From Phormidium tenue FACHB-1050 (GTDB lineage Bacteria > Cyanobacteriota > Cyanobacteriia > Pseudanabaenales > Pseudanabaenaceae): a stretch of 64,000 nucleotides of DNA. Made by a program: the position numbers and the translations under genes. Positions 1-64,000 of this stretch are shown here, piece by piece. The notes under the pieces are model-generated. The model saw only the letters and a program-made list of their open reading frames with translations, was not told where the DNA came from and did no database searches. The stretch spans positions 1-64,000 of the forward strand of contig NZ_JACJQY010000020.1 of NCBI RefSeq assembly GCF_014696925.1, written 5' to 3'. Position 1 is the stretch's first letter. Every line of letters begins with the position of its first letter.

Positions 1-33
1 TGACCAATTGCGGATCTCATATTTCTGTGTCAT
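1..33 (-). CDS. 5' end of an IS5-type transposase (partial, runs off left edge)
   Basis: The reverse strand begins an open frame with ATG at 33 reading MTQKYEIRNWS, preceded by an AGGAG ribosome-binding site about 14 bases upstream. This opening (K-x-x-IRNWS) resembles the N-terminus of IS5-family DDE transposases, which usually continue with EYNKAL. Only eleven codons are inside the window, so the family call rests on a short match from memory. If correct, an insertion sequence ends within the gene-free stretch 34-281; I could not place its terminal inverted repeat. Confidence 0.45.
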   Translation of the reverse strand, partial: MTQKYEIRNWS

Positions 34-219
34 TTGCTGGTTTTGCTCTCCTAATCAATACCTAATTTAACCTTCCTTACCCTTTTTATGCAACAACGCC
101 ATTCCGTCAGGGGAAATTTGATCATGGCATCTCTATCGATTCATGAAAATGACTCCCTCCTATTTTGCCATTTCACCTGCTTCCCCATATGAGCGAATCT
201 AATTTTTGAACTATGGTTC

Positions 220-244
220 TTGAGTCATAGTGCTTAGGGCGATC
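220..244. repeat. Direct repeat, left copy, flanking the toxin-antitoxin locus
   Basis: A 25-base sequence (TTGAGTCAT, two variable bases, TGCTTAGGGCGATC) recurs at 772-796 in the same orientation with two mismatches, bracketing the toxin-antitoxin remnant. A third, shorter copy (GAGTCATGGCGTTTAGG) lies at 1441-1457. Confidence 0.6.
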
Positions 245-281
245 GCAGTGTCAGCATTATAAACCGATAAAATAAATTGGT

Positions 282-512
282 ATGATGAAAAAACGAGCAA
301 TAAAAAGCAATCTAAAAAATATGAACTATCGCGATCGCATCACCATCGAAGCAGGAAAACGCAGTGGCAAACCTTGCATCAGAGGATTGCGAATCACCGT
401 TTATGACGTTCTGTCCTATCTCGCCTCTGGTATGACCTACCAAGAAGTCCTTGGAGACTTCCCATACCTTACTCAAGAAGATATTTTTGCTTGTCTTGCT
501 TATGCAGCCTAG
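282..512 (+). CDS. DUF433 family antitoxin, C-terminus cut
   Basis: The 76-residue product carries the DUF433 signature: DRITIE, GKPCIRGLRITVYDVL and LASGMTYQEVL-DFPYLTQEDI, a small winged-helix-like domain used by antitoxins of DUF5615 (PIN-like) toxins. Family members usually start close to MNYRDRITIE, so the ATG at 321 is a possible true start; ATGs at 282 and 285 give a longer basic N-terminus and none has a strong ribosome-binding site. Homologues normally continue past CLAYAA with a charged tail (often ADRE); here a stop follows at once and the frame of the partner toxin begins in its middle. A deletion joining the two genes explains both truncations. It may still bind DNA but probably has no functional partner here. 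Confidence 0.75.
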   Translation: MMKKRAIKSNLKNMNYRDRITIEAGKRSGKPCIRGLRITVYDVLSYLASGMTYQEVLGDFPYLTQEDIFACLAYAA

Positions 513-754
513 GATTAGACCAAGTAGAAGATAGACAAGTCTGGCAATATGCGAAGACAAACGATTTTACAATTGTCACCAAAGATGGCGACTACAATGA
601 ATTGCTGATTTTATTTGGCTTTCCACCCAAAATAATTTGGATTCGACGGGGTAACTGCTCAACCAATGAAATTGAGAATATCTTAAGAAATCACTATCTT
701 GATATTCAAGATCTAACCAACACCGAATCTTTAGGACTGCTAACCCTATACTAA
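506..754 (+). pseudogene. DUF5615 PIN-like toxin, N-terminus deleted
   Basis: The frame reads LGLDQVEDRQVWQYAK, then NDFTIVTKDGDYNEL, FGFPPKIIWIRRGN and a helical tail, the body of DUF5615 PIN-like toxins. The normal start (about 25-30 residues, including the FDENLSP-type strand with the first acidic active-site residue) is missing, and the frame opens only at a TTG inside the antitoxin gene. The later acidic residues (TKDGD) remain. I infer an internal deletion spanning the antitoxin 3' end and toxin 5' end, leaving an inactive toxin. Confidence 0.75.
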
Positions 755-771
755 ATTTTCCCCTTTAGCTT

Positions 772-796
772 TTGAGTCATGCTGCTTAGGGCGATC
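772..796. repeat. Direct repeat, right copy, flanking the toxin-antitoxin locus
   Basis: Same orientation as 220-244, 23 of 25 bases identical (TTGAGTCAT..TGCTTAGGGCGATC). The two copies bracket the DUF433/DUF5615 remnant, as expected if they mark duplication or recombination ends. Confidence 0.6.
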
Positions 797-815
797 ACGC
801 ATTCAATGTATCACA

Positions 816-1391
816 TTACCAAATTTCCGCAAGACTCAAAACAAACTCAGGCAAAACATCTTCCCCAGCGAGATCCTTTGGATTTTGCATAACCTCTTTA
901 GGTTTCCCAATCCGATAAACTTCCACTTCACGATCTTTGCGATTAATCAGCCAACCAAGCCTTGCACCATTATCTTGATATTCCTGCATCTTGGCTTGCG
1001 TGACCTTCAGATTATCGCTAGGCGACATCAATTCAACTACAAAATCTGGACAAATAGGCGCAAACTTAGACTGTTGCTCGGTCGTTAGCGCTTCCCAACG
1101 CTCTTTCAATATCCAAGAAGCATCAGGAGAGCGATCGCTGCCATTGGGAAGTTTAAAACCCGTTGACGATCCAAAAGTAAAGCCTAACTTAGTTTTACGA
1201 TTCCAAATTGACAAATCGGTAGTAATGCTCGCACTACGCATTCCTGTACCACCACCTTCTGGAGCCATAATTGTGATATCTCCTTGAGCATTGCGTTCAA
1301 TTCTGAGGTCGCTGTTTTTGCGACAGAATTGAAAAAACTGTTCATCGGTAAGATCGATGACAGATTCTAAGCTGATCGTTAAAGAATCCAT
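816..1391 (-). CDS. Uma2 family (DUF820) putative endonuclease
   Basis: The 191-residue product has the Uma2 layout: an N-terminal helix with LTDEQFFQFC, RIERNAQGDITIMAPEGG, then the PD-(D/E)xK-like core SPDASW-ILKERWE, PDFVVELMSPSD, and MQEYQDNGARLGWLINRKDREVEVYR. The Asp in SPDASW, the Glu in VVELMS and the downstream residues match the expected nuclease fold. These proteins are abundant in cyanobacteria and their biological role is unclear. The ATG at 1391 is the only sensible start. It stands alone; a fragment of a second Uma2 gene lies just upstream on the other strand. Confidence 0.88.
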   Translation of the reverse strand: MDSLTISLESVIDLTDEQFFQFCRKNSDLRIERNAQGDITIMAPEGGGTGMRSASITTDLSIWNRKTKLGFTFGSSTGFKLPNGSDRSPDASWILKERWEALTTEQQSKFAPICPDFVVELMSPSDNLKVTQAKMQEYQDNGARLGWLINRKDREVEVYRIGKPKEVMQNPKDLAGEDVLPEFVLSLAEIW

Positions 1392-1445
1392 AGTTCTAAG
1401 TAAGGTTTTGAGCTTACATTACGATTTTATCACAAGCTCTGAGTC

Positions 1446-1601
1446 ATGGCGTTTAGGATTGAGCAGTATTCTAAGTCTGAGAATGGGGATATCTGGCAGT
1501 TGCAAATAAGCGATCGCTTAGAACAGAAGATTACATTGCCCAGTCTCAATCTAGAAGTTCCCCTTACAGAAATTTACCGACACATCATCGACATTAAATA
1601 A
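1446..1601 (+). pseudogene. C-terminal remnant of a Uma2 family gene
   Basis: An open frame of 51 codons reads EQYSKSENGDIWQLQ, then ITLPSLNLEVPLTEIYRHI and a stop. The LPSLNLEVPLTEIY ending is that of the larger Uma2 subfamily (variable region, then LPS-D-xLPLAEIY). No upstream nuclease core is present, so this is a 3' fragment. The ATG at 1446 lies inside a copy of the GAGTCAT repeat and is probably not a real start. Confidence 0.55.
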
Positions 1602-1639
1602 TCCCAAAATCAAATCGCTATAGCGATTTGATTTTGGGA
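1602..1639. terminator. Bidirectional hairpin between Uma2 remnant and cysteine desulfurase
   Basis: A perfect 19-bp palindrome (TCCCAAAATCAAATCGCTA and its complement, no loop) lies between two convergent frames. It suits termination in either direction, though the T-tracts are short. Confidence 0.5.
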
Positions 1640-1642
1640 AGT

Positions 1643-2794
1643 TTATAGCTCTTTTCGTAGCGATCGCACTGAAGCAATTACATGATCAGCAACAGTTTCG
1701 ATCTCATCAAAAGTATTAAATCTCCCAATGCCAAACCGAATGGAAGCATAGGCTAATTCCTTAGAATGACCTAAAGCAGTAAGAACATGAGAAGGAGCAG
1801 TTTTTGCAGAACTACAAGCAGAACCTGACGAAACAGCAACAATCGGTTGTAAGGCAAGCATTAAGGCAGCTCCATTAATTCCTGTAAAACTGACATTGAG
1901 ATTTCCTGCAAGTCTTTGGGTGCGAGACCCATTGAGAATTATTCCTTCTATTTCACTCAATCTTTGCCACAGATGTTCGCGTAGAGTCAAAGCTTGTTGC
2001 TGCTCAGAATCTTGAGAAGCGATCGCAATTTCTAGAGCCTTCGCAAAACCGACAATTTGCGGCGTGTAGAGCGTACCAGAGCGTATTCCCCGTTCATGTC
2101 CGCCACCATGTAACTGCGGCGCAAGACTCACTCTAGGACGACGACGCACATATAAAGCACCGATTCCCTTTGCTCCATAGATCTTGTGAGCCGTGAGCGA
2201 CATCAAATCAATCTGCATCACATTCACATCAAGGGGGATTTTACCGATCGCTTGAGCCGCATCGCTGTGAAATAAAACTTGGCGATCGCGACAGATTTTG
2301 CCAATTTCCGCGATCGGTTGCAGCACACCAATTTCATTATTCGCCGCCATCACCGAGACTAAAATTGTATCGGGACGAATCGCAGTTTCAAGTTCCGTTA
2401 AATCAATTAAGCCATCAGCTTTGACAGGTAAATAGGTAATCTCAAAACCAAGGGATTGCAAATAAGTACAGGGATCAAGCACCGCGCTATGTTCGGTTTG
2501 GACGGTGACGATATGCCGACCTTTTGAGTGATAAGCTTCAGCCACTCCCTTAAGAGCCAGATTATTCGCTTCGGTTGCACCACTGGTAAAGATTATTTCT
2601 TCGGGTGTGGCACTGATTGCATTAGCGATCGCTTCCCGTGCTAATTTGACCGCCGCTTCAGCTTCCCAACCATACAGATGTCCAATACTCGCAGGATTTC
2701 CAAAGGATTCCCGAAAATATGGCAACATCGCCTCCAGCACCCTCTCATCAACTGGGGTTGTGGCTTGACAATCGAGATAAATTGGTCTTTGCAT
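1643..2794 (-). CDS. Cysteine desulfurase (class V aminotransferase fold)
   Basis: PLP enzyme that takes sulfur from cysteine for Fe-S cluster assembly and thio-modification. The sequence shows YLDCQATTPVD at the N-terminus, the PLP-binding histidine region (TEHSAV), SDAAQAIGKIPLDV, the Schiff-base lysine in TAHKIYGAKGIG, HGGGHERGIRSGT and the mobile catalytic cysteine in SSGSACSS. I chose ATG 2794 (383 residues, MQRPIYLDCQATTP) because this is the family start; the ATG at 2821 lies inside a family E palindrome and adds residues the family lacks. IscS/NifS-type rather than SufS-type by the short cysteine loop. Monocistronic, with a hairpin downstream. Confidence 0.93.
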   Translation of the reverse strand: MQRPIYLDCQATTPVDERVLEAMLPYFRESFGNPASIGHLYGWEAEAAVKLAREAIANAISATPEEIIFTSGATEANNLALKGVAEAYHSKGRHIVTVQTEHSAVLDPCTYLQSLGFEITYLPVKADGLIDLTELETAIRPDTILVSVMAANNEIGVLQPIAEIGKICRDRQVLFHSDAAQAIGKIPLDVNVMQIDLMSLTAHKIYGAKGIGALYVRRRPRVSLAPQLHGGGHERGIRSGTLYTPQIVGFAKALEIAIASQDSEQQQALTLREHLWQRLSEIEGIILNGSRTQRLAGNLNVSFTGINGAALMLALQPIVAVSSGSACSSAKTAPSHVLTALGHSKELAYASIRFGIGRFNTFDEIETVADHVIASVRSLRKEL

Positions 2795-2806
2795 AAAACC
2801 CACAAT

Positions 2807-2905
2807 TAAGTAGCTCACCATAATTAAACCCTAAAACCAGAAGCTGTCCCGCCCGCTACGCGGGCGGGACAGCTTTCTAGGTTTTTAGCTTACTTATGCC
2901 TAGCT
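2807..2905 (-). repeat. Family E palindromic element (copy E1)
   Basis: About 99 bp with termini AGTAGCT/AGCTA and a central GC hairpin (AGCTGTCCCGCCCGC, loop, complement). Nearly identical, inverted, to 14038-14139, and related to the degenerate copy at 5276-5377. It abuts the 5' end of the cysteine desulfurase gene and supplies a false upstream start codon. Confidence 0.8.
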
Positions 2906-2942
2906 AATTAAAAAGGGATGCTTTGCATCCCTTTTTAATTAG
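2904..2942. terminator. Hairpin terminator downstream of psbQ
   Basis: Palindrome CTAATTAAAAAGGGATG - CTTTG - complement, with T-run; it overlaps the psbQ stop codon and ends that transcript. Confidence 0.7.
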
Positions 2943-3397
2943 CCTACTAAATTAACGATACTTTCAAAATCTTGGAGAGCATTTTTAAAGGCAGTCTCGG
3001 CTGCGATCGCATCTCTATCTTTAGCAGCATTATCAAGGATCACAAAGTTTTTAAATAGATTATTAGCCAAACTGTTAGCAGTTTCTTTTTCAGTTTTGCT
3101 CAACTGACTAGCGATTAATCTTAGCTCTCGACGAATTTCACCAAAGGGCCCGTGAATGTATGTAATTATATCGTTCCACTTTTGAGAATATACAAATTTT
3201 TCGAGTCGATCAAAGCGATCGCTAAGCAGCTGTAACTTTTCAGCAGAAGCAGCGAGTGCCGCAGCTTGAGATCCTGTTTGAGCGATCGCTGGCTGAGTTA
3301 ACACGGGAGCCAAGAGCGTACCCACTAGCGCTAGCATCACACAAAAAGCGATCGCCACTTTTTGAAAACCTGTCCAATAATTTTTGAGATTCAACAC
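2939..3397 (-). CDS. psbQ: Photosystem II protein PsbQ (CyanoQ)
   Basis: Lumenal extrinsic subunit of photosystem II. The 152-residue product has a basic N-terminus and hydrophobic stretch (about residues 14-34) ending in AIAQ, a signal peptide, then a four-helix bundle with the CyanoQ signature W-N-D-I-I-TYIHGPFGEIRREL and SLANNLFKNFVILDNAAKDRD. Most CyanoQ proteins are lipoproteins with a lipobox cysteine; none is seen here, so cleavage may be by signal peptidase I. Start is a GTG at 3397 with AAGGAG about 11 bases upstream (a TTG follows directly). A hairpin ends the transcript. Confidence 0.88.
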   Translation of the reverse strand: MLNLKNYWTGFQKVAIAFCVMLALVGTLLAPVLTQPAIAQTGSQAAALAASAEKLQLLSDRFDRLEKFVYSQKWNDIITYIHGPFGEIRRELRLIASQLSKTEKETANSLANNLFKNFVILDNAAKDRDAIAAETAFKNALQDFESIVNLVG

Positions 3398-3422
3398 AGA
3401 AAAAAGTACTCCTTATATAAAT

Positions 3423-3523
3423 TATAGCTGTCGCTATTTGTATTAGGACAAATCAAAACCCAAGAAGCGAGTTGCGCCGCAACTCGTCTTCTGGGTTTGT
3501 GTCCTAACGAGACTGGCGACAGG
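3423..3523. repeat. Family A palindromic element (copy A1, diverged)
   Basis: Begins TATAGCTGTCGC, contains AGGACAAATCAAAACCCAAGA, a central GCGCCGC inversion, and ends TGTCCTAACGAGACTGGCGACAG: the outer ends of family A with a substituted inner stem. Confidence 0.75.
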
Positions 3524-3573
3524 TAAACTAGTTTTCAGTCAGCGCGATGCGCTGACTGAAAACTAGTTTACCT
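3521..3573. terminator. Long palindrome overlapping the M16 gene 3' end
   Basis: Near-perfect palindrome with about 26-bp arms (AGGTAAACTAGTTTTCAGTC...); it includes the stop codon of the M16 gene and likely ends its transcript. Confidence 0.6.
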
Positions 3574-4816
3574 GTTTCAAAGCATCCGCCGAGCCAACTA
3601 TGGAAATAGCAGGTGTTACAAAATATTTTTGCGCCGCGCTTTGGACATCAGCGATCGTTACTCCTTCGATCTCCTCAACAAATTTGCGATCAAACTCTAG
3701 CCCTAAGCCCATGACCTCATACCAGCCATACACTTGAGCAATTTGACCATTGGTTTGCTTACCGAGAGCATATTGTCCTAGCAATTTACTCTGACAAATT
3801 GCCAACTCATCTTCGGTAATCGCTACCTTCGCAAGTCGTTCACACTCATAGCGCAACCCTTCTAGAGCCGTCCCTGTATTGTGCGAAGCTGTTCCCATAT
3901 AGGCAACAAATTGCGAGGTCTCTAAACGGGTAGGATAAAAAGCTGACACTTCGTAAGCAAGTCCTCGCTTTTCACGCAATTCCACAAACAGACGACTCGA
4001 TAAACCATTGCCCAAATAGGTGGAAATGATCTTCAGCGCTGCATAATCAGGCGAACTGACCGATGGCGCAGGATAACCAATCATCACGATCGCCTGTTGT
4101 GTATCCTGCTCATGGGTAACGAGTTGCGGCTGGAAATTGGGTGTAGGCGTAGAAATAACGTTTGGTTGAGTAGGCTTTTTCCAATCACCAAAGGCTTCAC
4201 CCACAAGAGAGAGGGCTTGCTCAGATGAAATCTTACCTGCGATGCTGACCACCATCTGATCGGGGCGCAAATAAGTTTGATGAAAATCAACTAAATCATT
4301 ACGAGTAAGTTGGCTAACGGTTGCCTCTGTGCCAAGACTAGAAAATCCATATGGATGATCCCCATACATTAAATGCTGCAAATGATCGTAAGCGATCGTA
4401 AATGGTCGCTCCTGCTGTGATCGGATCGATTGAATCGTAAGTCTCCTCTCCAGATCAAGCTCATGATCGGGATAACTAGGCGATCGCAAAATCTCTGATC
4501 CCAGCAACAACATGTCTTGGAAATCCGACGAAATTGTTTTTAAGGACAGCAAGAAATAATCACTTGAGCATTCTGTACCCAGTGACGCGCCAATTGACTC
4601 CACCTGTTCGGCAATCTCTAACGAGGAATATTTCTCAGTGCCACGGGTCATAATTGATGCGGCTAGATGGGTCAGTCCTGCTTTATCTATGGTTTGGACA
4701 CGCTCACCACCTGCAAAAAAGCAACGCGCCGCAATAATATCAGCCGTGGGGTTTTCGGTTACTAAGACCACAATGCCATTGGATAGCACCAAGCGATCGC
4801 TGATTCGTTGTGACAT
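3563..4816 (-). CDS. M16 family peptidase homologue lacking the zinc motif
   Basis: A 417-residue single M16 unit (processing-peptidase/insulinase type): N-terminal LSNGIVVLVTENP, FFAGGER, middle region QQERPFTIAYDHLQHLMYGDHPYG, and C-terminal domain with the RGLAYEVSAFY loop that in M16 pairs embraces the substrate. The position of the HxxEH zinc motif reads LTHLAASIM, so the catalytic Glu and second His are absent. It therefore resembles the non-catalytic partner of a two-subunit M16 protease. In cyanobacteria the two subunits are often neighbours, but no active partner lies in this window. ATG 4816 is preferred to the TTG at 4828; a GGGGAAA sequence lies upstream. Confidence 0.85.
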   Translation of the reverse strand: MSQRISDRLVLSNGIVVLVTENPTADIIAARCFFAGGERVQTIDKAGLTHLAASIMTRGTEKYSSLEIAEQVESIGASLGTECSSDYFLLSLKTISSDFQDMLLLGSEILRSPSYPDHELDLERRLTIQSIRSQQERPFTIAYDHLQHLMYGDHPYGFSSLGTEATVSQLTRNDLVDFHQTYLRPDQMVVSIAGKISSEQALSLVGEAFGDWKKPTQPNVISTPTPNFQPQLVTHEQDTQQAIVMIGYPAPSVSSPDYAALKIISTYLGNGLSSRLFVELREKRGLAYEVSAFYPTRLETSQFVAYMGTASHNTGTALEGLRYECERLAKVAITEDELAICQSKLLGQYALGKQTNGQIAQVYGWYEVMGLGLEFDRKFVEEIEGVTIADVQSAAQKYFVTPAISIVGSADALKQVN

Positions 4817-4887
4817 TGTTAGTGACAATTTTTTTTCCCCAACTTACAAAAAACAAACATTAGGCATAGTCACTCGCGATACTTTTA

Positions 4888-4988
4888 TACCAAAGTACAA
4901 AATGGCTATGCCATTTTGTACTTTTAAAACCCTTGCTGGGTTTGGTTTTCAATTTACAAAGGTGTTGTCACACTTTTGTGAATTGGTA
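4888..4988 (+). repeat. Family C mobile palindrome (copy C1) with TTA target duplication
   Basis: 101-bp element with termini TACCAAA/TTGGTA and two hairpins (ACAAAATGGC-GCCATTTTGT and TTTACAAAGGTGT-ACACTTTTGTGAA). TTA is repeated at 4885-4887 and 4989-4991. Same length and orientation as the copy that splits the gene at 30 kb. Confidence 0.8.
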
Positions 4989-4991
4989 TTA

Positions 4992-5083
4992 ACGCGCTTT
5001 GCACTCAAACCCAAATCAAGAGATTTTTTGAAAGTGTTGCAAAGCAGCACTTTCAAAAAATCTCTTGTAGCTCGGATAAGAGA
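4992..5083. repeat. Family F hairpin (copy F1)
   Basis: Stem CAAGAGATTTTTTGAAAGTG and complement around a short loop, preceded by GCGCTTTGCACTCAAACCCAAAT. Related hairpins at 17227-17281 and 58470-58585. Confidence 0.6.
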
Positions 5084-5275
5084 CGATAACCATAATCCTT
5101 AGCTTAAGAATATCTCAAAATCTAAAAACTGGGACTGAGAAGAGTAATCACTAGATTTTTCTGGCAATTGCCAGCCAAACTAACGATATACATAACCCCA
5201 AACTTAATGAATCATAAGTAATACCTATTCACAAAAGTGAGAGTCTACTTTTGTGAATTAAAAATCAAACCCATT

Positions 5276-5377
5276 AAGTAGCTAGGCATAAATAAAAAAT
5301 AGAACCAGAATCTGCACCGCCCGCACAGCAAATGGTAAATATTTTGGGGTTTTATAGTTAGTTGGGCTAGTTACTTA
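5276..5377 (+). repeat. Degenerate family E element (copy E2) inside family C
   Basis: Ends AAGTAGCTAGGCATAA and GCTAGTTACTTA match E1 and E3; the inner GC hairpin has decayed (CACCGCCCGCACAGC). Lies within the split C2 element. Confidence 0.65.
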
Positions 5378-5470
5378 TAGCGCTTTTCAAGCAAGCGAGG
5401 CACAAAGGCTTGTTTCCCCGCCTTCGGCGGGGAAACAAACCCGTACTTCACTAGACTGATAAACGCTATA
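5376..5470. repeat. Family G palindrome (single copy) inside family C
   Basis: Termini TATAGCG/CGCTATA and a strong central hairpin GGCTTGTTTCCCCGCC-TTC-complement. Adjacent to E2, together interrupting C2. Confidence 0.6.
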
Positions 5471-5944
5471 AGGATTTTTAAAAACACAAAACGGTTACAC
5501 CATTTTATGTTTTGGTATAAATTAAGTGGGTAAAACCTGTAGCTCATGCTGCGCGAGCATCATAGGTTTTAGGGTTTGATCAACGACTTATGCTCAGATA
5601 TCATCAGATATCAACAGATTATGTTAGATTTTCTGTCATCTTCAAAGCGTCGTATTAATATGTTAGGAGTGGGATATGCCTAGTGCTGTTCATCTTTTGC
5701 ATTAATTAAAAGATCCAAGCAAAATTACACAAATCCAATCGGTCATCAATATTAAGATAAGTCGGTTTAAGTTTCATGCCATACAGAGCCTACAGCGCCC
5801 AGCGCTTAAAAAAATATCAACAAATTTAGTAGCCAATAATTAGGGAATTGTCACTAATTGTCTAGATAATCAACAGCATTTTGTGGTTGAGATGCTCGGA
5901 AAAACGCTGTAAATACGAATGAAGTTAAATGCGGAGAGGATTGG

Positions 5945-7303
5945 ATGAGTACTGCAAAGGATAAACAAAAATGTCTAGATTGCTTAACGCAAGCGATCGC
6001 TGACCTAGATGGTCAAGCTGACCAATCAGAATTAACCAAAATCTCCAATTTGATCATTCAGACCATGACTGGCCCTTGGCGATCGTTTCACACGCCAAAT
6101 CATATTTTTGAGGTTGGCGAAGGGGGGGATGCGATCGAGGTAATATCAGCTTTATTTCACGATCTAGTTTATGTCCAAGTTGATCAAGGTATCAGCGTCA
6201 ATATTAGTCGTTACATTTCACCCTATATCAAACAAGATCGTGAACAATTGGTCATTCTTGATCCTCCTGAGCTTCAAGAAGACACCATTTTTAAAATGGT
6301 AACAATGCTATTTGGGTTTAAGCAGGGACAGCCTCTGCTGCCAATGTCTGGGCAAAATGAGTTTCTAAGTGCGCTCATCGCGATCAAAGCTCTAGAAAAT
6401 ATGCTGCCTCTCTCTAAATTGACGGAAATAGCTGCTTGCATTGAAGCCACAATTCCGTTTCGTCCCAAATTAGAGTCAGGTTTGACTTGTTCTGATCTAC
6501 TATTCGGGCGCTTAGTTAATGCTAATGAAGCATTTAAATTTGGGTGGGGTGATCAAGAAATTGCGGAAATTGTCAAGAGGGCTGTCCGTCTATCCAATCG
6601 CGATGTAGAAAACTTTGCTAGTCCTAAGCCATCGCGTTTTCTCGATAACACTTGGAACTTGATTCCAGAGACCAACCATGATCTAAAAAACGTCAACTCC
6701 TATAGTGTGCATGGCTATCGAGTTTCTATTCAAAAAATGGAAGGATTTATGAACTTCCTTTCACCTGAAATCGTTTTTCGTCGCTATCGCAATGAACCTG
6801 ATGATAAAACCTATTACAAGTTACTTGCCCAAACTCAGTACAATCTAGAAGTGTCAAGATTGTATTTAGGAACAAAACTAACTTCGATCGCGATTTTAGA
6901 AGCACTATCATTTCGGATTGGGCATGATATTTCGCTTTCCACAATGATGGGGGAATTACCAGTCCCAGGCAAAACAGTAATGGGATTAGGGCAATTATTA
7001 CCACCAATTACCACGCCTCACCAACCTTCAAATCCTATCGAAATTGAAGTTTTGGAACTTTTAGATAAGGGACGAAAGGTTGATTCTAGCTACGATGTGA
7101 AAAATTCACCTGTGGCAACTTTTATGGTGAAATCAATTGGCTTTCCAGAAATGCAACGTATGTTAAATCTGTCTAAGGAATTTTTTAAGGGCAACTTAAC
7201 TTCCGAGGATTTGCTTGCAAGCTGTGATCCTTATGTAATGTCCATGATCAAGAGCGCAGTTTTAGAGCTATTTGACTCCCGCAAATCTGCTCTTTCTCAA
7301 TAA
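5945..7303 (+). CDS. HD-superfamily-like protein with long extra C-terminal region
   Basis: A 452-residue protein I do not recognise by name. Residues about 40-80 read SFHTPNHIFEV ... ALFHDLVY, i.e. H49-x3-H53 and H72-D73, which matches the metal-binding pattern of small predicted HD-type phosphohydrolases of the COG4339 kind (YH-x-x-x-HI ... FHDVVY). Those are about 200 residues; here roughly 250 further residues follow, including a glycine/proline-rich stretch (GELPVPGKTVMGLGQLLPP, about 338-356) and no recognised domain. No signal peptide or membrane segment. The ATG at 5945 follows GGAGAGGA. The activity is a guess: a His/Asp missing from the second half of the HD motif would make it non-catalytic. 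Confidence 0.6.
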   Translation: MSTAKDKQKCLDCLTQAIADLDGQADQSELTKISNLIIQTMTGPWRSFHTPNHIFEVGEGGDAIEVISALFHDLVYVQVDQGISVNISRYISPYIKQDREQLVILDPPELQEDTIFKMVTMLFGFKQGQPLLPMSGQNEFLSALIAIKALENMLPLSKLTEIAACIEATIPFRPKLESGLTCSDLLFGRLVNANEAFKFGWGDQEIAEIVKRAVRLSNRDVENFASPKPSRFLDNTWNLIPETNHDLKNVNSYSVHGYRVSIQKMEGFMNFLSPEIVFRRYRNEPDDKTYYKLLAQTQYNLEVSRLYLGTKLTSIAILEALSFRIGHDISLSTMMGELPVPGKTVMGLGQLLPPITTPHQPSNPIEIEVLELLDKGRKVDSSYDVKNSPVATFMVKSIGFPEMQRMLNLSKEFFKGNLTSEDLLASCDPYVMSMIKSAVLELFDSRKSALSQ

Positions 7304-7307
7304 AAGT

Positions 7308-7362
7308 CTTAAAACCAAAAAAAGTAGCGGCGCGAAGCGCCGCTACTTTTTTTGGTTTTAAG
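7308..7362. terminator. Bidirectional terminator between convergent genes
   Basis: Perfect long palindrome (CTTAAAACCAAAAAAAGTAGCGGCGC, GAA loop, complement) with T-runs on both strands, between the HD-like gene and the ferredoxin-like gene. Confidence 0.85.
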
Positions 7363-7774
7363 CAGGTTCAATAAACGCATAGTCTGAGACGATTTTGCCA
7401 GCAATGATATGTTCTTGCAGTACTCTCTCTAATACCTCAGCAGTAGCAGAGTGATACCAAACACCATCTGGATAGACTAATAAAATTGGTCCGCGATCGC
7501 ATACTCGCAAACAATTAGTTTTAGTGCGAAATACTTTGACTTCGAGATCAAGTTCTTTAATCCGTCGTTTGAGATAGTCCCATGCTTGCAAACCAACTTC
7601 TTTTTGACAGCAGAGCGGTTTAGTCTGGTCAGCGCATAAAAATAAATGCTTCTCGATCTGAGGAATTGATAATTGTTGAGCGCGATTGGCTAGCTGTTGA
7701 CGAATCAAATCAAGATCTACAAGATCGTCATTGATCGCCATATCTGGGGTAATAATTTCTGGATTTGCTGCCAT
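7358..7774 (-). CDS. Thioredoxin-like [2Fe-2S] ferredoxin domain protein
   Basis: 138 residues. A leading helical segment is followed by [20 protein letters not shown], then [22 protein letters not shown]. The pattern C47-x7-C55-C56 and C88-x3-C92 is that of thioredoxin-fold [2Fe-2S] ferredoxins (COG3411 type), with the usual [13 protein letters not shown] strand after the last cysteine. Cytoplasmic electron carrier or Fe-S protein of unknown partner. ATG 7774 has only a weak ribosome-binding site. Convergent to the HD-like gene and sharing its terminator; the thylakoid thioredoxin-like gene lies just upstream in the same direction. Confidence 0.85.
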
Positions 7775-7806
7775 ATAAAGAAAAAGGGCAAATATTAGAT
7801 TCTTTT

Positions 7807-7831
7807 CCCCTCTCCTTTGGAAAGAGAGGGG
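7807..7831. terminator. Hairpin downstream of the thylakoid thioredoxin-like gene
   Basis: CCCCTCTC - CTTTGGAAA - GAGAGGGG, T-rich on the reverse strand; placed between two genes read on the minus strand. Confidence 0.5.
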
Positions 7832-7852
7832 TGAGTAGTGAGGTTTTACAAT

Positions 7853-8434
7853 TTAAGGATTCAATTCGTTGATGACTTTATCGGTTTTGCGGAATTTTAA
7901 TTCTGGAGGCGCATCGGGTAAACCTAGTAGCCCTCGAATTGCCGAGTCGAGTTCTTCAAAGCCAAATAAACCTTCGCGATCGTAAGCAACTTTGCCATCT
8001 CCAGAGATCAGCACCGTTTGGGGGACTGTACCTTTGTAATAGTAAGCTTCATCGGCTGGGGTGTAGTTATTGTGTTGTAAGTCCAAACTATCGACAGGAA
8101 CGGCAATCAGACTAATCGTTTTGCCATAAAAGCCTTGGGCTAGGTTGAGAATTGGCGAAAAGCGTTTGCAGTCTGCACTGTCATCGACATAAAAAACTAA
8201 CATGGCAGCACGACCTATCTCAAGGGATTGAGCTAAGCTAATCCGAGGTGGCACAATGGAGCCATTGCCTCCATAGAGGGCAAAGATATTGCCGTCGTAA
8301 GTATCATCGGTAAGTTTTGCTTGCACAGGCTGAGCATCACCCAATACTGTTCCCAGAAATATACTTAGGCTTATACAACTTGCGATCGCTACACATAACA
8401 TAAAGTCAAAAGATCGCTTCAGCCAATTTTTCAT
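7853..8434 (-). CDS. Thioredoxin-like thylakoid protein (photosystem I accumulation factor type)
   Basis: 193 residues from ATG 8434 (a TTG at 8443 is the alternative). An N-terminal hydrophobic segment (about residues 12-34) ends in VQAK, a signal peptide or anchor. The mature part reads LTDDTYDGNIFALYGGNGSIVPPR, then LVFYVDDSADCKRFSPIL, and a thioredoxin-fold region with GTVPQTVLISGDGKVAYDREG. The cis-proline strand (TVPQTVLI) is present, but the CxxC is reduced to one cysteine (ADCKRF). The pattern is that of the cyanobacterial family annotated as thylakoid membrane photosystem I accumulation factor (Slr1796-like, from memory). Probably lumenal. Followed by folE upstream on the same strand with a hairpin between. 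Confidence 0.72.
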   Translation of the reverse strand: MKNWLKRSFDFMLCVAIASCISLSIFLGTVLGDAQPVQAKLTDDTYDGNIFALYGGNGSIVPPRISLAQSLEIGRAAMLVFYVDDSADCKRFSPILNLAQGFYGKTISLIAVPVDSLDLQHNNYTPADEAYYYKGTVPQTVLISGDGKVAYDREGLFGFEELDSAIRGLLGLPDAPPELKFRKTDKVINELNP

Positions 8435-8490
8435 TATCTTCAATATAAATTCTTCTACAGAACACTATAAGTGCTAGCCATCACAAATTA

Positions 8491-8542
8491 AAACCCAGAG
8501 GTTAGGGACGGTACAAAGTACTGATCCTAATCTCTGGGTTTT
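8491..8542. terminator. Hairpin terminator downstream of folE
   Basis: AAACCCAGAGGTTAGG and its complement (one mismatch) around a 19-base loop that contains GTAC; T-run follows on the reverse strand. Confidence 0.65.
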
Positions 8543-8560
8543 TCTCAAGTGCAAAATATC

Positions 8561-9328
8561 TTACGAATCGCCAAAGCCATGCGCCCGAATCAGATCGAAG
8601 AATTCTTTTTTCATCGATGGGTCACTTCGGAAAGAACCACGCACGATGGAGTTAACCATTTTGGTTTCGGGTTCTTTGACTCCACGCCAAGTCATGCACA
8701 TATGCTGAGCCTTGATCACAAATGCTAAACCTTTAGGCTTAATCAGATTTTCAATCGTATCGGCAACCATGATCGCTGCTTCTTCTTGGATATGCGGACG
8801 ACTCATCACCCAATCTACGATGCGGTTAAATTTGGAGATGCCAATAACGCGATCGCTAGGGACGATACCAATCCATGCTTGCCCTACAATCGGCACAAAG
8901 TGGTGAGAACATGCTGAACGCACGGTAATTGGACCAAGGGTATAGATCTCATCAAGTTCTTTGGCATTGGGGAAATCTGTAACTTTGGGCATGGGATGAT
9001 AACGCCCTTTGAAAACCTCATCCACATACATCTTGGCAACCCGCCGAGCCGTTTCTTTGGTGTTGTGATCATTGGCAGTATCAATAATCAATGAGTCAAA
9101 AACACCTTGCAGCTTTCCTTCGATTTCTTTTTTGAGTTCTTCTCGTTCGATATCGCTGATGTGATGAGAGATCGAGTCATTGGCTAAAAAAGGATCGCCA
9201 GCCGCGATCACACGATCGCGAATAATTTGTGAAATTGCTTTTCGGGTAGGTAGAGATTCAAGGACTTTGGCGGCTTTTGAATCATTTTCAGAAGTGGGAC
9301 TGACAGGGCGAGAGATACTGATCGTCAT
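8561..9328 (-). CDS. folE: GTP cyclohydrolase I
   Basis: Catalyses GTP to 7,8-dihydroneopterin triphosphate, the first step of folate/tetrahydropterin synthesis. The 255-residue protein has a variable N-terminus (about 1-75), then TKETARRVAKMYVDEVFKG, the zinc and active-site region TVRSACSHHFVPIVGQAWIGIVP, GISKFNRIVDWV, and AQHMCMTWRGVKEPETKMVNSIVRG. The zinc ligands Cys (SACSHH), His and Cys (HMCM) are all present. ATG 9328 is well placed. Monocistronic. The dihydroneopterin aldolase of the same pathway lies in this window at 58.7 kb as a fusion. Confidence 0.95.
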   Translation of the reverse strand: MTISISRPVSPTSENDSKAAKVLESLPTRKAISQIIRDRVIAAGDPFLANDSISHHISDIEREELKKEIEGKLQGVFDSLIIDTANDHNTKETARRVAKMYVDEVFKGRYHPMPKVTDFPNAKELDEIYTLGPITVRSACSHHFVPIVGQAWIGIVPSDRVIGISKFNRIVDWVMSRPHIQEEAAIMVADTIENLIKPKGLAFVIKAQHMCMTWRGVKEPETKMVNSIVRGSFRSDPSMKKEFFDLIRAHGFGDS

Positions 9329-9791
9329 GGTGATACTTACTAGATGTCTAGTGAATTAACTTAAGAAGGAAGAGGCTAAAAAATGCGGAGAAAACAGTAG
9401 ATAAACATCAAAATTTTGTGTTTGAGTCAGATCGAAACTACCAGCATAAAAAGGTGTTTAACTAGCGATTCAAACTATAAAATTTAATATATTCTCCCAT
9501 ATTCGCAGATCAGTGGGAGTTATTGCTTCTCTCAATAGATTGAACTTTTTCAATCGTTATTTAATATGCCTACATAATTCTAAACTATTCCTTCGTGGCT
9601 TAGGCGCTTCTGGGTTAAGGTTCAGTTAATTCCATCCATAAGATATATAGCTGTCGCCAAGTGTATAAGGACATAAAACCCAAGAAGAGAATGGCGGCGC
9701 GAAGCGCCGCCATTCTCTTCTTGGGTTTTGCTTTTGTCCTAACAAGAATGGCGACAGCTATAAATATCAAACCAAAGCCTTTTGCTGGAAT
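9329..9791. other. Gene-free region between folE and SDR gene
   Basis: The first 300 bases are AT-rich and should contain the folE promoter; the remainder is family A copy A2, which also sits at the 3' end of the SDR gene. No open frame of note. Confidence 0.6.
9646..9762. repeat. Family A palindromic element (copy A2)
   Basis: 117 bp. TATAGCTGTCGCC ... AGGACATAAAACCCAAGAAGAGAATGGCGGCGC, GAA, complement ... GTCCTAACAAGAATGGCGACAGCTATA. Confidence 0.85.
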
Positions 9792-10523
9792 TTAAAAGGT
9801 TCCTGCATTTGGCATTAGCACAAGGTCATTGATCATTGCATCGGCAGGCAGATTGATTAAAGTCATGATCGAGTCAGCTACCGTAGCAGGTCGCAGCATA
9901 GCGGCACGATTAAAACTAGGTGGCACTTTATCGCCGAGAGTATCCCATAGAGGCGTATCGACAGAACCAGGACAAATGGACATAACTTTGATGCCGTGGG
10001 GTTGTTCCTCGGCGGCGATCGCCTGAGTCAAACCCAATAGTGCAAATTTACTTGCACAATATGCGCCCCAATTGGGAAAACCTTGCTTACCTGCGATCGA
10101 AGCCACGTTAATAATCGTGCCGCTCTTTTGCGATCGCATAGTTGGCAATACAGTCTGTAAGCATTGAAATACACTGGTGAGATTCAGGTCAAACAACTTC
10201 TGCCATTCGGTCAGAGGCATATCAATTAATTCGCCGATATACGCCATACCTGCATTATTAATCAAAATATCTACGCCGCCCATCTCCGTAACGATCGCTT
10301 GCATCTTTGTGGCAACTTGAGAAATATCACCGAGGTCTATGGCATAGCCTTTAGCATGACTACCTGCGGGTATGCTAAGGATGTGATCGGGATGGCGGCT
10401 AACTAGACTGACCTGTGCGCCAGCTTGTAATAGTCGCAATGCCACTTCTTTGCCGATACCACTACTTGCTCCAGTAACGATCGCTTTCTTACCTGTTAAT
10501 TTAGCTGATACTGTATCTGTCAT
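9792..10523 (-). CDS. SDR family NAD(P)-dependent oxidoreductase
   Basis: 243-residue classical short-chain dehydrogenase. Rossmann glycine motif VTGASSGIGKEVA near residue 18, NNAGMAYIGEL near 88, catalytic Ser in NVASIAG, YCASK (Tyr and Lys of the active site) near 155, and PGSVDTPLW after the sixth strand. The length and the C-terminal MPNAGTF are standard for the 3-oxoacyl-ACP reductase-like group; substrate cannot be told. ATG 10523; a small membrane-protein gene is divergent with about 40 bases between, so the promoters overlap. Confidence 0.9.
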   Translation of the reverse strand: MTDTVSAKLTGKKAIVTGASSGIGKEVALRLLQAGAQVSLVSRHPDHILSIPAGSHAKGYAIDLGDISQVATKMQAIVTEMGGVDILINNAGMAYIGELIDMPLTEWQKLFDLNLTSVFQCLQTVLPTMRSQKSGTIINVASIAGKQGFPNWGAYCASKFALLGLTQAIAAEEQPHGIKVMSICPGSVDTPLWDTLGDKVPPSFNRAAMLRPATVADSIMTLINLPADAMINDLVLMPNAGTF

Positions 10524-10561
10524 GGTTTAACTTGTTTTCCTTTAGTCTATGTCAAAAGTCT

Positions 10562-11137
10562 ATGTCAAAAAAAGTAGGACGGAGCTTTTGGTGGCTATGG
10601 CTGATTGCAAATATTATTGGCAATGCGATGTTACCTATCCTCGTTTGGCAAGATCCTTACGATCTGCGATCGCGTATTTTTATCAATGAAATACTGCATG
10701 GGGTAGGGATTTCTATCGCTCAGTCTGTAGTGTTGCGAGATCGCTTTACCCCAAAAAAGGAATGGTGGTTACCGTTAACTCTTGGTGGCTGGACGATTGG
10801 GCTAATGATTGTCTTTTTTGTGCCTGCTCTATCATGGCGATCGCAGGGGCAAAGCTTTCCATCGCTCTCAATTTTGATGATTGATTTTGCGATCATTGGC
10901 ATGATTGTCAGTATTTGCCAATGGCAGTTACTCAAATCATTTCGCGCCGCAGGACTGTGGTTATTTGCCAGTCCGATCGCTTTGTCTTTGAGTATTTTTG
11001 GGCTGTATCTCGGCTATATGTCGAGGTCAACAATCTTAGCTAGTGCCTTGCAAGGATTAATCTATGGCGCTATTACAGGATTAGCTATTATTAAAGTCTT
11101 GCGATCGCCAAAGATTTTACCCAAAAACAAAAAATGA
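10562..11137 (+). CDS. Multi-pass membrane protein of unknown function
   Basis: 191 residues from ATG 10562 (MSKKVGRSFWW); an in-frame TTG at 10532 would add ten residues and overlap the control region of the divergent SDR gene. Hydrophobic segments lie at about residues 10-30, 45-60, 70-90, 98-115, 128-150 and 155-175, so five or six membrane helices are likely. No motif recognised. The start region contains a tandem TCTATGTCAAAA, giving two ATGs in different frames; only the second opens this frame. Confidence 0.6.
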   Translation: MSKKVGRSFWWLWLIANIIGNAMLPILVWQDPYDLRSRIFINEILHGVGISIAQSVVLRDRFTPKKEWWLPLTLGGWTIGLMIVFFVPALSWRSQGQSFPSLSILMIDFAIIGMIVSICQWQLLKSFRAAGLWLFASPIALSLSIFGLYLGYMSRSTILASALQGLIYGAITGLAIIKVLRSPKILPKNKK

Positions 11138-11167
11138 TAAACGGCGCGAAGCGCTACCCATCATACA

Positions 11168-11273
11168 AATCATCCAAAAGCACAAAATGGCTACGCCATT
11201 TTGTGCTTTTGGATGATTTGTTGGGTTTGTTTTTTAATTCACAAAAGTGTGACGACACTTTTGTGAATTGGTA
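11168..11273 (+). repeat. Family C element (copy C3, altered left hairpin)
   Basis: CATCCAAAAGCACAAAATGGC-GCCATTTTGTGCTTTTGGATG, then TTGGGTTTG and a second hairpin ending GTGAATTGGTA. The left arm is extended and no clean target duplication is seen. It lies at the 3' ends of two convergent genes. Confidence 0.65.
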
Positions 11274-11801
11274 TCACTCTTCATTGGCAGCTTCTACAAA
11301 TCGCAAATCTCGTTTTAAAAATGTTTTCTCACCTGTTTCCGTGTCCACCGTTGCTCGAATTAAGCTAGTCCTGATCACCAGCAGCTTTGCCATGTAGTAA
11401 GGGCTATCTGGTTCCAAAATCAACACGCGATCGCCAACTTGTAATGGTCGAATTGTGGGGATAGGCATATTTCTCTTGTTGTCTAAATCTTGGCTAAGAC
11501 TGCTTTGGGATGAAGTCTCAACCAACTCAGATGACGAAACTCGATCTTTAATTAAATGTTCTACATATTGCTTGAGTTTTTGCTCTAGGGTAGCTTCTAA
11601 GGCTGAAAAGCGTTCAAGTTCTTCCTGTTGAACAAAAGTTGATCCTAACCTGTTACCCAAAATATAATGTAAACCCTGAATTACTAACTCTGCCTCCGTT
11701 TTACCAGTAATTTTAGTTTTTTCGACCAAGCTTGCATAGAGTTCACTAGATAGCTGAACAGTTATGGCGTGACTAGGAGAATTAATGTCAGGGCTTTCCA
11801 T
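11274..11801 (-). CDS. Ribbon-helix-helix-like protein with coiled coil and SH3-like C-terminus
   Basis: 175 residues from ATG 11801 (MESPDINSPSHAITVQL); the longer frame has no family support. Residues about 10-45 (AITVQLSSELYASLVEKTKITGKTEAELV) look like a ribbon-helix-helix DNA-binding domain. A charged helical stretch follows (about 55-85, likely coiled coil), then a Ser-rich linker and a C-terminal domain starting PLQVGDRVLILEPDSPYYMAKLLVI that resembles a small SH3/KOW-type barrel. I do not recognise the whole. Divergent from the peroxiredoxin gene with 92 bases between starts, so it may control that gene. Confidence 0.6.
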   Translation of the reverse strand: MESPDINSPSHAITVQLSSELYASLVEKTKITGKTEAELVIQGLHYILGNRLGSTFVQQEELERFSALEATLEQKLKQYVEHLIKDRVSSSELVETSSQSSLSQDLDNKRNMPIPTIRPLQVGDRVLILEPDSPYYMAKLLVIRTSLIRATVDTETGEKTFLKRDLRFVEAANEE

Positions 11802-11893
11802 GGTAGTTATTCTTGATAAGATGATGAGTGGCTGTGAACCAAATACTATGCTCCAGTCTAAACCCCAAATCAAAAGGTAATACAGGAAACTCT

Positions 11894-12346
11894 ATGTCTG
11901 TCGAAGTCGGTCAAAAAGCTCCAGATTTTACTTTACCTAGCGATCGCGGTGATATTACCCTCAGCCGCTACGAAGGTAAGACCAATGTTGTACTAGCCTT
12001 TTATCCAGGAGATTTTTCTCCTCTTTGCACCAGTGAGATGCAATGTTTCGCAGATGATTGGACAAAATTTCGGGAAGCTGGAGCAGAAATCCTTGGCATT
12101 AGCACCGATCCAATTGAGAAACATATTGAGTTTTCTAAAAAGTTAGGTTTACAGTTCCCCTTGCTAAGCGATCGCAACCAAGAGGTTTGTAAAAAGTACG
12201 GGGTTTCCAGTTTGTTTGGCAGTAAACGCGCCTATTGCATCATCGATATTCATGGCATCATCCGTTATAAGCATATTGAATTTCTGCCCGTTTTTAAGCG
12301 TGAAGATTCGGAACTCTTGGTCGTATTGAGAAGTCTCAAATCTTAG
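11894..12346 (+). CDS. Peroxiredoxin (AhpC/TSA, BCP-type)
   Basis: 150 residues from ATG 11894 (MSVEVGQKAPDF), with AGGA upstream. Thiol peroxidase: the peroxidatic cysteine lies in YPGDFSPLCTSEMQCF (P-x3-S-x2-C form), followed by WTKFREAGAEILGISTDPIEKHIEFSKKLGLQFPLLSD and a second cysteine in NQEVCKKYG that could be the resolving residue. A third cysteine follows six residues after the first. The C-terminal part (YCIIDIHGIIRYKHIEF) is the usual strand pair. It reduces hydroperoxides, with thioredoxin as likely donor. Divergent from the ribbon-helix-helix-like gene. Confidence 0.9.
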   Translation: MSVEVGQKAPDFTLPSDRGDITLSRYEGKTNVVLAFYPGDFSPLCTSEMQCFADDWTKFREAGAEILGISTDPIEKHIEFSKKLGLQFPLLSDRNQEVCKKYGVSSLFGSKRAYCIIDIHGIIRYKHIEFLPVFKREDSELLVVLRSLKS

Positions 12347-12370
12347 AATTTAAAATGAGTGGCTTAAATG

Positions 12371-12423
12371 AAGAACTGATTTTTGATGGCACAGCGAAGC
12401 CGCGCCATCAAAAATCAGTTCTT
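12371..12423. terminator. Family H hairpin, peroxiredoxin terminator
   Basis: AAGAACTGATTTTTGATGGC, 13-base loop, complement. A related hairpin ends the giant protein gene at 41993-42042. Confidence 0.65.
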
Positions 12424-12486
12424 TGTTTTATGGTGAATCCCTAAGCCCTCATCTTAATCTTAAAGACTCAGTTTGGGATGTCATCT

Positions 12487-12864
12487 ATGAAACCTATAAT
12501 TTGCGCTCTATTCCTGGCCCCGATCGCCACTCTAGCTGTATTCTCAACCCAATTTACCGCTACGGTAAGCGCTCAATCCGTCACAGCCAAAAGCTGCGTT
12601 GCTGATGTTATTGGTCAAGATATTGGCTCACAAGTAAATATCCGATCAGGCGCAGGGACTATTTTTAATGTGATCGGCACGGTATCGGTGGGTAACCTTG
12701 TGATTGTGGCTAATGATGATCAAGACAAGAGTGGAGTCATAGCTCCGCTTAGTCGCAAAGATAGCGAAGGGAAGACTTGGTATTTAACGACCAGATTTCG
12801 AGCAAGTCCTTATAAGGGTTGGATGAGAGAAGATTTCTTAAAGTTAAGATGTCCTTATCCATAA
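12487..12864 (+). CDS. Secreted SH3b-domain protein
   Basis: 125 residues. ATG 12487 has GGGA eight bases upstream; ATG 12478 adds three residues. A signal peptide (MKPIICALFLAPIATLAVF, cleavage near VSAQ) is followed by a bacterial SH3 domain: QVNIRSGAGTIFNVIGTVSVGNLVIVAND, then a loop and TWYLTTRFRASPYKGWMREDFLKLRC. Two cysteines (AKSCVAD, KLRCPY) could form a disulfide outside the cytoplasm. Periplasmic; likely binds cell wall or proteins. Single gene with its own terminator. Confidence 0.8.
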   Translation: MKPIICALFLAPIATLAVFSTQFTATVSAQSVTAKSCVADVIGQDIGSQVNIRSGAGTIFNVIGTVSVGNLVIVANDDQDKSGVIAPLSRKDSEGKTWYLTTRFRASPYKGWMREDFLKLRCPYP

Positions 12865-12865
12865 C

Positions 12866-12903
12866 AAAGAAGAGAGAACTTAAAAAGTTCTCTCTTCTTT
12901 TTT
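12866..12903 (+). terminator. Rho-independent terminator after SH3b gene
   Basis: AAAGAAGAGAGAACT-TAAAA-AGTTCTCTCTTCTTT followed by TTTT. Confidence 0.85.
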
Positions 12904-12904
12904 G

Positions 12905-13008
12905 TAGCTATAGCCACCCGTATCAGTACAAAATAAACCCCAAATAGTGTAAGGCGGCGCGAAGCGCCGCCTTACACTATTTTACTAACAAGAATGGCGA
13001 CAACTATA
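12905..13008. repeat. Family A palindromic element (copy A3)
   Basis: TAGCTATAGCCACCCGTATCAG ... AAATAGTGTAAGGCGGCGC-GAA-complement ... CTAACAAGAATGGCGACAACTATA; abuts the ispD stop codon. Confidence 0.8.
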
Positions 13009-13692
13009 TCAATTCCGCTGGTTTAAAATGAATTCAGCGATCGCTAAATCTTGAGGTGTAGTCACTTTGAGATTAGTTTCTTCACCCATAACGATCTGTA
13101 CTGCTAAGCCAACTTTTTCTAATAAAGCCGCATCATCAGTAACTTCCCACCCTAGTTCCAAGGCAGTGAGATGAGCATTTTTGATTACGTCTAGTTGGAA
13201 ACCTTGGGGCGTTTGTGCCGCCCAAAGATGATCGCGATTGGGGGTATCAACAATGGTTAAGCCATCGACGACTTTAATCGTATCTTTGACTGGCACAGCC
13301 GCAATAAAACCTTGCATCTTTTGCAAAGCCACATCGCAACGATCAAATAGTTCAGGTGTCACCAAGCATCTCGCACCATCATGGATTAAGACGTGATCGC
13401 AATCTATCGGCAAAGCTTTTAAACCATTGAATACCGAAGCTTGACGAGTTGCTCCACCTTGAATCAGTCGAATTGGCTTCAGTTGACTGATCTCATTAAA
13501 AATCTTTTGAAACTCTGGATAGTCATGGGGTTGTCCCATTACGCCAATCCAAGCGATCGCCTCAGAAGCGATCGCTGCTTCTAGAGTCCATTGCAAAATT
13601 GGCTTGCCGAGTAAAGGTAATAGCAGCTTGTTGCAATCGGCTCCCATGCGTTTGCCGCTACCCGCCGCAGGAATTAGTAGATGACAGGTCAT
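13009..13692 (-). CDS. ispD: 2-C-methyl-D-erythritol 4-phosphate cytidylyltransferase
   Basis: Third step of the MEP isoprenoid pathway, making CDP-methylerythritol from MEP and CTP. 227 residues, normal length. The nucleotide-binding loop LIPAAGSGKRMGADCNKLLLPLLGKP is at the N-terminus, followed by GGATRQASVFNGL, VLIHDGARCLVTPEL, PVKDTIKVVD, LWAAQTPQGFQLD and VTDDAALLE, all IspD signatures. ATG 13692 lies three bases after the stop of the DUF2839 gene, so the two are co-transcribed. Plastid-type isoprenoid supply for carotenoids and phytol. Confidence 0.95.
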   Translation of the reverse strand: MTCHLLIPAAGSGKRMGADCNKLLLPLLGKPILQWTLEAAIASEAIAWIGVMGQPHDYPEFQKIFNEISQLKPIRLIQGGATRQASVFNGLKALPIDCDHVLIHDGARCLVTPELFDRCDVALQKMQGFIAAVPVKDTIKVVDGLTIVDTPNRDHLWAAQTPQGFQLDVIKNAHLTALELGWEVTDDAALLEKVGLAVQIVMGEETNLKVTTPQDLAIAEFILNQRN

Positions 13693-13695
13693 AGA

Positions 13696-13914
13696 TTAAT
13701 CGGCAAGATGCCACCAACCAAAGGCGGGACCAATAAACCGAATTGTCACCCAGATTAAGGCGGTTGCACCAATGCCATACCAAGCCGCTTGGGTAGAAAC
13801 TTCGACAAATTTATTTGCCTTGTCTTTGGTTAAGAAAGGTATCCAAGATGCGATCGGCTCAGTCTTACCATAGTCATCACCTAAGACCTGCTTACGGCGT
13901 TTTGACTCGCCCAT
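13696..13914 (-). CDS. DUF2839 family small membrane protein
   Basis: 72 residues starting MGESKRRKQVLGDDYGK, the fixed opening of the cyanobacterial DUF2839 family, followed by a C-terminal membrane helix (about residues 43-64, AWYGIGATALIWVTIRFIG). Function unknown. First gene of a two-gene unit with ispD, three bases apart; the pairing may simply be shared transcription. Confidence 0.85.
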   Translation of the reverse strand: MGESKRRKQVLGDDYGKTEPIASWIPFLTKDKANKFVEVSTQAAWYGIGATALIWVTIRFIGPAFGWWHLAD

Positions 13915-13968
13915 AAATATATGCTCCTAAACTAACAATTGCTCTAAAGGATCAATAATTGCTGTGAT

Positions 13969-14025
13969 AAAGAATCATCTTTTTTGTTGATTAGCTTTGC
14001 CAAGCAACAAAAAAGATGATTCTTT
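13969..14025. terminator. Hairpin downstream of ilvA
   Basis: AAAGAATCATCTTTTTTGTTG, 15-base loop, complement; T-rich. Lies beyond the E3 element. Confidence 0.55.
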
Positions 14026-14037
14026 ATTTTAACTGAA

Positions 14038-14139
14038 AGTAGCTAGGCATAAGTAAACTAAAAACCTAGAAAGCTGTCCCGCCCGCATAGCGGGCGGGAC
14101 AGCTTCTGGTTTTAGGGTTTAATTATGGTGAGCTACTTA
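14038..14139 (+). repeat. Family E palindromic element (copy E3)
   Basis: AGTAGCTAGGCATAAGTAAACTAAAAACC ... AGCTGTCCCGCCCGC-ATA-GCGGGCGGGACAGCT ... GGTGAGCTACTT. Nearly identical to E1 in reverse orientation, so recently copied. Confidence 0.85.
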
Positions 14140-14150
14140 ACAAACAAAAC

Positions 14151-15662
14151 TCAACCTAAGAACAACTTATAGACTGGATTTTGGCTTTCATCCCAGTAGC
14201 GATAACCGAGAGTATCGAGAAATGCTTGCCACTCTTCCATTTCTGATGGTGGTACTTGCACGCCCACAACAATCCTTCCATAATCTGCACCATTGTTTCG
14301 ATAATGGAATAGGCTAATATTCCAGTTAGGACTCATGGAGCCGACGAACTTCATCAAAGCTCCTGGACGCTCAGGAAACTCAAAGCGATAGAGTAGCTCA
14401 TTATTTGCAAGAGGCGATCGCCCGCCGACCATATGGCGTAGATGCAGTTTCGTGAGTTCATCATCCGTAATCTCGATCGCAGTAAATCCATTCTCAGCAA
14501 AAGTGGTTGCTAGATTTGCGGCATCAGCACGATTAACAATCTGCACACCAATAAAAATATGAGCAATTTCTTGATCAGCAATCCGATAGCTAAATTCAGT
14601 TAAGTTCCGTTTGCCCAGCAGTTCACAAAATTTCCGCAAACTCCCTGACTGTTCAGGAATAGTTACCGCAAAAATAGCTTCACGATTTTCACCTAATTCG
14701 GCACGTTCGGCAACAAACCGCAAGCGATCAAAGTTCATATTCGCACCACAGGCGATCGCTACTAGGGTTTGTCCTGCGATGCCCTCACGTTCAACATAAG
14801 CCTTTGCCCCTGCGATCGCCAAGGCTCCAGCAGGTTCTAAAATCGAGCGTGTATCTTCAAAAACATCCTTGATCGCTGCACAGGTATTATCGGTATCAAC
14901 TAACAAAATTTCATCGACATATTGCTGACAAAGCCGAAATGTCTCTTTACCAACTTCGCGCACTGCCACCCCATCAGCAAACAAACCAACTTGATCGAGG
15001 CGCACTCGATGCCCAGCCTGTAGCGATCGTGACATCGCATCAGAGTCCACAGGTTCCACACCAATAATTTTAATCTCAGGTCGTAGCCGCTTCACATAGG
15101 CAGCCACACCCGAAATCAATCCACCACCACCGATCGCCACAAAAATTGCATGGATTGGCTTCTGATATTGGCGCAAAATCTCCATACCAATCGTTCCCTG
15201 TCCCGCAATTACATCAGGATCATCAAAGGGATGAATAAAAGTTAAATTCTTTTCCGCTTCCAATTGACGGGCATAGGCATAGGCATCGTCATAGGTATCG
15301 CCATACAAGACCACTTCACCACCGCGCATTTTTACCGCGTTTACTTTCACCTGTGGTGTAGTCACAGGCATGACAATAATCGCTTTTGTACCTAACTCAC
15401 GAGCGCTAAGAGCCACACCCTGAGCATGATTGCCTGCTGACGCAGCGATTACACCTTTCATGAGCAAATCATGGGGCAATTGCGCCATTTTGTTATAAGC
15501 ACCACGTAACTTAAAGGAGAAAACTGATTGCATATCTTCTCTTTTAAGTAACAGTCGATTATTTAATCTTACCGATAGATTGGGAGCCAATTCTAAGGGA
15601 GATTCTTGCGCGACATCATACACGCGAGCTTTGAGAATTCGTTCTAAATAGTCAGACTGCAC
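14151..15662 (-). CDS. ilvA: Threonine ammonia-lyase, biosynthetic
   Basis: PLP enzyme converting threonine to 2-oxobutanoate and ammonia, the committed step to isoleucine. 503 residues, the long allosteric form. Catalytic domain (about 1-320): KREDMQSVFSFKLRGAYNKM with the PLP lysine, SAGNHAQGVALSA, GGGGLISGVA, and EPAGALAIAGAK. Two ACT-like regulatory domains follow (about 325-400 and 420-500: EQSGSLRKFCELLG, ERPGALMKFVGSM). Start is GTG at 15662 (VQSDYLERIL), matching the family length. Monocistronic. Confidence 0.94.
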   Translation of the reverse strand: MQSDYLERILKARVYDVAQESPLELAPNLSVRLNNRLLLKREDMQSVFSFKLRGAYNKMAQLPHDLLMKGVIAASAGNHAQGVALSARELGTKAIIVMPVTTPQVKVNAVKMRGGEVVLYGDTYDDAYAYARQLEAEKNLTFIHPFDDPDVIAGQGTIGMEILRQYQKPIHAIFVAIGGGGLISGVAAYVKRLRPEIKIIGVEPVDSDAMSRSLQAGHRVRLDQVGLFADGVAVREVGKETFRLCQQYVDEILLVDTDNTCAAIKDVFEDTRSILEPAGALAIAGAKAYVEREGIAGQTLVAIACGANMNFDRLRFVAERAELGENREAIFAVTIPEQSGSLRKFCELLGKRNLTEFSYRIADQEIAHIFIGVQIVNRADAANLATTFAENGFTAIEITDDELTKLHLRHMVGGRSPLANNELLYRFEFPERPGALMKFVGSMSPNWNISLFHYRNNGADYGRIVVGVQVPPSEMEEWQAFLDTLGYRYWDESQNPVYKLFLG

Positions 15663-15792
15663 AACGCTATCAACTCAATTATTGATTTTTATAGGTTGCT
15701 GTGCTGTGAGTACTACAACCTATAAAACTTTGTTTAAGAATCTACAATTTTACTCTCTTTTTCGCATTTTTAATATGACTTCCACAAAAAAG

Positions 15793-15885
15793 CATCAATT
15801 CTCATTATGAAACCGATTTTGGTGTTTCTAGCGCCTTCGGCGCTAGAAACACCAAAATCGGTTTTTTGAAAGCCGCATTGCAAGG
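15793..15885. repeat. Family D element (copy D1, right part lost)
   Basis: CAATTCTCATTATGAAA end, then hairpin AACCGATTTTGGTGTTTCTAGCGCC and complement, then TTTTTTGAAAGCCGC where the second hairpin is missing. Confidence 0.65.
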
Positions 15886-15980
15886 TATAGCTATAGTCAC
15901 CTGTATCAGGACAAGTCAAAACCCAAATAGTGTGAGGCGGCGCGAAGCGCCGCCTCACACTATTTGGGTTTTGGTATTAA
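15886..15980. repeat. Family A element (copy A4, truncated right end)
   Basis: TATAGCTATAGTCACCTGTATCAGGACAAG ... AGTGTGAGGCGGCGC-GAA-complement ... TTTGGGTTTTGGTATTAAG. The usual GTCCTAACAAGAATGGCGACAG end is missing. Confidence 0.75.
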
Positions 15981-16015
15981 GCATGAATTTAAAGAGTTTT
16001 GCGATTTAAATAGAC

Positions 16016-16062
16016 AAGCAAATTTTTGTGGTGCGGCAGAGCCGCACCACAAAAATTTGCTT
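16016..16062. terminator. hemC terminator
   Basis: AAGCAAATTTTTGTGGTGCGGC-AGAG-complement, directly after the hemC stop. Confidence 0.75.
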
Positions 16063-16077
16063 CCTTACTGTGCGTTC

Positions 16078-17028
16078 CTAAACACGCACTTCAGCAAAGA
16101 TCTTATTGAGAATGTCTTGAGCGCCCTTAGATTTTAAGTCGTCAGCAAGTTCTGCTCCGATCGCTTCAGGATTAGTCAGATCGCCTGTTACTTCACCCCT
16201 AACTAGAGTCTTTCCATCAAGACTAGCGACAATTCCTTTAAGAGTCAACTTATCAGCAGTAATGGAAGTATTTACACCAATAGGAACTTGGCAACCACCT
16301 TCAAGCTCACGTAAGAAAGCACGCTCAGCGAGGCAGCGTTGTGTGGTGGGATAGTGGATGATTGGCGTAAACAAAGCCAAGATATCGGGGTCTTCAGCAC
16401 GGCACTCAATTCCTAACGCACCCTGTCCAACCGCGTGAAGTGAAATTTCTCCATCGATTACCTCATGTACGCGATCACCCATTCCCAAACGACGCAAACC
16501 TGCGGCTGCAAGAATTAGTGCATCGTACTCACCAGAATCAAGCTTTTGCAAGCGCGTATTCAGGTTACCACGTACATCCTTAAAGGTGAGGTGAGGATAG
16601 TAATGGCGTAACTGAGCTAAGCGGCGCAGTGAAGATGTACCAACTACAGTGCCTGATGGCAGAGTTGCGAGGGTTTTATCCTTCAACTTTTCATGAACAA
16701 CTAAGGCATCGGCAGGATCTTCACGTTCAGTTACTGCACCAAGAATTAGTCCCTCTGGTAAATGAGTTGGTAAATCTTTAAGACTATGGACTGCAAGGTC
16801 TGACTCCTTAGTCAGCATTGAGACTTCTAATTCTTTAGTAAATAAGCCCTTATCACCAATTTTGGCTAACGCTACGTCAAGGATTTTATCGCCCTGTGTA
16901 CTCATGGTGACGACATCAAACTGGCGATCGGGATGTGCTTTGCTTAGTTCCGCTTGTACCCAATGCGTTTGTACCAGTGCTAGCTGACTTTTGCGAGAAC
17001 TAATGCGAACTGTTGAGGATGCAACCAT
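16078..17028 (-). CDS. hemC: Porphobilinogen deaminase (hydroxymethylbilane synthase)
   Basis: Joins four porphobilinogens into hydroxymethylbilane on the route to chlorophyll, haem and phycobilins. 316 residues, family length. Seen: [89 protein letters not shown], and the dipyrromethane cofactor cysteine in [15 protein letters not shown] 17028. It stands next to chlM, a later step in the same pathway, but each has its own terminator. Confidence 0.96.
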
Positions 17029-17340
17029 AGGACAGAGGGTGGATAGTAAAAAGATTAATTAAGATGGAATTTGTAAGGTGAGATTTTTAAGACAAAAAGA
17101 AATTATAAAAATCGAAATAAAAGCACCATTTTCTATTCAAACAGGTTTTGCTGCTATTTCTATGCGATCGCCTACTTACAAAATGTAAAGAATTCTTACC
17201 TACAGCAATTCTCAATCCGACGAACCACAAGAGATTTGTTGAAAGCCTTGTTTCGCAACACTTTCAATAAATCTTTTGGTTTGGGTTAGACATCAAGCAC
17301 AATTAAGCTAAATTTATCGCCCTAGGGCGATAAATTTAGC
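17029..17340. other. Intergenic region between hemC and chlM
   Basis: AT-rich hemC promoter region (17029-17190) followed by a family F hairpin and the chlM terminator. Confidence 0.6.
17227..17281. repeat. Family F hairpin (copy F2)
   Basis: CACAAGAGATTTGTTGAAAG ... CTTTCAATAAATCTTTTGGTTTGGG; diverged stem compared with F1 and F3. Confidence 0.55.
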
Positions 17341-17347
17341 TTAATTG
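17300..17347. terminator. chlM terminator
   Basis: Perfect 24-bp-arm palindrome (CAATTAAGCTAAATTTATCG...) centred on CCTAGG, overlapping the chlM stop codon. Confidence 0.7.
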
Positions 17348-18048
17348 CGAACAGCTTCCAGCAACCGCGAGAAATAGAACGAAGTAGCCGTAAATTCTTT
17401 GCGCTTAATTGTAAATCCTAGACTCTGAAGAACGCGACGCACATCAGACTCTTTGTGTAGATAGGCGCGAGTTGCCTTACTAGGACCAGGAACCATGTCG
17501 CCTACTTTTTTCATAAGCACATAGTAAGGATTTTTAGGGGCAAAGCTGAGAATCAGGCGGGATTTAGCAAGAGAGGCAAGATGGGCAATCATCACCTCGG
17601 AATCAAGATCAGGATAATGAATCAAGACATCCAGACAGATCACAGTGTCATATTGTCCAGACAATGCAGCTAAATCCTTGACTTCAAAAATAGGGTTTTC
17701 AGGATCATTAGCACGGCTTTTGCCTTCACCCACCATTTTCTCGGAAATATCGCTGGCATATACTTTTGCACCCATTGCTGCAAGAGGGATGCTCAAACTG
17801 CCTGTGCCACAACCTGCATCACAGACTGTTTGACCCGATGCATTTTTGTCATTTTTAAACCAGTCTAAGACATAATCTACGGTCTGTTGATGTCCTGTAC
17901 GGATATCGCGTTGTACTCGGTTGACATCACCTTCACCATAAATCCGCCGCCAACGATCAAAACCGGTGGAATTAAAATAATCACGAACTATTTCTTTATC
18001 TTTGGGCGCGGCTTTAGTGGAGTTATTGGTGAGAGCTTTATTAGACAT
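17341..18048 (-). CDS. chlM: Magnesium protoporphyrin IX methyltransferase
   Basis: Transfers a methyl group from S-adenosylmethionine to the 13-propionate of Mg-protoporphyrin IX in chlorophyll synthesis. 235 residues. N-terminal VRDYFNSTGFDRWRRIYGEGDVNRVQRDIR is diagnostic of ChlM/BchM, followed by the SAM motif TVCDAGCGTGSLSIPLA, VYASDISEKMV, and VICLDVLIHYPD. The C-terminus (RAYLHKESDVRRVLQSLGF) is typical. ATG 18048. Divergent from sppA with 119 bases between. Confidence 0.95.
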   Translation of the reverse strand: MSNKALTNNSTKAAPKDKEIVRDYFNSTGFDRWRRIYGEGDVNRVQRDIRTGHQQTVDYVLDWFKNDKNASGQTVCDAGCGTGSLSIPLAAMGAKVYASDISEKMVGEGKSRANDPENPIFEVKDLAALSGQYDTVICLDVLIHYPDLDSEVMIAHLASLAKSRLILSFAPKNPYYVLMKKVGDMVPGPSKATRAYLHKESDVRRVLQSLGFTIKRKEFTATSFYFSRLLEAVRN

Positions 18049-18167
18049 GATGGCGAAGAAAGTTTACGGAATAACGATTTTAACCCAGAAAGGCGAGGCA
18101 ACATATTGCTCGTCTGTTCCTCTTTGGGTTTTATACTAAACTAAAGCAGCCGCCACAAAAATTTCCT

Positions 18168-19178
18168 ATGCAACTTAATCGCATCATTGCTCTCGTCTTA
18201 GTCGCAATTTGTTTCGTATCGGCAACTTTTGGCATCCAGCGTCGCCAAATGGATGAAGAGTTGAGTTTAAAGAAAGTACTTGATCGCGATCGCCTTGAAC
18301 TAGTTTCACTAGATGGGGCGATTACAGGGGCAAGGGCTTCTTCGTCAGGGGCGATGGCAGTACGCGATCGCCTCCGTGAATTAATTGAAGATGAATCTGT
18401 CAAAGGCGTATTGCTATCGATTAACAGCCCTGGGGGAACGGTAGGTGCAAGCAAAGAACTCTACCAAGCCGTTAAGGACTTAGGTGAAACAAAGCCCGTG
18501 GTCGTAAGTATGCTCGATCAAGCAACCAGTGGCGGCTACTATGCTGCAAGTTCAGCAACTAAAATTTATGCGAATGCTGGTACATTAACAGGCAGTATCG
18601 GCGTGATTCTAAGCGGTTTTAATGCTAAGGAATTATTAGATCGGGTAGGTATACAGCCACAAACGATTAAAACAGGTCCCTACAAAGATATTTTCTCGCC
18701 ATTTCGTGAGCTTGGTGATCCTGAGCGTCAACTCCTGCAAGATCTACTGCAAAGTACTTATCAAGAATTTATCACCGACGTTTCAAAAGGTCGCAAACTA
18801 GACTTAGAGGTAGTTCGTAAGCTAGCAGATGGTCGACTTTATACAGGACAACAAGCTAAAGATAATAAACTGGTTGATGCTATAGGCACATTAGATGTGG
18901 CGATCGCTGATTTGCGTACTTTATCTAGAAAAAAATTCAATTTACCTGAATCAATAGAATTACCAATTCGTAAAACCCCTGCTTCCTTTGAGAGACTCTT
19001 AGATCAATTACTCAGTCAAGCTAATGTCAGCATTGCTTTACCATTTTTTGATCTTGCTGGCACTGACAGGATATCTGGGGCGATCGCTGATCAGCTAACG
19101 TCGAAACAAACTAGTCGCAATATGCAAACAAGCAATTTTGATCCACCAATTTTATTAATGCCAAGCTGGTTTCATTAA
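18168..19178 (+). CDS. sppA: Signal peptide peptidase SppA (S49 family)
   Basis: Membrane-anchored serine protease that degrades cleaved signal peptides. 336 residues. An N-terminal membrane segment (about 5-22) precedes an S49 core: LELVSLDGAI, GVLLSINSPGGTVGASKEL, the nucleophile S121 in QATSGGYYAAS, GTLTGSIGVI, and the general-base K173 in TGPYKDIFSPFR. This is the short single-domain form. The C-terminus (about 265-336) is variable with a hydrophobic patch. ATG 18168. Followed by a short terminator. Confidence 0.9.
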   Translation: MQLNRIIALVLVAICFVSATFGIQRRQMDEELSLKKVLDRDRLELVSLDGAITGARASSSGAMAVRDRLRELIEDESVKGVLLSINSPGGTVGASKELYQAVKDLGETKPVVVSMLDQATSGGYYAASSATKIYANAGTLTGSIGVILSGFNAKELLDRVGIQPQTIKTGPYKDIFSPFRELGDPERQLLQDLLQSTYQEFITDVSKGRKLDLEVVRKLADGRLYTGQQAKDNKLVDAIGTLDVAIADLRTLSRKKFNLPESIELPIRKTPASFERLLDQLLSQANVSIALPFFDLAGTDRISGAIADQLTSKQTSRNMQTSNFDPPILLMPSWFH

Positions 19179-19205
19179 AAAGAGGCACAAAGCGCCTTTT
19201 TTTAA
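19176..19205 (+). terminator. sppA terminator
   Basis: AAAAAGAGGC-ACAAA-GCGCCTTTTTTT, T-run on the plus strand; convergent with the next gene. Confidence 0.65.
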
Positions 19206-19208
19206 TGA

Positions 19209-19448
19209 CTAGGGTTTCGCTAATTTTTGCTTGACTTTGGAGATGAGCCCGCTAGCGATCGCACCAGCCATGACGATACCTAACACGGGTTGAATCAATG
19301 GCTCCCATAGTTGCCTCCATAGTTCCAAGCCAAGATTTATTTTTAGGGTTTCACCTCCGAGGGCAACCAACAACCACGCAAAAAAGAAAAATACTAAGAA
19401 CAAATTGAACATCAAAAATTTGTTCGTCCAACGACCAAGGGTTTCCAT
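19209..19448 (-). CDS. Small membrane protein of unknown function
   Basis: 79 residues with two predicted membrane helices (about 11-31, FLMFNLFLVFFFFAWLLVALG, and 51-69, PLIQPVLGIVMAGAIASGL) separated by an amphipathic loop (LGLELWRQLWEP) and a basic tail. No domain recognised. ATG 19448. Convergent with sppA. Located just downstream of psbK on the same strand, with a terminator between. Confidence 0.6.
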   Translation of the reverse strand: METLGRWTNKFLMFNLFLVFFFFAWLLVALGGETLKINLGLELWRQLWEPLIQPVLGIVMAGAIASGLISKVKQKLAKP

Positions 19449-19522
19449 AGTTCATGAAAAATAATATTTTTAGTGCTTACAGCGCAAATCGCTATAAGTG
19501 CCTGCCTTTTCAAGACAGATGA

Positions 19523-19570
19523 TATAAGCAATCGGGGTAACGTTGCCGCTACCCCGATTGCTTATATCGT
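19523..19570 (-). terminator. psbK terminator
   Basis: GATATAAGCAATCGGGGTA, 10-base loop, complement; about 100 bases past the psbK stop on the minus strand. Confidence 0.6.
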
Positions 19571-19669
19571 TTTTGTTTTATAAATTGAGACAGTACAAAC
19601 GTACAGGAGGATGTACTTAAAAGTTTTTTATAAGTTTTTTTTGATTAAGTCAAGACTTAAAAGTGAAAC

Positions 19670-19807
19670 CTATTTGAAACCAACTGCTGCTTGCCACACA
19701 AAAGCGAGTAGCAAGAAAAATACAGGAATAACGGGAAGAACGTTTACCAGTGGATCGAAAATTCTATACGCTTCAGGTAACGTTGCAATCAATAGACTAA
19801 GTGGCAT
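19670..19807 (-). CDS. psbK: Photosystem II reaction centre protein PsbK
   Basis: A 45-residue frame on the minus strand reading [17 protein letters not shown] and then [19 protein letters not shown]. This is the PsbK sequence: the mature form starts at the Lys/Thr-LPEAY junction, so the first eight or nine residues (MPLSLLIAT) are a short leader. One membrane helix. ATG 19807 follows a strong GAAGGAGG seven to nine bases upstream, and a TTTGAC...TAAAAT promoter-like pair lies further upstream (around 19840-19865). It is divergent from the secreted-protein gene at 19914. Confidence 0.93.
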
Positions 19808-19913
19808 TAAAAATAGACCTCCTTCAAGAGCTAAGATGAATTTTACCACGTCAAAGAAGCCATTCTTTTGTCTGAAAATTTTTTATCCAAAGGTTTATAA
19901 AATAGGTTTATTT

Positions 19914-20375
19914 ATGGCGATCGCAAAGACTAAAAACATCAAAAAATTCCTACAGGGTTTTGATGTTGCCGTTTTGTCTCTCTTACTTTGTATTTGTACC
20001 TTTGCCTTTAGCGCCGACGCTTGGGCAAGTGTGCAGATAAAACTGACTAATATTACTTACGAGCCATGCACAGGTGATGCAGGTAAAAATATGGTGCTAG
20101 GTGGCGGCATCATGTCGGCAAAGTGCTACATGATCAAGGGAAATACAGACAACCCATCAGGCAAAGTTGTGTACAATGCCGACATTTTTGGGCGGATCTA
20201 CGATGCGAATGGTAATGATGCTATGCCTGAGAGAGCGCGACTAGGTGCAGTTGAGGAAATTCCTGCTGGCAAAAGTGATTTTGAAATTATGGTAGCAATT
20301 CCCGCCGAACAGCCTGAACCTCTTGAACTTAAGCAATTTAAAGCTTCTGGATTTGCTGGCAAAGTTAGACGTTAA
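19914..20375 (+). CDS. Conserved secreted protein of unknown function
   Basis: 153 residues from ATG 19914 (MAIAKTKNIKKF); earlier in-frame codons run across the psbK gene and are not used. A basic start and hydrophobic segment (about 17-38) ending DAWAS form a signal peptide. The mature part reads VQIKLTNITYEPCTGD, ending in EIPAGKSDFEIMVAIPAEQPEPLELKQFKASGF, a compact beta-rich domain with two cysteines (EPCTGD, SAKCYM) likely disulfide-bonded. I do not recognise the family. Own terminator downstream. Confidence 0.7.
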   Translation: MAIAKTKNIKKFLQGFDVAVLSLLLCICTFAFSADAWASVQIKLTNITYEPCTGDAGKNMVLGGGIMSAKCYMIKGNTDNPSGKVVYNADIFGRIYDANGNDAMPERARLGAVEEIPAGKSDFEIMVAIPAEQPEPLELKQFKASGFAGKVRR

Positions 20376-20400
20376 TCGCACTCAAGTTAAAATATATATA

Positions 20401-20450
20401 AACCCAATCATATAGAGGCGGCGCTTTGCGCCGCCTCTATATGATTGGGT
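20401..20450 (+). terminator. Hairpin terminator with GGCGGCGC core
   Basis: AACCCAATCATATAGAGGCGGCGC-TTT-complement. The core resembles the inner stem of families A and B without their outer ends. Confidence 0.7.
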
Positions 20451-20495
20451 AAAATCTAAGTCCAAAGTTCTCTGAATTGATATTGATCCAAAAAT

Positions 20496-20771
20496 ATGGC
20501 TGTTAAAGTTTTAATTCCCACTCCATTGCAACAATTGACCAATAATCAAGCCACTGTCGAGTGTACTGGTGATTCTGTTCAAGCAATTATTGACTCACTG
20601 GAAACTAGTTGCCCAGGGATCAAAGCCCGCATTTGTGATGAAAAGGGTAATCTCCGTCGTTTTGTTAATTTTTATGTCAACAGCGAAGATATTCGCTTTC
20701 TTGATGGGGCTAATACAGCCCTCAATGATGGTGATGAAGTAAGTATCATTCCTGCGATCGCAGGAGGCTAA
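20496..20771 (+). CDS. MoaD/ThiS family sulfur-carrier protein
   Basis: 91-residue ubiquitin-fold protein ending in ...AIAGG, the C-terminal Gly-Gly that is adenylated and thiocarboxylated. Body: [71 protein letters not shown]. The RRFVNFYVN region is typical of the MoaD-like proteins linked to cysteine or threonine synthase genes, rather than ThiS. ATG 20496. Neighbours give no partner (no MoeB/ThiF nearby), so pathway is open. Confidence 0.85.
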
Positions 20772-20776
20772 TCACC

Positions 20777-20807
20777 ATAAAAGGGGATGCAAAGCATCCC
20801 CTTTTAT
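20777..20807. terminator. Bidirectional terminator
   Basis: ATAAAAGGGGATGC-AAA-GCATCCCCTTTTAT between two convergent genes. Confidence 0.85.
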
Positions 20808-20808
20808 T

Positions 20809-21117
20809 TCATGGGTTAATAAAGGCGATCGCTATATCCATCACCCAAATTACTGATTGTCTTTTAGGATCTGGATCAACTTTGCCCTTGTCCCCCCAAT
20901 TCTGGAGCCATTTTCCTAAGCCGCCCATGGAGTCACCCATCCATTGACCTACTTGGGCAAAAATTTGCTGGGGACCAACACCAGTCAATACTTGGATTGT
21001 AAAAATCACGGCAACTACCAAAAATGCAGTTTTGAAGCTAGCTTTGATGACGCTCAGCAACCACCACAACAGCAGTAAAGAGACTATTAATGCGCCGATC
21101 ACTAGGGGCAAATTCAT
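20809..21117 (-). CDS. Small membrane protein of unknown function
   Basis: 102 residues with two hydrophobic segments (about 5-24, VIGALIVSLLLLWWLLSVIK, and 30-48, TAFLVVAVIFTIQVLTG), then a soluble region rich in Gly and Trp (GQWMGDSMGGLGKWLQNWGDKG). No recognised domain. ATG 21117. Convergent with the sulfur-carrier gene. Confidence 0.6.
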   Translation of the reverse strand: MNLPLVIGALIVSLLLLWWLLSVIKASFKTAFLVVAVIFTIQVLTGVGPQQIFAQVGQWMGDSMGGLGKWLQNWGDKGKVDPDPKRQSVIWVMDIAIAFINP

Positions 21118-21153
21118 AGATTTTCTAATCCCATCTCAAGTTCAAAAAGTTTA

Positions 21154-21258
21154 TATCAAATCACAAAAGTATGACCACACTTTTGTGATTTGAAAACCAA
21201 ACCCAGTAAGTTTTTTTTAGCAAAGCAAAAAATGGCGTAGCCATTTTTTGCTTTGCTA
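21154..21258 (-). repeat. Family C mobile palindrome (copy C4) with TTA target duplication
   Basis: 105-bp inverted-order copy: TATCAAATCACAAAAGT ... AACCAAACCCAGTAAG ... AAAATGGCGTAGCCATTTTT ... GCTTTGCTA. TTA at 21151-21153 and 21259-21261. Confidence 0.75.
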
Positions 21259-21301
21259 TTATTAGATTTTGGCACGATCGCGCCATTGTCAATTGGTCAT
21301 C

Positions 21302-21946
21302 ATGTCTCAAGACTTACAACTTTATCAAGCTAGGCTAGATATCTCGCCAACTGAATGCGATCGCCTCTGGCAGATCCTTTCAGAGGATGAGCGATCGCGT
21401 GCGGATCGTTTCAAACGAGAATATCTCAAGCGCAATTTTATCGCCGCAAGAGGGAATTTACGAGAAATTCTAGCGCCAAGGCTAGGCTGTGAAGCAAGTG
21501 CAATTCAGTTTGGTTATAGCGATCGCGGCAAACCTTACATTCAAAATTTCAACGGGCTTCATTTTAATCTATCGCATTCCCAAGATTTAGCAATCTATGT
21601 AATATGTCAAGATCGTGAGGTAGGCATAGATTTAGAATTTATTAATTCCCAATGTGATGTTGATAGTATTGCCAAGCGTTATTTCTTACCTTCAGAGCAG
21701 AAAGTTATTAGCTACTTATGCGAGCGCGATAAGTACTTAGCTTTTTATCGCGCATGGACTCTCAAAGAAGCCTATGGTAAAGCAACAGGGGAAGGTATTG
21801 CCAATATTCTTGATCAAGTGGATGTGACTCCACTGCTAGAGTGTCCTATGGGTGAAACTTTGCGAATTCAGAATTGGAATCTAAAACTAATTGCCTCAGA
21901 ATTCCAAATAGATTTAAATTATTCTGCGGCTTTGTGTTTTGCTTAA
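21302..21946 (+). CDS. 4'-phosphopantetheinyl transferase (Sfp-type)
   Basis: Transfers phosphopantetheine from CoA to acyl or peptidyl carrier proteins. 214 residues from ATG 21302 (MSQDLQLYQARLD); the upstream TTG at 21269 lies in a control region. Signatures: ADRFKREYLKRNFIAARGNLREIL, GKPYIQNFNGLHFNLSHSQD, the magnesium-binding REVGIDLEF and RAWTLKEAYGKATGEG. Two-domain Sfp length. Since cyanobacteria use one broad Sfp-type enzyme for fatty acid synthase carrier protein and others, this may be the essential one. Preceded by a family C element. Confidence 0.92.
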   Translation: MSQDLQLYQARLDISPTECDRLWQILSEDERSRADRFKREYLKRNFIAARGNLREILAPRLGCEASAIQFGYSDRGKPYIQNFNGLHFNLSHSQDLAIYVICQDREVGIDLEFINSQCDVDSIAKRYFLPSEQKVISYLCERDKYLAFYRAWTLKEAYGKATGEGIANILDQVDVTPLLECPMGETLRIQNWNLKLIASEFQIDLNYSAALCFA

Positions 21947-22014
21947 ATATTTTGTTGATGCAGTGCAAAGCAATGCATCAACCATTCATTGAGTTCATTG
22001 AGAATGAGTCTAAA

Positions 22015-22108
22015 TATAGCTGTCGCCATTCTTATATAGTATGAGGAGGCGCTTCGCGCCTCCTCATACTATTTGGGTTTTGATTTGTCCTGAGACAGGT
22101 GGCTATAG
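22015..22108. repeat. Family A palindromic element (copy A5, short)
   Basis: TATAGCTGTCGCCATTCTTATATAGTATGAGGAGGCGC-TTC-complement ... GTCCTGAGACAGGTGGCTATAG. Confidence 0.8.
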
Positions 22109-22132
22109 ACATAAAACTTGCTAGAAGAGAAG

Positions 22133-22810
22133 TCAATTCTCAATCGCAACTTCTACTTTATCAATTTCAGAAACAATCTCAGGAACTGGCAAAACTAGGC
22201 GATCGCTACACATTGATCGCAACTTATCGACAAACATTGAAGACTCAGCAAGTAAAGTCATATTTTCATAAGCGGAGCGATAAACTTCAGAATACTCAGC
22301 TTCTGAAGTTGGAGGATAAACTTTTGCGGGGGCTGTCATTCCCGAAGGTGTGGTAAGCCGACTAGGATATTTTTGAGGTTTAGGATCGGCACTTTGAGGA
22401 GCAACTTTAGCAGTTTTTGCAATTCCCATCATTGAGCGTCGAGGAAATGGAAGTGGTGAATTCGATTTTTCGGTAGCTGTAAATGGAGGGATTTCAGCGA
22501 TCGCCGTTTCTCGATTGGAAGTATGTGGAGGCGTATAAAAAATCCGATCTTCATAAATCACAGCCACATCACCACAGACCAAACGCTCAAATTCTCGGTT
22601 GTAGCGACAATTTGGTTCACCTTTGCGTTCCCATAGATGCAAAATTTGATCCACTGAAACCGCTTTATATCTTCCTTGAAACAGTGATTCGATGACAGCT
22701 TGGCGCACCCATTCAGATTTAAAATTTCCCCATGCACGAGTCAAGTCTCTAATGGTATAACCACCAAGATCAAAACTGTAATGCTGCAATAGGGCGATCG
22801 CAATTTCCAT
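22133..22810 (-). CDS. Conserved cyanobacterial protein of unknown function
   Basis: 225 residues. N-terminal 85 residues form a compact domain: EIAIALLQHYSFDLGGYTIRDLTRAW, WVRQAVIESLFQGRYKAVSVDQILHLWERKG and REFERLVCG, a pattern I recall from conserved cyanobacterial hypothetical proteins of similar size. The middle (about 95-165) is Pro/Ser-rich linker, and the C-terminus is helical (SMFVDKLRSMCSDRLVLPVPEIVSEIDKVEV). No membrane segment. Function unknown. ATG 22810; family D and I elements lie upstream. Confidence 0.65.
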   Translation of the reverse strand: MEIAIALLQHYSFDLGGYTIRDLTRAWGNFKSEWVRQAVIESLFQGRYKAVSVDQILHLWERKGEPNCRYNREFERLVCGDVAVIYEDRIFYTPPHTSNRETAIAEIPPFTATEKSNSPLPFPRRSMMGIAKTAKVAPQSADPKPQKYPSRLTTPSGMTAPAKVYPPTSEAEYSEVYRSAYENMTLLAESSMFVDKLRSMCSDRLVLPVPEIVSEIDKVEVAIEN

Positions 22811-23146
22811 GAGGGCGACTTTGGAAAAAATTATGTATCATCATTATGTATCATCATTCTACATTAAAACCCTAAACTTGAGTTACTAGACTTGCGATTA
22901 CAGCAATTCTATATATAAAAATCGTTTTTTTGAAAGCCCGCCGTTGGCGGGCTTTCAAAAAAACGATTTTGTTGTTTCCAGCGCCTTCGGCGCTGGAAAC
23001 AACAAAATCGTTTTCATAATGAGAATTGCTGTTGCGATTACCTCAAGTTTAGGGCTTTATATAGCGATCCTAAATGAGTTGTAAGATTTGGATGGTTGTG
23101 AGAGTGCGCCCCTTCGGGACGCACTCTCACAACCCATCTAGGATTG
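22811..23146. other. Intergenic region of nested palindromes
   Basis: Contains a small palindrome (CCCTAAACTTGAG ... CTCAAGTTTAGGG, 22870-23053) interrupted by family D copy D2, then family I copy I1. Little room remains for a promoter except 22811-22865. Confidence 0.7.
22901..23031. repeat. Family D mobile element (copy D2) with 9-bp target duplication
   Basis: 131 bp, termini CAGCAATTCT and AGAATTGCTG, with two internal hairpins (TTTGAAAGCCCGCC-GTT-complement; GTTTCCAGCGCC-TTC-complement). TTGCGATTA is duplicated at 22892-22900 and 23032-23040. Removing the element plus one duplicate restores a smaller palindrome. Confidence 0.82.
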
Positions 23147-23151
23147 CTATA
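23060..23151. repeat. Family I palindromic element (copy I1)
   Basis: TATAGCGATCCTAAATGAG ... GGTTGTGAGAGTGCGCCCC-TTC-complement ... CTAGGATTGCTATA; overlaps the stop codon of the Uma2 gene. Confidence 0.75.
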
Positions 23152-23785
23152 TTTGCTGTGAAAACCAGATTGCAGCTTCAGTATTAGTTTTGGTAGTTAG
23201 CTGTTCCAAAGTTTTTTCTAATAATGAGACCACTAAATTTGGTAAGACTTGAGAAAATTCACATTGTTTATAAACTCCACTTTCATCTAATTGGAACGCA
23301 AATAGTCGATAAGCGCGGACATCAATCACCCAATATTCAGCAATACCTAGATCTGCATAAAGCCGCTTTTTTTCGTCCAAATCGATCGCTAAAGTCGTAT
23401 CCGCAATCTCCCCTACGAGATCAGGCGATCGCCACTGCTCTAAATTAATGAAACGTGATTGTCCAGCTTTCCAAGTTGGAATGTTTTCCCCAACATATAA
23501 AACTATATCTGGTGCTGCTGCTCGAAATCCTTGTTTCTCAATCTGGCATCCGCGAAACGAAGCAATACGGCAATGAGGATTTTGCATTGCCCAAATTGCA
23601 AATATCATTTCAAACAATGCACTAAACTGTGAGTGATTAATTCCTTCTGCGCCCATTTTTATCCACAAGTGTTCCTTATAAAAAAATAATTTATAGCGAT
23701 CGCCGTTATCGTCATCGCGCAGCATTACATAATCATCCCAAGTTGCTTGCTGCCATTTTTGTTGAGGTTTTATTGCCGCAATCAT
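23147..23785 (-). CDS. Uma2 family (DUF820) putative endonuclease
   Basis: 212 residues. Uma2 core: ATWDDYVMLRDDD, GDRYKLFFYKEHLWIKMGAEGINHSQFSALFEMI, AAAPDIVLYVGENIP, SPDLVGEIADTTLAIDLDEKKRLYADLGIAEYWVIDVRAYRLFAFQL. The Asp in APDIVLY, Glu in VGEIADT and Lys in DEKKRLYA make a PD-(D/E)xK-type site. Subfamily differs from the copy at 816-1391. ATG 23785; the 3' end was rewritten by a family I palindrome that supplies the stop codon. Confidence 0.87.
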   Translation of the reverse strand: MIAAIKPQQKWQQATWDDYVMLRDDDNGDRYKLFFYKEHLWIKMGAEGINHSQFSALFEMIFAIWAMQNPHCRIASFRGCQIEKQGFRAAAPDIVLYVGENIPTWKAGQSRFINLEQWRSPDLVGEIADTTLAIDLDEKKRLYADLGIAEYWVIDVRAYRLFAFQLDESGVYKQCEFSQVLPNLVVSLLEKTLEQLTTKTNTEAAIWFSQQI

Positions 23786-23814
23786 TGTCTAGCCCTCGTG
23801 GTGTATAAAAATCA

Positions 23815-23855
23815 TACCAAAACACAAAATGGCTATACCTTTTTGTGTTTTGGTA
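23815..23855. repeat. Half-length family C element (single hairpin)
   Basis: 41-bp palindrome TACCAAAACACAAAATGGC ... TTTTGTGTTTTGGTA; carries both terminal sequences of family C but only the first hairpin, flanked by TCA/TGA. Confidence 0.65.
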
Positions 23856-23864
23856 TGACTTAAT

Positions 23865-23897
23865 AGAAAAAAGGAGCGCTACGCGCTCCTTTTCTTT
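23865..23897. terminator. Hairpin terminator
   Basis: AGAAAAAAGGAGCGC-TAC-GCGCTCCTTTTCTTT. Confidence 0.7.
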
Positions 23898-23908
23898 TGG
23901 TAAGAAAA

Positions 23909-23940
23909 AACAGGCTAGTCAAAGATATGACTAGCCTGTT
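23909..23940. terminator. Terminator downstream of the ycf35 gene
   Basis: AACAGGCTAGTCA-AAGATA-TGACTAGCCTGTT; on the minus strand followed by TTTTTTC. Confidence 0.7.
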
Positions 23941-23973
23941 AATTTGCATAATTAACTCGCAAGATTGGACACC

Positions 23974-24324
23974 TTACTGCAAAACGAGTTTTACATTAGC
24001 ATTGCTCAGTCCAGGACGCTTAACTTCAGTTAGAGCCTTGTTTACAGCATACTTCTGGTTGATCGAATTGATCAACTCAGTCTGATTGTGCTTTTTGGCG
24101 ACACCCCAAAGATCAGCAATTAGATCAAATGAGCCGTCAGCATTACGTGACCAACCCAAATCATAATCACCTTCAAGAGTTGCCACAATGTCGGCACGGA
24201 TGCGTTGGCTGTTATAGCCACGAACATCAGCTTCAGTCTTAACACTGATACCCAGATCGCGCAAAGACGACTTGAGGACTTCGGCATCAGTAATTTTTGT
24301 GCGAAGTGTGCTGAAATGAGACAT
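23974..24324 (-). CDS. ycf35: Ycf35 (DUF1257) family protein
   Basis: 116 residues. Opens MSHFSTLRTKITDAEVLKSSLRDLGI, then VRGYNSQRIRADIVATLEGDYDLGWSRNADGSFDLIADLWGV and a helix ending QKYAVNKALTEVKRPG: the conserved layout of the plastid/cyanobacterial Ycf35 family, function unknown. Here it is slightly shorter than some members at the C-terminus. It is the last gene of a minus-strand cluster with the AAA+ ATPase and the ribbon-helix-helix protein; a 174-base gap to the ATPase suggests it may also have its own promoter. Confidence 0.8.
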   Translation of the reverse strand: MSHFSTLRTKITDAEVLKSSLRDLGISVKTEADVRGYNSQRIRADIVATLEGDYDLGWSRNADGSFDLIADLWGVAKKHNQTELINSINQKYAVNKALTEVKRPGLSNANVKLVLQ

Positions 24325-24498
24325 AATAGTTTTGCTCCTGTAAATAAATGTGAACTTGACTGTTAACTCGAACGGGAGACATAAGAGTGTTGGTGGTTCT
24401 TACTCCTATGTTAGCTGCTAGATCGATTGTCTTTTGATAAGACATTCTTTAGAATCTAGCCTTAAACCTGCTGACTACGAAACAGCAGGATAAGCTTT

Positions 24499-26022
24499 TC
24501 AAAACTCCATACGCTGATATTCAGCGACTGAAGTAGCGGCGGGTCTAGCCCGCATTCTTGCCCAGTCACGCAAAGCAGCAACCTGCTCAGTCATCGTGCG
24601 TGATAAGGGAGTCGTGGATTTCACAGCCGAAATGATATCTAGCTGTGTGAACTCCCGATCTTGGGCAAAAGCCTCATACATGGCAGCAATTACTGCCTGT
24701 TCGATTTCCGCCCCCGAAAAACCATCGCTTACTTTCGATAGTTGCTCAAAATCGAACCTGTCTAATTTTTCAACATCTGGACGACGCTTGCACAGATGAA
24801 TTTTGAAAATATCTCTGCGTTCTTCGCCGTTAGGTAAATCAACGAAGAAAAGCTCGTCAAAACGTCCCTTGCGGAGAAATTCCCCTGGTAACTTTTCGAT
24901 ACGATTGGCTGTAGCCATCACGAATACAGGTGATTTTTTCTCCTGCATCCATGTTAAGAATGTACCGAATATCCGTGATGATGTACCACCATCAGAATCT
25001 GCCGAGCCTGCTCCCCCAGCGAATGCTTTGTCAAGCTCATCAATGAATAGGATCATTGGTGAGATTGATTCAGCAACTTTGAGAGCATTACGTAAGTTTG
25101 CCTCTGACTTGCCAACAGTTGAGCCATCATAAACACGCCCCATATCAAGGCGAATTAATGGTAGCGACCACAACCTAGCAGTTGTCTTGGCGATTAAGGA
25201 TTTTCCGCAACCAGGAACACCAAGAATCAGCATTCCTTTTGGTTGAGGTAATCCATAATTTCTAGCTCTCTGACTAAAGGCATTTGATCGCTGTTGCAAC
25301 CAATGCTTTAGTTCTTCGAGTCCCCCAACAGCATCTAAATCTTCTTCATCCTCGATATATTCTAGGATGCCATTGCGTCGAATTAATTGTTGCTTTTCTG
25401 AAAGTACAATATCGACTTCTTCTTCGGTCAGCTTGCCATTGGTGACTTGGGCTTTGCGATAGACCTTTTCAGCTTCATCTTGAGTTAAACCCAAGGTAGC
25501 TCTGACTAACTTTTCGCGAGTCTCAGATGACACCTTTCTGGTGCGAACTTGTCCAAGTTGCTGATCGAGTACTTCTTCGATCGCTTTCATGTCTGGCAGA
25601 GGAAAATCAAGTACAACGATTTCCTTCTCTAATTCAACAGGGATTACTTGAATCGGCGACATCAGAATAATTGTCTTCTGAGTGCCTTTAAAATTGGCGA
25701 TCGCATCACGCAGACAACGAACGGTTACAGGATGATCTAAGAAGGGATGTATATCTTTAAAAATATAGATAGCAGGATCTTTCTGATCGGCACGAGTAAT
25801 CCATTTCAAAGCTGCTTCCGCAGATTCGGTATTGTGTTGCGCTGCGCCTGTGGTTTGCCCGTACTCAACTATGCCGTGGGTCACAGTCCATGTGAACATG
25901 CGACGTACTGGCTTCAGTTCAGAGATGCTTGAAATCGCCCTTTCTGCTCTTTCTTCCTCTGGTGTATTGAGGTAGATCAAGGGATATTGGGCTTGAATTA
26001 AAATGCTAAGTTGCTCTTGCAT
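24499..26022 (-). CDS. AAA+ ATPase, Ycf46-like
   Basis: 507 residues. N-terminal domain (about 1-215) begins QEQLSILIQAQYPLIYLNTPEEERAERAI, as in the cyanobacterial Ycf46/Slr0374 group, with a degenerate P-loop region (KTIILMSPIQVIP). The C-terminal AAA+ module has Walker A GVPGCGKS (about 268-275), Walker B MILFIDELDKAF, a sensor 1 region VMATANRIEKLP, arginine-finger region RKGRFDELFFVDLP and a sensor 2 helix GFSGAEIEQAV. Similar proteins are stress-linked in Synechocystis (from memory). ATG 26022. Co-oriented with ycf35 and the ribbon-helix-helix gene. Confidence 0.88.
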   Translation of the reverse strand: MQEQLSILIQAQYPLIYLNTPEEERAERAISSISELKPVRRMFTWTVTHGIVEYGQTTGAAQHNTESAEAALKWITRADQKDPAIYIFKDIHPFLDHPVTVRCLRDAIANFKGTQKTIILMSPIQVIPVELEKEIVVLDFPLPDMKAIEEVLDQQLGQVRTRKVSSETREKLVRATLGLTQDEAEKVYRKAQVTNGKLTEEEVDIVLSEKQQLIRRNGILEYIEDEEDLDAVGGLEELKHWLQQRSNAFSQRARNYGLPQPKGMLILGVPGCGKSLIAKTTARLWSLPLIRLDMGRVYDGSTVGKSEANLRNALKVAESISPMILFIDELDKAFAGGAGSADSDGGTSSRIFGTFLTWMQEKKSPVFVMATANRIEKLPGEFLRKGRFDELFFVDLPNGEERRDIFKIHLCKRRPDVEKLDRFDFEQLSKVSDGFSGAEIEQAVIAAMYEAFAQDREFTQLDIISAVKSTTPLSRTMTEQVAALRDWARMRARPAATSVAEYQRMEF

Positions 26023-26097
26023 ATAGTAATACTGAGGTTTAAGCCTCTGTCCTCACCTTGTCTACAGAAAAAAGTCTAGAAAGTGCAGATAATTAAT

Positions 26098-26415
26098 TTA
26101 GCTAATTGAAACTAGCTCTTCATCAGGGCTGTCAGCTTTGCCAACAGTAACTGGTAAAGCTTGAATACGATTGCCCCCGATCGCCAGCAGTTCACCATCA
26201 CGAATAACAACAGTTTGAGAACAGCTCGGACAGTTGTAGGTTTGATGGGTATGCCCAATACCAGAAGATTCGACAATATCAGCATGGGCTAGGTAAAAGC
26301 TAATTGCTTTTTCGGCTAAGTCTGACATCGAATCACCATCAATAGCAGAACGAATCTTTAGCTGTTGATGTAGTCGTTCGGGGAGATAAAAAGTTACCTT
26401 TTGCTTGTCTTGCAT
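26098..26415 (-). CDS. Ribbon-helix-helix protein with zinc-ribbon-like tail
   Basis: 105 residues. First 45 residues (KQKVTFYLPERLHQQLKIRSAIDGDSMSDLAEKAISFYLAH) form a ribbon-helix-helix DNA-binding domain. A C-terminal part has a CPSC pair (QTYNCPSCSQTVVIRDGELLAIG) that looks like half of a zinc ribbon, which could complete a site in a dimer. Likely a transcriptional regulator of the cluster it leads (AAA+ ATPase 75 bases downstream, then ycf35). ATG 26415. Confidence 0.75.
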   Translation of the reverse strand: MQDKQKVTFYLPERLHQQLKIRSAIDGDSMSDLAEKAISFYLAHADIVESSGIGHTHQTYNCPSCSQTVVIRDGELLAIGGNRIQALPVTVGKADSPDEELVSIS

Positions 26416-26835
26416 AGTGGTTAAGAACAGTGAATACCCGGGTATGTGACTAAGTTACAGGGAGAATCCATTACTGTCAAGACTCTATGCCGTCATGACA
26501 GTAATATCTTAATATTTCTTTACGCAGTACATCTTTTTTGGGCTAATTTAGCTGTGTTTAAGGGGATATCTTCCCGAAGCTTGCGTCTTTAATTGCTTAG
26601 GAAAGTCGTAAATCGCTATAAACTTGTTTTTATAGCAATGCAAAAGTTAGATAAAACAAATCAAAAGCCAAAATACAAGTAGCGCCGCTACTTGTATTTT
26701 GGCTTTAATGTCGCAATCGAACCTTTGATTGCTACAGGAACAAAATCAGCATCAGTCTGGTCATAATGTTTAAACAAAATGAAAATGAATCCCAAATAAT
26801 GCATCTAAAATAATGCATCCTACATGGAGTCAGGT
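26416..26835. other. Intergenic region upstream of divergent clusters
   Basis: Between the ribbon-helix-helix gene and the secreted paralogues. Contains a partial palindrome near the RHH start (ACTGTCATGACGGCAT type, about 26474-26502: GACTCTATGCCGTCATGACAG), a candidate operator, and family B copy B1. No coding frame. Confidence 0.5.
26631..26735. repeat. Family B palindromic element (copy B1, diverged)
   Basis: TATAGCAATGCAAAAGTTAG ... CAAAAGCCAAAATACAAGTAGCGCCGCTACTTGTATTTTGGCTTT ... GATTGCTAC. Confidence 0.6.
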
Positions 26836-27366
26836 ATGAACGTTTCTAAAATTGGGTATTCCAATATACTTAAGCTAGGTTGGGGAACTTTTACAACTAT
26901 TGCAGCTTTGGTGATCGCATTTCCAAGTTTTGCCCAAAATGTTACTTCCCAAAATGTTACTTCCTTGGAGCGAAATTTCCGACCTGATCCAAAACGTTTA
27001 ACTGGAGATGGGGGCGGTAATGTCAGTATTGCGAGTATTGCAGGAATTGCTGATAATTGTCGTGGATTTGCTAACGCTGAACCAAATCATACAATTACTT
27101 TGACTGAAACATTTCAAGTGCTAGATCTTTTGGTTTATACCACTAACATCAATGATGATCCAACTATGCTAATTAAAGGACCAAACGGCATTGTGATCTG
27201 TGCTGACGATGAGTCAGGCGGGCGCAATCCACAGTCCTCTCGCCGTTTGGCTAATGGTACTTATCAATCTTGGCCAAAAGGTACTTACCAAGTTTGGGTT
27301 GGTTCTAAAAATATAAATCAATCTTTTAGTTATACGCTATCTTTGAGTGAAATAAGTCAAAAATGA
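26836..27366 (+). CDS. Secreted protein, first of two tandem paralogues
   Basis: 176 residues from ATG 26836, which has GGAG seven bases upstream; ATG 26824 overlaps that site. Signal peptide ends near PSFAQ. A short duplication NVTSQNVTS follows. The mature domain has FRPDPKRLTGDGGGNVSIASIAG, NCRGFANAEPNHTITLT, LIKGPNGIVICADD and GTYQVWVGSKNINQSFSYTLSLSEISQ. The pattern recurs in the next gene. It resembles a beta-sandwich pre-peptidase-like (PPC) domain, where the ending G-x-Y-x-V-W-V is typical. Stop overlaps the next ATG (ATGA), so translation is coupled. Confidence 0.72.
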   Translation: MNVSKIGYSNILKLGWGTFTTIAALVIAFPSFAQNVTSQNVTSLERNFRPDPKRLTGDGGGNVSIASIAGIADNCRGFANAEPNHTITLTETFQVLDLLVYTTNINDDPTMLIKGPNGIVICADDESGGRNPQSSRRLANGTYQSWPKGTYQVWVGSKNINQSFSYTLSLSEISQK

Positions 27367-27815
27367 AATTCTTGAAACTCCCAATTGCTTTACTGGGATT
27401 TGCTCTAGTACCAATGTTTCTGGCGGTATCGCCAACATTGAGCCAAGAGGTACTGAAGCCAATCTCCCCTAAATTTACCCCTGATCCTCAAGTCTATACT
27501 GGTAGCGCAGGCGGAGATATTCCCTTAGCATCTATTGCTACTAGTAGAGCTAGTGGACAATGCCAAGGATTGACACAGCAAACACCAAACCATACTTTGA
27601 CGGTACAGAAAAACTTTGGTTTTTTGGCATTGCAAGTGTCAGGTAGCCGTAATTTATCACTACTTGTCAAAGGACCAGATGGGATTTATTGTCGTAGTGG
27701 TGGAAGTCCTGAACTATCAGGTGCTTGGGTGGCGGGAAATTATGAAATCTGGGTTAGTACGCCCGATGGCGATCGGACATCTTATCGTCTAACGATTAGT
27801 GAGACTAGCCAATAA
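27363..27815 (+). CDS. Secreted protein, second of two tandem paralogues
   Basis: 150 residues, signal peptide ending SPTLSQ. Shares with its upstream neighbour the order F-x-PDP--TG-x-GG--ASIA, CQG, PNHTLTV, LLVKGPDGIYC, G-NYEIWVSTPDGDRTSYRLTISETSQ. Cysteine positions (CQG, YCRS) are conserved, so a disulfide is likely. Starts within the stop of the first gene. Probably a tandem duplication with divergence; role outside the cytoplasm unknown. Confidence 0.72.
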   Translation: MKFLKLPIALLGFALVPMFLAVSPTLSQEVLKPISPKFTPDPQVYTGSAGGDIPLASIATSRASGQCQGLTQQTPNHTLTVQKNFGFLALQVSGSRNLSLLVKGPDGIYCRSGGSPELSGAWVAGNYEIWVSTPDGDRTSYRLTISETSQ

Positions 27816-27821
27816 AGCAAC

Positions 27822-27937
27822 TATAGCAACGTAAGAGATAGCTGGGACAAATCAAAACCCAAAAGATGGGTGGCGGCGCGAAGCGCCGCCACCCATCTTT
27901 TGGGTTTTATGTCCTAAGCAAAACTTGCTTTGCTATA
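27822..27937. repeat. Family B palindromic element (copy B2)
   Basis: TATAGCAACGTAAGAGATAGCTGGGACAAA ... GATGGGTGGCGGCGC-GAA-complement ... CCTAAGCAAAACTTGCTTTGCTATA. Confidence 0.8.
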
Positions 27938-27943
27938 TAAGGA

Positions 27944-27976
27944 AACAAAAAGGAGCGCATTGCGCTCCTTTTTGTT
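27944..27976. terminator. Terminator downstream of the substrate-binding protein gene
   Basis: AACAAAAAGGAGCGCA-complement, with T-runs on both strands. Confidence 0.8.
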
Positions 27977-27986
27977 ATTTGGCTTG

Positions 27987-29672
27987 TTATTTGGAAATAT
28001 TCCAGTAAGGAAGTTGTTGGTTCGGTTCGATTTTGACTCCCTGTAAACCTCTTTGAGCAAAAGCATATTCTTTATTTTGCCAGAGTGGGATAAAGGGTAC
28101 ATCCTGAGCTAGGATTTCTTGGATTTTTTGAAGTATTTGCGATCGCTTAACCTCATCGCGCTCTTTACGCTGTTTGGCAATTAATTCATTCATCTCAGGG
28201 TTGTTATAAAACGAGCCTTGAAATTGAGTACTTCCTTTTATACAGCGATCGCCTTCTGCTTCTTCACATTCTAAAAATGGCTTGATGTAGTTGTCGGGGT
28301 CGAGAATATCAGGAACCCAATCGAGTAAATAAGCAGGATATACACCTTTATCCAAAAAAGCATAACCAACGGTATTTTCTACACGCTCAGTTTTAATCTG
28401 CAAAATTTTGCCGACGTTTTTTTGAATTGATGCACGCATAGTGCTAGCGATTAAGTCGCCATTACCGCCATATTTTGGGGAATACCAAATTGTAATTTGG
28501 GCAGGTTTATCGTCAGAATATCCTGCTGATTCCAGCAATTGTCGCGCTAGCTTACCGTTACCATCACCATATTTCTGTTCAAATACAGGCTTGGATTCTT
28601 TAAAAGCACTAGGAATTAAGCTATACAGTGGCGCACGTTGATTGAAAAATATACGTGATTCTAGGAGAGGTCGATCAATTGCCGCAGATAAAGCTTGACG
28701 TACACGTACGTCATTTAGTGGAGCTTGATAAGTGTTTAGCACCATATACAAAATGGTTGCACCTTGACCTGAGGCGATCGTCCAGCCATTTTGTTTTGCA
28801 TTAGTTTCTACATTCTTGACCTGAGTTGGTGTCAGGGTCTGAAATGCAATATCCACTGCACCCGTTTTGAAGGCATTGAGTAAGTTGGAATTAGAGGAGA
28901 AAAACTGAATGTCAACTCCTTTATTGGCAGGCTTTTTACCCCAATAGTCTGGAAATGTATCTAGGCGTAAATAGCTACCTTCGACAAACTGGGTAACTTG
29001 ATAGGGGCCAGTTCCTACTAATTTATCAGGTAGAAATAGGAGCTTGCCTGTCTTTTCATCTTTAATATGTTTGTAAACCTGTGGTGAAATCGCCGCTGCA
29101 CCTGTAAAAGCTAAGAACTTAGGGAAAAATTGTAAAGGTTGCTTGAGCTTAAAAATTAGTTCAGTCTCGCTCGGTGCGGCAATAGCTTCAATAACATCAC
29201 CCAAGATATATGCTGGCGCACCTTTGGAATTTATGAAGCGTTCCAAGGCAAATTTCATCGTATAAGCGTTGAAATTGGTGCGATCGTGAAATTTGATTCC
29301 TGTTCTTACGGGTACGGTATAAGTTAAGCCATCTTCGCTAACCTTGGGCATATCTGCCGCTAGTTGTGGAATTACTTCGTTGGAGCCTTCTTTGTAGGTG
29401 TAAAGACGTTCCAGCGTATTGTAAAAGATATTACTTATAAAAAATTCGTTGGCATCGGCAGGATCGAGAGTGCGAATTTTGCTGGTTGTGCCTAAAACGA
29501 TACGCTCATCGGTGCGATCGCTAATCCCCAGTCTATTAACGTTATTAGTAATTTTGCCATTGGTGCAGGCAAATAGTGTGGTTAGTGTGATTAGGGCGAT
29601 CGCAAACCAAGCAAAAAAGCGCCGCAGCAAATATCTCATTGATCTATTTATGGATTTATTAGCCGAAAACAT
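27987..29672 (-). CDS. ABC transporter substrate-binding lipoprotein (peptide/oligopeptide type, SBP_bac_5)
   Basis: 561 residues. N-terminal membrane segment and lipobox LTTLFAC (Cys about 36) give an outer-leaflet lipoprotein. Family 5 features: RTLDPADANEFFISNIFYNTLERLYTY, YTVPVRTGIKFHDRTNFNAYTMKFALERFIN, GTGPYQVTQFVEGSYLRLDTFPDYWG, VRQALSAAIDRPLL and WVPDILDPDNYIKPFLEC. Binds peptides or similar solutes for an ABC importer, but no permease or ATPase genes are nearby. ATG 29672 has AAGGA eight bases upstream; an internal ATG at 29639 is the alternative. Confidence 0.9.
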   Translation of the reverse strand: MFSANKSINRSMRYLLRRFFAWFAIALITLTTLFACTNGKITNNVNRLGISDRTDERIVLGTTSKIRTLDPADANEFFISNIFYNTLERLYTYKEGSNEVIPQLAADMPKVSEDGLTYTVPVRTGIKFHDRTNFNAYTMKFALERFINSKGAPAYILGDVIEAIAAPSETELIFKLKQPLQFFPKFLAFTGAAAISPQVYKHIKDEKTGKLLFLPDKLVGTGPYQVTQFVEGSYLRLDTFPDYWGKKPANKGVDIQFFSSNSNLLNAFKTGAVDIAFQTLTPTQVKNVETNAKQNGWTIASGQGATILYMVLNTYQAPLNDVRVRQALSAAIDRPLLESRIFFNQRAPLYSLIPSAFKESKPVFEQKYGDGNGKLARQLLESAGYSDDKPAQITIWYSPKYGGNGDLIASTMRASIQKNVGKILQIKTERVENTVGYAFLDKGVYPAYLLDWVPDILDPDNYIKPFLECEEAEGDRCIKGSTQFQGSFYNNPEMNELIAKQRKERDEVKRSQILQKIQEILAQDVPFIPLWQNKEYAFAQRGLQGVKIEPNQQLPYWNISK

Positions 29673-29713
29673 AACTGGATTCCTTACTGCTAAATCTTCT
29701 CACAATGTCGGGT

Positions 29714-29842
29714 TTATGTAACGTTGTAAGCGATCGCCCGATTACGCCCCTGATATTTAGCTGTATAAAGAGCTTTGTCCGCGTAGGAAATCATAATTTC
29801 TGTACTTTGCTCTAATGTAGGAATTAGACTCACAACACCCAG
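29714..29842 (-). pseudogene. C-terminal remnant of a GGDEF protein
   Basis: Minus-strand frame LGVVSLIPTLEQSTEIMISY then ADKALYTAKYQGRNRAIAYN and stop, closely resembling the end of the GGDEF response regulator 0.9 kb away ([36 protein letters not shown]). An in-frame stop precedes it and the GGEEF part is absent. It is what is left of a duplicated or recombined regulator gene. Confidence 0.75.
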
Positions 29843-29986
29843 TCACTGGACAGTTAAAGCGTAATCGACGTATTTGCGTCTTTTTTGTCATTGTGAAATG
29901 GGCTTTTCAGCACCTATCCCTGATTAGCTGACAAAGGTCTAGTAAGCTAAACTTTATTGATATAAACAACAAATAACTTAAGTGCA

Positions 29987-30606
29987 ATGAAAAATATCAA
30001 GTTAAAACTTCTTAGATTTTCTAGCTTTCTATTATTTAGTTGTATAAGTTTATCTCCATATACAGCGATCGCTAATGCCGAAACTAGTCAAGATTCCCCT
30101 ACACCGATTACTGTCCCCCTAAAATCAAAAAAGCAACTAGCTAAAGAAGTTCTAGTTGAATTGGGTATTGGTAAACAGTACGACCTCTATTTTTGGAATA
30201 GTGTTGACATTGGAAATGCTTCAAGAACTAAGTTTAGTGCTTGGTTGCAAAAAACTTTGGCACGAGTAGCTGGATGGAAGTATGTTGAATCTCGGTATGT
30301 GGCAAGATTAGAATCTAATTTTTCAGAAATGGAACTACAGGAATTATTGGATTTATACCAAAACACAAAATGGCTACGCCATTTTGTGTTTTTAAAACCC
30401 TTACTGGGTTTGGTTTTCAATTCACAAAAGTGTTGTCACACTTTCGTGAATTGGTATTAGCTAAACGTCCATTGATGAAAAAGTTATTGAGAACCGAAAT
30501 CCAAGCCTATGAAGAGACGGGCGAAAAGAGAGCAAGATTACTGTGGAAAGCATGGGATGACTACAACTCAGGTAAAATCAACGTGCCATCAAACTTACTA
30601 AGGTAG
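29987..30606 (+). pseudogene. Secreted DUF2059-like gene split by a family C element
   Basis: The frame from ATG 29987 has a signal peptide (about 1-32) and runs KKQLAKEVLVELGIGKQYDLYFW ... ESNFSEMELQELLDL to codon 123, where 101 bp of family C sequence intervene. The coding sequence resumes at 30460 (AKRPLMKKLLRTEIQAYEE ... PSNLLR). Removing the element and one TTA restores a continuous 171-residue protein whose FSEMELQELLDL--RPLMKKLL part resembles the DUF2059 motif (FSEEELRELL-FY-SP-GQK). The insertion adds 104 bases and shifts the frame, so the gene is broken. Its 3' end overlaps the convergent regulator gene by 46 bases. Confidence 0.85.
30356..30456 (+). repeat. Family C mobile palindrome (copy C5) inserted in a gene, TTA duplicated
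   Basis: 101-bp copy, ends TACCAAAAC and GTGAATTGGTA. TTA stands at 30353-30355 and 30457-30459. The flanking sequence reads as one coding frame when the element and one TTA are taken out. Confidence 0.92.
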
Positions 30607-31607
30607 ATCGCCCGATTCCGACCCTGACTTTTAGCTGTATACAATGCTTCATCAGCATTAGCAATGAGCGTTTCCAAACTTAGCTCTAATGTGGGAACTA
30701 GGCTTGCTACACCAATACTCAGGGTCACATACTCACTCACATCAGAGCTTTGATGAGGGACTTTAAGATTTAAAACTTGGGTTTGGATTGCCGTGGCGAC
30801 TTTCATTCCACCCTCTAGATTCGTATTGCTCAAAATCACCGCAAACTCCTCTCCTCCGTATCGGGCTACTAAATCTGTAGGACGTTGTGGAACTTTAGCG
30901 ATCGCTTGAGCAACCCTCATTAAACAATCATCCCCACCTTGATGTCCGTAAGTATCATTGTAACGTTTGAAATAGTCGATATCAATGAAAACCAGAGTGA
31001 GAGAATGCTGTTCTCGCTGATGACGCTGCCATTCCAAAGCTAAATAATTGTCAAAACGGCGGCGGTTGGCAATTTGGGTTAATCCGTCTAAATTTGCCAG
31101 CAACTCTAACTTGCGGTTTGCCTCCTGTAAAATTAACTCGGTTTGCTTCCGTTTAGCGATTTCATCCTGCAATCTCTTCTTTTGTCTTTGAATCGTTAGG
31201 TGAGTTTCTATCCGAGCCACAACTTCTTCCATTTGAAATGGCTTAGTAATATAGTCTACTCCTCCAACTTGAAAGGCTTTTAACTTATCAAAGGTATCAT
31301 CTAAGGCACTAATAAACAAAATGGGAATATCATAAAGCTCAGGATCTAATTTAAAGGCTTGACAAACTTGATACCCGTCCATTTCTGGCATGTGAATATC
31401 GAGCAGGATAATATCAGGAAGCTTTGCCTTTGCACTTTTTAAGGCTCTAGCGCCATTAATAGCGCTACGAACTGTGTAATTAAGCTCAGAGAGTAATTCG
31501 GTCAATAACTTGAGGTTTTCAGGTAGATCGTCTATTAATAAAATATTACCTTTAGTTTCTGGTGGAAAATTTAGGTTCACAGAATACTCACTAAGTAGTT
31601 GGGACAT
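30561..31607 (-). CDS. Response regulator with GGDEF domain (diguanylate cyclase)
   Basis: 348 residues. Receiver domain (about 20-135) with phospho-acceptor D70 in [16 protein letters not shown] and KPF at 122. A coiled-coil linker (about 140-170) leads to the GGDEF domain: [36 protein letters not shown], and the active site GGEEF (251-255). The inhibitory site RxxD (RPTD, 242-245) is present five residues before it. It should make cyclic di-GMP on phosphorylation. ATG 31607 lies 17 bases inside the 3' end of the hybrid kinase gene, so the two are translationally coupled and form one signalling pair. Confidence 0.93.
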
Positions 31608-34326
31608 AGCGTGAATTTCCTATAATAAACTCTGCCAATTCTTCAAATTGAAACTGACCAGCAAATTTTTCTAGTAATTTCACGATATCTGATTCTTGAT
31701 TAGGAATTTCCTTAATTAATTGATTAACAAGGTTGCTATCTCCCTCTAGAGCCACTTCACATATTTTTGAACGCCATTCATCAGGCATGACAGACAAATC
31801 TAAGTTAATCTTAGAATCACTGAGTTCACTTGTTTGGTGATCAGCAGAATCTTCGTAAATATATTGCACACCTAAATATTGGTTTAGTGCTGCAAAAATC
31901 GTTTGCTCTTTAAAAGGTTTTCGCACAAAATCGTCACAACCCACTGCCAAAATGACTGCTTTTTCTTGGTCTAGGACACTGGCAGTTAGGGCTATGACTA
32001 CGGTAGCACTACCTTGGGGAGTGGATTTAATATATTTAGTTGCCTCATAACCATCCATTACGGGCATTCGCATATCCATCCAAATTAAATGTGGTTGCCA
32101 CTCTTGCCAAATAGCGATCGCTTCCTTACCATTACTTGCTTCTTTCACATCAAAACCTAACGGAGAAAGCAACCTAACTAATAACTGACGATTAATCGGT
32201 TTATCATCTACTGCTAAGATCTTATAAGATGGTTGGTTGGGAGCAAGCGCTATTACCTGACGGTTATCAAAAGATGTTGTAAGGATCTCTTTACCCAGTT
32301 GTACCTGAATTGAGAAGTTAAAAGTAGTTCCCTTACCTAGTTCACTAGTAACGCTGATATCCCCTCCCATTAACTGAACAAATTGGCGACTAATCGATAA
32401 GCCTAATCCAGTACCTTCTTGAGATTCCCGACCTGATTCAGTTTGGCTAAAAGCTTCAAATAGTTTTTCTAATTCCTGAGATGCGATTCCAACCCCCGTA
32501 TCGCTAATTTGAAAATTTAAAGTATAGGTTTGGTCTGCAAAGTTTTCTTCAGAATCAATCTGCAAAACTACTTCACCTTCTTGTGTAAACTTAATTGCAT
32601 TCCCCAACAGATTTAGTAAAACCTGACGTAGCTTCACCCCGTCAGTATGAATGTACTGAGGTAAGTTCTTCCCCCTATCTACAATCAATTCTAATCCAGC
32701 TTTCACTGCTTGTACTTGAAGCATATCTTCCAACTCATCAAGCAATTGATAGATGTCAATATCTTTTGGGTTGATAGTAGTTTTGCCTGCTTCAATTTTG
32801 GAACAATCTAGAACATTATTAATCAAGTTCAATAAATATTCACCACTCCGTTGGATAATAGCTGCATTTTCATATTGTTCATGGGATAAATTTTTAGAAC
32901 GAAGCATCACTTGCGAGAATCCAATAATGGCATTAAGCGGTGATCTTAGTTCATGGCTCATATTCGCAATAAACATACTTTTAGCTTTATTAGCGACTTC
33001 GGCTTTGTCCTTAGCAACCGCTAATTCAGAGGTACGTTCTTGTACTCGCTTTTCTAAGGTTTCAAAGGAAGTTTGTAATTGAACAGCCATTTGATTAAAC
33101 GAACTTGCCAGAGTTTCTAACTCAGCACATCCATTTACCTCGACAAATTGATCCATTTCGCCATTAGCGATCGCTTTAGCTGAATTATTGAGATCTTGAA
33201 CAAATCGAGAAATGAGTTGAGCAATACAAAAACTGAGGGTAAGCGCTAAAATCAAAGCAAATATAGAAATGAGAATTGTATCGCGTGTATTTATATGAAT
33301 CTGTTCCATAAAATCAGATTCAGGTATTGTTACTGCTACTAACCAGTTAAGTCCATATTCATCTTTGATTGGAGATACTGCAAGAAAGTATCGTTCGCCA
33401 TTTATTTGAAAATCGAGTTGGGTTGGTTGCTGAATAGTTGATAAGTTACTAATTTTAGATTGCATTGATTGCATACTTTGAGCAATTATAGGATTGGTGC
33501 TATCTATTGCCATAAGTTGCCTTACATCTTCCTTCCCATTAGCTGCATAGCTTATTTTATTAACAGTTGATTGGTTCGCGATTGAAGTTGCCACTAGCTT
33601 ACCTGAAGGCTCGATGATAAACACTACACCAGACTTACCAATCTGTAGTGTTTGCAGAAATTGACGAATTGGCTCCAAGCCAATCTGGTAAATTAATAGC
33701 CCTATAAAATTTTTTTCATTATCATATTTAGGAATATTGAAGCTAAGTTGTAATCCAGTATTATCAGGGTTAATATTTAAATCACTCCATACCGACTGAT
33801 TATTTTTGCTGTTTTTGAGAGCCTCTTTAAACTGTGGATTCTCCCGAAAATCTTGTTTATCAAAAGCTAAATCTAAATCATTAGCATCTGGATTATTTGG
33901 TTCACTTACTGGAGAGTTTTCAGCTCGTGGTTTGTCTGTTCGTCTAATCTGAAGATATTCCCCCTTGGCATTAGTCAGCGCAATAGCACTAATAGTTTTA
34001 AAACGACTTGCTAATCTCCATAGATAGCCCTTTGCACTATCAAGATTATTTAAGTCAATCATCCCTAACTGAATAACATCTGTATTAGTTTGGGTCACTA
34101 AACGTGGAACTTCTAGATAGTTTTGAACCTGCTCCTTAACCCTAGAACTTATTTCTTGCTGAAGTTGTCCTGAAATTTTGTTTACAGCCATTTGCCCGTT
34201 GCGAAAAGACAGATAGCTAACTGTTCCTATTGCCGCACTTAACAAGATTGCAAAGGGGACAACTAAGAACAGTTTCATCGAAATGAAGGGATGCTTTGCG
34301 CGTTTAATAGGGCGATCGACAACCAT
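31591..34326 (-). CDS. Hybrid sensor histidine kinase (Cache-HAMP-HisKA-HATPase-REC)
   Basis: 911 residues. First membrane helix at about 17-40, extracellular double-Cache-type sensor about 45-345, second helix about 350-372, HAMP about 373-425, coiled coil, then HisKA with H458 in [21 protein letters not shown]. The ATPase has [10 protein letters not shown] (N box), DTGVGIA (G1) and [13 protein letters not shown] (G2). A receiver domain follows (about 700-820) with D751 in [15 protein letters not shown] and KPF. The C-terminal 90 residues are helical and could be a degenerate phosphotransfer region but lack a clear active histidine. Couples an outside signal to the cyclic di-GMP regulator that overlaps its 3' end. 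Confidence 0.93.
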
Positions 34327-34376
34327 AAATTGTTGAATTGTTCAATAGATTAATTCTAGACTAAAAATCTTGAATG

Positions 34377-34492
34377 TATAGCTATAGCCACCTGTATGAG
34401 GACAAATCAAAACCCAAATAGTGTGAGGCGGCGCTTCGCGCCGCCTCACACTATTTGGGTTTTATGTCCTAACAAGAATGGCGACAGCTATA
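34377..34492. repeat. Family A palindromic element (copy A6)
   Basis: TATAGCTATAGCCACCTGTATGAGGACAAA ... AGTGTGAGGCGGCGC-TTC-complement ... TAACAAGAATGGCGACAGCTATA. A canonical copy. Confidence 0.88.
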
Positions 34493-34536
34493 CCTGCTCA
34501 TCTATGCAAATAAGCACATCAAACTAATCAAACTAT

Positions 34537-34932
34537 ATGTCTCTATTACCTAATCCAGACTTAACTACCAATATATCTGGTGGCTGCCACTGTGGAGCAG
34601 TACGCTTTCGAGTGCATGTGAGAAAATATGAAGCGATCGCCTGCAATTGCTCAATGTGTGAAAAGAAGGGGATTTTGCATTTGATCATTCCTCCTGAAGA
34701 TTTTGAGATCTTACAAGGTGAAGAAAATCTCACCACTTACACTTTTAATACAGGAATTGCCAAGCATTTTTTCTGCAAAACCTGTGGGATTCATCCCTTT
34801 TACCGTCCGCGATCGCATCCTCATGATTACGATGTAAATGTGCGCTGTCTAGATGATGACGCAATGATGCGATTTACGGTTGTGCCTTTTGATGGCAAAC
34901 ATTGGGAAGATAATATTCAGCAAATCACCTAA
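34537..34932 (+). CDS. GFA family protein (glutathione-dependent formaldehyde-activating enzyme-like)
   Basis: 131 residues with the GFA zinc-binding cysteines: GGCHCGAVRF, CNCSMCEKKG, and FFCKTCGIHPFYRPRS. TYTFNTGIAKHFFC between them is also typical. Members bind zinc and possibly S-hydroxymethylglutathione; many have no proven enzyme activity. ATG 34537. Convergent with the SufA-type gene and sharing its terminator. Confidence 0.88.
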   Translation: MSLLPNPDLTTNISGGCHCGAVRFRVHVRKYEAIACNCSMCEKKGILHLIIPPEDFEILQGEENLTTYTFNTGIAKHFFCKTCGIHPFYRPRSHPHDYDVNVRCLDDDAMMRFTVVPFDGKHWEDNIQQIT

Positions 34933-34972
34933 TAAAAAAGAAGCCTCGCAATGCGAGGCTTCTTTTTTATTA
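34930..34972. terminator. Bidirectional terminator
   Basis: TAATAAAAAAGAAGCCTCGC-A-complement with A/T runs on both sides, between two convergent genes. Confidence 0.9.
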
Positions 34973-35323
34973 GCTACAAGCTACGGGTGCGCCCAGTTCT
35001 TTGGGGGTAGCAAAAGAAGTTCCGCAACTACAAGATTTACTAGCATTAGGATTGCGGAAACGGAAACCACCACCTAATAAATCTTCGGTATAGTCGAGTT
35101 CTAAACCCTGCAACTGAGGCAAGTTACTGTTGTTGATCACAATTTTTACGCCGTTATATTCGTATTGATTGTCATCAGCTTCGAGTTGGTCAACAAAGTC
35201 CATCAAATAGGACAAACCAGAACAGCCACCTTGTTTAATGCCTAAACGCAAAGGTGCAGAAGTGGCTCGTTGGGTTTGCAGATTTCTTACGCGAGCGATC
35301 GCTGCGTCGGTCAATGTAATCAT
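34970..35323 (-). CDS. A-type iron-sulfur carrier (IscA/SufA family)
   Basis: 117 residues. ITLTDAAIARVRNLQ, LRLGIKQGGCSGLSYLMDFVDQ, VVIN-like strand (VKIVINNSNLPQLQGLELDYTEDLLGGGFRFRNPNA) and the CSCGTSF motif. The three ligands Cys (GGCSG), Cys and Cys (CSCG) are present. Carries Fe-S clusters or iron to apoproteins. The C-terminal ATPKELGAPVACS tail is a little longer than average. ATG 35323. Cysteine desulfurase lies elsewhere in the window (1.6 kb), so it is not in a suf operon here. Confidence 0.92.
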   Translation of the reverse strand: MITLTDAAIARVRNLQTQRATSAPLRLGIKQGGCSGLSYLMDFVDQLEADDNQYEYNGVKIVINNSNLPQLQGLELDYTEDLLGGGFRFRNPNASKSCSCGTSFATPKELGAPVACS

Positions 35324-35626
35324 GTGAAATTTTCCTGTTTATGAATCTTGCTAAGAGCAATATTAGTCTTCTAGTAACACAAGCGCAATACTAGCTAGAG
35401 ATACATTGGTGTAACCAGCTACTTTGGCGGCTTTATAAAATGGTTTGGTAAGGAAGCATTTATGTACACCCAATAGGCGAACCCCTTGATCTAGAAGTAG
35501 CCCAGTTTTGAAATGAAAATTGCGGTGTAGTTTTACAGCCTTCGCAAGGTTGGATTTTGTTTTACAGCAAACCATGATTTTTTTCAATAATTCAACAACT
35601 TACTCTATGTTATCGCAACCATGAAT

Positions 35627-35669
35627 GAGTTGTGAGGTTACGCCCCTCTGGGGCGTAACCTCACAACTT
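35627..35669. repeat. Family I hairpin (copy I3, core only)
   Basis: GAGTTGTGAGGTTACGCCCC-TCTG-complement; corresponds to the inner hairpin of I1 and I2 without the outer TATAGC ends. Confidence 0.55.
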
Positions 35670-35763
35670 GTTTTCTTCTTACAAATAACGCTAGTTCAGG
35701 TAAAAATAGGATAGGCAGTGCTAGGTGCTGTCTATACCTATTTACCAATATTTGCTAAGTTTT

Positions 35764-36939
35764 ATGCAATTTGCCGATCGCCTTCAGCCGCTACAGTCTA
35801 ATGTGTTTGCCGATATGGACATTGCCAAAAGTCAGGTCAAAGCATCTGGAATGGCAATAATTGACCTATCGCTTGGTTCATCTGATTTGCCAACTGATGC
35901 ATTTATTCTAGAAGCGATCGCCGCCGCATTAACTGATCCCACTACTCACGGCTATTCACTATTTGGTAGCACTCTGGACTTCCGCCAAACAGTAGCAGTA
36001 TGGATGCAAAAAAAATTTGGAGTAACGGTTGATCCTGAGACAGAAGTATTACCTCTTATTGGGTCACAGGAGGGAACAGCCCATTTACCACTTGCTTTAC
36101 TTAATCCCAATGATTTTGCGCTCTTACAAGACCCTGGTTATCCATCGCACTATGGCGGTATTCATTTAGCTGGTGGTCAAGTTTATGGTATGCCCCTATT
36201 AGCTGAAAATGACTTTTTACCAGTCTTTGCGGATATTCCTGAGACAGTGTTGGCACAGTCAAAACTGATGGTGTTGAGCTATCCCCACAATCCCACTGCG
36301 GCCACCGCAACTTTAGAGTTTTTCCAGTCTGCTGTCAGCTTTTGTCAAAAACATAATCTTGCTTTAGTTCACGATTTTCCCTATGTCGATTTAGTATTTG
36401 ACGGATCGACTCCACCTTCGATGCTGCAAGCCGATCGCGCTCTGAATGTCAGCATCGAATTTTTTACTATGTCCAAGTCCTACAACATGGGTGGTTTTCG
36501 AGTTGGGTTTGCAGTTGGCAATCGTGAACTGATTAAAGCGTTGCGCCAAATTAAAGCCGTCGTCGATTTCAATCAATATCAGGGCATCATGCGTGGTGCA
36601 ATCAAAGCTCTTAATAGCGATCGCGCACCCATTGAACATGTAGTCGATACATTTCAAGAGCGGCGAGATGTGATGCTCGAATCTCTTAAAGCGATCGGCT
36701 GGGAAATCCCTAATCCCAACGCTACGATGTATCTCTGGGCAAAACTACCTGACCGATACGCCCATAATTCAGTTGGATTTTGTCTAAACTTAATTAAATC
36801 TACTGGAGTCGCATTAGCCCCTGGCTCAGGATTTGGCAAACATGGCGAAGGCTATGTCAGGTTTGCGCTGGTACATCCACCCGAAGTTTTACGAGAAGCA
36901 GCTACAAAAATTGGGACTTTTCTGCAAAAAACAAATTAA
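35764..36939 (+). CDS. PLP-dependent aminotransferase (class I/II, LL-DAP aminotransferase-like)
   Basis: 391 residues from ATG 35764 (MQFADRLQPLQSNVFADMD); the GTG at 35725 is an unneeded extension. Features: AIIDLSLGSSDLPT, HGYSLFGSTLDFRQTVAVWM, GSQEGTAHLPLALLNP, DPGYPSHYGG, YPHNPTAA, HDFPYVDL, the PLP lysine in SKSYNMGGFRVGF and VALAPGSGFGKHGEGYVRFALV. The fold and motif order match LL-diaminopimelate aminotransferase and related enzymes; substrate is not determined here. Single gene with its own hairpin. Confidence 0.88.
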   Translation: MQFADRLQPLQSNVFADMDIAKSQVKASGMAIIDLSLGSSDLPTDAFILEAIAAALTDPTTHGYSLFGSTLDFRQTVAVWMQKKFGVTVDPETEVLPLIGSQEGTAHLPLALLNPNDFALLQDPGYPSHYGGIHLAGGQVYGMPLLAENDFLPVFADIPETVLAQSKLMVLSYPHNPTAATATLEFFQSAVSFCQKHNLALVHDFPYVDLVFDGSTPPSMLQADRALNVSIEFFTMSKSYNMGGFRVGFAVGNRELIKALRQIKAVVDFNQYQGIMRGAIKALNSDRAPIEHVVDTFQERRDVMLESLKAIGWEIPNPNATMYLWAKLPDRYAHNSVGFCLNLIKSTGVALAPGSGFGKHGEGYVRFALVHPPEVLREAATKIGTFLQKTN

Positions 36940-36984
36940 GGTTCTTCGCATCAACGATGTGAAGAACCTTAATTTGTTTTTTGC
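36924..36984 (+). terminator. Aminotransferase terminator
   Basis: Palindrome GCAAAAAACAAATTAAGGTTC ... complement around ATCAACGAT; the 5' arm lies within the last codons of the gene. Confidence 0.75.
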
Positions 36985-37282
36985 AATGAGAACTGTCTAC
37001 ATAAAGTGAAGTATCAATCCTACTTTTGTAGACTTTGTTTGTTAAGATTAGCTTAAACTTTGTATGCAATGAAATAATTGGAGCTTACAAGAGTCTAGAA
37101 TAAAACGCTTATTGCTATTGATTTAAGATTTGCTGATGAAAATCGTTATTTGTTAAAATCACATTAACGTTATTGATAAGCTATGGTTTGAAATAACGTT
37201 AAATTTATCTAACTAAATTGCGATCTAATTTTTAGAAAGCGCCTAGCGGTGCAAGCCCGAACATAATGCTGAGGATTGATTC
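36985..37282 (+). promoter_or_regulatory. Leader and candidate operator of the giant acidic protein gene
   Basis: AT-rich, without repeats of families A-K. An 11-bp perfect inverted repeat TTAACGTTATT (37164-37174) / AATAACGTTAA (37192-37202) is centred about 95 bases before the start and could bind a dimeric regulator. A short hairpin GTCTACA...TGTAGAC is at about 36994-37032. The start ATG follows GAGGATTGATTC. Confidence 0.4.
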
Positions 37283-40200
37283 ATGGCTTCCAATAAAAAT
37301 ATTCCCCAAAAAGATCAAGGCGCTAACCAACCAGATAAGAAAGCTGATGCTGCTGATGTCGATTGGATGATTATATCTGATATTAGTACGCGAATTGGCG
37401 GATCTTCAGACATCAAATCAGGATCAAATAAATCTATAGCAAGTTCACCTTCTCAAGTATCTAGTAACCAAGCTACTGACAATGATCTTGAAGATTTAGA
37501 ATGGTTACGCTCAATTGGTTTAGATGAACCAATTGAGCGTCCTACATCTTCAAGAAATACATCAAATAGTCAGGGCAGTAATACTGCTAACAACAGCGAA
37601 GTTGGGGATATTGATTGGCTGATTGTGTCTGACCTCAAGACAAGGATAGATGAATCAGACAATGCAAAATCTACTCCTTCATATCAAGATATTGGTCAAT
37701 CTCAGACAACTCTTCAACCAATACCAGATAATTTCAGTCTAGATGAAGATCTAGGCTTAGGCGAATTGGATTTCTTAGATAATTCTGATTTTACCGATCT
37801 AGACTCCTTAGGCTTTGACACTTCAAATTCACTAAGTATTGATGAGTTACAAAGCGAGATAGATAATACCGAAAGTAAAATACAAGGACTAGCCGAACTG
37901 CTAGATAACAATGATGACTCAAGTTTTGATTTAAGTAACAGTGATAATGATTGGGATAGTATTTCAGGGATATTAGAAAACAATTTTAATCAACCATCTA
38001 GCGAACTTAGTCTAGATATTGCCAGTGAATCTCCGGAAATATCAGCTCAAATTCCAGATATCTTTGGAAATACTGAGGAGGAATTTAAAAGTTTAGATCT
38101 AGTTTCTGAACAATTTGCTGAGATTAATTATTCAGATGACTTAGACAACCTAGATAGCTTATTAGGTAGTGATTTAGATTCGTCTGAAGAAATACAATCT
38201 GAAGAAATACAAATTGATCAGATTGTCGATGATTTTGAAATTCAGAACGCATTACAAAATCCACAAGATCAGGATCTATCTTTTGATGAATTTGAAGCTG
38301 TCAATTTGGAAGCAGATGTTAATCTCACAGTTGACACCTCATTAGATGATGAATTTTTAGATGATGATTTTGCAATATCTCATCCTCAAGAACCATTTAA
38401 TCCAAACATGGCTGAAGATGAGATTTGGTCGAGCAATTCGGTAAATCTTGAGTCTTCCAATCTTGAAGAATCAGTTGAGAATGCATTCACCAATGATTGG
38501 GGTGAGGCTAGCGAAAATGCGATCGATGATGCTGTATGGGATAGTCCTTCTGGCATAGATAGCGATTTGATAGCATCTACTACATCTATCGAGAATGCCT
38601 TTGGCATATCTGATGACTGGGCAAGTGGCTCACAGGTAGACCTACCTGCAACAGAAGAATATGTTGATTTTGAGTTACCTAATCTAGAGTCTTCTGAATT
38701 AGAAAATCATGTTAGCTTTGAAACAACTAATCTAGATTCTAGTATAGAAGGTGTTGATCCATCGTCCTTTGCTCCCGAGTTAGCCTTTCAATCTGCAACA
38801 CCTTTTACCCAGAATTTTGAGCAGTCCAATAATGAAACTGAAGATGGAAATAATAATGAGAATTGGGATATAGAACCTGATTCTGAAAATGTAGATGCTA
38901 TTAGCATTAGTACTGATGTAAATTGGGAAGCCTCGTTGGAAGATGAAATCAATATCATCGATGCAGGCTTGCGTGATGAAGCGAATTGGGATGAGAATTT
39001 AGAGGCTGAAATTGGTGTTGGCAATGGCACTGACTGGGATGAGAATTTAGAAGCTGACATTGGTGTTGATAATGACACTGATTGGAGTGCAAGTCTAGAA
39101 GCTGAAATTAGTCGCGGTAATGATGCATGGAATGAGGAGCTAGTTGAAACAGAAGATTATTTGTCTTCTGTAGATCAACCTTCGGAAATTTTTAACGATG
39201 ACTTGCTCGGTGCAGGTGATAGTGAATTTCCAGAGATGCCTCTCAATGAAGAATTTGATTTTAGTAGCAATCTTGATGACCCTGAGACTATTAATTCTGA
39301 GATTATACAAACATATGATGATTTGAATGACATCTCAGAAAATCTAGAGACTCCTGAACAAATTCCCGATCAGCAACAGTTTAATAATTTCAACGAAAAT
39401 AATTTCAATGAATTTGATGAGCTATCCCACGATGACATCTACTCAGCAAGTCTAACAAGCAATGAATTTGAGGATTCTGAAAACTATATCTCTTCATCAT
39501 CAGAATTGGATAGCCTTAGTGAATCTATGGTAGAACAAATTACTGATTCTGATTTTGCTAGTTATACTGATAGTCTTGCAGGAGAGGAGTTTGCTAACTC
39601 AGGTTTAGATGATAGTTTTGCTGATTATGTTGATAGCTTTGACAATGATTTTGAGAATAGTATAGATATAGTTCCACCAGTCACTGATAATTCAGAAAAA
39701 TCTAATTGGAATACATCTACTTCTCAATCACTTGTTCCAGATAATAACAATGCCGATGATAATTTAGAAAGTATGCTGGATGATAACTTCGATCTAGCCT
39801 CTTTTGATGAAGATAGTTTATCGGAGCTTCCTGTCTCTGACTTTAATCTTGGCAGTATTGCTACAACACTTACGCCAAGCCGTCCTGCATCTGACTTGTC
39901 TGTAGAAGAAGGTTCACTTTCTAAGGGTTTTAGTCTTAATCAGTCTACTAACAGTTCAGTAAATAAGTTGGAAGATAACTTAGTTGGAGCAAGTGACCCA
40001 TTTGAAGAAGCTTTGGTAAATGATTTACTCAATGATAACTATGGAGAAGTAAATTTTCAAGAAGAAGCTTTAGCCCATGATTTACTCAATGGCTTTGTAT
40101 CAGAATCAGAGGATTTTAATGATTTCGTTTCAGTAAAAGAGTCAGCCCCTATGGTATCTCCAAATTCAAACTTACCATCATCAAAGTTTGCCGTAAGTAC

Positions 40201-41977
40201 AAGCGATCATGACTTTTTAGATGATTTTGATCTAGATAGTCTTGACCCACTTGATGGCGATAGGTTTGTATCTGCACAAATATCGACGGGGCTGACACCA
40301 CCAACACCACCGATCGCTCCACTACCTCCAAGTCTTCCTCCTCTGACCAAGCAAGAACCAACTTCTCCCTCTGTCAGTAACCCACCTCCACCACCTTTTC
40401 TCCCCCCATTGCCACCAAAGCGCAATCCCACTCAGGGTAGTACGGCTCCAGTCCCACCACGTCCTAATGCTAGCTCTCAGCCACAGCCCCAGAATAGAAT
40501 GGGTCGAAGCAATGAAGATGATTTTGATCGATTTCACTCTCAATCAGATCAACATAGACAGCGTAAACCGATCACCTCGATTGATGAAGGTTGGTCAGAA
40601 TTACTAGATGCTGATACTGTGCTTTCTGGAGGAAGAGCATTAACAGGCTCTTCTTATAGTGATATAACAACGCCTCCAAGTGCAGGAACATCGGTTGGCA
40701 AAGTCCCACAAAATAGAGAACGGAAAGACCGCAACTCTTCTGGTATTCCTAAACGCAAAGAAACTGGATTACCTGATTTTAACGATCTTGGGTTGGAAAT
40801 TCATGATGACAATACAGATTGGTCAGGTTTACTAGATAGCGAGGATTTATCCGACAGTATCACTACGATCAGTCCTCAAAGTACACAACTACCTTCCAGA
40901 GTTAGAACTAATCCAGCAGGCTCTTTTCGATCTGATGTGACGGGCGCAAGTGAGACTAGAGAAATTCCACGCGATCGCCGTAAGCCAATGGCTAGTTTTG
41001 GTGATTCGACACAAGCTCGTATGGGCGCTACACCTGATCAAATTGATTTTAATCGGTTTACTGAAGATAACTACGATGCTTATGGTGGCTATGAACAGCC
41101 AGTAGCACCACCATCGCCAAACACCTCTAAGACCAAATTAACGATACCTACTGTCAGCTTGGAGGCACTATGGCAAAACTATCTCAAAATTCCTGTGATC
41201 GGATTAGGTGCGATCGGTGGAGCTTTCCTAATTTATAGTCTGCTCAATAGACCTGTGTTCGACTTAGGGTTACGGTGGGGGCTATTTAAGGATGCTAGTG
41301 GTAAAGATTTTACAAATGCCGATTTCAGAGGAGCCAAACTGGATAACGTTGACTTTAGCAAGTCCATCCTTACGGGTGCAAAAATGCAAGATGCGAGTCT
41401 TGTGGGCGCGAATTTTCAGGATGCAAACCTCGATGGAGTGAACTTTACTAATGCTAATTTGAGTCGAGCGAGATTAATTCAATCTAGTGTTATCTGGGCA
41501 GAATTTAACAAGGCTCAAATGAATCTCGTTGATTTCGCGGGAGCTGACCTGACACGCTCTAATTTTGTTGGAGCTAGAATGGAAGGTGCTAACTTAAAAG
41601 ATTCTAAAATAGGTGCTCAAGGAACAGAGAAGGCAACAAAATTTAGTGCAACAACTTTACTAGCATGGCAAATTGTCAATCAGCCTCGTGAGGGACGTAA
41701 CTTAGCTAACCAAGATCTGTCAGGCTTAAATTTGAGCTTTACGAGTCTTAAACGCGCTAATTTAACCAATGTGAAGCTGAACTTTACTGATATGACCAAT
41801 ACTGACCTGAGTGGTGCGAATTTAACAGGTAGTCAAATTAACGGGGCTAATTGGAGTGGAGCCAAGCTCAATGGGATGAACCTTACTCGTGTTACTTTTG
41901 ACAGGAACAAGCTGCCAAAAACAGATGAGGAAACAATTTGTCCTAATGGAGCGAAAGGTCCTTGTAAATTTCAATAA
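37283..41977 (+). CDS. Giant acidic membrane protein with C-terminal pentapeptide repeats
   Basis: 1564 residues. Residues 1 to about 1000 are very rich in Asp, Glu, Ser and Asn and probably disordered, with short recurring hydrophobic modules: DVDWMIISDISTRI (about 25) and DIDWLIVSDLKTRI (about 109); NWEASLEDEI, NWDENLEAEIGV, DWDENLEADIGV and DWSASLEAEI (about 545-610); WSELLDADT and WSGLLDSED later. A proline-rich segment follows (about 1000-1060). A single membrane helix (about 1299-1321, IPVIGLGAIGGAFLIYSLL) precedes pentapeptide repeats of the A(D/N)LxG type (about 1340-1550), e.g. ADFRGAKLDNVDF. I do not know its function; a scaffold or membrane-bound interaction hub is a guess. The gene has its own leader and terminator. 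Confidence 0.8.
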   Translation: MASNKNIPQKDQGANQPDKKADAADVDWMIISDISTRIGGSSDIKSGSNKSIASSPSQVSSNQATDNDLEDLEWLRSIGLDEPIERPTSSRNTSNSQGSNTANNSEVGDIDWLIVSDLKTRIDESDNAKSTPSYQDIGQSQTTLQPIPDNFSLDEDLGLGELDFLDNSDFTDLDSLGFDTSNSLSIDELQSEIDNTESKIQGLAELLDNNDDSSFDLSNSDNDWDSISGILENNFNQPSSELSLDIASESPEISAQIPDIFGNTEEEFKSLDLVSEQFAEINYSDDLDNLDSLLGSDLDSSEEIQSEEIQIDQIVDDFEIQNALQNPQDQDLSFDEFEAVNLEADVNLTVDTSLDDEFLDDDFAISHPQEPFNPNMAEDEIWSSNSVNLESSNLEESVENAFTNDWGEASENAIDDAVWDSPSGIDSDLIASTTSIENAFGISDDWASGSQVDLPATEEYVDFELPNLESSELENHVSFETTNLDSSIEGVDPSSFAPELAFQSATPFTQNFEQSNNETEDGNNNENWDIEPDSENVDAISISTDVNWEASLEDEINIIDAGLRDEANWDENLEAEIGVGNGTDWDENLEADIGVDNDTDWSASLEAEISRGNDAWNEELVETEDYLSSVDQPSEIFNDDLLGAGDSEFPEMPLNEEFDFSSNLDDPETINSEIIQTYDDLNDISENLETPEQIPDQQQFNNFNENNFNEFDELSHDDIYSASLTSNEFEDSENYISSSSELDSLSESMVEQITDSDFASYTDSLAGEEFANSGLDDSFADYVDSFDNDFENSIDIVPPVTDNSEKSNWNTSTSQSLVPDNNNADDNLESMLDDNFDLASFDEDSLSELPVSDFNLGSIATTLTPSRPASDLSVEEGSLSKGFSLNQSTNSSVNKLEDNLVGASDPFEEALVNDLLNDNYGEVNFQEEALAHDLLNGFVSESEDFNDFVSVKESAPMVSPNSNLPSSKFAVSTSDHDFLDDFDLDSLDPLDGDRFVSAQISTGLTPPTPPIAPLPPSLPPLTKQEPTSPSVSNPPPPPFLPPLPPKRNPTQGSTAPVPPRPNASSQPQPQNRMGRSNEDDFDRFHSQSDQHRQRKPITSIDEGWSELLDADTVLSGGRALTGSSYSDITTPPSAGTSVGKVPQNRERKDRNSSGIPKRKETGLPDFNDLGLEIHDDNTDWSGLLDSEDLSDSITTISPQSTQLPSRVRTNPAGSFRSDVTGASETREIPRDRRKPMASFGDSTQARMGATPDQIDFNRFTEDNYDAYGGYEQPVAPPSPNTSKTKLTIPTVSLEALWQNYLKIPVIGLGAIGGAFLIYSLLNRPVFDLGLRWGLFKDASGKDFTNADFRGAKLDNVDFSKSILTGAKMQDASLVGANFQDANLDGVNFTNANLSRARLIQSSVIWAEFNKAQMNLVDFAGADLTRSNFVGARMEGANLKDSKIGAQGTEKATKFSATTLLAWQIVNQPREGRNLANQDLSGLNLSFTSLKRANLTNVKLNFTDMTNTDLSGANLTGSQINGANWSGAKLNGMNLTRVTFDRNKLPKTDEETICPNGAKGPCKFQ

Positions 41978-41992
41978 GCCTTAAAAAACAAT

Positions 41993-42042
41993 AGAGAACT
42001 GATTTTTTGTGGCACAGTTTCGCCGTAAAAAATCGGTTCTCT
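41993..42042 (+). terminator. Family H hairpin, terminator of the giant gene
   Basis: AGAGAACTGATTTTTTGTGGC ... TAAAAAATCGGTTCTCT; related to 12371-12423. Confidence 0.65.
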
Positions 42043-42067
42043 TTTAAATTGTGGAACCCTAACTCCT

Positions 42068-42472
42068 ATGAACTATGTTGTGATTTATGACGGTAATTGT
42101 AATCTTTGTGCTAGCTTTGTCAGCCTGCTAGAGAAGTTCGATCGCGGTCATCAGTTTTGCTATATCCCTATGCAAGATGCACAGACATTAGAAGTCTTTA
42201 ATGTCACACCTGAAGATTGTGAAATGGGGATGATCTTGATCGATCGCCAAGTTCCTACTCAAAGATGGCAAGGTAGTGAGGCTGCTGAAGAAATTACGCG
42301 ACTACTGCCTATGGGCAAAGCTTTAATATCGGCATATCGGGCGATCGCACCGATTAAGTCCCTTGGAGACTCAACCTATATTCAGGTTCGAGACCATCGC
42401 TATCAATTATTTGGGAAACGCGATCGCACCTATCAGACTGCTTATCCATTTGGTTGTGCCGCGAGAAAGTAG
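42068..42472 (+). CDS. DCC family thiol-disulfide oxidoreductase (DUF393)
   Basis: 134 residues. Starts MNYVVIYDGNCNLCASFVSLLEKFD: the DGxCxLC signature with cysteines 11 and 14, the basis of the DCC name. Later PTQRWQGSEAAEEITRLLP and the Arg/Tyr-rich C-terminus (DHRYQLFGKRD) are typical. A thioredoxin-like fold and redox role are predicted for the family; partners unknown. Single gene. Confidence 0.88.
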   Translation: MNYVVIYDGNCNLCASFVSLLEKFDRGHQFCYIPMQDAQTLEVFNVTPEDCEMGMILIDRQVPTQRWQGSEAAEEITRLLPMGKALISAYRAIAPIKSLGDSTYIQVRDHRYQLFGKRDRTYQTAYPFGCAARK

Positions 42473-42504
42473 CGATAATACTAAGCTCTCCATCTACTTT
42501 GCTA

Positions 42505-42622
42505 TATAGGAATGTAAGTTTTGCTTAGGACATAAAACCCAAAAGATGAGTGGCGGCGCGAAGCGCCGCCACTCATCTTTTGGGTTTTGATTTTTGTCCG
42601 AGCTAACTCTTACATTGCTATA
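42505..42622. repeat. Family B palindromic element (copy B3)
   Basis: TATAGGAATGTAAGTTTTGCTTAGGACAT ... GATGAGTGGCGGCGC-GAA-complement ... TCCGAGCTAACTCTTACATTGCTATA. Canonical. Confidence 0.88.
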
Positions 42623-42655
42623 TAATCATTTTTGCAATGTTACAAGGCTAAATTT

Positions 42656-43525
42656 GTGTATACAGTTTCTTCTCAGCAAAAGCAATATCATACCTATATC
42701 TTGTCTGATGAGAGCGCAAATTCTCAAATAGAAGTTGTGCCAGAGCGCGGTGGCATTGTCACAAGTTGGCGGATCAACAACCAAGAAGTTTTCTACATTG
42801 ATGCTGAACGCTTTACCCATCCTGATTTGAGCGTTAGAGGTGGCAATCCTATTTTATTTCCACTCTGTGGCAACTTGCCTAGTGATACTTACAATGTCGA
42901 TGGAACTGATTACAAAATCAAACAGCATGGTTTTGCTCGTGAGTTACCTTGGACAGCTACATCACAAAGTAATGATGGTGGAGCAAGTGTGACCGTTGAG
43001 CTAGGTAGCAATGAACAAACTAAGGCTGTCTATCCATTTGATTTCCATTTAGCTTTTACCTATACGTTGCGCGGCAATACTTTAGAGATTCGCCAAGAAT
43101 ACAAAAATCTCTCTTCTACACCGATGCCATTCTCTTCAGGTTTCCATCCCTATTTTCTCTGCGGCGACAAAAATCAGATTGAAATCAATATCCCTTCTGG
43201 ACGCTACGAGGATAATCGGACTAAGGAGAGTTTTGCTTTTGATGGTAAGTTCAACTTCGATCAAGATGAGATTGACTCCGTATTTGGGAATCTTTCCAGT
43301 CGTTCAACTTCAGTAACTGACAACGATCGCAAACTTAAAATTGCGATCGATTACGATGATTTTTATACCTATCTGGTGTTTTGGACAGTTAAGGGCAAAG
43401 ATTTCTATTGTCTAGAGCCTTGGAGTGCAACTCGCAATTCTTTGAATACTAAGGAGTATTTAACTGTACTAGAACCTAATGCTAGCTGTACTGCCACAGT
43501 AAGTATTACTGCAAGCTTTTTTTAA
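42656..43525 (+). CDS. Aldose 1-epimerase family protein
   Basis: 289 residues from GTG 42656 (VYTVSSQQKQYHTYIL), with AAGG eight bases upstream; a TTG at 42632 lies in the preceding repeat. Galactose-mutarotase fold: SQIEVVPERGGIVTSWRI, GGNPILFPLCGNLPSDTY, KQHGFARELPW (catalytic His), SSGFHPYFLCGD (second His) and the late Glu region CLEPWSATRNSLNT. It belongs to the cyanobacterial group acting on aldoses or hexose 6-phosphates; substrate unproven. Confidence 0.88.
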   Translation: MYTVSSQQKQYHTYILSDESANSQIEVVPERGGIVTSWRINNQEVFYIDAERFTHPDLSVRGGNPILFPLCGNLPSDTYNVDGTDYKIKQHGFARELPWTATSQSNDGGASVTVELGSNEQTKAVYPFDFHLAFTYTLRGNTLEIRQEYKNLSSTPMPFSSGFHPYFLCGDKNQIEINIPSGRYEDNRTKESFAFDGKFNFDQDEIDSVFGNLSSRSTSVTDNDRKLKIAIDYDDFYTYLVFWTVKGKDFYCLEPWSATRNSLNTKEYLTVLEPNASCTATVSITASFF

Positions 43526-43529
43526 ATAA

Positions 43530-43618
43530 CAGCAGTCCTAAATCATTTGTAGATTTTTGGGGTTTGTGGAAGCGCACCCCGAAGGGGTGCGCTTCCACAA
43601 ACCATTTAGGATTGCTAT
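43530..43618. repeat. Family I palindromic element (copy I2)
   Basis: AGCAGTCCTAAATCATTTGTAG ... TTTGTGGAAGCGCACCCC-GAA-complement ... TTTAGGATTGCTATA. Confidence 0.75.
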
Positions 43619-43633
43619 AACAGCAGTTCCAAG

Positions 43634-43764
43634 CAGTAATTCTCATTTTGAAAAGGATTTGGATGTTTCCATCGCCTTTGGCAATGGAAACATCCAAATC
43701 CTTTTTTTGAAAGCCCGCCAACGGCAGGCTTTCAAAAAAAAGGATTTTTATAATGAGAATTGCT
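43634..43764. repeat. Family D element (copy D3)
   Basis: 131 bp, the same length as D2. Ends CAGTAATTCTCATT and AATGAGAATTGCT; two hairpins (GGATGTTTCCATCGCC...; TTTGAAAGCCCGCC...) in the opposite order to D2. No clear target duplication. Confidence 0.75.
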
Positions 43765-43800
43765 AGTTTGTATACTAATAGACTTGACAAAAATATTTTC

Positions 43801-43918
43801 TATAGCAATGTAAGTTTTGCTTAGGACATCAAACCCAAAAGATGAGTGGCGGCGCAAAGCGCCGCCACTCATCTTTTGGGTTTTGATTTTTGTCCGAGTT
43901 ATCTCTTACATTGCTATA
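43801..43918. repeat. Family B palindromic element (copy B4)
   Basis: TATAGCAATGTAAGTTTTGC ... GATGAGTGGCGGCGC-AAA-complement ... TTACATTGCTATA. Nearly identical to B3. Confidence 0.88.
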
Positions 43919-44139
43919 ACTACTGATAGAGAATGTCTCGAAATCGTTAGTTAGACTATGGTTTCCCTAGAGAAAAACTGATGAAATCTCATTAAATGGC
44001 GAACTTTTTTACTCAGCCAATTCACTTACACTAAAGTATGACAAATCGTTGACACTATAAGTTAATCTTAAGATTGTGTGATGTGAGTAAACTTGCTTGT
44101 CTTCCAAACAGGCAAATCTTTAGTTAGTAATAGCAAGTT

Positions 44140-46134
44140 ATGAGCGATCAAGAAGATCAACAAGAAAAATCAGAAAACATTAGCGATCGCGTTGAAGATG
44201 TTGAAGATCCAAAGCCGAATCCGTCTTTTCGCCCTAAATTGCGATATATCTTAGGATTATTGTTTATGGGTGTGGTACTTAGCGGTGCAACAGCAAGGTC
44301 TTGGCAGATTTTTAATAAGCCAAAGTCTATCGAACCGATCGCCCAAAATGCGAATAATCCAATTCCACTATTTGATCGCAATGGCTATCCATTACTGAAT
44401 CCGCCAGCACCAGAGGATGCTGAAGTATGGGAATGCGAAGTAGCTGTTGTGGGCGGTTCATTAGGAGGTGTTGCGGCGGCTTATCATTCGATGAAAACTG
44501 GGGCTACAACATGCCTAATCGAGCTTACACCGATGCTGGGTGGGCAGGTTAGTTCACAGGGTGTTAGCGCCATTGATGAATCGCTATTAATGCGTTATCA
44601 ACAAAAATTTCCCGTTAGTTGGACGCATTTTAAAAATATTATTGCCAGTCAGCCTGCTCTGCCAGAGAAATATTCTTACTTGAAACCAGGGGCAGTGGTG
44701 GCGGACACCAATAGCTGTTGGGTGGGCAATCTTTGCTTTACCCCCTATTCAGGAGAACTTGCGTCCGAAGAATTTTTGCGAGAGTCGCAGCGCTCAGCTC
44801 CTAAAAGCCGATGGAGTACTCAGATTGCCTTTAAGGGTGCAAGTTTTAATGAAAAAGGCGATCGCATTACCTCTATCCATGCTGTGCAGAGGATTCCTCG
44901 CGATCCTAACTATCTTTCTCAAGGGCGCTTATCTCGCGAAATCACAAGCTGGTTTAATTGGAACTCTGACGAAACCTTTGTTAAGAAGCCCATCCGTTTG
45001 CAGCCTCCTGTAGGTAAGCAGATGATTGTAATTGATTCTACAGATACTGCTGAATTGATCGCTTGGGCAAATCTTCCGCATCGTTTAGGTTCTGAAGGTT
45101 TTGCTACAACAGGAGAAGTTCATGCAGTAGCGGACAATCCTGAATGCACGCAAGCTTTTACTTTTCCTTTTGTTCTGAAAATTGCTGATGATGAAGGGCG
45201 ATCGCTTAAAGAACTTCGCAAAGTTCAACCAGGTTATTCCCGTGAAGAACATCGCAGCGACTATGACTTGGGTAGATTTCCCATGTTTGAAGGCAATAGC
45301 GTATTCAACTATCGCCGTATTGTCAGTATGAAGCGTGATGATCCCTTCAAGGCAGTTCCTGCTAAAGGCGATATGACGGTGATTAACTGGAACCGTGGTA
45401 ATGATTGGGGGGTAATGAATCCACCTCTAATCTTGACTGACAAACAAATCCGAGATTCTGGACAACAGCAAAACTGGTTGGGGGGATTGAATACGACAGC
45501 CCTCAAGGATGGAGAAAACCATGCTCTGCTGTTTGCAGAATGGATCATGGAAAAGTATGTATCCGCAGAATTTCCTCTACGGTTAATGTCTGGGGTTGAT
45601 AGCCCGATGCCCACAGAATCGGGATTAAGCATGTATCCATATATCCGTGAAGGTCGACGAATTTTGGGAAGATCAGCCTATGGTCAGTCCGAGTTTATGA
45701 TGCGTGAGCAAGATATCCGTAATGATATGGAAGGTGGGCGTGATTTTAATCCTACTTCGATTGGGTTGACCCACTATGCGATCGATATGCACGGCTGTCG
45801 TTATCGCAATTGGGAACCATCGAAAGCTCCCAGTTCTGCTCCTGCGAATGAGGATAAAGTCCGTCCAATTATTATGCCGTTTGAGAGTTTAATTCCTCAG
45901 CGTATTGATAATTTGCTGATGGGTGGTAAGGCGATCGCAGTTAGTCATATTGTTAATGGTGCAACTCGCATCCATGTGGGTGAATGGTCGGCTGGATCTG
46001 CCGCAGGAGCTACTGCTGCATGGATTGTGTTGCAGGATGATCCATCATTAACTCCACAGGCTATTCTTGATCGCGGTAGGATTGGCGATTTACAGACGCT
46101 TTTGCGATCGCAAGGACTGGTTTTGGAATGGTAA
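44140..46134 (+). CDS. Membrane-anchored FAD-dependent oxidoreductase
   Basis: 664 residues. An acidic cytoplasmic start is followed by a membrane segment (about 35-53, YILGLLFMGVVLSGATARS). FAD-binding motif ECEVAVVGGSLGGVAAAYHS (about 100-120), then MLGGQVSSQGVSAIDE. Body motifs KQMIVIDSTDTAELIAWANLP and AGSAAGATAAWIV near the C-terminus match the FAD-dependent oxidoreductase (PF12831-like) family. A NWNRGNDWGVMNP motif is in the middle. Substrate unknown. The catalytic part faces the lumen or periplasm if the segment is an uncleaved anchor. Confidence 0.82.
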   Translation: MSDQEDQQEKSENISDRVEDVEDPKPNPSFRPKLRYILGLLFMGVVLSGATARSWQIFNKPKSIEPIAQNANNPIPLFDRNGYPLLNPPAPEDAEVWECEVAVVGGSLGGVAAAYHSMKTGATTCLIELTPMLGGQVSSQGVSAIDESLLMRYQQKFPVSWTHFKNIIASQPALPEKYSYLKPGAVVADTNSCWVGNLCFTPYSGELASEEFLRESQRSAPKSRWSTQIAFKGASFNEKGDRITSIHAVQRIPRDPNYLSQGRLSREITSWFNWNSDETFVKKPIRLQPPVGKQMIVIDSTDTAELIAWANLPHRLGSEGFATTGEVHAVADNPECTQAFTFPFVLKIADDEGRSLKELRKVQPGYSREEHRSDYDLGRFPMFEGNSVFNYRRIVSMKRDDPFKAVPAKGDMTVINWNRGNDWGVMNPPLILTDKQIRDSGQQQNWLGGLNTTALKDGENHALLFAEWIMEKYVSAEFPLRLMSGVDSPMPTESGLSMYPYIREGRRILGRSAYGQSEFMMREQDIRNDMEGGRDFNPTSIGLTHYAIDMHGCRYRNWEPSKAPSSAPANEDKVRPIIMPFESLIPQRIDNLLMGGKAIAVSHIVNGATRIHVGEWSAGSAAGATAAWIVLQDDPSLTPQAILDRGRIGDLQTLLRSQGLVLEW

Positions 46135-46136
46135 AT

Positions 46137-46170
46137 ATAAAAGGGACATTCAAAGGAATGTCCCTTTTAT
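46137..46170 (+). terminator. Terminator of FAD oxidoreductase gene
   Basis: ATAAAAGGGACATT-CAAAGG-AATGTCCCTTTTAT. Confidence 0.85.
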
Positions 46171-46175
46171 ATTTA

Positions 46176-46293
46176 TATAGCAATGTAAGTTTTGCTTAGG
46201 ACATAAAACCCAAAAGAAGAGTGGCGGCGCTTCGCGCCGCCACTCTTCTTTTGGGTTTTGATTTTTGTCAGAGATAGCTCGGACATTGCTATA
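46176..46293. repeat. Family B palindromic element (copy B5)
   Basis: TATAGCAATGTAAGTTTTGC ... AAGAGTGGCGGCGC-TTC-complement ... GCTCGGACATTGCTATA. Its end overlaps the start of A7. Confidence 0.88.
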
Positions 46294-46406
46294 GCTGTCG
46301 CCATTCTTGTTAGGACATAAACCCCAAATAGTGTGAGGCGGTGCTTCGCGCCGCCACTCTTCTTTTGGGTTTTGATTTGTCCTGATACAGGTTGCTATAG
46401 CTATAG
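46290..46406. repeat. Chimeric family A/B element (copy A7)
   Basis: Outer ends and left inner arm are family A (TATAGCTGTCGCCATTC ... CCAAATAGTGTGAGGCGG), but the right inner arm is CCGCCACTCTTCTTTTGGG, copied from neighbour B5. The inner arms therefore do not pair. Confidence 0.85.
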
Positions 46407-46435
46407 ATAGCGCGACTTGCAATATTTTTTTACTT

Positions 46436-46744
46436 TTACTTTTTAATGGCGATCGCCATAAATACCTGTTTAATCGTGAGCAATACCAAACCCACAGCAA
46501 TTACCGCAAAAATCATCGTTGCACCCGTGCCGATCGCTAACAATAATGTACGAACCAGTGTGGCAATGCGATTAGCCAGAGTATTTGTAGTTTGCAAAGG
46601 TGCTGAAGCTAGCTTGTGAGCCACCATATTTGTAAATGAGTAAAGCCCAGTGGCAAGAGTAGCGGCGATCGCTGCTCCTGTGAGATTTTTGAAAGGAGAG
46701 GCGGGAGATTCTTGTGGAGATGGGAGATTAACTTCTTCAGGCAT
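46436..46744 (-). CDS. DUF3082 family membrane protein
   Basis: 102 residues with two or three hydrophobic segments (about 22-42 TGAAIAATLATGLYSFTNMVA; 60-98 RIATLVRTLLLAIGTGATMIFAVIAVGLVLLTIKQ). The order SPFKNLTGA...ASAPLQTTNTLANRIATLVRTLLLAIGTGATMIFAV matches the cyanobacterial/plastid DUF3082 family. Function unknown. ATG 46744; a hairpin and an independent small RNA candidate lie upstream on the other strand. Confidence 0.8.
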   Translation of the reverse strand: MPEEVNLPSPQESPASPFKNLTGAAIAATLATGLYSFTNMVAHKLASAPLQTTNTLANRIATLVRTLLLAIGTGATMIFAVIAVGLVLLTIKQVFMAIAIKK

Positions 46745-46838
46745 GTCAGGGCTAGCAAAATCTTTAACTAGAGGGTGACAAGTAACAGCAAGGCTTGCTG
46801 TTACTTGTATTTTGTATTTTGTGACTTATAATCACAAA

Positions 46839-46947
46839 AAAATCACTTAAGCAGGCAAAAAACTTAATATCTTTGACCACAAAATGATTTAAGATATCCG
46901 CACTCAACACAAAAATGCTAGTCCCACTGGAAACAGTGGGCTTTTTT
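46839..46947 (+). ncRNA. Small RNA candidate, Yfr2-like
   Basis: A TATAAT box at 46827-46832 and a strong terminator at 46921-46947 (TCCCACT-GGAAACA-GTGGG then TTTTTT) delimit a transcript of about 109 bases. The terminator loop holds GGAAACA, a motif I associate with the cyanobacterial Yfr2 (Cyano-1) family; the second GGAAACA of that family is not seen. Upstream sequence is A-rich with a CACTCAACACAAAAATGC stretch. Start is inferred from the box. Confidence 0.48.
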
Positions 46948-47087
46948 CTGTGTACTTTTATCATTGCACAAATGTTTGTGCGGTGCGACAACAAAATTTA
47001 GCTATTCCCTTACCCCTCAAGAACTGGGGTTGTGCAAAGCGACATAAAACTAGCTCTTACAGCGCTTTACGCTCAGAGCTAAACCAT

Positions 47088-47165
47088 ATGCTTTTGTGAC
47101 TTGAAAACCAAGCCCAGTAAGGATTTCAAAAACACGAAATGGCGTAGCCATTTTGTGTTTTGGTA
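47088..47165 (-). repeat. Family C element (copy C6, left end degraded)
   Basis: GCTTTTGTGACTTGAAAACCAAGCCCAGTAAG ... CACGAAATGGCGTAGCCATTTTGTGTTTTGGTA. Confidence 0.65.
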
Positions 47166-47172
47166 TAAATTG

Positions 47173-47217
47173 TCAAAGCCCAATAGTCAGCACTTTGTGC
47201 TGACTATTGGGCTTTGA
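47173..47217. terminator. Strong isolated hairpin
   Basis: TCAAAGCCCAATAGTCAGCA-CTTTG-complement. No gene ends here, so it may be another palindromic element core. Confidence 0.45.
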
Positions 47218-47395
47218 ATTTCAAGCATTATGGCTCTTGAATGCAGTCATGTGATCCATATAACGTTTTCATAACTTCCATATATCTTTTTGATAACAAA
47301 ATTATCCTAGAAAACACTTTTAAATAGTTAAAAAAGTGAATAATATCTATACAGTTATTCCGCTAAGCTTTCTTAGCAGAAAATATTAAGCTTTA

Positions 47396-47489
47396 TATCA
47401 AGTGAATAGATGGCTATGCCATTTATTCACTTGGTAAGGGGTCTGGGTTTTAATTCACAAAAGCGTGACAACACTTGTGTGAATTGATA
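47396..47489 (+). repeat. Family C mobile palindrome (copy C7) with TTA duplication
   Basis: 94 bp. TATCAAGTGAATAGATGGC ... GTCTGGGTTTTAATTCACAAAAG ... GTGAATTGATA, TTA at 47393-47395 and 47490-47492. Confidence 0.78.
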
Positions 47490-47530
47490 TTAGGTATTGT
47501 TGAGTTCATATTTTAAAGAACGAAATTATT

Positions 47531-48838
47531 ATGTTCTGGACAGCAGATCGCATTTACTCTCAAGGAATTGAACAAGCACAGAAAAGAATTTATGAATTCT
47601 TTTTAGATGTCGTGCGCTGTAAATCGCCAGATCTCGTACTAGTAGATTTTAGGAATTTATTCATAAATTTTAGTGACGACAATAATCCTGAAATTACTTA
47701 TGCTCTCGATCAAATTCTGACTGCATATAATGAAAAAGAATTTTTTTATACGCTAAAACGTTGTTGTTATATTCTGATTAATAATTGGACAGTTAGTAAT
47801 AAGAGAGATTGTATTCAATCATTGATTGATACTTTTAATCATCCTTCCATCCATAAGAAACCAAAATCTATTAAATTAAGAACTCTCCGAATTTGGTTGC
47901 AGATATTTATCAAGAGTGAAGATTTTCAATCCTTGAAACTGTTTACACTGCATTTAGAAGATCAGGTCAATCATGATCAAAATTGGGGTAACCGTTTTGC
48001 CTCTTATTTACTTGCTTATCAATATACAAACCCATCTAGTTCTCAAGAGCAGAGACAGGCTGCTAACTTATTAGCTCAAAAGATGAAAGATAAGTTTAAG
48101 TTTGATCTCGCTATGTACACTGCGCGTATAGGTACACAATCATCCACACAAAATCACTCCACAAACCCTACAAGCCTAACCAACAATGTGATTAATCTAG
48201 TTACACTTATGCTTACTAAAAAAAGTGTACTTAATTGTCAACAGTTAGCTATTAATTTCCTTGAGAATATCCAGAATTTATCATACCAAGAATTTAAATT
48301 TGGTTTGCTTAAATATATTGATTTTTCTATGGCTGATGCTGAAATATCTGAGTCAGTACAAACTAAACTGTATCATGGCTTAAGGGATTTGAACTCAAAT
48401 TACCATGACGCTCCTGTTAGTAAACTCTTAATTTTTAAAACTGCTAAGTATATTATTAGTGAGATTACAATTAGCGATCGCGATCAGCCAACAGAGCTAT
48501 TTAATATCTTACTGCACCATACAAACCCGATTAATTTAGTGATGCTACTTGTGAAGCTTCTATTATTAAATGAATCTATTCGCCCATTTCTTGAAATAAG
48601 GGTAGCTTCTATAATTAAATACTACAGTCAATATAGTGAGTCTAAATGTAAATCAGTTATTTCATTTATCGATATGTTGAATATCGCTCTTGCAATTTAT
48701 GCTGGTGAAACTCGCTATAACCTTGTACGAATGACTCCCAATGAATTGCCAAATTTACCAGAAGGTAATAATAAATCAGATTCACATATGTCTAGCTTTG
48801 ATACTAGAGAATACCGAATTTTTTCTCAGGCTCGTTAA
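47531..48838 (+). CDS. Conserved cyanobacterial protein of unknown function
   Basis: 435 residues, mostly alpha-helical, no signal peptide or membrane segment. Starts MFWTADRIYSQGIEQAQKRIYEFFLDVV, a region I recall from conserved cyanobacterial hypothetical proteins. Later YTLKRCCYILINNWT, LRTLRIWLQIFI and FLEIRVASIIKYYSQYSESKCKSVISFIDMLNIALAIYAG. Short helical repeats suggest an alpha-solenoid-like fold. The 3' end is polar (NLPEGNNKSDSHMSS). AT-rich compared with its neighbours. Function unknown. Confidence 0.7.
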   Translation: MFWTADRIYSQGIEQAQKRIYEFFLDVVRCKSPDLVLVDFRNLFINFSDDNNPEITYALDQILTAYNEKEFFYTLKRCCYILINNWTVSNKRDCIQSLIDTFNHPSIHKKPKSIKLRTLRIWLQIFIKSEDFQSLKLFTLHLEDQVNHDQNWGNRFASYLLAYQYTNPSSSQEQRQAANLLAQKMKDKFKFDLAMYTARIGTQSSTQNHSTNPTSLTNNVINLVTLMLTKKSVLNCQQLAINFLENIQNLSYQEFKFGLLKYIDFSMADAEISESVQTKLYHGLRDLNSNYHDAPVSKLLIFKTAKYIISEITISDRDQPTELFNILLHHTNPINLVMLLVKLLLLNESIRPFLEIRVASIIKYYSQYSESKCKSVISFIDMLNIALAIYAGETRYNLVRMTPNELPNLPEGNNKSDSHMSSFDTREYRIFSQAR

Positions 48839-48857
48839 TTTTGAATGAGTTCCCCGA

Positions 48858-48896
48858 CAAGAGATGTTGCACCGCTTTGCGGTACAACATCTCTTG
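48858..48896 (+). terminator. Hairpin terminator
   Basis: CAAGAGATGTTG, 15-base loop with CCGC-TTT-GCGG inner pairing, complement. Confidence 0.65.
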
Positions 48897-48902
48897 CATT
48901 TA

Positions 48903-49018
48903 TATAGCAATGTAAGTTTTGCTTAGGACATAAAACCCAAAAGATGAGTGGCGGCGCTTCGCGCCGCCACTCATCTTTTGGGTTTTGATTTGTCCTAGCT
49001 ATCTCTTGCATTGCTATA
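48903..49018. repeat. Family B palindromic element (copy B6)
   Basis: TATAGCAATGTAAGTTTTGC ... GATGAGTGGCGGCGC-TTC-complement ... CTCTTGCATTGCTATA. Confidence 0.88.
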
Positions 49019-49021
49019 GTT

Positions 49022-50683
49022 TTAAAAAACTCCCTTACGCATTTCTTCTGCAATAAACTCACTTGCCCTAGCCGTAATTGCCATCTCGGTTAAAGTAGGG
49101 CTTTGCCAACCTGATGAAGCCCAACAAGCTCCATCGGTGACAAAAAGATTAGGAGATTCCCATACTTGATTATGGGCATTGACTACAGAGTTTGTTGGTG
49201 ATGTTCCCATTCTTGCGCCGCCGACTTCATGGATGTAGTAACCAGGGGGAGCTGAAAATGCCATTATTTCTTCCATTTGGCTAACAAAATCTGCAAAGAT
49301 AGGAACATGGAACATATCCGTCAACTTCATATTCTTTCCACCTGCAAGTTTGATGATTTCGTCAATCTGTCGGTGCATATGGTCTAACATCAGATGTTCG
49401 TTCTCTGACCAAGCACATTCGATATGGGGTACAGGAATTCCCCATGCATCAACGACATCATTATTTAATTGAATTTGATTATTATAGCGAGGTAGAACTT
49501 CTCCATGGGCAATCAGAAAGCCAATGGAACCAGATCCGACTTTACGGACAATGCTTGGTAAATCAAAGCGCTGCACTCCTCCCCAAATACCATAGCCGCG
49601 CAAAAACTTCTCTTGTTGTGATTCTAAATTAGTAAAGCAGGGAATGAAAAAGCTATCACATCCTGATAAATCAAAGGTTTTAGGCTGTTTAATATTGGGT
49701 AAGAAAAAGAATGTGGAAGTAGATACATGATCCATTAGATAACGTCCTAGCATTCCCGATGGGTTGGTTAATCCTGCCTGTTGATATTGCTCTGTGGAAT
49801 GTAGGAGAATTCGCACTGACTCGATAGTGGAAGCGCAGAGAACGACAGTACGGGCAAATACTTCATGGGTGGTTTTGCTGTGGCGATCTCGATATGCCAC
49901 ACCACGAGCCTTGCGCGTATCTGGATCAAAAATCACATGACTAACTACTGCATCCGATCGCAAAGTTACGTTACCTGTAGCGATCGCAGCTTTGAGCGAA
50001 GAGCCAAGGCTGGAATACATCGGCCAAGGTTGCTCTGGGGTGGGACGGTGCAGACCGAAGCCCCGTGAAGGGATCAGGCAACGGTCAGACCAATTAGTTT
50101 CTACAACTTGCTTTAAATGCAGTTCAGCTGGAGTAAGGGGTAGTGTGGGTTGGTATTCACCATCAGGCAGTTGGGCTAGTCCTTCTTGACTGCCACGCAC
50201 CTGAAAAAACTGCTCTAATTTGCTGTAGTAAGGTGCGAGATCGGCATAGGCGATCGGCCAGTCTTGCTCATAACCATCGCGACTGGCTGCTTTAAATTCA
50301 TAGTCCGATAGGCGGAGGGTGATGCCTCCCCAAGTTAAGCTTTTGCCACCCACCTGTCGCCCACGTATCCAATAAAAGGGCTGATCTTCTGGTGTGGTGT
50401 AGGGATTATCCTTTTCATCGATGAATAAGTCAGGGTTTGCTTTCCAGTAACCAGGGTGCATTGATTGGTAAGACTGTCTTTTAGAAATCGCGAGGTTATA
50501 AAATCGCTTTGCCATGTCCCTAACCTGATGCCCTAGATCTGCCTTTGCATCGGGAGTACGACCTGCTTCTAAGACAAGGACTTTGAGTCCGCGTTCGCTC
50601 AATTCCTTCGCAGCTACACCGCCGTTGGCTCCAGAGCCAACCACGATCGCATCATAAATTTCTGAAGAGGGAGGGGTACTCAT
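49022..50683 (-). CDS. GMC family oxidoreductase
   Basis: 553 residues from ATG 50683; the TTG at 50698 is a less likely start. FAD-binding YDAIVVGSGANGGVAAKELSERGLKVLVLEAG at the N-terminus, GRQVGGKSLTWGGITLRLSDYEF, and C-terminal HEVGGARMGTSPTNSVVNAHNQVWESPNLFVTDGACWASSGWQSPTLTEMAITARASEF. This is the glucose/choline dehydrogenase-like superfamily; the active-site His-Asn/His pair appears as YIHEVGGARMG and the late SGWQSPT. Substrate unknown. An aldehyde dehydrogenase gene lies 0.2 kb upstream on the same strand, so alcohol-to-acid oxidation is a possible joint role. Confidence 0.88.
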   Translation of the reverse strand: MSTPPSSEIYDAIVVGSGANGGVAAKELSERGLKVLVLEAGRTPDAKADLGHQVRDMAKRFYNLAISKRQSYQSMHPGYWKANPDLFIDEKDNPYTTPEDQPFYWIRGRQVGGKSLTWGGITLRLSDYEFKAASRDGYEQDWPIAYADLAPYYSKLEQFFQVRGSQEGLAQLPDGEYQPTLPLTPAELHLKQVVETNWSDRCLIPSRGFGLHRPTPEQPWPMYSSLGSSLKAAIATGNVTLRSDAVVSHVIFDPDTRKARGVAYRDRHSKTTHEVFARTVVLCASTIESVRILLHSTEQYQQAGLTNPSGMLGRYLMDHVSTSTFFFLPNIKQPKTFDLSGCDSFFIPCFTNLESQQEKFLRGYGIWGGVQRFDLPSIVRKVGSGSIGFLIAHGEVLPRYNNQIQLNNDVVDAWGIPVPHIECAWSENEHLMLDHMHRQIDEIIKLAGGKNMKLTDMFHVPIFADFVSQMEEIMAFSAPPGYYIHEVGGARMGTSPTNSVVNAHNQVWESPNLFVTDGACWASSGWQSPTLTEMAITARASEFIAEEMRKGVF

Positions 50684-50796
50684 CTTATTTCTTGACAAAC
50701 CTTAAGCTTTTCGATATTCGCTTGGCAACTACAGCAATTTAATATCTTGCCTGAAAATGCCCTCACAATTTCAAATTATTGAACGGAGTAATCCAA

Positions 50797-50824
50797 GTAA
50801 GGGCAATTCATGAATTGCCCTTAC
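50797..50824. repeat. Family J palindrome (copy J1)
   Basis: Perfect palindrome GTAAGGGCAATTCATGAATT then GCCCTTAC. The same sequence occurs at 58271-58298. Confidence 0.75.
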
Positions 50825-50893
50825 GATGAAAGATTGATTATCTAGACGAAATCTGCTTTATCAAAAGCCTCATAAATTGTGACTTTTGATAAA

Positions 50894-52285
50894 CTAGTTA
50901 ATGAATTTTTTCAGGCTTTCAAGAGTCATTTTGTAAGGTGGATAGCGCCATTTGAGATCAAAGCGGAAAGAATTTTTGAGTACACTTTTACGATGAGAAA
51001 AAGTATCAAAACTTGCCTTACCGTGATAGCTACCCATACCGCTATGACCAACACCGCCGAAGGGAAGCTCTGGATTGCCTAAGTGCATAATGATGTCGTT
51101 GAAACAACCGCCACCGTAGGATGTCTCTTGGATAATGCGCTCTTGATTCTGTTTGTTGCTAGAGAAAAAATACAAGGCTAGAGGTTTAGCTTGAGCATTA
51201 ACAAAAGCGATCGCTTCTGAAAGTTGGTCATATTCCAAAATTGGCAAGATTGGACCAAAAATTTCCTCAGCCATGATTTTGGAGTTAGGAGACACTGCAT
51301 CAATTAGAGTCGGCGCAATAAAGCGATCGCTTTTATCACTGTTACCCCCGATTAGTACTTTGCCTTCATCTAGCAAACCTACGAGACGATCAAATTGGCG
51401 ATCGTTGACGATACGGGCTAAGTCAGGACTCGTTTGGGCGTTCTCTCCGAAGAAGGCTTTGACATGAGTGACTAACTTCTCTATTAGTAGAGGCTTAATG
51501 TTTTTCTGAACCAATAGATAGTCAGGAGCAACACAGGTCTGTCCAGCATTATAGAACTTACCCCAGACAATCCGCTTCGCAGTAATTTCTAAATCACAGG
51601 TTTCATCGATAATACAAGGGCTTTTGCCGCCAAGTTCTAGGGTGACAGGGGTGAGATGCTTTGCTGCGGCTTCCATCACAATTTTGCCGATCGCAGTTCC
51701 ACCTGTAAAGAAGATATGGTCAAATCTTTCGGCAAGTAGGGCTTGATTGGTTTCGATACCGCCTTCGATGGCGATTATAAAGTTAGGATCGAAGTTATCG
51801 TTAATGATCTTAGAGATCGCTTGGGAAGTATGCGGCGTATGTTCAGAAGGCTTGAGAATGGCGCAATTTCCTGCGGCGATCGCTCCAATCAGGGGTTGGA
51901 TGGTAAGAGCAAAGGGATAGTTCCACGGCGCAACGATCAATACTACGCCTAGAGGCTCGGTATAGATATAACTAGAACTTGGAAATAAATTTATGGGAGT
52001 CCCAACTTTCTTGGGTTTCATCCAAGTTTTGAGATGTTTGAGTACAAATTTAATTTCTGAGAGAGTTACTAAAACTTCACTGCCAAACGCCTCAATCGCA
52101 GGCTTACGTAGATCGGCATAAACAGCATCAAGAATTAGCTGTTCATGTTCTTTGATCAGTTGTGCAAGCTTATTTAGCTGAGCGACTCGAAAACTATAAT
52201 CTTTGGTTTTACCTGTGGCAAAGAAAGTACGTTGCTTGGCGATCGCAACTTGAATATCAAGACTACTGGCAGGTATAGTGACCAT
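50894..52285 (-). CDS. Aldehyde dehydrogenase family protein
   Basis: 463 residues. NAD(P)-dependent aldehyde oxidation. Seen: APWNYPFALTIQPLIGAIAAGNCAILKPSEHTP (cofactor loop), FFTGGTAIGKIVMEAAAKHLTPVTLELGGKSPCI (catalytic Glu in LELGG), GKFYNAGQTCVAPDYLL (catalytic Cys), and EEIFGPILPIL. This is the short class without the N-terminal extension (ALDH3/AldE-like), consistent with membrane-associated long-chain aldehyde oxidation; the C-terminal helix (YPPYKMTLESLKKF) fits. ATG 52285. Confidence 0.92.
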   Translation of the reverse strand: MVTIPASSLDIQVAIAKQRTFFATGKTKDYSFRVAQLNKLAQLIKEHEQLILDAVYADLRKPAIEAFGSEVLVTLSEIKFVLKHLKTWMKPKKVGTPINLFPSSSYIYTEPLGVVLIVAPWNYPFALTIQPLIGAIAAGNCAILKPSEHTPHTSQAISKIINDNFDPNFIIAIEGGIETNQALLAERFDHIFFTGGTAIGKIVMEAAAKHLTPVTLELGGKSPCIIDETCDLEITAKRIVWGKFYNAGQTCVAPDYLLVQKNIKPLLIEKLVTHVKAFFGENAQTSPDLARIVNDRQFDRLVGLLDEGKVLIGGNSDKSDRFIAPTLIDAVSPNSKIMAEEIFGPILPILEYDQLSEAIAFVNAQAKPLALYFFSSNKQNQERIIQETSYGGGCFNDIIMHLGNPELPFGGVGHSGMGSYHGKASFDTFSHRKSVLKNSFRFDLKWRYPPYKMTLESLKKFIN

Positions 52286-52396
52286 AATTTGTAATTCGTG
52301 ATTTGTAATTCGTAATTTATAAAATTGAGTTCTAGCTCAAGGTTAACCTATGTTAATTTTAAGCCATAGCAAAAGCGCATATATACTGCAAAGACT

Positions 52397-53197
52397 ATGG
52401 CAATTTTTGGCGGCATTCTGATCGTAATCGGTATCATTCTATTTTTTGTCCAAAAAAATTACAGTACAAAATTACAAAGTATTAAATTAGCAACAGCCTC
52501 AACGGTTGGGGAGTTACAAAGGATTGCTAGTGAGATTGCAGGTGAGATTGGGAGTGGGAATCTGCGAGAATATGTAAAGGTGCGCGGTATTATTCGTAGC
52601 GATCGCCCTTTAATTTCGGAGCTAAAGCAATTGCCCTGTGTGCATTACACGATGCGCGTAGTCAGGGAATATGAGGAGCAACAAACAACCAGAGACAGCG
52701 AAGGCAAAACCCGCACCGAAACCCGTCGCAGTTCTGAGACGATATCGAGTAATAGTCAGTCAATTCCCTTTACATTGCAAGATCGCTCTGGGGAATTGGT
52801 GGTAAATCCTGATGGTGGCAATATTGAGACAGTCCAAATATTAAATGAGTTTCGCCAAGAAAATTTTAATAGCTCATCTATATCTTTTGGCGGCTTTAGT
52901 TTAGCTGTTGGAGGTGGTATGGGAGGAGGTAGACGCACACTCGGCTATCGCTATACAGAATCAATCTTACCCTGCGATCGCGAGGTGTTGGTGATTGGTA
53001 CGGCGGCTGATGATGGTGGTCAAGTTATACTGCGTAAACCGATTCAATCTGACAAAAAGTTTATTATTTCCCTCAAGAGTGAAGAGGAACTAGCTAAGTC
53101 TACGGCAAATGCTGCTAAATGGTTTTTCTACGGCATGGTTGTTTGTTTTGCGATCGGGGCGATTCTATTGGTTTTAGGATTAATTTTGAAAAAGTGA
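52397..53197 (+). CDS. GIDE-domain membrane protein (MUL1/E3-ligase-like, no RING)
   Basis: 266 residues with an N-terminal helix (about 3-19, IFGGILIVIGIILFFV) and a C-terminal one (about 240-262). The intervening domain has GNLREYVKVRGIIRSDRPLISELKQLPCVHYTMRVVREYEE, SIPFTLQDRSGELVVNPDG, GYRYTESILPCDREVLVIG: the GIDE (PF12483) fold found in eukaryotic MUL1 between two membrane helices. The RING is absent, as expected in bacteria. A Gly-rich segment (FGGFSLAVGGGMGGGRR) is in the middle. Function in bacteria unknown. ATG 52397. Confidence 0.83.
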   Translation: MAIFGGILIVIGIILFFVQKNYSTKLQSIKLATASTVGELQRIASEIAGEIGSGNLREYVKVRGIIRSDRPLISELKQLPCVHYTMRVVREYEEQQTTRDSEGKTRTETRRSSETISSNSQSIPFTLQDRSGELVVNPDGGNIETVQILNEFRQENFNSSSISFGGFSLAVGGGMGGGRRTLGYRYTESILPCDREVLVIGTAADDGGQVILRKPIQSDKKFIISLKSEEELAKSTANAAKWFFYGMVVCFAIGAILLVLGLILKK

Positions 53198-53207
53198 ACA
53201 TTACAAT

Positions 53208-53258
53208 TCACCTAATTAAGAAAGGCGGCGTTTCGCGTCGCCTTTCTTAATTAGGTGA
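53208..53258. terminator. Terminator after GIDE gene
   Basis: TCACCTAATTAAGAAAGGCG-GCGTTTCGCGT-complement. Confidence 0.75.
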
Positions 53259-53357
53259 TAGATAGGACAAATTAAAACCAAAAAGATGAGGGGCGGCGCT
53301 TCGCGCCGCCCCTCATCTTTTTGGCTTTATGTCCTAAGCAAAACTTACGTTGCTATA
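53259..53357 (-). repeat. Family B palindromic element (copy B7, one end truncated)
   Basis: ATAGATAGGACAAATTAAAACC ... GATGAGGGGCGGCGC-TTC-complement ... CCTAAGCAAAACTTACGTTGCTATA. Confidence 0.8.
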
Positions 53358-53456
53358 GTGTAAATCCTAAAAATCTAAAGATATTTAGACTAATTGCTGC
53401 AAGTACAACTAAAGTGGGTAGTCTGTTTTAACAAAACTCATGTCATAGGTGCGGAA

Positions 53457-56315
53457 ATGAAGAGAATTCGATTTTGGATAGCAATTTGCCTTAGTTTTTT
53501 TCTTGTTCTAATTTCTCATCCATTTATCGAGAGATTTTCTCCCATTTACGCACAAGTTCCTTTTGTTAATAATATTCCTCCTCTACCTACAACGCTTCAA
53601 GGGCAAGAAAAACCTGAGCTACAACCATTTGACCAAGTAATCAAAGAGCATCAAAAATTAGCGGGGCTATTTACGCTTTATCGCCATAAAGAGACAGGTA
53701 AAATCTTTGCCGAAATTAAACCTGCACAACTTAATCGCAACTTTTTGGCGGTGATGACCCTTGAATCTGGGCTAGGTGAGCGCGGTCTCTATCGTGGTAT
53801 TCCTTTGCGTGACTTGATGTTCACCCTGCGCCGCTTAAATAACAATTTGCAATTTGTGATTCCGAATACTAACTTTCGCGCTCAGCTAGGTGACCCCCAA
53901 GAGCGATCGCTTAGTCAATCATTTAGTGACTCGATTTTGATCTCACTGCCAATTCTTAGTATTCATCCTCAAAATAAATCTTTTTTAGTTGATTTAGATC
54001 CATTAATCTTGAGTGATATTTTACCCAGCTTGAGTAAAACTTTGGCTGCACAACTTGGTACTTCCTTCACAGCCGATCCCAGTAAATCCTATATCAGCAA
54101 AGCGGAAGCCTTCCCAAAAAATATTGAACTGGAGTCAGTATTTGGATTTATGGGATCAATAGTACCAAATTCAGTATTTAGTAATTCCAATCTAGATACC
54201 TTGCCTGATGGCAATGGTTTTACGCTCAAAGTCCGTTATAGCCTATCTCAACTACCAACTCAAAATGGCTATCGTCCTCGTCTTGCTGATGAACGAGTTG
54301 GCTATTTTGTGACAGCCTATCAAGACATCTCCAAAAGCTCGGCAAAAACTCCATTTGTCCGTTATATCAACCGTTGGCATTTAGAAAAGCAAAATCCTCG
54401 TGGTCTAATTTCTCCACCAAAACAGCCGATTACCTTTTGGATAGAGAATACGGTTCCTTTAGAATATCGGGCTGCTGTGCGTGAAGGTGCATTAATGTGG
54501 AATAGGGCCTTTGAGAAGATCGGGTTTAAAGATGCGATCGTTGTCAAACAAATGCCCGATCGCGCCGATTGGAATCCAGCTGATGTTCGCTATAACACGA
54601 TTCGTTGGTTCAACTCAGTTGATGGTTTCTTTGCGATGGGTCCATCTCGCACGAATCCCTTAACAGGTGAGATTCTCGATGCTGATATTATCATTGACAG
54701 TAATTTGGTTCGAGCCATCAAGCAAGATTTTGGCAGTATTACTCAGCAAAATAGTTGGCAAAACTTAGCTTTTCTGTCACGTTTGACTGGTAATCCGCAT
54801 CTATGCAGCTATGGAATGGATGCACGGCGAATGCGCTACGACAAACAGGCGATCGCCTTGCTCCAAAAACAACCGATTTCCCCTAAGTTCAATGACAACT
54901 TGTTTATGTCTAGTGCTAGTGATTTGTGCTATGGCATAGAAGCGGTGGAACAGTTTAAGGTGGGCGCAATGTCTCTATCTCTGTTTGAGAATGTATTGCC
55001 CAGTAGCGATCGCATGAAAGACTATATCAATCAATTTGTGCGAGAAGTCACAGCCCACGAAGTCGGACATACCTTGGGTCTGCGCCATAATTTTCATGGT
55101 AGTGCGATGCTCTCACCTGCGGAACTGAATAATACTGAAATCACTCGCAAACGTGGTTTAGTTGCTTCTGTAATGGACTACAACGGTGTGAACCTTGCGC
55201 CCCAAGGAACGAAGCAAGGTGATTTCTTCACCAGTAAAATTGGAGCCTATGACGAATGGGCGATCGCCTATGGATATACTCCAATCGATGCGATTATTCC
55301 TGCTGGTGAGTTAAAAGAACTAGAAAAAATCGCTAAGCTTGCTCCTCAGCCAGAACTAGCCTATGCCCCCGATGAGGATGCATTTGCGGGACTTGATCCT
55401 ATGACCCAAGCCCATGATTTGAGCAATGATTCCGTGACCTATGCTCAATGGCAGTTTGACAATGCTCGCGTCATGTGGAACCGCATCGAAAAGCGCTATC
55501 CCGGAAAAGGAGAAAGCTTTAATGATACTAAAGTAGCCTTCAATCAGGTCTTTGGACATTACGCATCTAATCTGTTTGCCCTAGTTTCCTATGTTGGTGG
55601 GCAATCCTTTAACCGTTATCGTTCTGGTGATGCGATCGGGCGATTACCCTTTGAGCCAGTTCCTCTATCTAAGCAACGGGAAGCGATCGCCTCAATTCAA
55701 AAAAATCTCTTTTCAGCCGACGCGCTCAACTTTTCGCCTAATCTGTTAAATAAGCTGGCTCCATCCCGTTGGTATCATTGGGGAGCTTCACCGCAGTATT
55801 CTTCTCTAGACTATCCAATTCACGATAGCATTCTCTCTTTGCAAACCTTTGTTCTAAGCGATTTATTATCTTCAGAACGCTTGCAAAGGCTACGTGATAC
55901 AGAACTGAAAACCTCTGCTGGTGAAGCTCTGACATTACCAGAACTGTTTGATACTCTAATGCAAGGTATTTGGACAGAGGTAATGCAACCAACTAATGAC
56001 TTAACACAAGTTTCGAGCCTGCGGCGTTCGCTTCAACGCCAACATATGAATCTATTAGTCAATCTGGCTCTCCGCAATCGTCTCTCCATAGACAAAATCG
56101 ATAATTTCCTTGATTTCCTAGTTGGTATCCAAACCAGCAATCCACCTGAAGATGCTCGTACCCTTGCGTGGTATCAACTCCGCCAACTGCGCGATCGCCT
56201 TGCGAGTGTGTTGCGCGATCGTGGTGATAAGCTCGATACCTATACGAAAGCCCACCTCGAAGAAGCTAATGATCGCATTGCCAAAGCGATCGACTCCAAG
56301 TTACAAGCTCAATAG
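53457..56315 (+). CDS. Secreted zinc-dependent metalloprotease (DUF4953/DUF5117 type)
   Basis: 952 residues from ATG 53457 (MKRIRFWIAICLSFF), with AGGTGCGG upstream; the TTG at 53394 is an artefact. A signal peptide ends near PIYAQ. N-terminal domains of the DUF5118/DUF5117 kind (KPELQPFDQVIKEHQKLAGLFTLY, LNRNFLAVMTLESG, RGIPLRDLMFTLRR) lead to the protease core, with the zinc motif HEVGHTLGLRHNF (HExxHxxGxxH, about residue 533) and the Met-turn-like VMDYNGVNLAP. ALMWNRAFEKIGFKDAIVV is also typical. Likely acts in periplasm or outside. The C-terminal region (about 740-952) is helical. Confidence 0.9.
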   Translation: MKRIRFWIAICLSFFLVLISHPFIERFSPIYAQVPFVNNIPPLPTTLQGQEKPELQPFDQVIKEHQKLAGLFTLYRHKETGKIFAEIKPAQLNRNFLAVMTLESGLGERGLYRGIPLRDLMFTLRRLNNNLQFVIPNTNFRAQLGDPQERSLSQSFSDSILISLPILSIHPQNKSFLVDLDPLILSDILPSLSKTLAAQLGTSFTADPSKSYISKAEAFPKNIELESVFGFMGSIVPNSVFSNSNLDTLPDGNGFTLKVRYSLSQLPTQNGYRPRLADERVGYFVTAYQDISKSSAKTPFVRYINRWHLEKQNPRGLISPPKQPITFWIENTVPLEYRAAVREGALMWNRAFEKIGFKDAIVVKQMPDRADWNPADVRYNTIRWFNSVDGFFAMGPSRTNPLTGEILDADIIIDSNLVRAIKQDFGSITQQNSWQNLAFLSRLTGNPHLCSYGMDARRMRYDKQAIALLQKQPISPKFNDNLFMSSASDLCYGIEAVEQFKVGAMSLSLFENVLPSSDRMKDYINQFVREVTAHEVGHTLGLRHNFHGSAMLSPAELNNTEITRKRGLVASVMDYNGVNLAPQGTKQGDFFTSKIGAYDEWAIAYGYTPIDAIIPAGELKELEKIAKLAPQPELAYAPDEDAFAGLDPMTQAHDLSNDSVTYAQWQFDNARVMWNRIEKRYPGKGESFNDTKVAFNQVFGHYASNLFALVSYVGGQSFNRYRSGDAIGRLPFEPVPLSKQREAIASIQKNLFSADALNFSPNLLNKLAPSRWYHWGASPQYSSLDYPIHDSILSLQTFVLSDLLSSERLQRLRDTELKTSAGEALTLPELFDTLMQGIWTEVMQPTNDLTQVSSLRRSLQRQHMNLLVNLALRNRLSIDKIDNFLDFLVGIQTSNPPEDARTLAWYQLRQLRDRLASVLRDRGDKLDTYTKAHLEEANDRIAKAIDSKLQAQ

Positions 56316-56345
56316 CTCTCAGCGCTTTGAGCAGATCTTGATTGC

Positions 56346-56380
56346 AAATAAAAAGCGGCGCATCGCGCCGCTTTTTATTT
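56346..56380. terminator. Bidirectional terminator
   Basis: AAATAAAAAGCGGCGC-ATC-GCGCCGCTTTTTATTT, between two convergent genes. Confidence 0.9.
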
Positions 56381-57215
56381 ATCTTGCTTCGGTTGATGGA
56401 GTCACTCGTTTTGGTGAAGGAATCAAATAGGCAATTACTGCGCCACCGACAAACCCCGCTACATTGCGAACAATGGGAACCCATTCGCTCGTGCGCGTCA
56501 GTACTGGGCCTAGACCAAAAGAGATAAACAACATGCCCCAAAGTGGAGTAAAGATTAAAGCCCACTTCCAAGCAAAGATTTCACCATCTTTGCGAGGATG
56601 TCCCGCAAATCCAAATACGACACCACCGACAATGGAAGTAATCAAAGTCAAAATCCACTGCTCTTGAGGAATCCCAGGAACAACAGCGCAACCATCTTGA
56701 TCGAGACAGGTAGCGATCGCATCAATAGCCGACAAAATTGATTGATCATAACCCTGCTCACGTACATAGAATTGGTTGCCATATCGCGATTGCAACTCAA
56801 TCCAGAAGCTGCGAGATAGCAATGGATAGATGGCATCACCAACACTAAAATTGAGTAAGTTGCGTCCACGGGCATCCGCTACTAACATCACACTATTATC
56901 ATCTAGTCCCCAAAACTCCTTAACTGCGCGTCCTGGGGTGCGATCAACTTGAGTAAGAACACGCAATTTCCAACCTGTTTGCTCTTCAAATTTGGTTAAC
57001 TTTTGATCTAGGGCTAATTCTTCTGTATCAGTCAAAAAACGTCCCAAATCAATAACGTTTGTATACTTTTCAGGCAATAGCTCTGGGGCATCAAAGGCTT
57101 GAGCCGCAGGAATATGGGTAAAGGCGATCGCCAAGGGGAGGAATATGGCGATCGCGATCGCGCCGAATCTCTGAGCGAATCTCCGAGCAAAGTTTTGTAG
57201 ATTGGACTTAATCAT
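56379..57215 (-). CDS. TPM-domain thylakoid protein (Psb32-like)
   Basis: 278 residues. Signal peptide (about 15-40, ending AAQAF) then the TPM domain (TLP18.3/Psb32/MOLO-1): TNVIDLGRFLTDTEELALDQKLTKFEEQTGWKLRVLTQ, ADARGRNLLNFSVGDAIYPLLSRSFWIELQSRYGN. Two membrane helices follow (about 188-207 and 218-240), then a third segment (about 250-266). In Synechocystis and chloroplasts this family protects or helps repair photosystem II. A cysteine pair (ATCLDQDGCAVVPG) lies before the first helix. ATG 57215. Divergent from ylqF. Confidence 0.83.
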   Translation of the reverse strand: MIKSNLQNFARRFAQRFGAIAIAIFLPLAIAFTHIPAAQAFDAPELLPEKYTNVIDLGRFLTDTEELALDQKLTKFEEQTGWKLRVLTQVDRTPGRAVKEFWGLDDNSVMLVADARGRNLLNFSVGDAIYPLLSRSFWIELQSRYGNQFYVREQGYDQSILSAIDAIATCLDQDGCAVVPGIPQEQWILTLITSIVGGVVFGFAGHPRKDGEIFAWKWALIFTPLWGMLFISFGLGPVLTRTSEWVPIVRNVAGFVGGAVIAYLIPSPKRVTPSTEAR

Positions 57216-57303
57216 GATTTTTGTTAAAAGTTAATCTTAATATTTCTTAATATCTTAGCAGCAGTATATAGTTAAAGATACTTTCTCTCTGTATTTTTTT
57301 CCT

Positions 57304-58143
57304 ATGGCAAGCCCAATTCAGTGGTATCCAGGTCATATCGCCAAAGCTGAAAAGCAGTTGTTAGAACAACTAAAATTGGTGGACGTGGTCATTGAGGTGC
57401 GTGATTCGCGCATTTTGATGTCTAGTAAGCATCCCAAAATTGAAAAATGGGTGGAGGGAAAGTCGCATATTTTAGTATGCAATCGTATTGATGCCATTTC
57501 CTCGACGGTGAAAACGCAATGGATGCGCTGGTTTACCGAGCAGGAACGCATGGCATATTTTACCGATGCACAGGCTGGCAAAGGTATGGTGGATCTACTC
57601 AAGGCGGCTCAAGTCGCAGGTGAAAAGGTCAACGAACGTAGAAAAGGACGGGGAATGCTACCGCGTCCTGTGCGGGCTGTAGTAGTTGGTTTCCCTAATG
57701 TCGGCAAATCGGCGCTAATTAATCGGTTACTCAAGAAAAAAGTGGTTGCTAGTGCCAATAAACCGGGGGTTACCCGCCAGTTACGTTGGATCAGGATTTC
57801 TGATGAGATCGAGTTGCTGGATACTCCTGGAGTAATTCCACCATTGCTGCACGATCAAGATGCAGCGATGAAGCTTGCCATTTGCGATGATATTGGTCAG
57901 GCAGCTTACGACAACGTATTAGTGGCGGCAGAAGCAGTGGATCTGCTGATCCAGTTAAATGCAAAGCTGAGCAGCCGTTACATCATTGATCCAGCAACGG
58001 TAACTTCAGGAATCGAGTATATCCACGAGGTTGCAGCCTTAAATAAGTTTCAAGGTGATTTAGATAAAGTTGCAAGGCTAATTTTATATGATTTTCGCAA
58101 AGGGAAATTAGGGGCGATCGCTCTAGAAATGCCACCTCACTAA
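57304..58143 (+). CDS. ylqF: Ribosome biogenesis GTPase YlqF (RbgA)
   Basis: Circularly permuted GTPase needed for large-subunit maturation. 279 residues, family length. Order of motifs is G4-G5-G1-G2-G3: CNRID (60-63), then GFPNVGKS (129-136), GVTRQ with the G2 threonine, and LLDTPG (G3, 173-176). N-terminal IQWYPGHIAKAEKQL and VDVVIEVRDSRI are signatures. C-terminal domain DFRKGKLGAIALE is normal. ATG 57304. Confidence 0.95.
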   Translation: MASPIQWYPGHIAKAEKQLLEQLKLVDVVIEVRDSRILMSSKHPKIEKWVEGKSHILVCNRIDAISSTVKTQWMRWFTEQERMAYFTDAQAGKGMVDLLKAAQVAGEKVNERRKGRGMLPRPVRAVVVGFPNVGKSALINRLLKKKVVASANKPGVTRQLRWIRISDEIELLDTPGVIPPLLHDQDAAMKLAICDDIGQAAYDNVLVAAEAVDLLIQLNAKLSSRYIIDPATVTSGIEYIHEVAALNKFQGDLDKVARLILYDFRKGKLGAIALEMPPH

Positions 58144-58239
58144 CATTTATCGTGAAGTAGACATGCGCTCAAGTGTGGGCTAAAAGCTCAAGCCCTTACA
58201 TTCATAGTTAAGGTGTCGGCTTACCCGCCACCACTCTAA

Positions 58240-58455
58240 TACGTTTAGGACTCACGCAAAAGAGGGCAAAGTAAGGGCAATTCATGAATTGCCCTTACTT
58301 TGCTACACAGGTTTTATAGCTATAGCTACCTGTATCAGGACAAGTCAAAACCCAAATAGTGTGATGCGGCGCGAAGCGCCGCATCACACTATTTGGGTTT
58401 TATGTCCTAACAAGAATGGCGACAGCTATAAGTCGTTTTGCGTAAGTCCTAACGT
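58240..58455. repeat. Outer inverted repeat interrupted by family A
   Basis: Arms TACGTTTAGGACTCACGCAAAA (58240-58260) and CGTTTTGCGTAAGTCCTAACGTT (58434-58456 region) are complementary with few mismatches. Between them lie the J2 palindrome and A8. Confidence 0.7.
58315..58430. repeat. Family A palindromic element (copy A8)
   Basis: TATAGCTATAGCTACCTGTATCAGGACAAG ... AGTGTGATGCGGCGC-GAA-complement ... TAACAAGAATGGCGACAGCTATA, a canonical copy nested in another inverted repeat. Confidence 0.88.
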
Positions 58456-58469
58456 TATTTAATTTGCGA

Positions 58470-58585
58470 TCCTTAACTTACAGAAATTATCGATCAAACT
58501 AACTACAAGATATTTTTTGCAAGTATTGCTTCGCAATGCTTGCAAAAAATATCTCGGTTTGGTTTTAAACGCAAAACGCTGTAAT
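58470..58585. repeat. Family F element (copy F3)
   Basis: CTACAAGATATTTTTTGCAAG-TATTGCTTCGCAATG-complement ... TCTCGGTTTGGTTTTAAACGCAAAACGCTGTA; related to F1 in inverse orientation. Confidence 0.6.
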
Positions 58586-58673
58586 AGTATTCTGTAGTCC
58601 ACTTCAGTGGACTTTAGCTTTTAGCTAAGAACTTGAGTTCTTGGCTCATTTTTAATTAGCATTACTCAACCAG

Positions 58674-59597
58674 ATGACAAGCAAAATTTATTTAAAAGGC
58701 GTAAAAGCCTATGGATATGTAGGATATCTCCCTGAAGAGAATGTATTAGGGCAATGGTTTGAGGTTGATGCAACACTATGGGTCGATTTTGAGCAATCTA
58801 CCCATAGCGATGAAATTGAAGATACGGTTAACTATATTTCCTGTATTCGCAAGATCGAAACTTTAATACAGACACAGAAATTTAAACTGATCGAGAGATT
58901 AGTTGGCGCGATCGCTGATAGTCTTTTGGAAGATCCCAAAATCGCACAGGTGGAGGTGAAGGTAATCAAGCATCCTCCAATACCCAATTTCCTAGGCTCA
59001 GTCGCTGTAGAAATTGTGCGATCGCGTTCTCACGCTCCAGTTACAAATGCCGCAAAAACCACTCACACAAAACTAGAAACAATTCCTAAAACTGAATCTA
59101 TCCCTGAAGCTAAACCTACAAGCCCAAAACCTCAAGCTGGAGATTCAGGAACATCAAAAATTATTAGTATCCATACGGATGGTGCTTGCTCTAAAAATCC
59201 AGGACCTGGCGGTTGGGGTGTAGTTGTTCACTTCTCTGATGGTAGTACCAAAGAGCTTGGTGGTGGGCTGCGCGAAACCACCAATAATCAAATGGAATTG
59301 CAAGGTGCGATCGCTGCTTTAGAATTTCTCGCTACTCACAAACAATCCACTCCTGTCGATCTTTATACCGATAGTAAATATGTACTTGACGGGATTACTA
59401 AATGGATTAAGGGTTGGAAGAAGAATGGCTGGAAAACCAAGGATAATAAGCCCGTCAAAAATCAAGAATTTTGGCAACAACTCGATCCCCTCAATACATC
59501 AAATATCCGATGGCATTGGGTAGAGGGACATTCTGGCGATCCTGACAACGAACGTTGCGATGCGATCGCCCGCAGCTACACCGCCAAATATGCCTAA
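58674..59597 (+). CDS. Fused dihydroneopterin aldolase and ribonuclease HI
   Basis: 307 residues holding two complete enzymes in one frame. Residues 1-115 are FolB (dihydroneopterin aldolase, folate synthesis): [74 protein letters not shown], with the catalytic region Glu21/22 and Lys99. A Pro/Thr/Lys-rich linker (about 118-160) follows. Residues 161-307 are RNase [78 protein letters not shown]; the catalytic D169, E209, D233, D296 and H286 are all present. No stop or frameshift lies between. ATG 58674. I know of no such fusion; it could be a recent gene join or a processed polypeptide. Confidence 0.93.
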
Positions 59598-59625
59598 AAA
59601 ACGATTTTGGGAATTATATTATGAG

Positions 59626-59757
59626 TAAGTGTCCAAGGGGGTAACGAGAAATGGTCATTCCAGCAATTTTTGAGGTGCTTTAACGCTGATTTGTCTTGAT
59701 TTAGGTCATTTGATGAGCCTGAAACGCACCAAATTCGTACCCCCCTTGGACGGTTAC
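59626..59757. repeat. Family K mobile element with 9-bp target duplication
   Basis: 132 bp with imperfect terminal inverted repeats TAAGTGTCCAAGGGGG / GTAACCGTCCAAGGGGGG. TATTATGAG stands at 59617-59625 and again at 59758-59766. No coding capacity. A single copy in the window. Confidence 0.78.
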
Positions 59758-59801
59758 TATTATGAGACTTTTTTATCTTTTTTTAGATCCTAATTTGTTT
59801 T

Positions 59802-60524
59802 ATGAGTGAATTAAATTCAGGCTATTTTTCACATTTTTCTTCTAATCGATTAATAGAATATATAGAAAAAATTTTACTTTTTGAGTATTTAGAGACAGGT
59901 TCTCCATGGGTAAGCAAAAATGAATTATATTTATTATTCGCTAAGAAACATGGGATTGAATTAAATGATATAATTAAGAATTTAGGATATGAGAATGAAT
60001 TAAAAAAATTCTTAATTCAAAGCAAAAGTTTCTCAATATATCCTACACAATCATATGATGATTTTTATGTTGCTATGTTGCAGATTGTTGTTCCAAATTC
60101 GGATAAGAAGGCATCTTTAACAAAATTCACAATCAAGAAACCTTGGAAAGCTGATGGGCGTTTAATAAATTTTTTGAAATCTGAAGGTGCAGTTGAAACA
60201 GGATATTTGCAATCGGGCAAATCCAAGCTCAAAAGTACACAGCACAAGAAAAAATTAGAGATTCCGATATGTATAGAATCAATTGATGATCTACAAGTAG
60301 CTTTAGTAGAGATTATTGACAACACTTTAGAAGAGACTGGTTATAGTACTATTAGTTCTTCCGAATTAAGTAAAAGTTTTTTGAAGTATTATCAAAAGCC
60401 GATAAGAAGTGTAGTGAAAAACGTATCTCCTAACAAAAAACTGATTGAGATAATTGAAGAAATTCCAAACTTTAATATCCAAAAGTCTAATAATGGTTGG
60501 AGTATCAGTAAAATGAATAATTGA
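59802..60524 (+). CDS. Protein with two LOTUS/OST-HTH-like domains
   Basis: 240 residues, AT-rich relative to its neighbours. Residues about 17-95 (RLIEYIEKILLFEYLETGSPWVSKNELYLLFAKKHGIELNDIIKNLGYENELKKFLIQSKSFSIY) and about 165-238 (DDLQVALVEIIDNTLEETGYSTISSSELSKSFLKYYQKPIRSVVK...LIEIIEEIPNFNI-NNGWSI) share a helix-helix-strand layout like the LOTUS (OST-HTH) winged-helix domain that binds RNA or proteins. Bacterial LOTUS domains are usually joined to a NYN nuclease, which is absent here. A basic linker (about 120-160) separates the two. Similarity is by pattern only. No RBS stands out before ATG 59802. Confidence 0.55.
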   Translation: MSELNSGYFSHFSSNRLIEYIEKILLFEYLETGSPWVSKNELYLLFAKKHGIELNDIIKNLGYENELKKFLIQSKSFSIYPTQSYDDFYVAMLQIVVPNSDKKASLTKFTIKKPWKADGRLINFLKSEGAVETGYLQSGKSKLKSTQHKKKLEIPICIESIDDLQVALVEIIDNTLEETGYSTISSSELSKSFLKYYQKPIRSVVKNVSPNKKLIEIIEEIPNFNIQKSNNGWSISKMNN

Positions 60525-60548
60525 AGTAAATGTCTATAGCAGTTCTGA

Positions 60549-60607
60549 ATGAAATGTCAGCTTAATATTTTAGTTTATGACATAAACAAGGAGGTGATTG
60601 TCAAATG
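60549..60607 (+). pseudogene. C-terminal stub of xisH
   Basis: The frame reads QLNILVYDINKEVIVKW and runs directly into the xisI start. From memory this resembles the last strand of XisH proteins (LxVYDxxxEVIVxW). The preceding ~120 residues are missing: upstream is intergenic sequence after the LOTUS gene. The frame also carries no proper stop at the normal place. Confidence 0.5.
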
Positions 60608-60949
60608 GAAAATCCAGAAAAAATCCAGACTTATCGCACGATCATCAAACAAATTCTCAATCAACATGCCTCTTATAAACCCTCACACGGCGAATTTGAA
60701 ATGCAAACCCTCTTTGATAACGAACAGGATCGATATCAAGTACTAGCAATTGGTTGGAATCAAGACAAACGTATCTATGGCTGCTCGATGCATCTTGACA
60801 TTAGAGCAGGGAAAATCTGGATTCAATCGAACAATACAGAAATAGATATTGCTGAGGCTTTAGTTGCTCAAGGAGTACCCAAAGAAGATATTGTGATTGG
60901 CTTACAACCTGCTTATCTAAGGCAATATACAGGATATGCGATCGCCTAA
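60605..60949 (+). CDS. xisI: XisI family protein
   Basis: 114 residues. PEKIQTYRTIIKQILNQHASYKPSHGEFEMQTLFDNEQDRYQVLAIGWNQDKRIYGCSMHLDIRAGKIWIQSNNTEIDIAEALVAQGVPKEDIVIGLQPAYLRQYTGYAIA matches the XisI family (controlling factors first named for the fdxN element of Nostoc). ATG 60605 has AAGGAGG nine bases upstream. XisI is normally paired with XisH, a PD-(D/E)xK-like partner; only a stub of that gene remains here, so this copy is probably an orphan. No fdxN element is present in the window. Confidence 0.88.
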   Translation: MENPEKIQTYRTIIKQILNQHASYKPSHGEFEMQTLFDNEQDRYQVLAIGWNQDKRIYGCSMHLDIRAGKIWIQSNNTEIDIAEALVAQGVPKEDIVIGLQPAYLRQYTGYAIA

Positions 60950-61023
60950 ATACACGCTTAAAGACAGATTTGCAAAAACTTAGCTAAACTCTGGCAAATC
61001 TCAATCAATATCGTGTGTTTGGT

Positions 61024-61136
61024 TTAAGCATATTTTCCCGCAAAAGCCGTCATCACATCCAGCTGCGAATCTATTAACAAACATTTTTCTAAATGTTCAA
61101 CGTCCAACTCAGGTAGCCATTCACTGACCAGCTTTA
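61024..61136 (-). pseudogene. Unidentified gene remnant downstream of higA
   Basis: After the higA stop the same frame continues as HLKLVSEWLPELDVEHLEK, CLLIDSQLDVMTAFAGKYA and stop. Composition is protein-like, but the source is not recognised. It overlaps one arm of the 61116-61162 inverted repeat. Confidence 0.4.
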
Positions 61137-61162
61137 GATGTTATAGCTGGTCAGTGAATGGC
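61116..61162. repeat. 18-bp perfect inverted repeat at the higA 3' end
   Basis: GCCATTCACTGACCAGCT (61116-61133), 11-base spacer, complement (61145-61162). The right arm encodes the unusual end of the higA frame and its stop follows at the spacer. Confidence 0.7.
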
Positions 61163-61419
61163 AATGTTTTATCACTATCGTACTGAATTGACAGCGAATG
61201 CCCATCATAATCAGCATCCTCAAGTCTAGCGATCGCTGATTGCTTCGTACCAATGCGATCGGCAAGTTCCTTTTGATTCAATCCTCTTGCAGTTCTTGCC
61301 TCATAGATAAGTTGAGCCACCACAGCATTAAGCGAAGCTTCCCTCACTAAATCCTCAAGTACAGGATCGTTGCCAGTCAAATTATCAATAATTTTGAGGG
61401 CATCACTAGTCTTAGCCAT
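61141..61419 (-). CDS. HigA-type HTH antitoxin with altered C-terminus
   Basis: 92 residues. LVREASLNAVVAQLIYEARTARGLNQKELADRIGTKQSAIARLEDADYDGHSLS is the HTH-XRE core of HigA/type II antitoxins of the HigBA (RelE-like) sort. Family members continue from GHSLS with a helix and strand (about 20 residues, LQRIA-type); here IQYDSDKTLPFTDQL follows, encoded partly by an inverted repeat, so the end has been replaced. DNA binding may survive, toxin binding less surely. ATG 61419 overlaps the toxin gene end by eight bases, the normal toxin-antitoxin order for higBA. Confidence 0.78.
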   Translation of the reverse strand: MAKTSDALKIIDNLTGNDPVLEDLVREASLNAVVAQLIYEARTARGLNQKELADRIGTKQSAIARLEDADYDGHSLSIQYDSDKTLPFTDQL

Positions 61420-61657
61420 TATCTAAATCCTCTTGATAAGTATGAACATTTGGATTCTCCTCAAACTGACACTTACGTTCAATCGCTCTCTCAATATCTA
61501 CAATGGGAACTCGATCTGTATCTTTGGTAATTGCATGAGCGAGAATTGCAATATTTTGACCATCAAAAAAGTACAAAATGCGATACTGAATGTGAATATG
61601 CTTAGCCCGCAGTTCATAGATTCCATTGCGTAAATAATCTGCTGCGGGTCTTCGCAA
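61412..61657 (-). pseudogene. HigB-type (RelE fold) toxin, N-terminus missing
   Basis: RRPAADYLRNGIYELRAKHIHIQYRILYFFDGQNIAILAHAITKDTDRVPIVDIERAIERKCQFEENPNVHTYQED is the C-terminal two-thirds of a HigB/RelE-like mRNA interferase. The normal first 40-50 residues are absent, and an in-frame stop lies just before the TTG at 61657, so no intact frame exists. The catalytic basic residues in the C-terminal part remain, but the fold is incomplete. Inactive toxin next to a damaged antitoxin. Confidence 0.8.
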
Positions 61658-61691
61658 TAACGATTATCTTTTCAAGGTTGCTGTGGGCAAT

Positions 61692-62891
61692 TTAAACATG
61701 AAGATCGGGAGGTGCAAAATCAAAGGGAAGTTCGTTGTTAATTGCTTGAATTTGCTTTGCTTCGTAAGTATTCACCTCATTGATATAAGGTACAAGAATT
61801 TGCTTGAGCCGATCGCGATAAAAGCGATGCAAACTGTAATTTGGTGTCGCAGGAAATCCGCGTCGTTTTTTATGCTGACCACCTGCCCCTGGATCAAAGC
61901 GTTTAATTCCCTGTGCGATCGCCCATTCAATCGGCTTGTAATAACAAGCATTAAAGTGCAAACAATCAATTTCCTGCACACATCCCCAATAGCGCCCAAA
62001 TAACTGATCATCCTTACGAATACAAAAAGACATTCCGACAGGTTTGGGATAATCTTCGATCTCACCTGCCACAAACACAAGGCGATCGCGAAAACTATGG
62101 GCGAGATTTTCAAAAAACTTGCGGTTCAAATACTTGCTGCCACCCCAGAACTTATTGCAATGATCGTTATATAGCTCATACATATAGCCGTAAAAATAGT
62201 GCGGAATCTCTTCACCCGTATAAACCCGCATCGTAATCCCTGAGCTTTCGACCGACTTGCGCTCTCGCTTAATATTGCGGCGCTGATTCGCATTGAAATT
62301 TTTGAGGTAATCATCAAAATCTGTAAACTCTTGATTTTCCCAAACGTAACTATGGTGCATCCAAGTTGTGAAACCTCGCGACTCTAGCTCATGCTTCCAA
62401 CTCGGATCAACATATAAAAAGTTGCAGCCCGACATTTGATGTTTGTCACAAAGGCGATCAATCTCCGCAAGCATTAAGTCATAGATTTTTGATAATTCGT
62501 TGGGATTATCGCTCAACTCAGGATGCACTAAAAAGCGATAACCCACCGCAGGCGTAAACGGAGCCATCCCCAATAATTTTGGATAATACTCAATCCCCAA
62601 CCGATAGGACAAATCGGCCCATTGATGGTCAAATACAAACTCACCTTGACTATGCCCCTTCAAATACAAAGGCGCAGCCGCCACTAATACATCACCCTGC
62701 CATACTAATAAATGACTAGGTAGCCACCCCTGCTGCGCGATCGCACAACCTGAAGTCTCTAGATTCGAGAGCCACTCCCATTCAAAAAAAGGAGTCGCCA
62801 AAGGTTTTGCGAGAATATTCCATGCCTCAGCCTTGACCTTATTAACCGTATCCACCCAAGTCGTCGTATAACGGGAAGCTTGTTGCAGCAT
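61692..62891 (-). CDS. GNAT-fold acyltransferase (DUF482/COG3146 type)
   Basis: 399 residues. PFFEWEWLSNLETSGC, DVLVAAAPLYLKGHSQGEFVFDHQWADLSYRLG, YYPKLLGMAPFTPAVGYRFLV, FLYVDPSWKHELESRGFTTWMHHSYVWENQEFTDFDDYL, FNANQRRNIKRERKSVESSGI, GRYWGCVQEIDCLHFNACYYKPIEWAIAQGIKRFDPGAGGQHKKRRGF are all signatures of the peptidoglycan-related, FemX-like predicted N-acyltransferase family. Cytoplasmic, no signal peptide. ATG 62891. Substrate unknown. Separated from the decayed toxin-antitoxin region by only 30 bases. Confidence 0.85.
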   Translation of the reverse strand: MLQQASRYTTTWVDTVNKVKAEAWNILAKPLATPFFEWEWLSNLETSGCAIAQQGWLPSHLLVWQGDVLVAAAPLYLKGHSQGEFVFDHQWADLSYRLGIEYYPKLLGMAPFTPAVGYRFLVHPELSDNPNELSKIYDLMLAEIDRLCDKHQMSGCNFLYVDPSWKHELESRGFTTWMHHSYVWENQEFTDFDDYLKNFNANQRRNIKRERKSVESSGITMRVYTGEEIPHYFYGYMYELYNDHCNKFWGGSKYLNRKFFENLAHSFRDRLVFVAGEIEDYPKPVGMSFCIRKDDQLFGRYWGCVQEIDCLHFNACYYKPIEWAIAQGIKRFDPGAGGQHKKRRGFPATPNYSLHRFYRDRLKQILVPYINEVNTYEAKQIQAINNELPFDFAPPDLHV

Positions 62892-63615
62892 AGTGAAAGT
62901 CTTGGCTGTATTTAAGTAAGTTGCTTAGTATACATAGCTTAACAAATGTAAACCCCAAAGTCAGAACGATGACTCAGTAATCTTCTTGACTTTTTGATTT
63001 TAAAAATCAAGAAACTTGTGAATTTATGTAAACAAATGGTGTCGTGTAACACCACCTACGTTAATGTATATACATGGCACAAGAGACAGAGCAACTCAAT
63101 CCAAACGCAAACCTAGTTTAAATGTTGAAAGTAAATCTTCAATGTTAAGGAGGAGCTAACAGAAAGAGTTAAAAGTCAAAATCGGATTGACGCTTTGTTG
63201 CTCCCCACGATTCTTTCGATCTTTACGGGGCAGTGCTTATTCTAAAGATCGGTGTAGTTTTGATAACTTCGATAGCCTGTATTGTTATTGGGGTCTCTTA
63301 AATTTCTATTTAATGTTTACTTAGGTTTTGACCTAGCATGAAAACGAAATGAGACAAACTTATGTAGTTGAAAAGATAAAGGCTACGGCGTACAGTTAAT
63401 CAATACCCACACGTTCCAGTAAACCTCTAGTAGAAACCTTAATTGAATTATTTAAAGACATGAGTCTAGCAGCCTTCTGCTAGACTCATTCAGTTTTTGG
63501 AGATAAAAGCAAAGGTGATCTCTTCGCACCTACCTTTGCTTTTAATGATCCCTTTTTCGGTAAAATAAATAACAATTCATTATTTTCACAATCCTAACTC
63601 AGGGGTAAACGAGCA
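62892..63615 (+). ncRNA. 724-bp gene-free region; possible structured RNA upstream of tpiA
   Basis: No family A-K palindrome is seen, unlike most gaps in this window, which suggests constraint. A 16-codon frame at 63074 (MAQETEQLNPNANLV) follows GTTAATGTATATAC and is not a known protein. A strong AAGGAGGAG at 63149-63157 has no start codon at the right distance. A 9-bp stem (CGATCTTTA 63217-63225 / TAAAGATCG 63243-63251) and other short pairings suggest a folded RNA. A terminator ends it at 63460-63498. I cannot assign it to 6S, tmRNA or RNase P RNA by sequence. Confidence 0.35.
63460..63498 (+). terminator. Terminator upstream of tpiA
   Basis: ATGAGTCTAGCAG-CCTT-CTGCTAGACTCAT then CAGTTTTT; ends a transcript 118 bases before tpiA. 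Confidence 0.8.
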
Positions 63616-64000
63616 TTGCGTAAAATCGTTATCGCTGGCAACTGGAAAATGTATAAAAACCAGTCTGAAGCCAAAACATTTTTCTCGGAATTTCCTGCCC
63701 ATCTCAAAGCCACCGCTCCCCAAGCGGCGATCGCTGATCAGCAAATCCTTATTTGCGTTCCATATACAAATCTGGCGATTCTACAAACCATCGTGCCAGC
63801 GATCGGTCAAGTAAACCTGAGTATTGGCGCTCAAAATGTCCATTGGGCAGAAAATGGCGCATTTACTGGTGAAATTTCTGCACCGATGCTAGTCGAGCTT
63901 GGCATCAAATATGTGATCATCGGACATAGTGAGCGTCGTCAGTTTTTTGGTGAAACCGATGAAACTGTGAACAAGCGACTAAAAGCTGCACAGGCTCACG
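63616..64000 (+). CDS. tpiA: Triosephosphate isomerase (partial, runs off right edge)
   Basis: Interconverts glyceraldehyde 3-phosphate and dihydroxyacetone phosphate in glycolysis and the Calvin cycle. The frame begins with TTG at 63616 ([15 protein letters not shown]), with AGGGG about ten bases upstream, and no in-frame ATG is available. Seen before the edge: [33 protein letters not shown] and the catalytic HSERR of [17 protein letters not shown]. The catalytic Glu would be beyond the window. About 128 codons are present of the usual 240-250. Confidence 0.95.

Follow-up and report, generated by a model that had tools for sequence, protein, structure and literature searches.

RNase HI is a housekeeping enzyme that guards against RNA-DNA hybrids; FolB (dihydroneopterin aldolase) takes part in folate synthesis. 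To see the two in a single chain, with no other copy of either found in the genome of Phormidium tenue FACHB-1050, is unexpected. The chain is encoded in a stretch of 64,000 nucleotides, called the window here. The author of a preliminary description of this DNA knew of no such example, and this is uncontradicted in the open-licence literature, where no paper on a FolB-RNase HI pair was found as judged by title and the start of the abstract. However, a kindred fusion is known, the RNase HI-CobC protein of Actinomycetales (MSMEG_4305, Rv2228c). According to the accessible part of the report on that protein, both domains are under selection, the linker is variable, the RNase is slower and removal of CobC has little effect on growth; drift was concluded by its authors (PMC7466739). 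The window fusion is similar in that a variable linker ties an RNase HI to a vitamin-synthesis enzyme, with both under purifying selection. In RNase HI-CobC the RNase is N-terminal and the partner is CobC, whereas the partner in the window is FolB, which is itself N-terminal. Furthermore, M. smegmatis has two RNase HI genes, as far as the same part of the report goes, whereas the window fusion is the only one found in its genome (PMC7466739). Slippage, which is proposed below for two sister genera (g4 and g7), is unmentioned for RNase HI-CobC in that part of the source (PMC7466739).

The 270-aa protein of PDB entry 2cg8 resembles the window fusion in having an N-terminal FolB that is followed by another enzyme, which by its chain name is presumably FolK. 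FolK acts in the same pathway as FolB, whereas RNase HI does not. Single-domain RNase HI (PDB 2rn2, which we take to be that of E. coli, and others) and single-domain FolB (PDB 1dhn, presumably that of S. aureus) differ from the fusion in being separate proteins; each half of the fusion aligns with them over its domain.

For the sister genera, the closest described case is the dnaX gene. In the accessible parts of two reports, a run of nine A's (A9) in dnaX of Thermus thermophilus slips in transcription, about half of the product being shortened, the slippage site of E. coli dnaX is A_AAA_AAG, and nine nucleotides is the length from which A/T runs are seen to be avoided in a large proportion of genomes (PMC3711429, PMC1088944). 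The frameshift candidates in one of these reports include some whose two halves form a fusion elsewhere, in other genomes, and 6% frameshifting is given there for a phaP protein/dehydratase cluster (PMC3711429). A9 or A_AAA_AAG, as given in these partial sources, is common to dnaX and the g4 and g7 junctions, and the g4 folB frame reads A AAA AAG. The slippage described there for dnaX alters the length of one protein, whereas a slip in g4 or g7 would join two enzymes of unrelated pathways. The joining of different proteins by frameshift may have a precedent in the phaP/dehydratase cluster, to the extent covered by the accessible part of the report (PMC3711429).

The fusion gene and its product

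The features of the fusion and its upstream neighbour, in window coordinates, are as follows.

57304..58143, + strand: 50S ribosome-binding GTPase gene, upstream neighbour
58674..59597, + strand: folB-rnhA fusion gene, 307 aa, single open frame from ATG to TAA
58686..59015, + strand: FolB (dihydroneopterin aldolase) domain, residues 5-114, Pfam PF02152
59028..59150, + strand: linker rich in Thr/Pro/Lys/Ser, residues 119-159, predicted disordered, without in-frame ATG/GTG/TTG
59163..59576, + strand: RNase HI domain, residues 164-301, Pfam PF00075

The locus had been read as one uninterrupted frame carrying a complete FolB and a complete RNase HI joined by a Pro/Thr/Lys linker, and this was borne out by an open frame from start to stop and by family scores above the cut-offs for both halves. 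PF02152 (FolB) scored 109.8 bits against a cut-off of 31.8 and PF00075 (RNase_H) 150.6 bits against 25.8, and the NCBIfam equivalogs TIGR00525 (folB) and NF001236 (ribonuclease HI) scored 92.1 against 72.15 and 188 against 160. The linker described earlier corresponds to residues 119-159. D169, E208, D233, H286 and D296 form what we take to be the D-E-D-H-D catalytic motif of RNase HI; four of these residues had been named correctly, while the glutamate had been placed at 209, which is a leucine. Together with Y54, E74 and K99, presumably the catalytic Tyr, Glu and Lys of FolB, they are all invariant in an alignment that took in 23 of the 31 listed fusions. A stretch of 13 residues that we take to be the basic handle region, a motif of E. 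coli RNase HI, aligns with the equivalent stretch of solved RNase HI chains. In the AlphaFold2 model of the fusion (23 alignment rows; mean pLDDT 78.8, pTM 0.52), blocks of both domains had pLDDT values of 64-96, and residues 120-159 of the linker fell below 50.

Further copies of folB or rnhA were looked for elsewhere in the window's genome. No second FolB was found in a family search and no second RNase HI in an RNase_H family search, in which the fusion was the only match; RNase HII is encoded separately. The fusion is the sole source found for both FolB and RNase HI in this genome. It is real and very probably acts as one bifunctional protein, the domains of which are most likely independent, because the linker is disordered and RNase HI-CobC provides a precedent. 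The aldolase activity and the cleavage of RNA-DNA hybrids are predicted from the sequence.

The upstream GTPase gene, which is presumably YlqF-like, precedes the fusion in 10 of the 19 loci of the window's genus tested; eight loci have about 5 kb of upstream DNA without it and one (L035) is cut by the contig end. This linkage is common but not fixed, and the genes downstream of the fusion vary between loci. The GTPase gene and folB are separated by 530 bp, in which three long hairpins (17-20 pairs) lie, at 58266-58303, 58351-58397 and 58508-58554. Terminator-like sites in 58100-59850 numbered 11 compared with 1.4 in shuffles, several of them being one hairpin counted repeatedly. The two sigma-70-like sites found were both inside the fusion gene and fewer than in shuffles (2 vs 4.6), thus no promoter was assigned. 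Directly after the fusion, at about 59630-59765, an inverted repeat (gtccaaggggg / ccccccttggac) was seen by eye, with its arms about 100-120 bp apart, perhaps a small mobile element. It is followed by a 240-aa ORF that has no Pfam match (59802-60524), an XisI protein (PF08869; 60605-60949, + strand), and a likely toxin-antitoxin pair on the minus strand (61141-61657), in which a Gp49-like protein (DUF891; 61412-61657) is presumed to pair with an HTH protein (61141-61419).

Arrangement of folB and rnhA among relatives

The whole protein served as the query against 38 genomes of the order (E up to 1e-15), and the arrangement of the two genes was then established from the DNA. The two genes are fused in one ORF in 30 of the 38, namely all 26 genomes of the window's genus (g1, taken as Pseudanabaena), G029 of g5, and G026, G033 and G058 of g2. 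They overlap in different frames in three genomes (G028 of g4; G031 and G060 of g7), are adjacent in one (G032 of g8), with in-frame stops and an ATG of its own for rnhA, and are unlinked in four (G027 and G034 of g3; G030 and G059 of g6). G034, G030 and G059 are fragmented drafts with folB and rnhA on different contigs, and in G027 both genes lie on one contig, about 0.2 Mb apart. That the genes can do without the join is shown by these four genomes and by G032, in which rnhA has a start of its own. That the halves are separate in some relatives, or apparently joined by slippage only in others, was invisible from the window alone.

Other FolB-RNase HI architectures were looked for beyond the family as well. 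When 388 genomes of the class were searched with a profile, G054 was the only genome outside the family, among the matches listed, with a full-length match in an open frame; a fusion with a short linker shows up in such a search as two separate matches, and further fusions in the class may have been missed. G109 also gave a full-length match, but with a stop between the halves. In G109, G119 and G085 (contigs L053, L055 and L054), folB adjoins an rnhA with its own ATG. An exact peptide-pattern scan of one genome per species in 84,980 species gave 124 stretches that encode a relative, and every locus matching both halves among the best 80 of these 124 was cyanobacterial. As for additional RNase HI copies, G054 carries a second one, G002 and G018 have one extra weak match each (E about 1e-6), none was found in G028 and G031 at E up to 0.001, and none in G060 at E up to 1e-12 among the matches listed.

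The linkers are rich in Ser, Thr, Pro, Ala and Lys, and their length varies between species with the frame kept (32-60 aa in g1, 11-18 aa in g2, 52 in G029 and 57 in G054). In eight pairs of g1 genomes, the dN/dS of RNase HI was 0 to 0.053 throughout. That of FolB was 0.02-0.08 in seven pairs and 0.36 in one pair with dS 0.04, and that of the linker was 0.21-0.63 in seven pairs and 2.5 in one pair with dS 0.03. These values indicate that both halves are under purifying selection. The RNase had been described as no stray pseudogene, and its active site is indeed intact; it is in one frame with FolB in 26 of 26 genus genomes, with no stop or frameshift interrupting the junction, and a pseudogene or frameshift artefact in the window is ruled out by this. 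Chance is excluded as the source of the open fusion frame, because all 26 genomes have one frame, the linker lengths vary with the frame kept and both halves are under purifying selection. The earlier interpretation of an in-frame fusion is supported; both active sites are intact and the fusion is conserved throughout the genus.

It is quite improbable that two proteins are made after all, by proteolysis of the linker or from an internal start. A long disordered linker could be cut, but no conserved cleavage motif was visible by eye in the fusion alignment. The internal start, which the preliminary description had raised, is not conserved: there is no in-frame ATG, GTG or TTG between the FolB end and the RNase start in 22 of the 26 genus genomes, the window gene included, or in 25 of the 31 fusions overall, and among the other four genus genomes the position is common to the sister pair G023/G025 only. 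One of the few candidate starts is a TTG in the G001 linker, which has a ribosome-binding-like sequence. A run of eight A's in or near the linker of the in-frame fusion of G002 (L011) might leak into other frames.

A9 junctions in two sister genera

The three genomes with overlapping genes belong to two genera (one genome of g4, two of g7), and all of them have a run of nine A's where the two frames overlap.

L117, 4590-4598: A9 run at the folB-rnhA overlap
L118, 971-979: A9 run at the folB-rnhA overlap
L119, 992-1000, counted on the minus strand: A9 run at the folB-rnhA overlap

The RNase frame is -1 relative to folB in G028, G031 and G060. In G028 the folB frame ends with TCA AAA AAA AAG TCG TAA, and the RNase frame opens 22 nt before this end, so that any frame switch must fall in those 22 nt, which contain all nine A's. 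In the two g7 genomes, G031 and G060, the sequence in the folB frame is GCT AAA AAA AAA TCC, and this frame stays open beyond the codon for the RNase's first catalytic Asp; the RNase frame opens within the A run, giving an overlap of 37 nt that holds seven of the nine A's. Ahead of this Asp, the RNase frame of all three genomes is without ATG, GTG, TTG or CTG, and only ATC is present. Therefore, RNase HI of g4 and g7 needs a slip from folB or an ATC start, or it goes unmade. The two RNase frames tested at the A9 junctions reached 152.7 and 156.4 bits in Pfam (cut-off 25.8). A comparison of the two g7 species gave a dN of 0.134 and a dS of 1.477, which indicates selection on the RNase frame in g7, the genus to which these figures apply, g4 being a single genome.

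Runs of at least nine A's are rare on the coding strands of these genomes. In stop-to-stop ORFs of at least 150 aa, which overlap one another and include some spurious ones, there were two in 319 kb of ORFs for G028 (400 kb sample), none in 192 kb for G031 (132 kb sample) and one A10 in 162 kb for G060 (161 kb sample). When the codon order of the junction was shuffled, A9 appeared in 208 of 20,000 cases for g4, the tail of which is Lys-rich and favours A runs, and in 31 of 20,000 for g7 (G031 only); these chance figures, like the run counts, were computed after the runs had been seen. A stimulating RNA structure at A9 was also considered, and none above shuffles was found in four folds of the G028 and G031 stretches (z 0.16 to 0.96). 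This lack of structure disfavours structure-stimulated ribosomal frameshifting, though not transcriptional slippage.

Several readings without slippage are together unlikely. The A9 could be a sequencing or assembly error for A10, and hence a plain fusion, as errors are frequent in homopolymers and the g7 assemblies are drafts, with 150-190 contigs. However, exactly A9 occurs in three genomes of two genera, one of which (G028) consists of 2 contigs and is rated 100% complete, and the two g7 species share A9 despite divergence around it (80% nt identity in folB, 76% in rnhA). RNase HI could start at the rare ATC, since ATC codons are present before the Asp, but in g7 the ATC comes directly after the A run, with no room between for a usual ribosome-binding site. 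That the RNase is unmade is at odds with the selection on it in g7. From the frames and runs in these three genomes, a -1 slip of RNA polymerase or ribosome on A9 probably yields the same product in g4 and g7, and FolB alone and FolB-RNase HI would then come from one gene. If this reading is true, it adds a case of slippage joining two enzymes of unrelated pathways, and the A9 junctions are the most testable new point of the analysis.

Origin and possible role of the join

Six of the 26 g1 rows were used in the family trees and four in a joint analysis of HemC, FolB and RNase. In the first RNase tree, with long rows present, g7 was placed outside all other members of the family. The RNase of g6 (L125, L127, i.e., G030, G059) was of a different type and clustered with those of G042 and G056 and with the second one of G054. 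After nine long or odd class rows were dropped, and g6 for the RNase, the family came out as a single clade for either domain (SH-aLRT 95 and 99, short search). A species marker that we take to be threonine-dehydratase-like was discarded, being present in only 13 of 26 genomes at E 1e-80, and a presumably HemC-like protein present in 26 of 26 was used instead. In the joint tree g1 grouped with g5 (100/98) and g7 with g2 (95/92), g4 and g8 being unplaced; in the tree of HemC alone g5 grouped with g3, g7 and g2 (80/84) and the g7-g2 pairing was not recovered. In neither tree was the chosen outgroup separated from the other rows by a single branch. The A9 states of g4 and g7 perhaps do not come from one immediate ancestor, although these groupings are not firm.

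AU tests did not reject the in-frame fused genera g1, g5 and g2 as one clade (p 0.43, 0.46), nor G054 and the whole family as one clade (p 0.39, 0.32). Because the tests leave both standing, the fusions may come either from several gains or from a joined ancestor with later losses. The idea that the G054 fusion is a copy of the in-frame fusion of the family was unsupported: a clade of G054 and the in-frame fused rows was rejected for the RNase (p 0.0004), and for FolB the result was not significant (p 0.085).

The fusion most likely arose from folB and rnhA as neighbours on one strand, and such neighbours persist in relatives; the order of events is one that we infer. The join would fix one RNase HI to each FolB subunit. 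Enzymes of the FolB family form octamers, and RNase HI could accordingly be displayed as several arms on a FolB oligomer core. The family offers a natural series, from unlinked and adjacent genes to genes overlapping at A9 and fused ones, on which selection and drift of odd enzyme fusions can be tested.

A serious rival on the usefulness of the join, to which we give slightly less than an even chance, is that it has no purpose of its own, having arisen by a chance join of neighbouring folB and rnhA, been tolerated through a flexible linker and then maintained by drift and descent. The fusion matches actinobacterial RNase HI-CobC in its variable linker and in the differing rates of its two domains; for RNase HI-CobC, drift was judged most probable in the accessible part of the report (PMC7466739). 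The unlinked relatives, moreover, live without the fusion. Against this, all 26 genus genomes retain the join, a fusion also occurs outside the family, in G054, whose RNase is not in the in-frame fused group by the AU test above, and g4 and g7 apparently came to the join by a different route, A9. Such recurrence is unproven, however, as the clade of family and G054 that was not rejected fits an ancestral joined state with losses too.

Our tentative proposal, for which the odds are clearly below even, is that the join is selected for in Pseudanabaenaceae, by in-frame fusion in some genera and programmed A9 slippage in others, the latter setting the ratio of FolB to FolB-RNase HI, with the FolB oligomer scaffolding RNase HI. 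A related reading, which we regard as unlikely, holds that the join is functional as a scaffold, that the oligomer clusters several RNase HI domains and so raises avidity for RNA-DNA hybrids, and that slippage in g4 and g7 sets the number of arms per oligomer. The oligomeric nature of FolB enzymes speaks for it, and FolB might replace a C-terminal tail that many cyanobacterial RNases HI have and that the fused RNases of the family and G054 are without. On the other hand, RNases with neither tail nor FolB exist (G049, G051, G057 and the unlinked g3).

This tail is a conserved stretch of about 75 aa (REVRVAQLRNLIETLRIADE...SAVTSRGDNWVWRNWVVSRVRREGNQILWQLERVD), seen in the following loci.

L053, 1115-2119: RNase HI with C-terminal tail
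L054, 5367-6389: RNase HI with C-terminal tail
L175, L176, L056, L059, L060, L062, L063: RNase HI with C-terminal tail

No Pfam match over the cut-off was obtained for the tail in the two that were tested. By eye it is helix-turn-helix-like, and weak relatives of it occur in other genes in 4 of the 38 order genomes.
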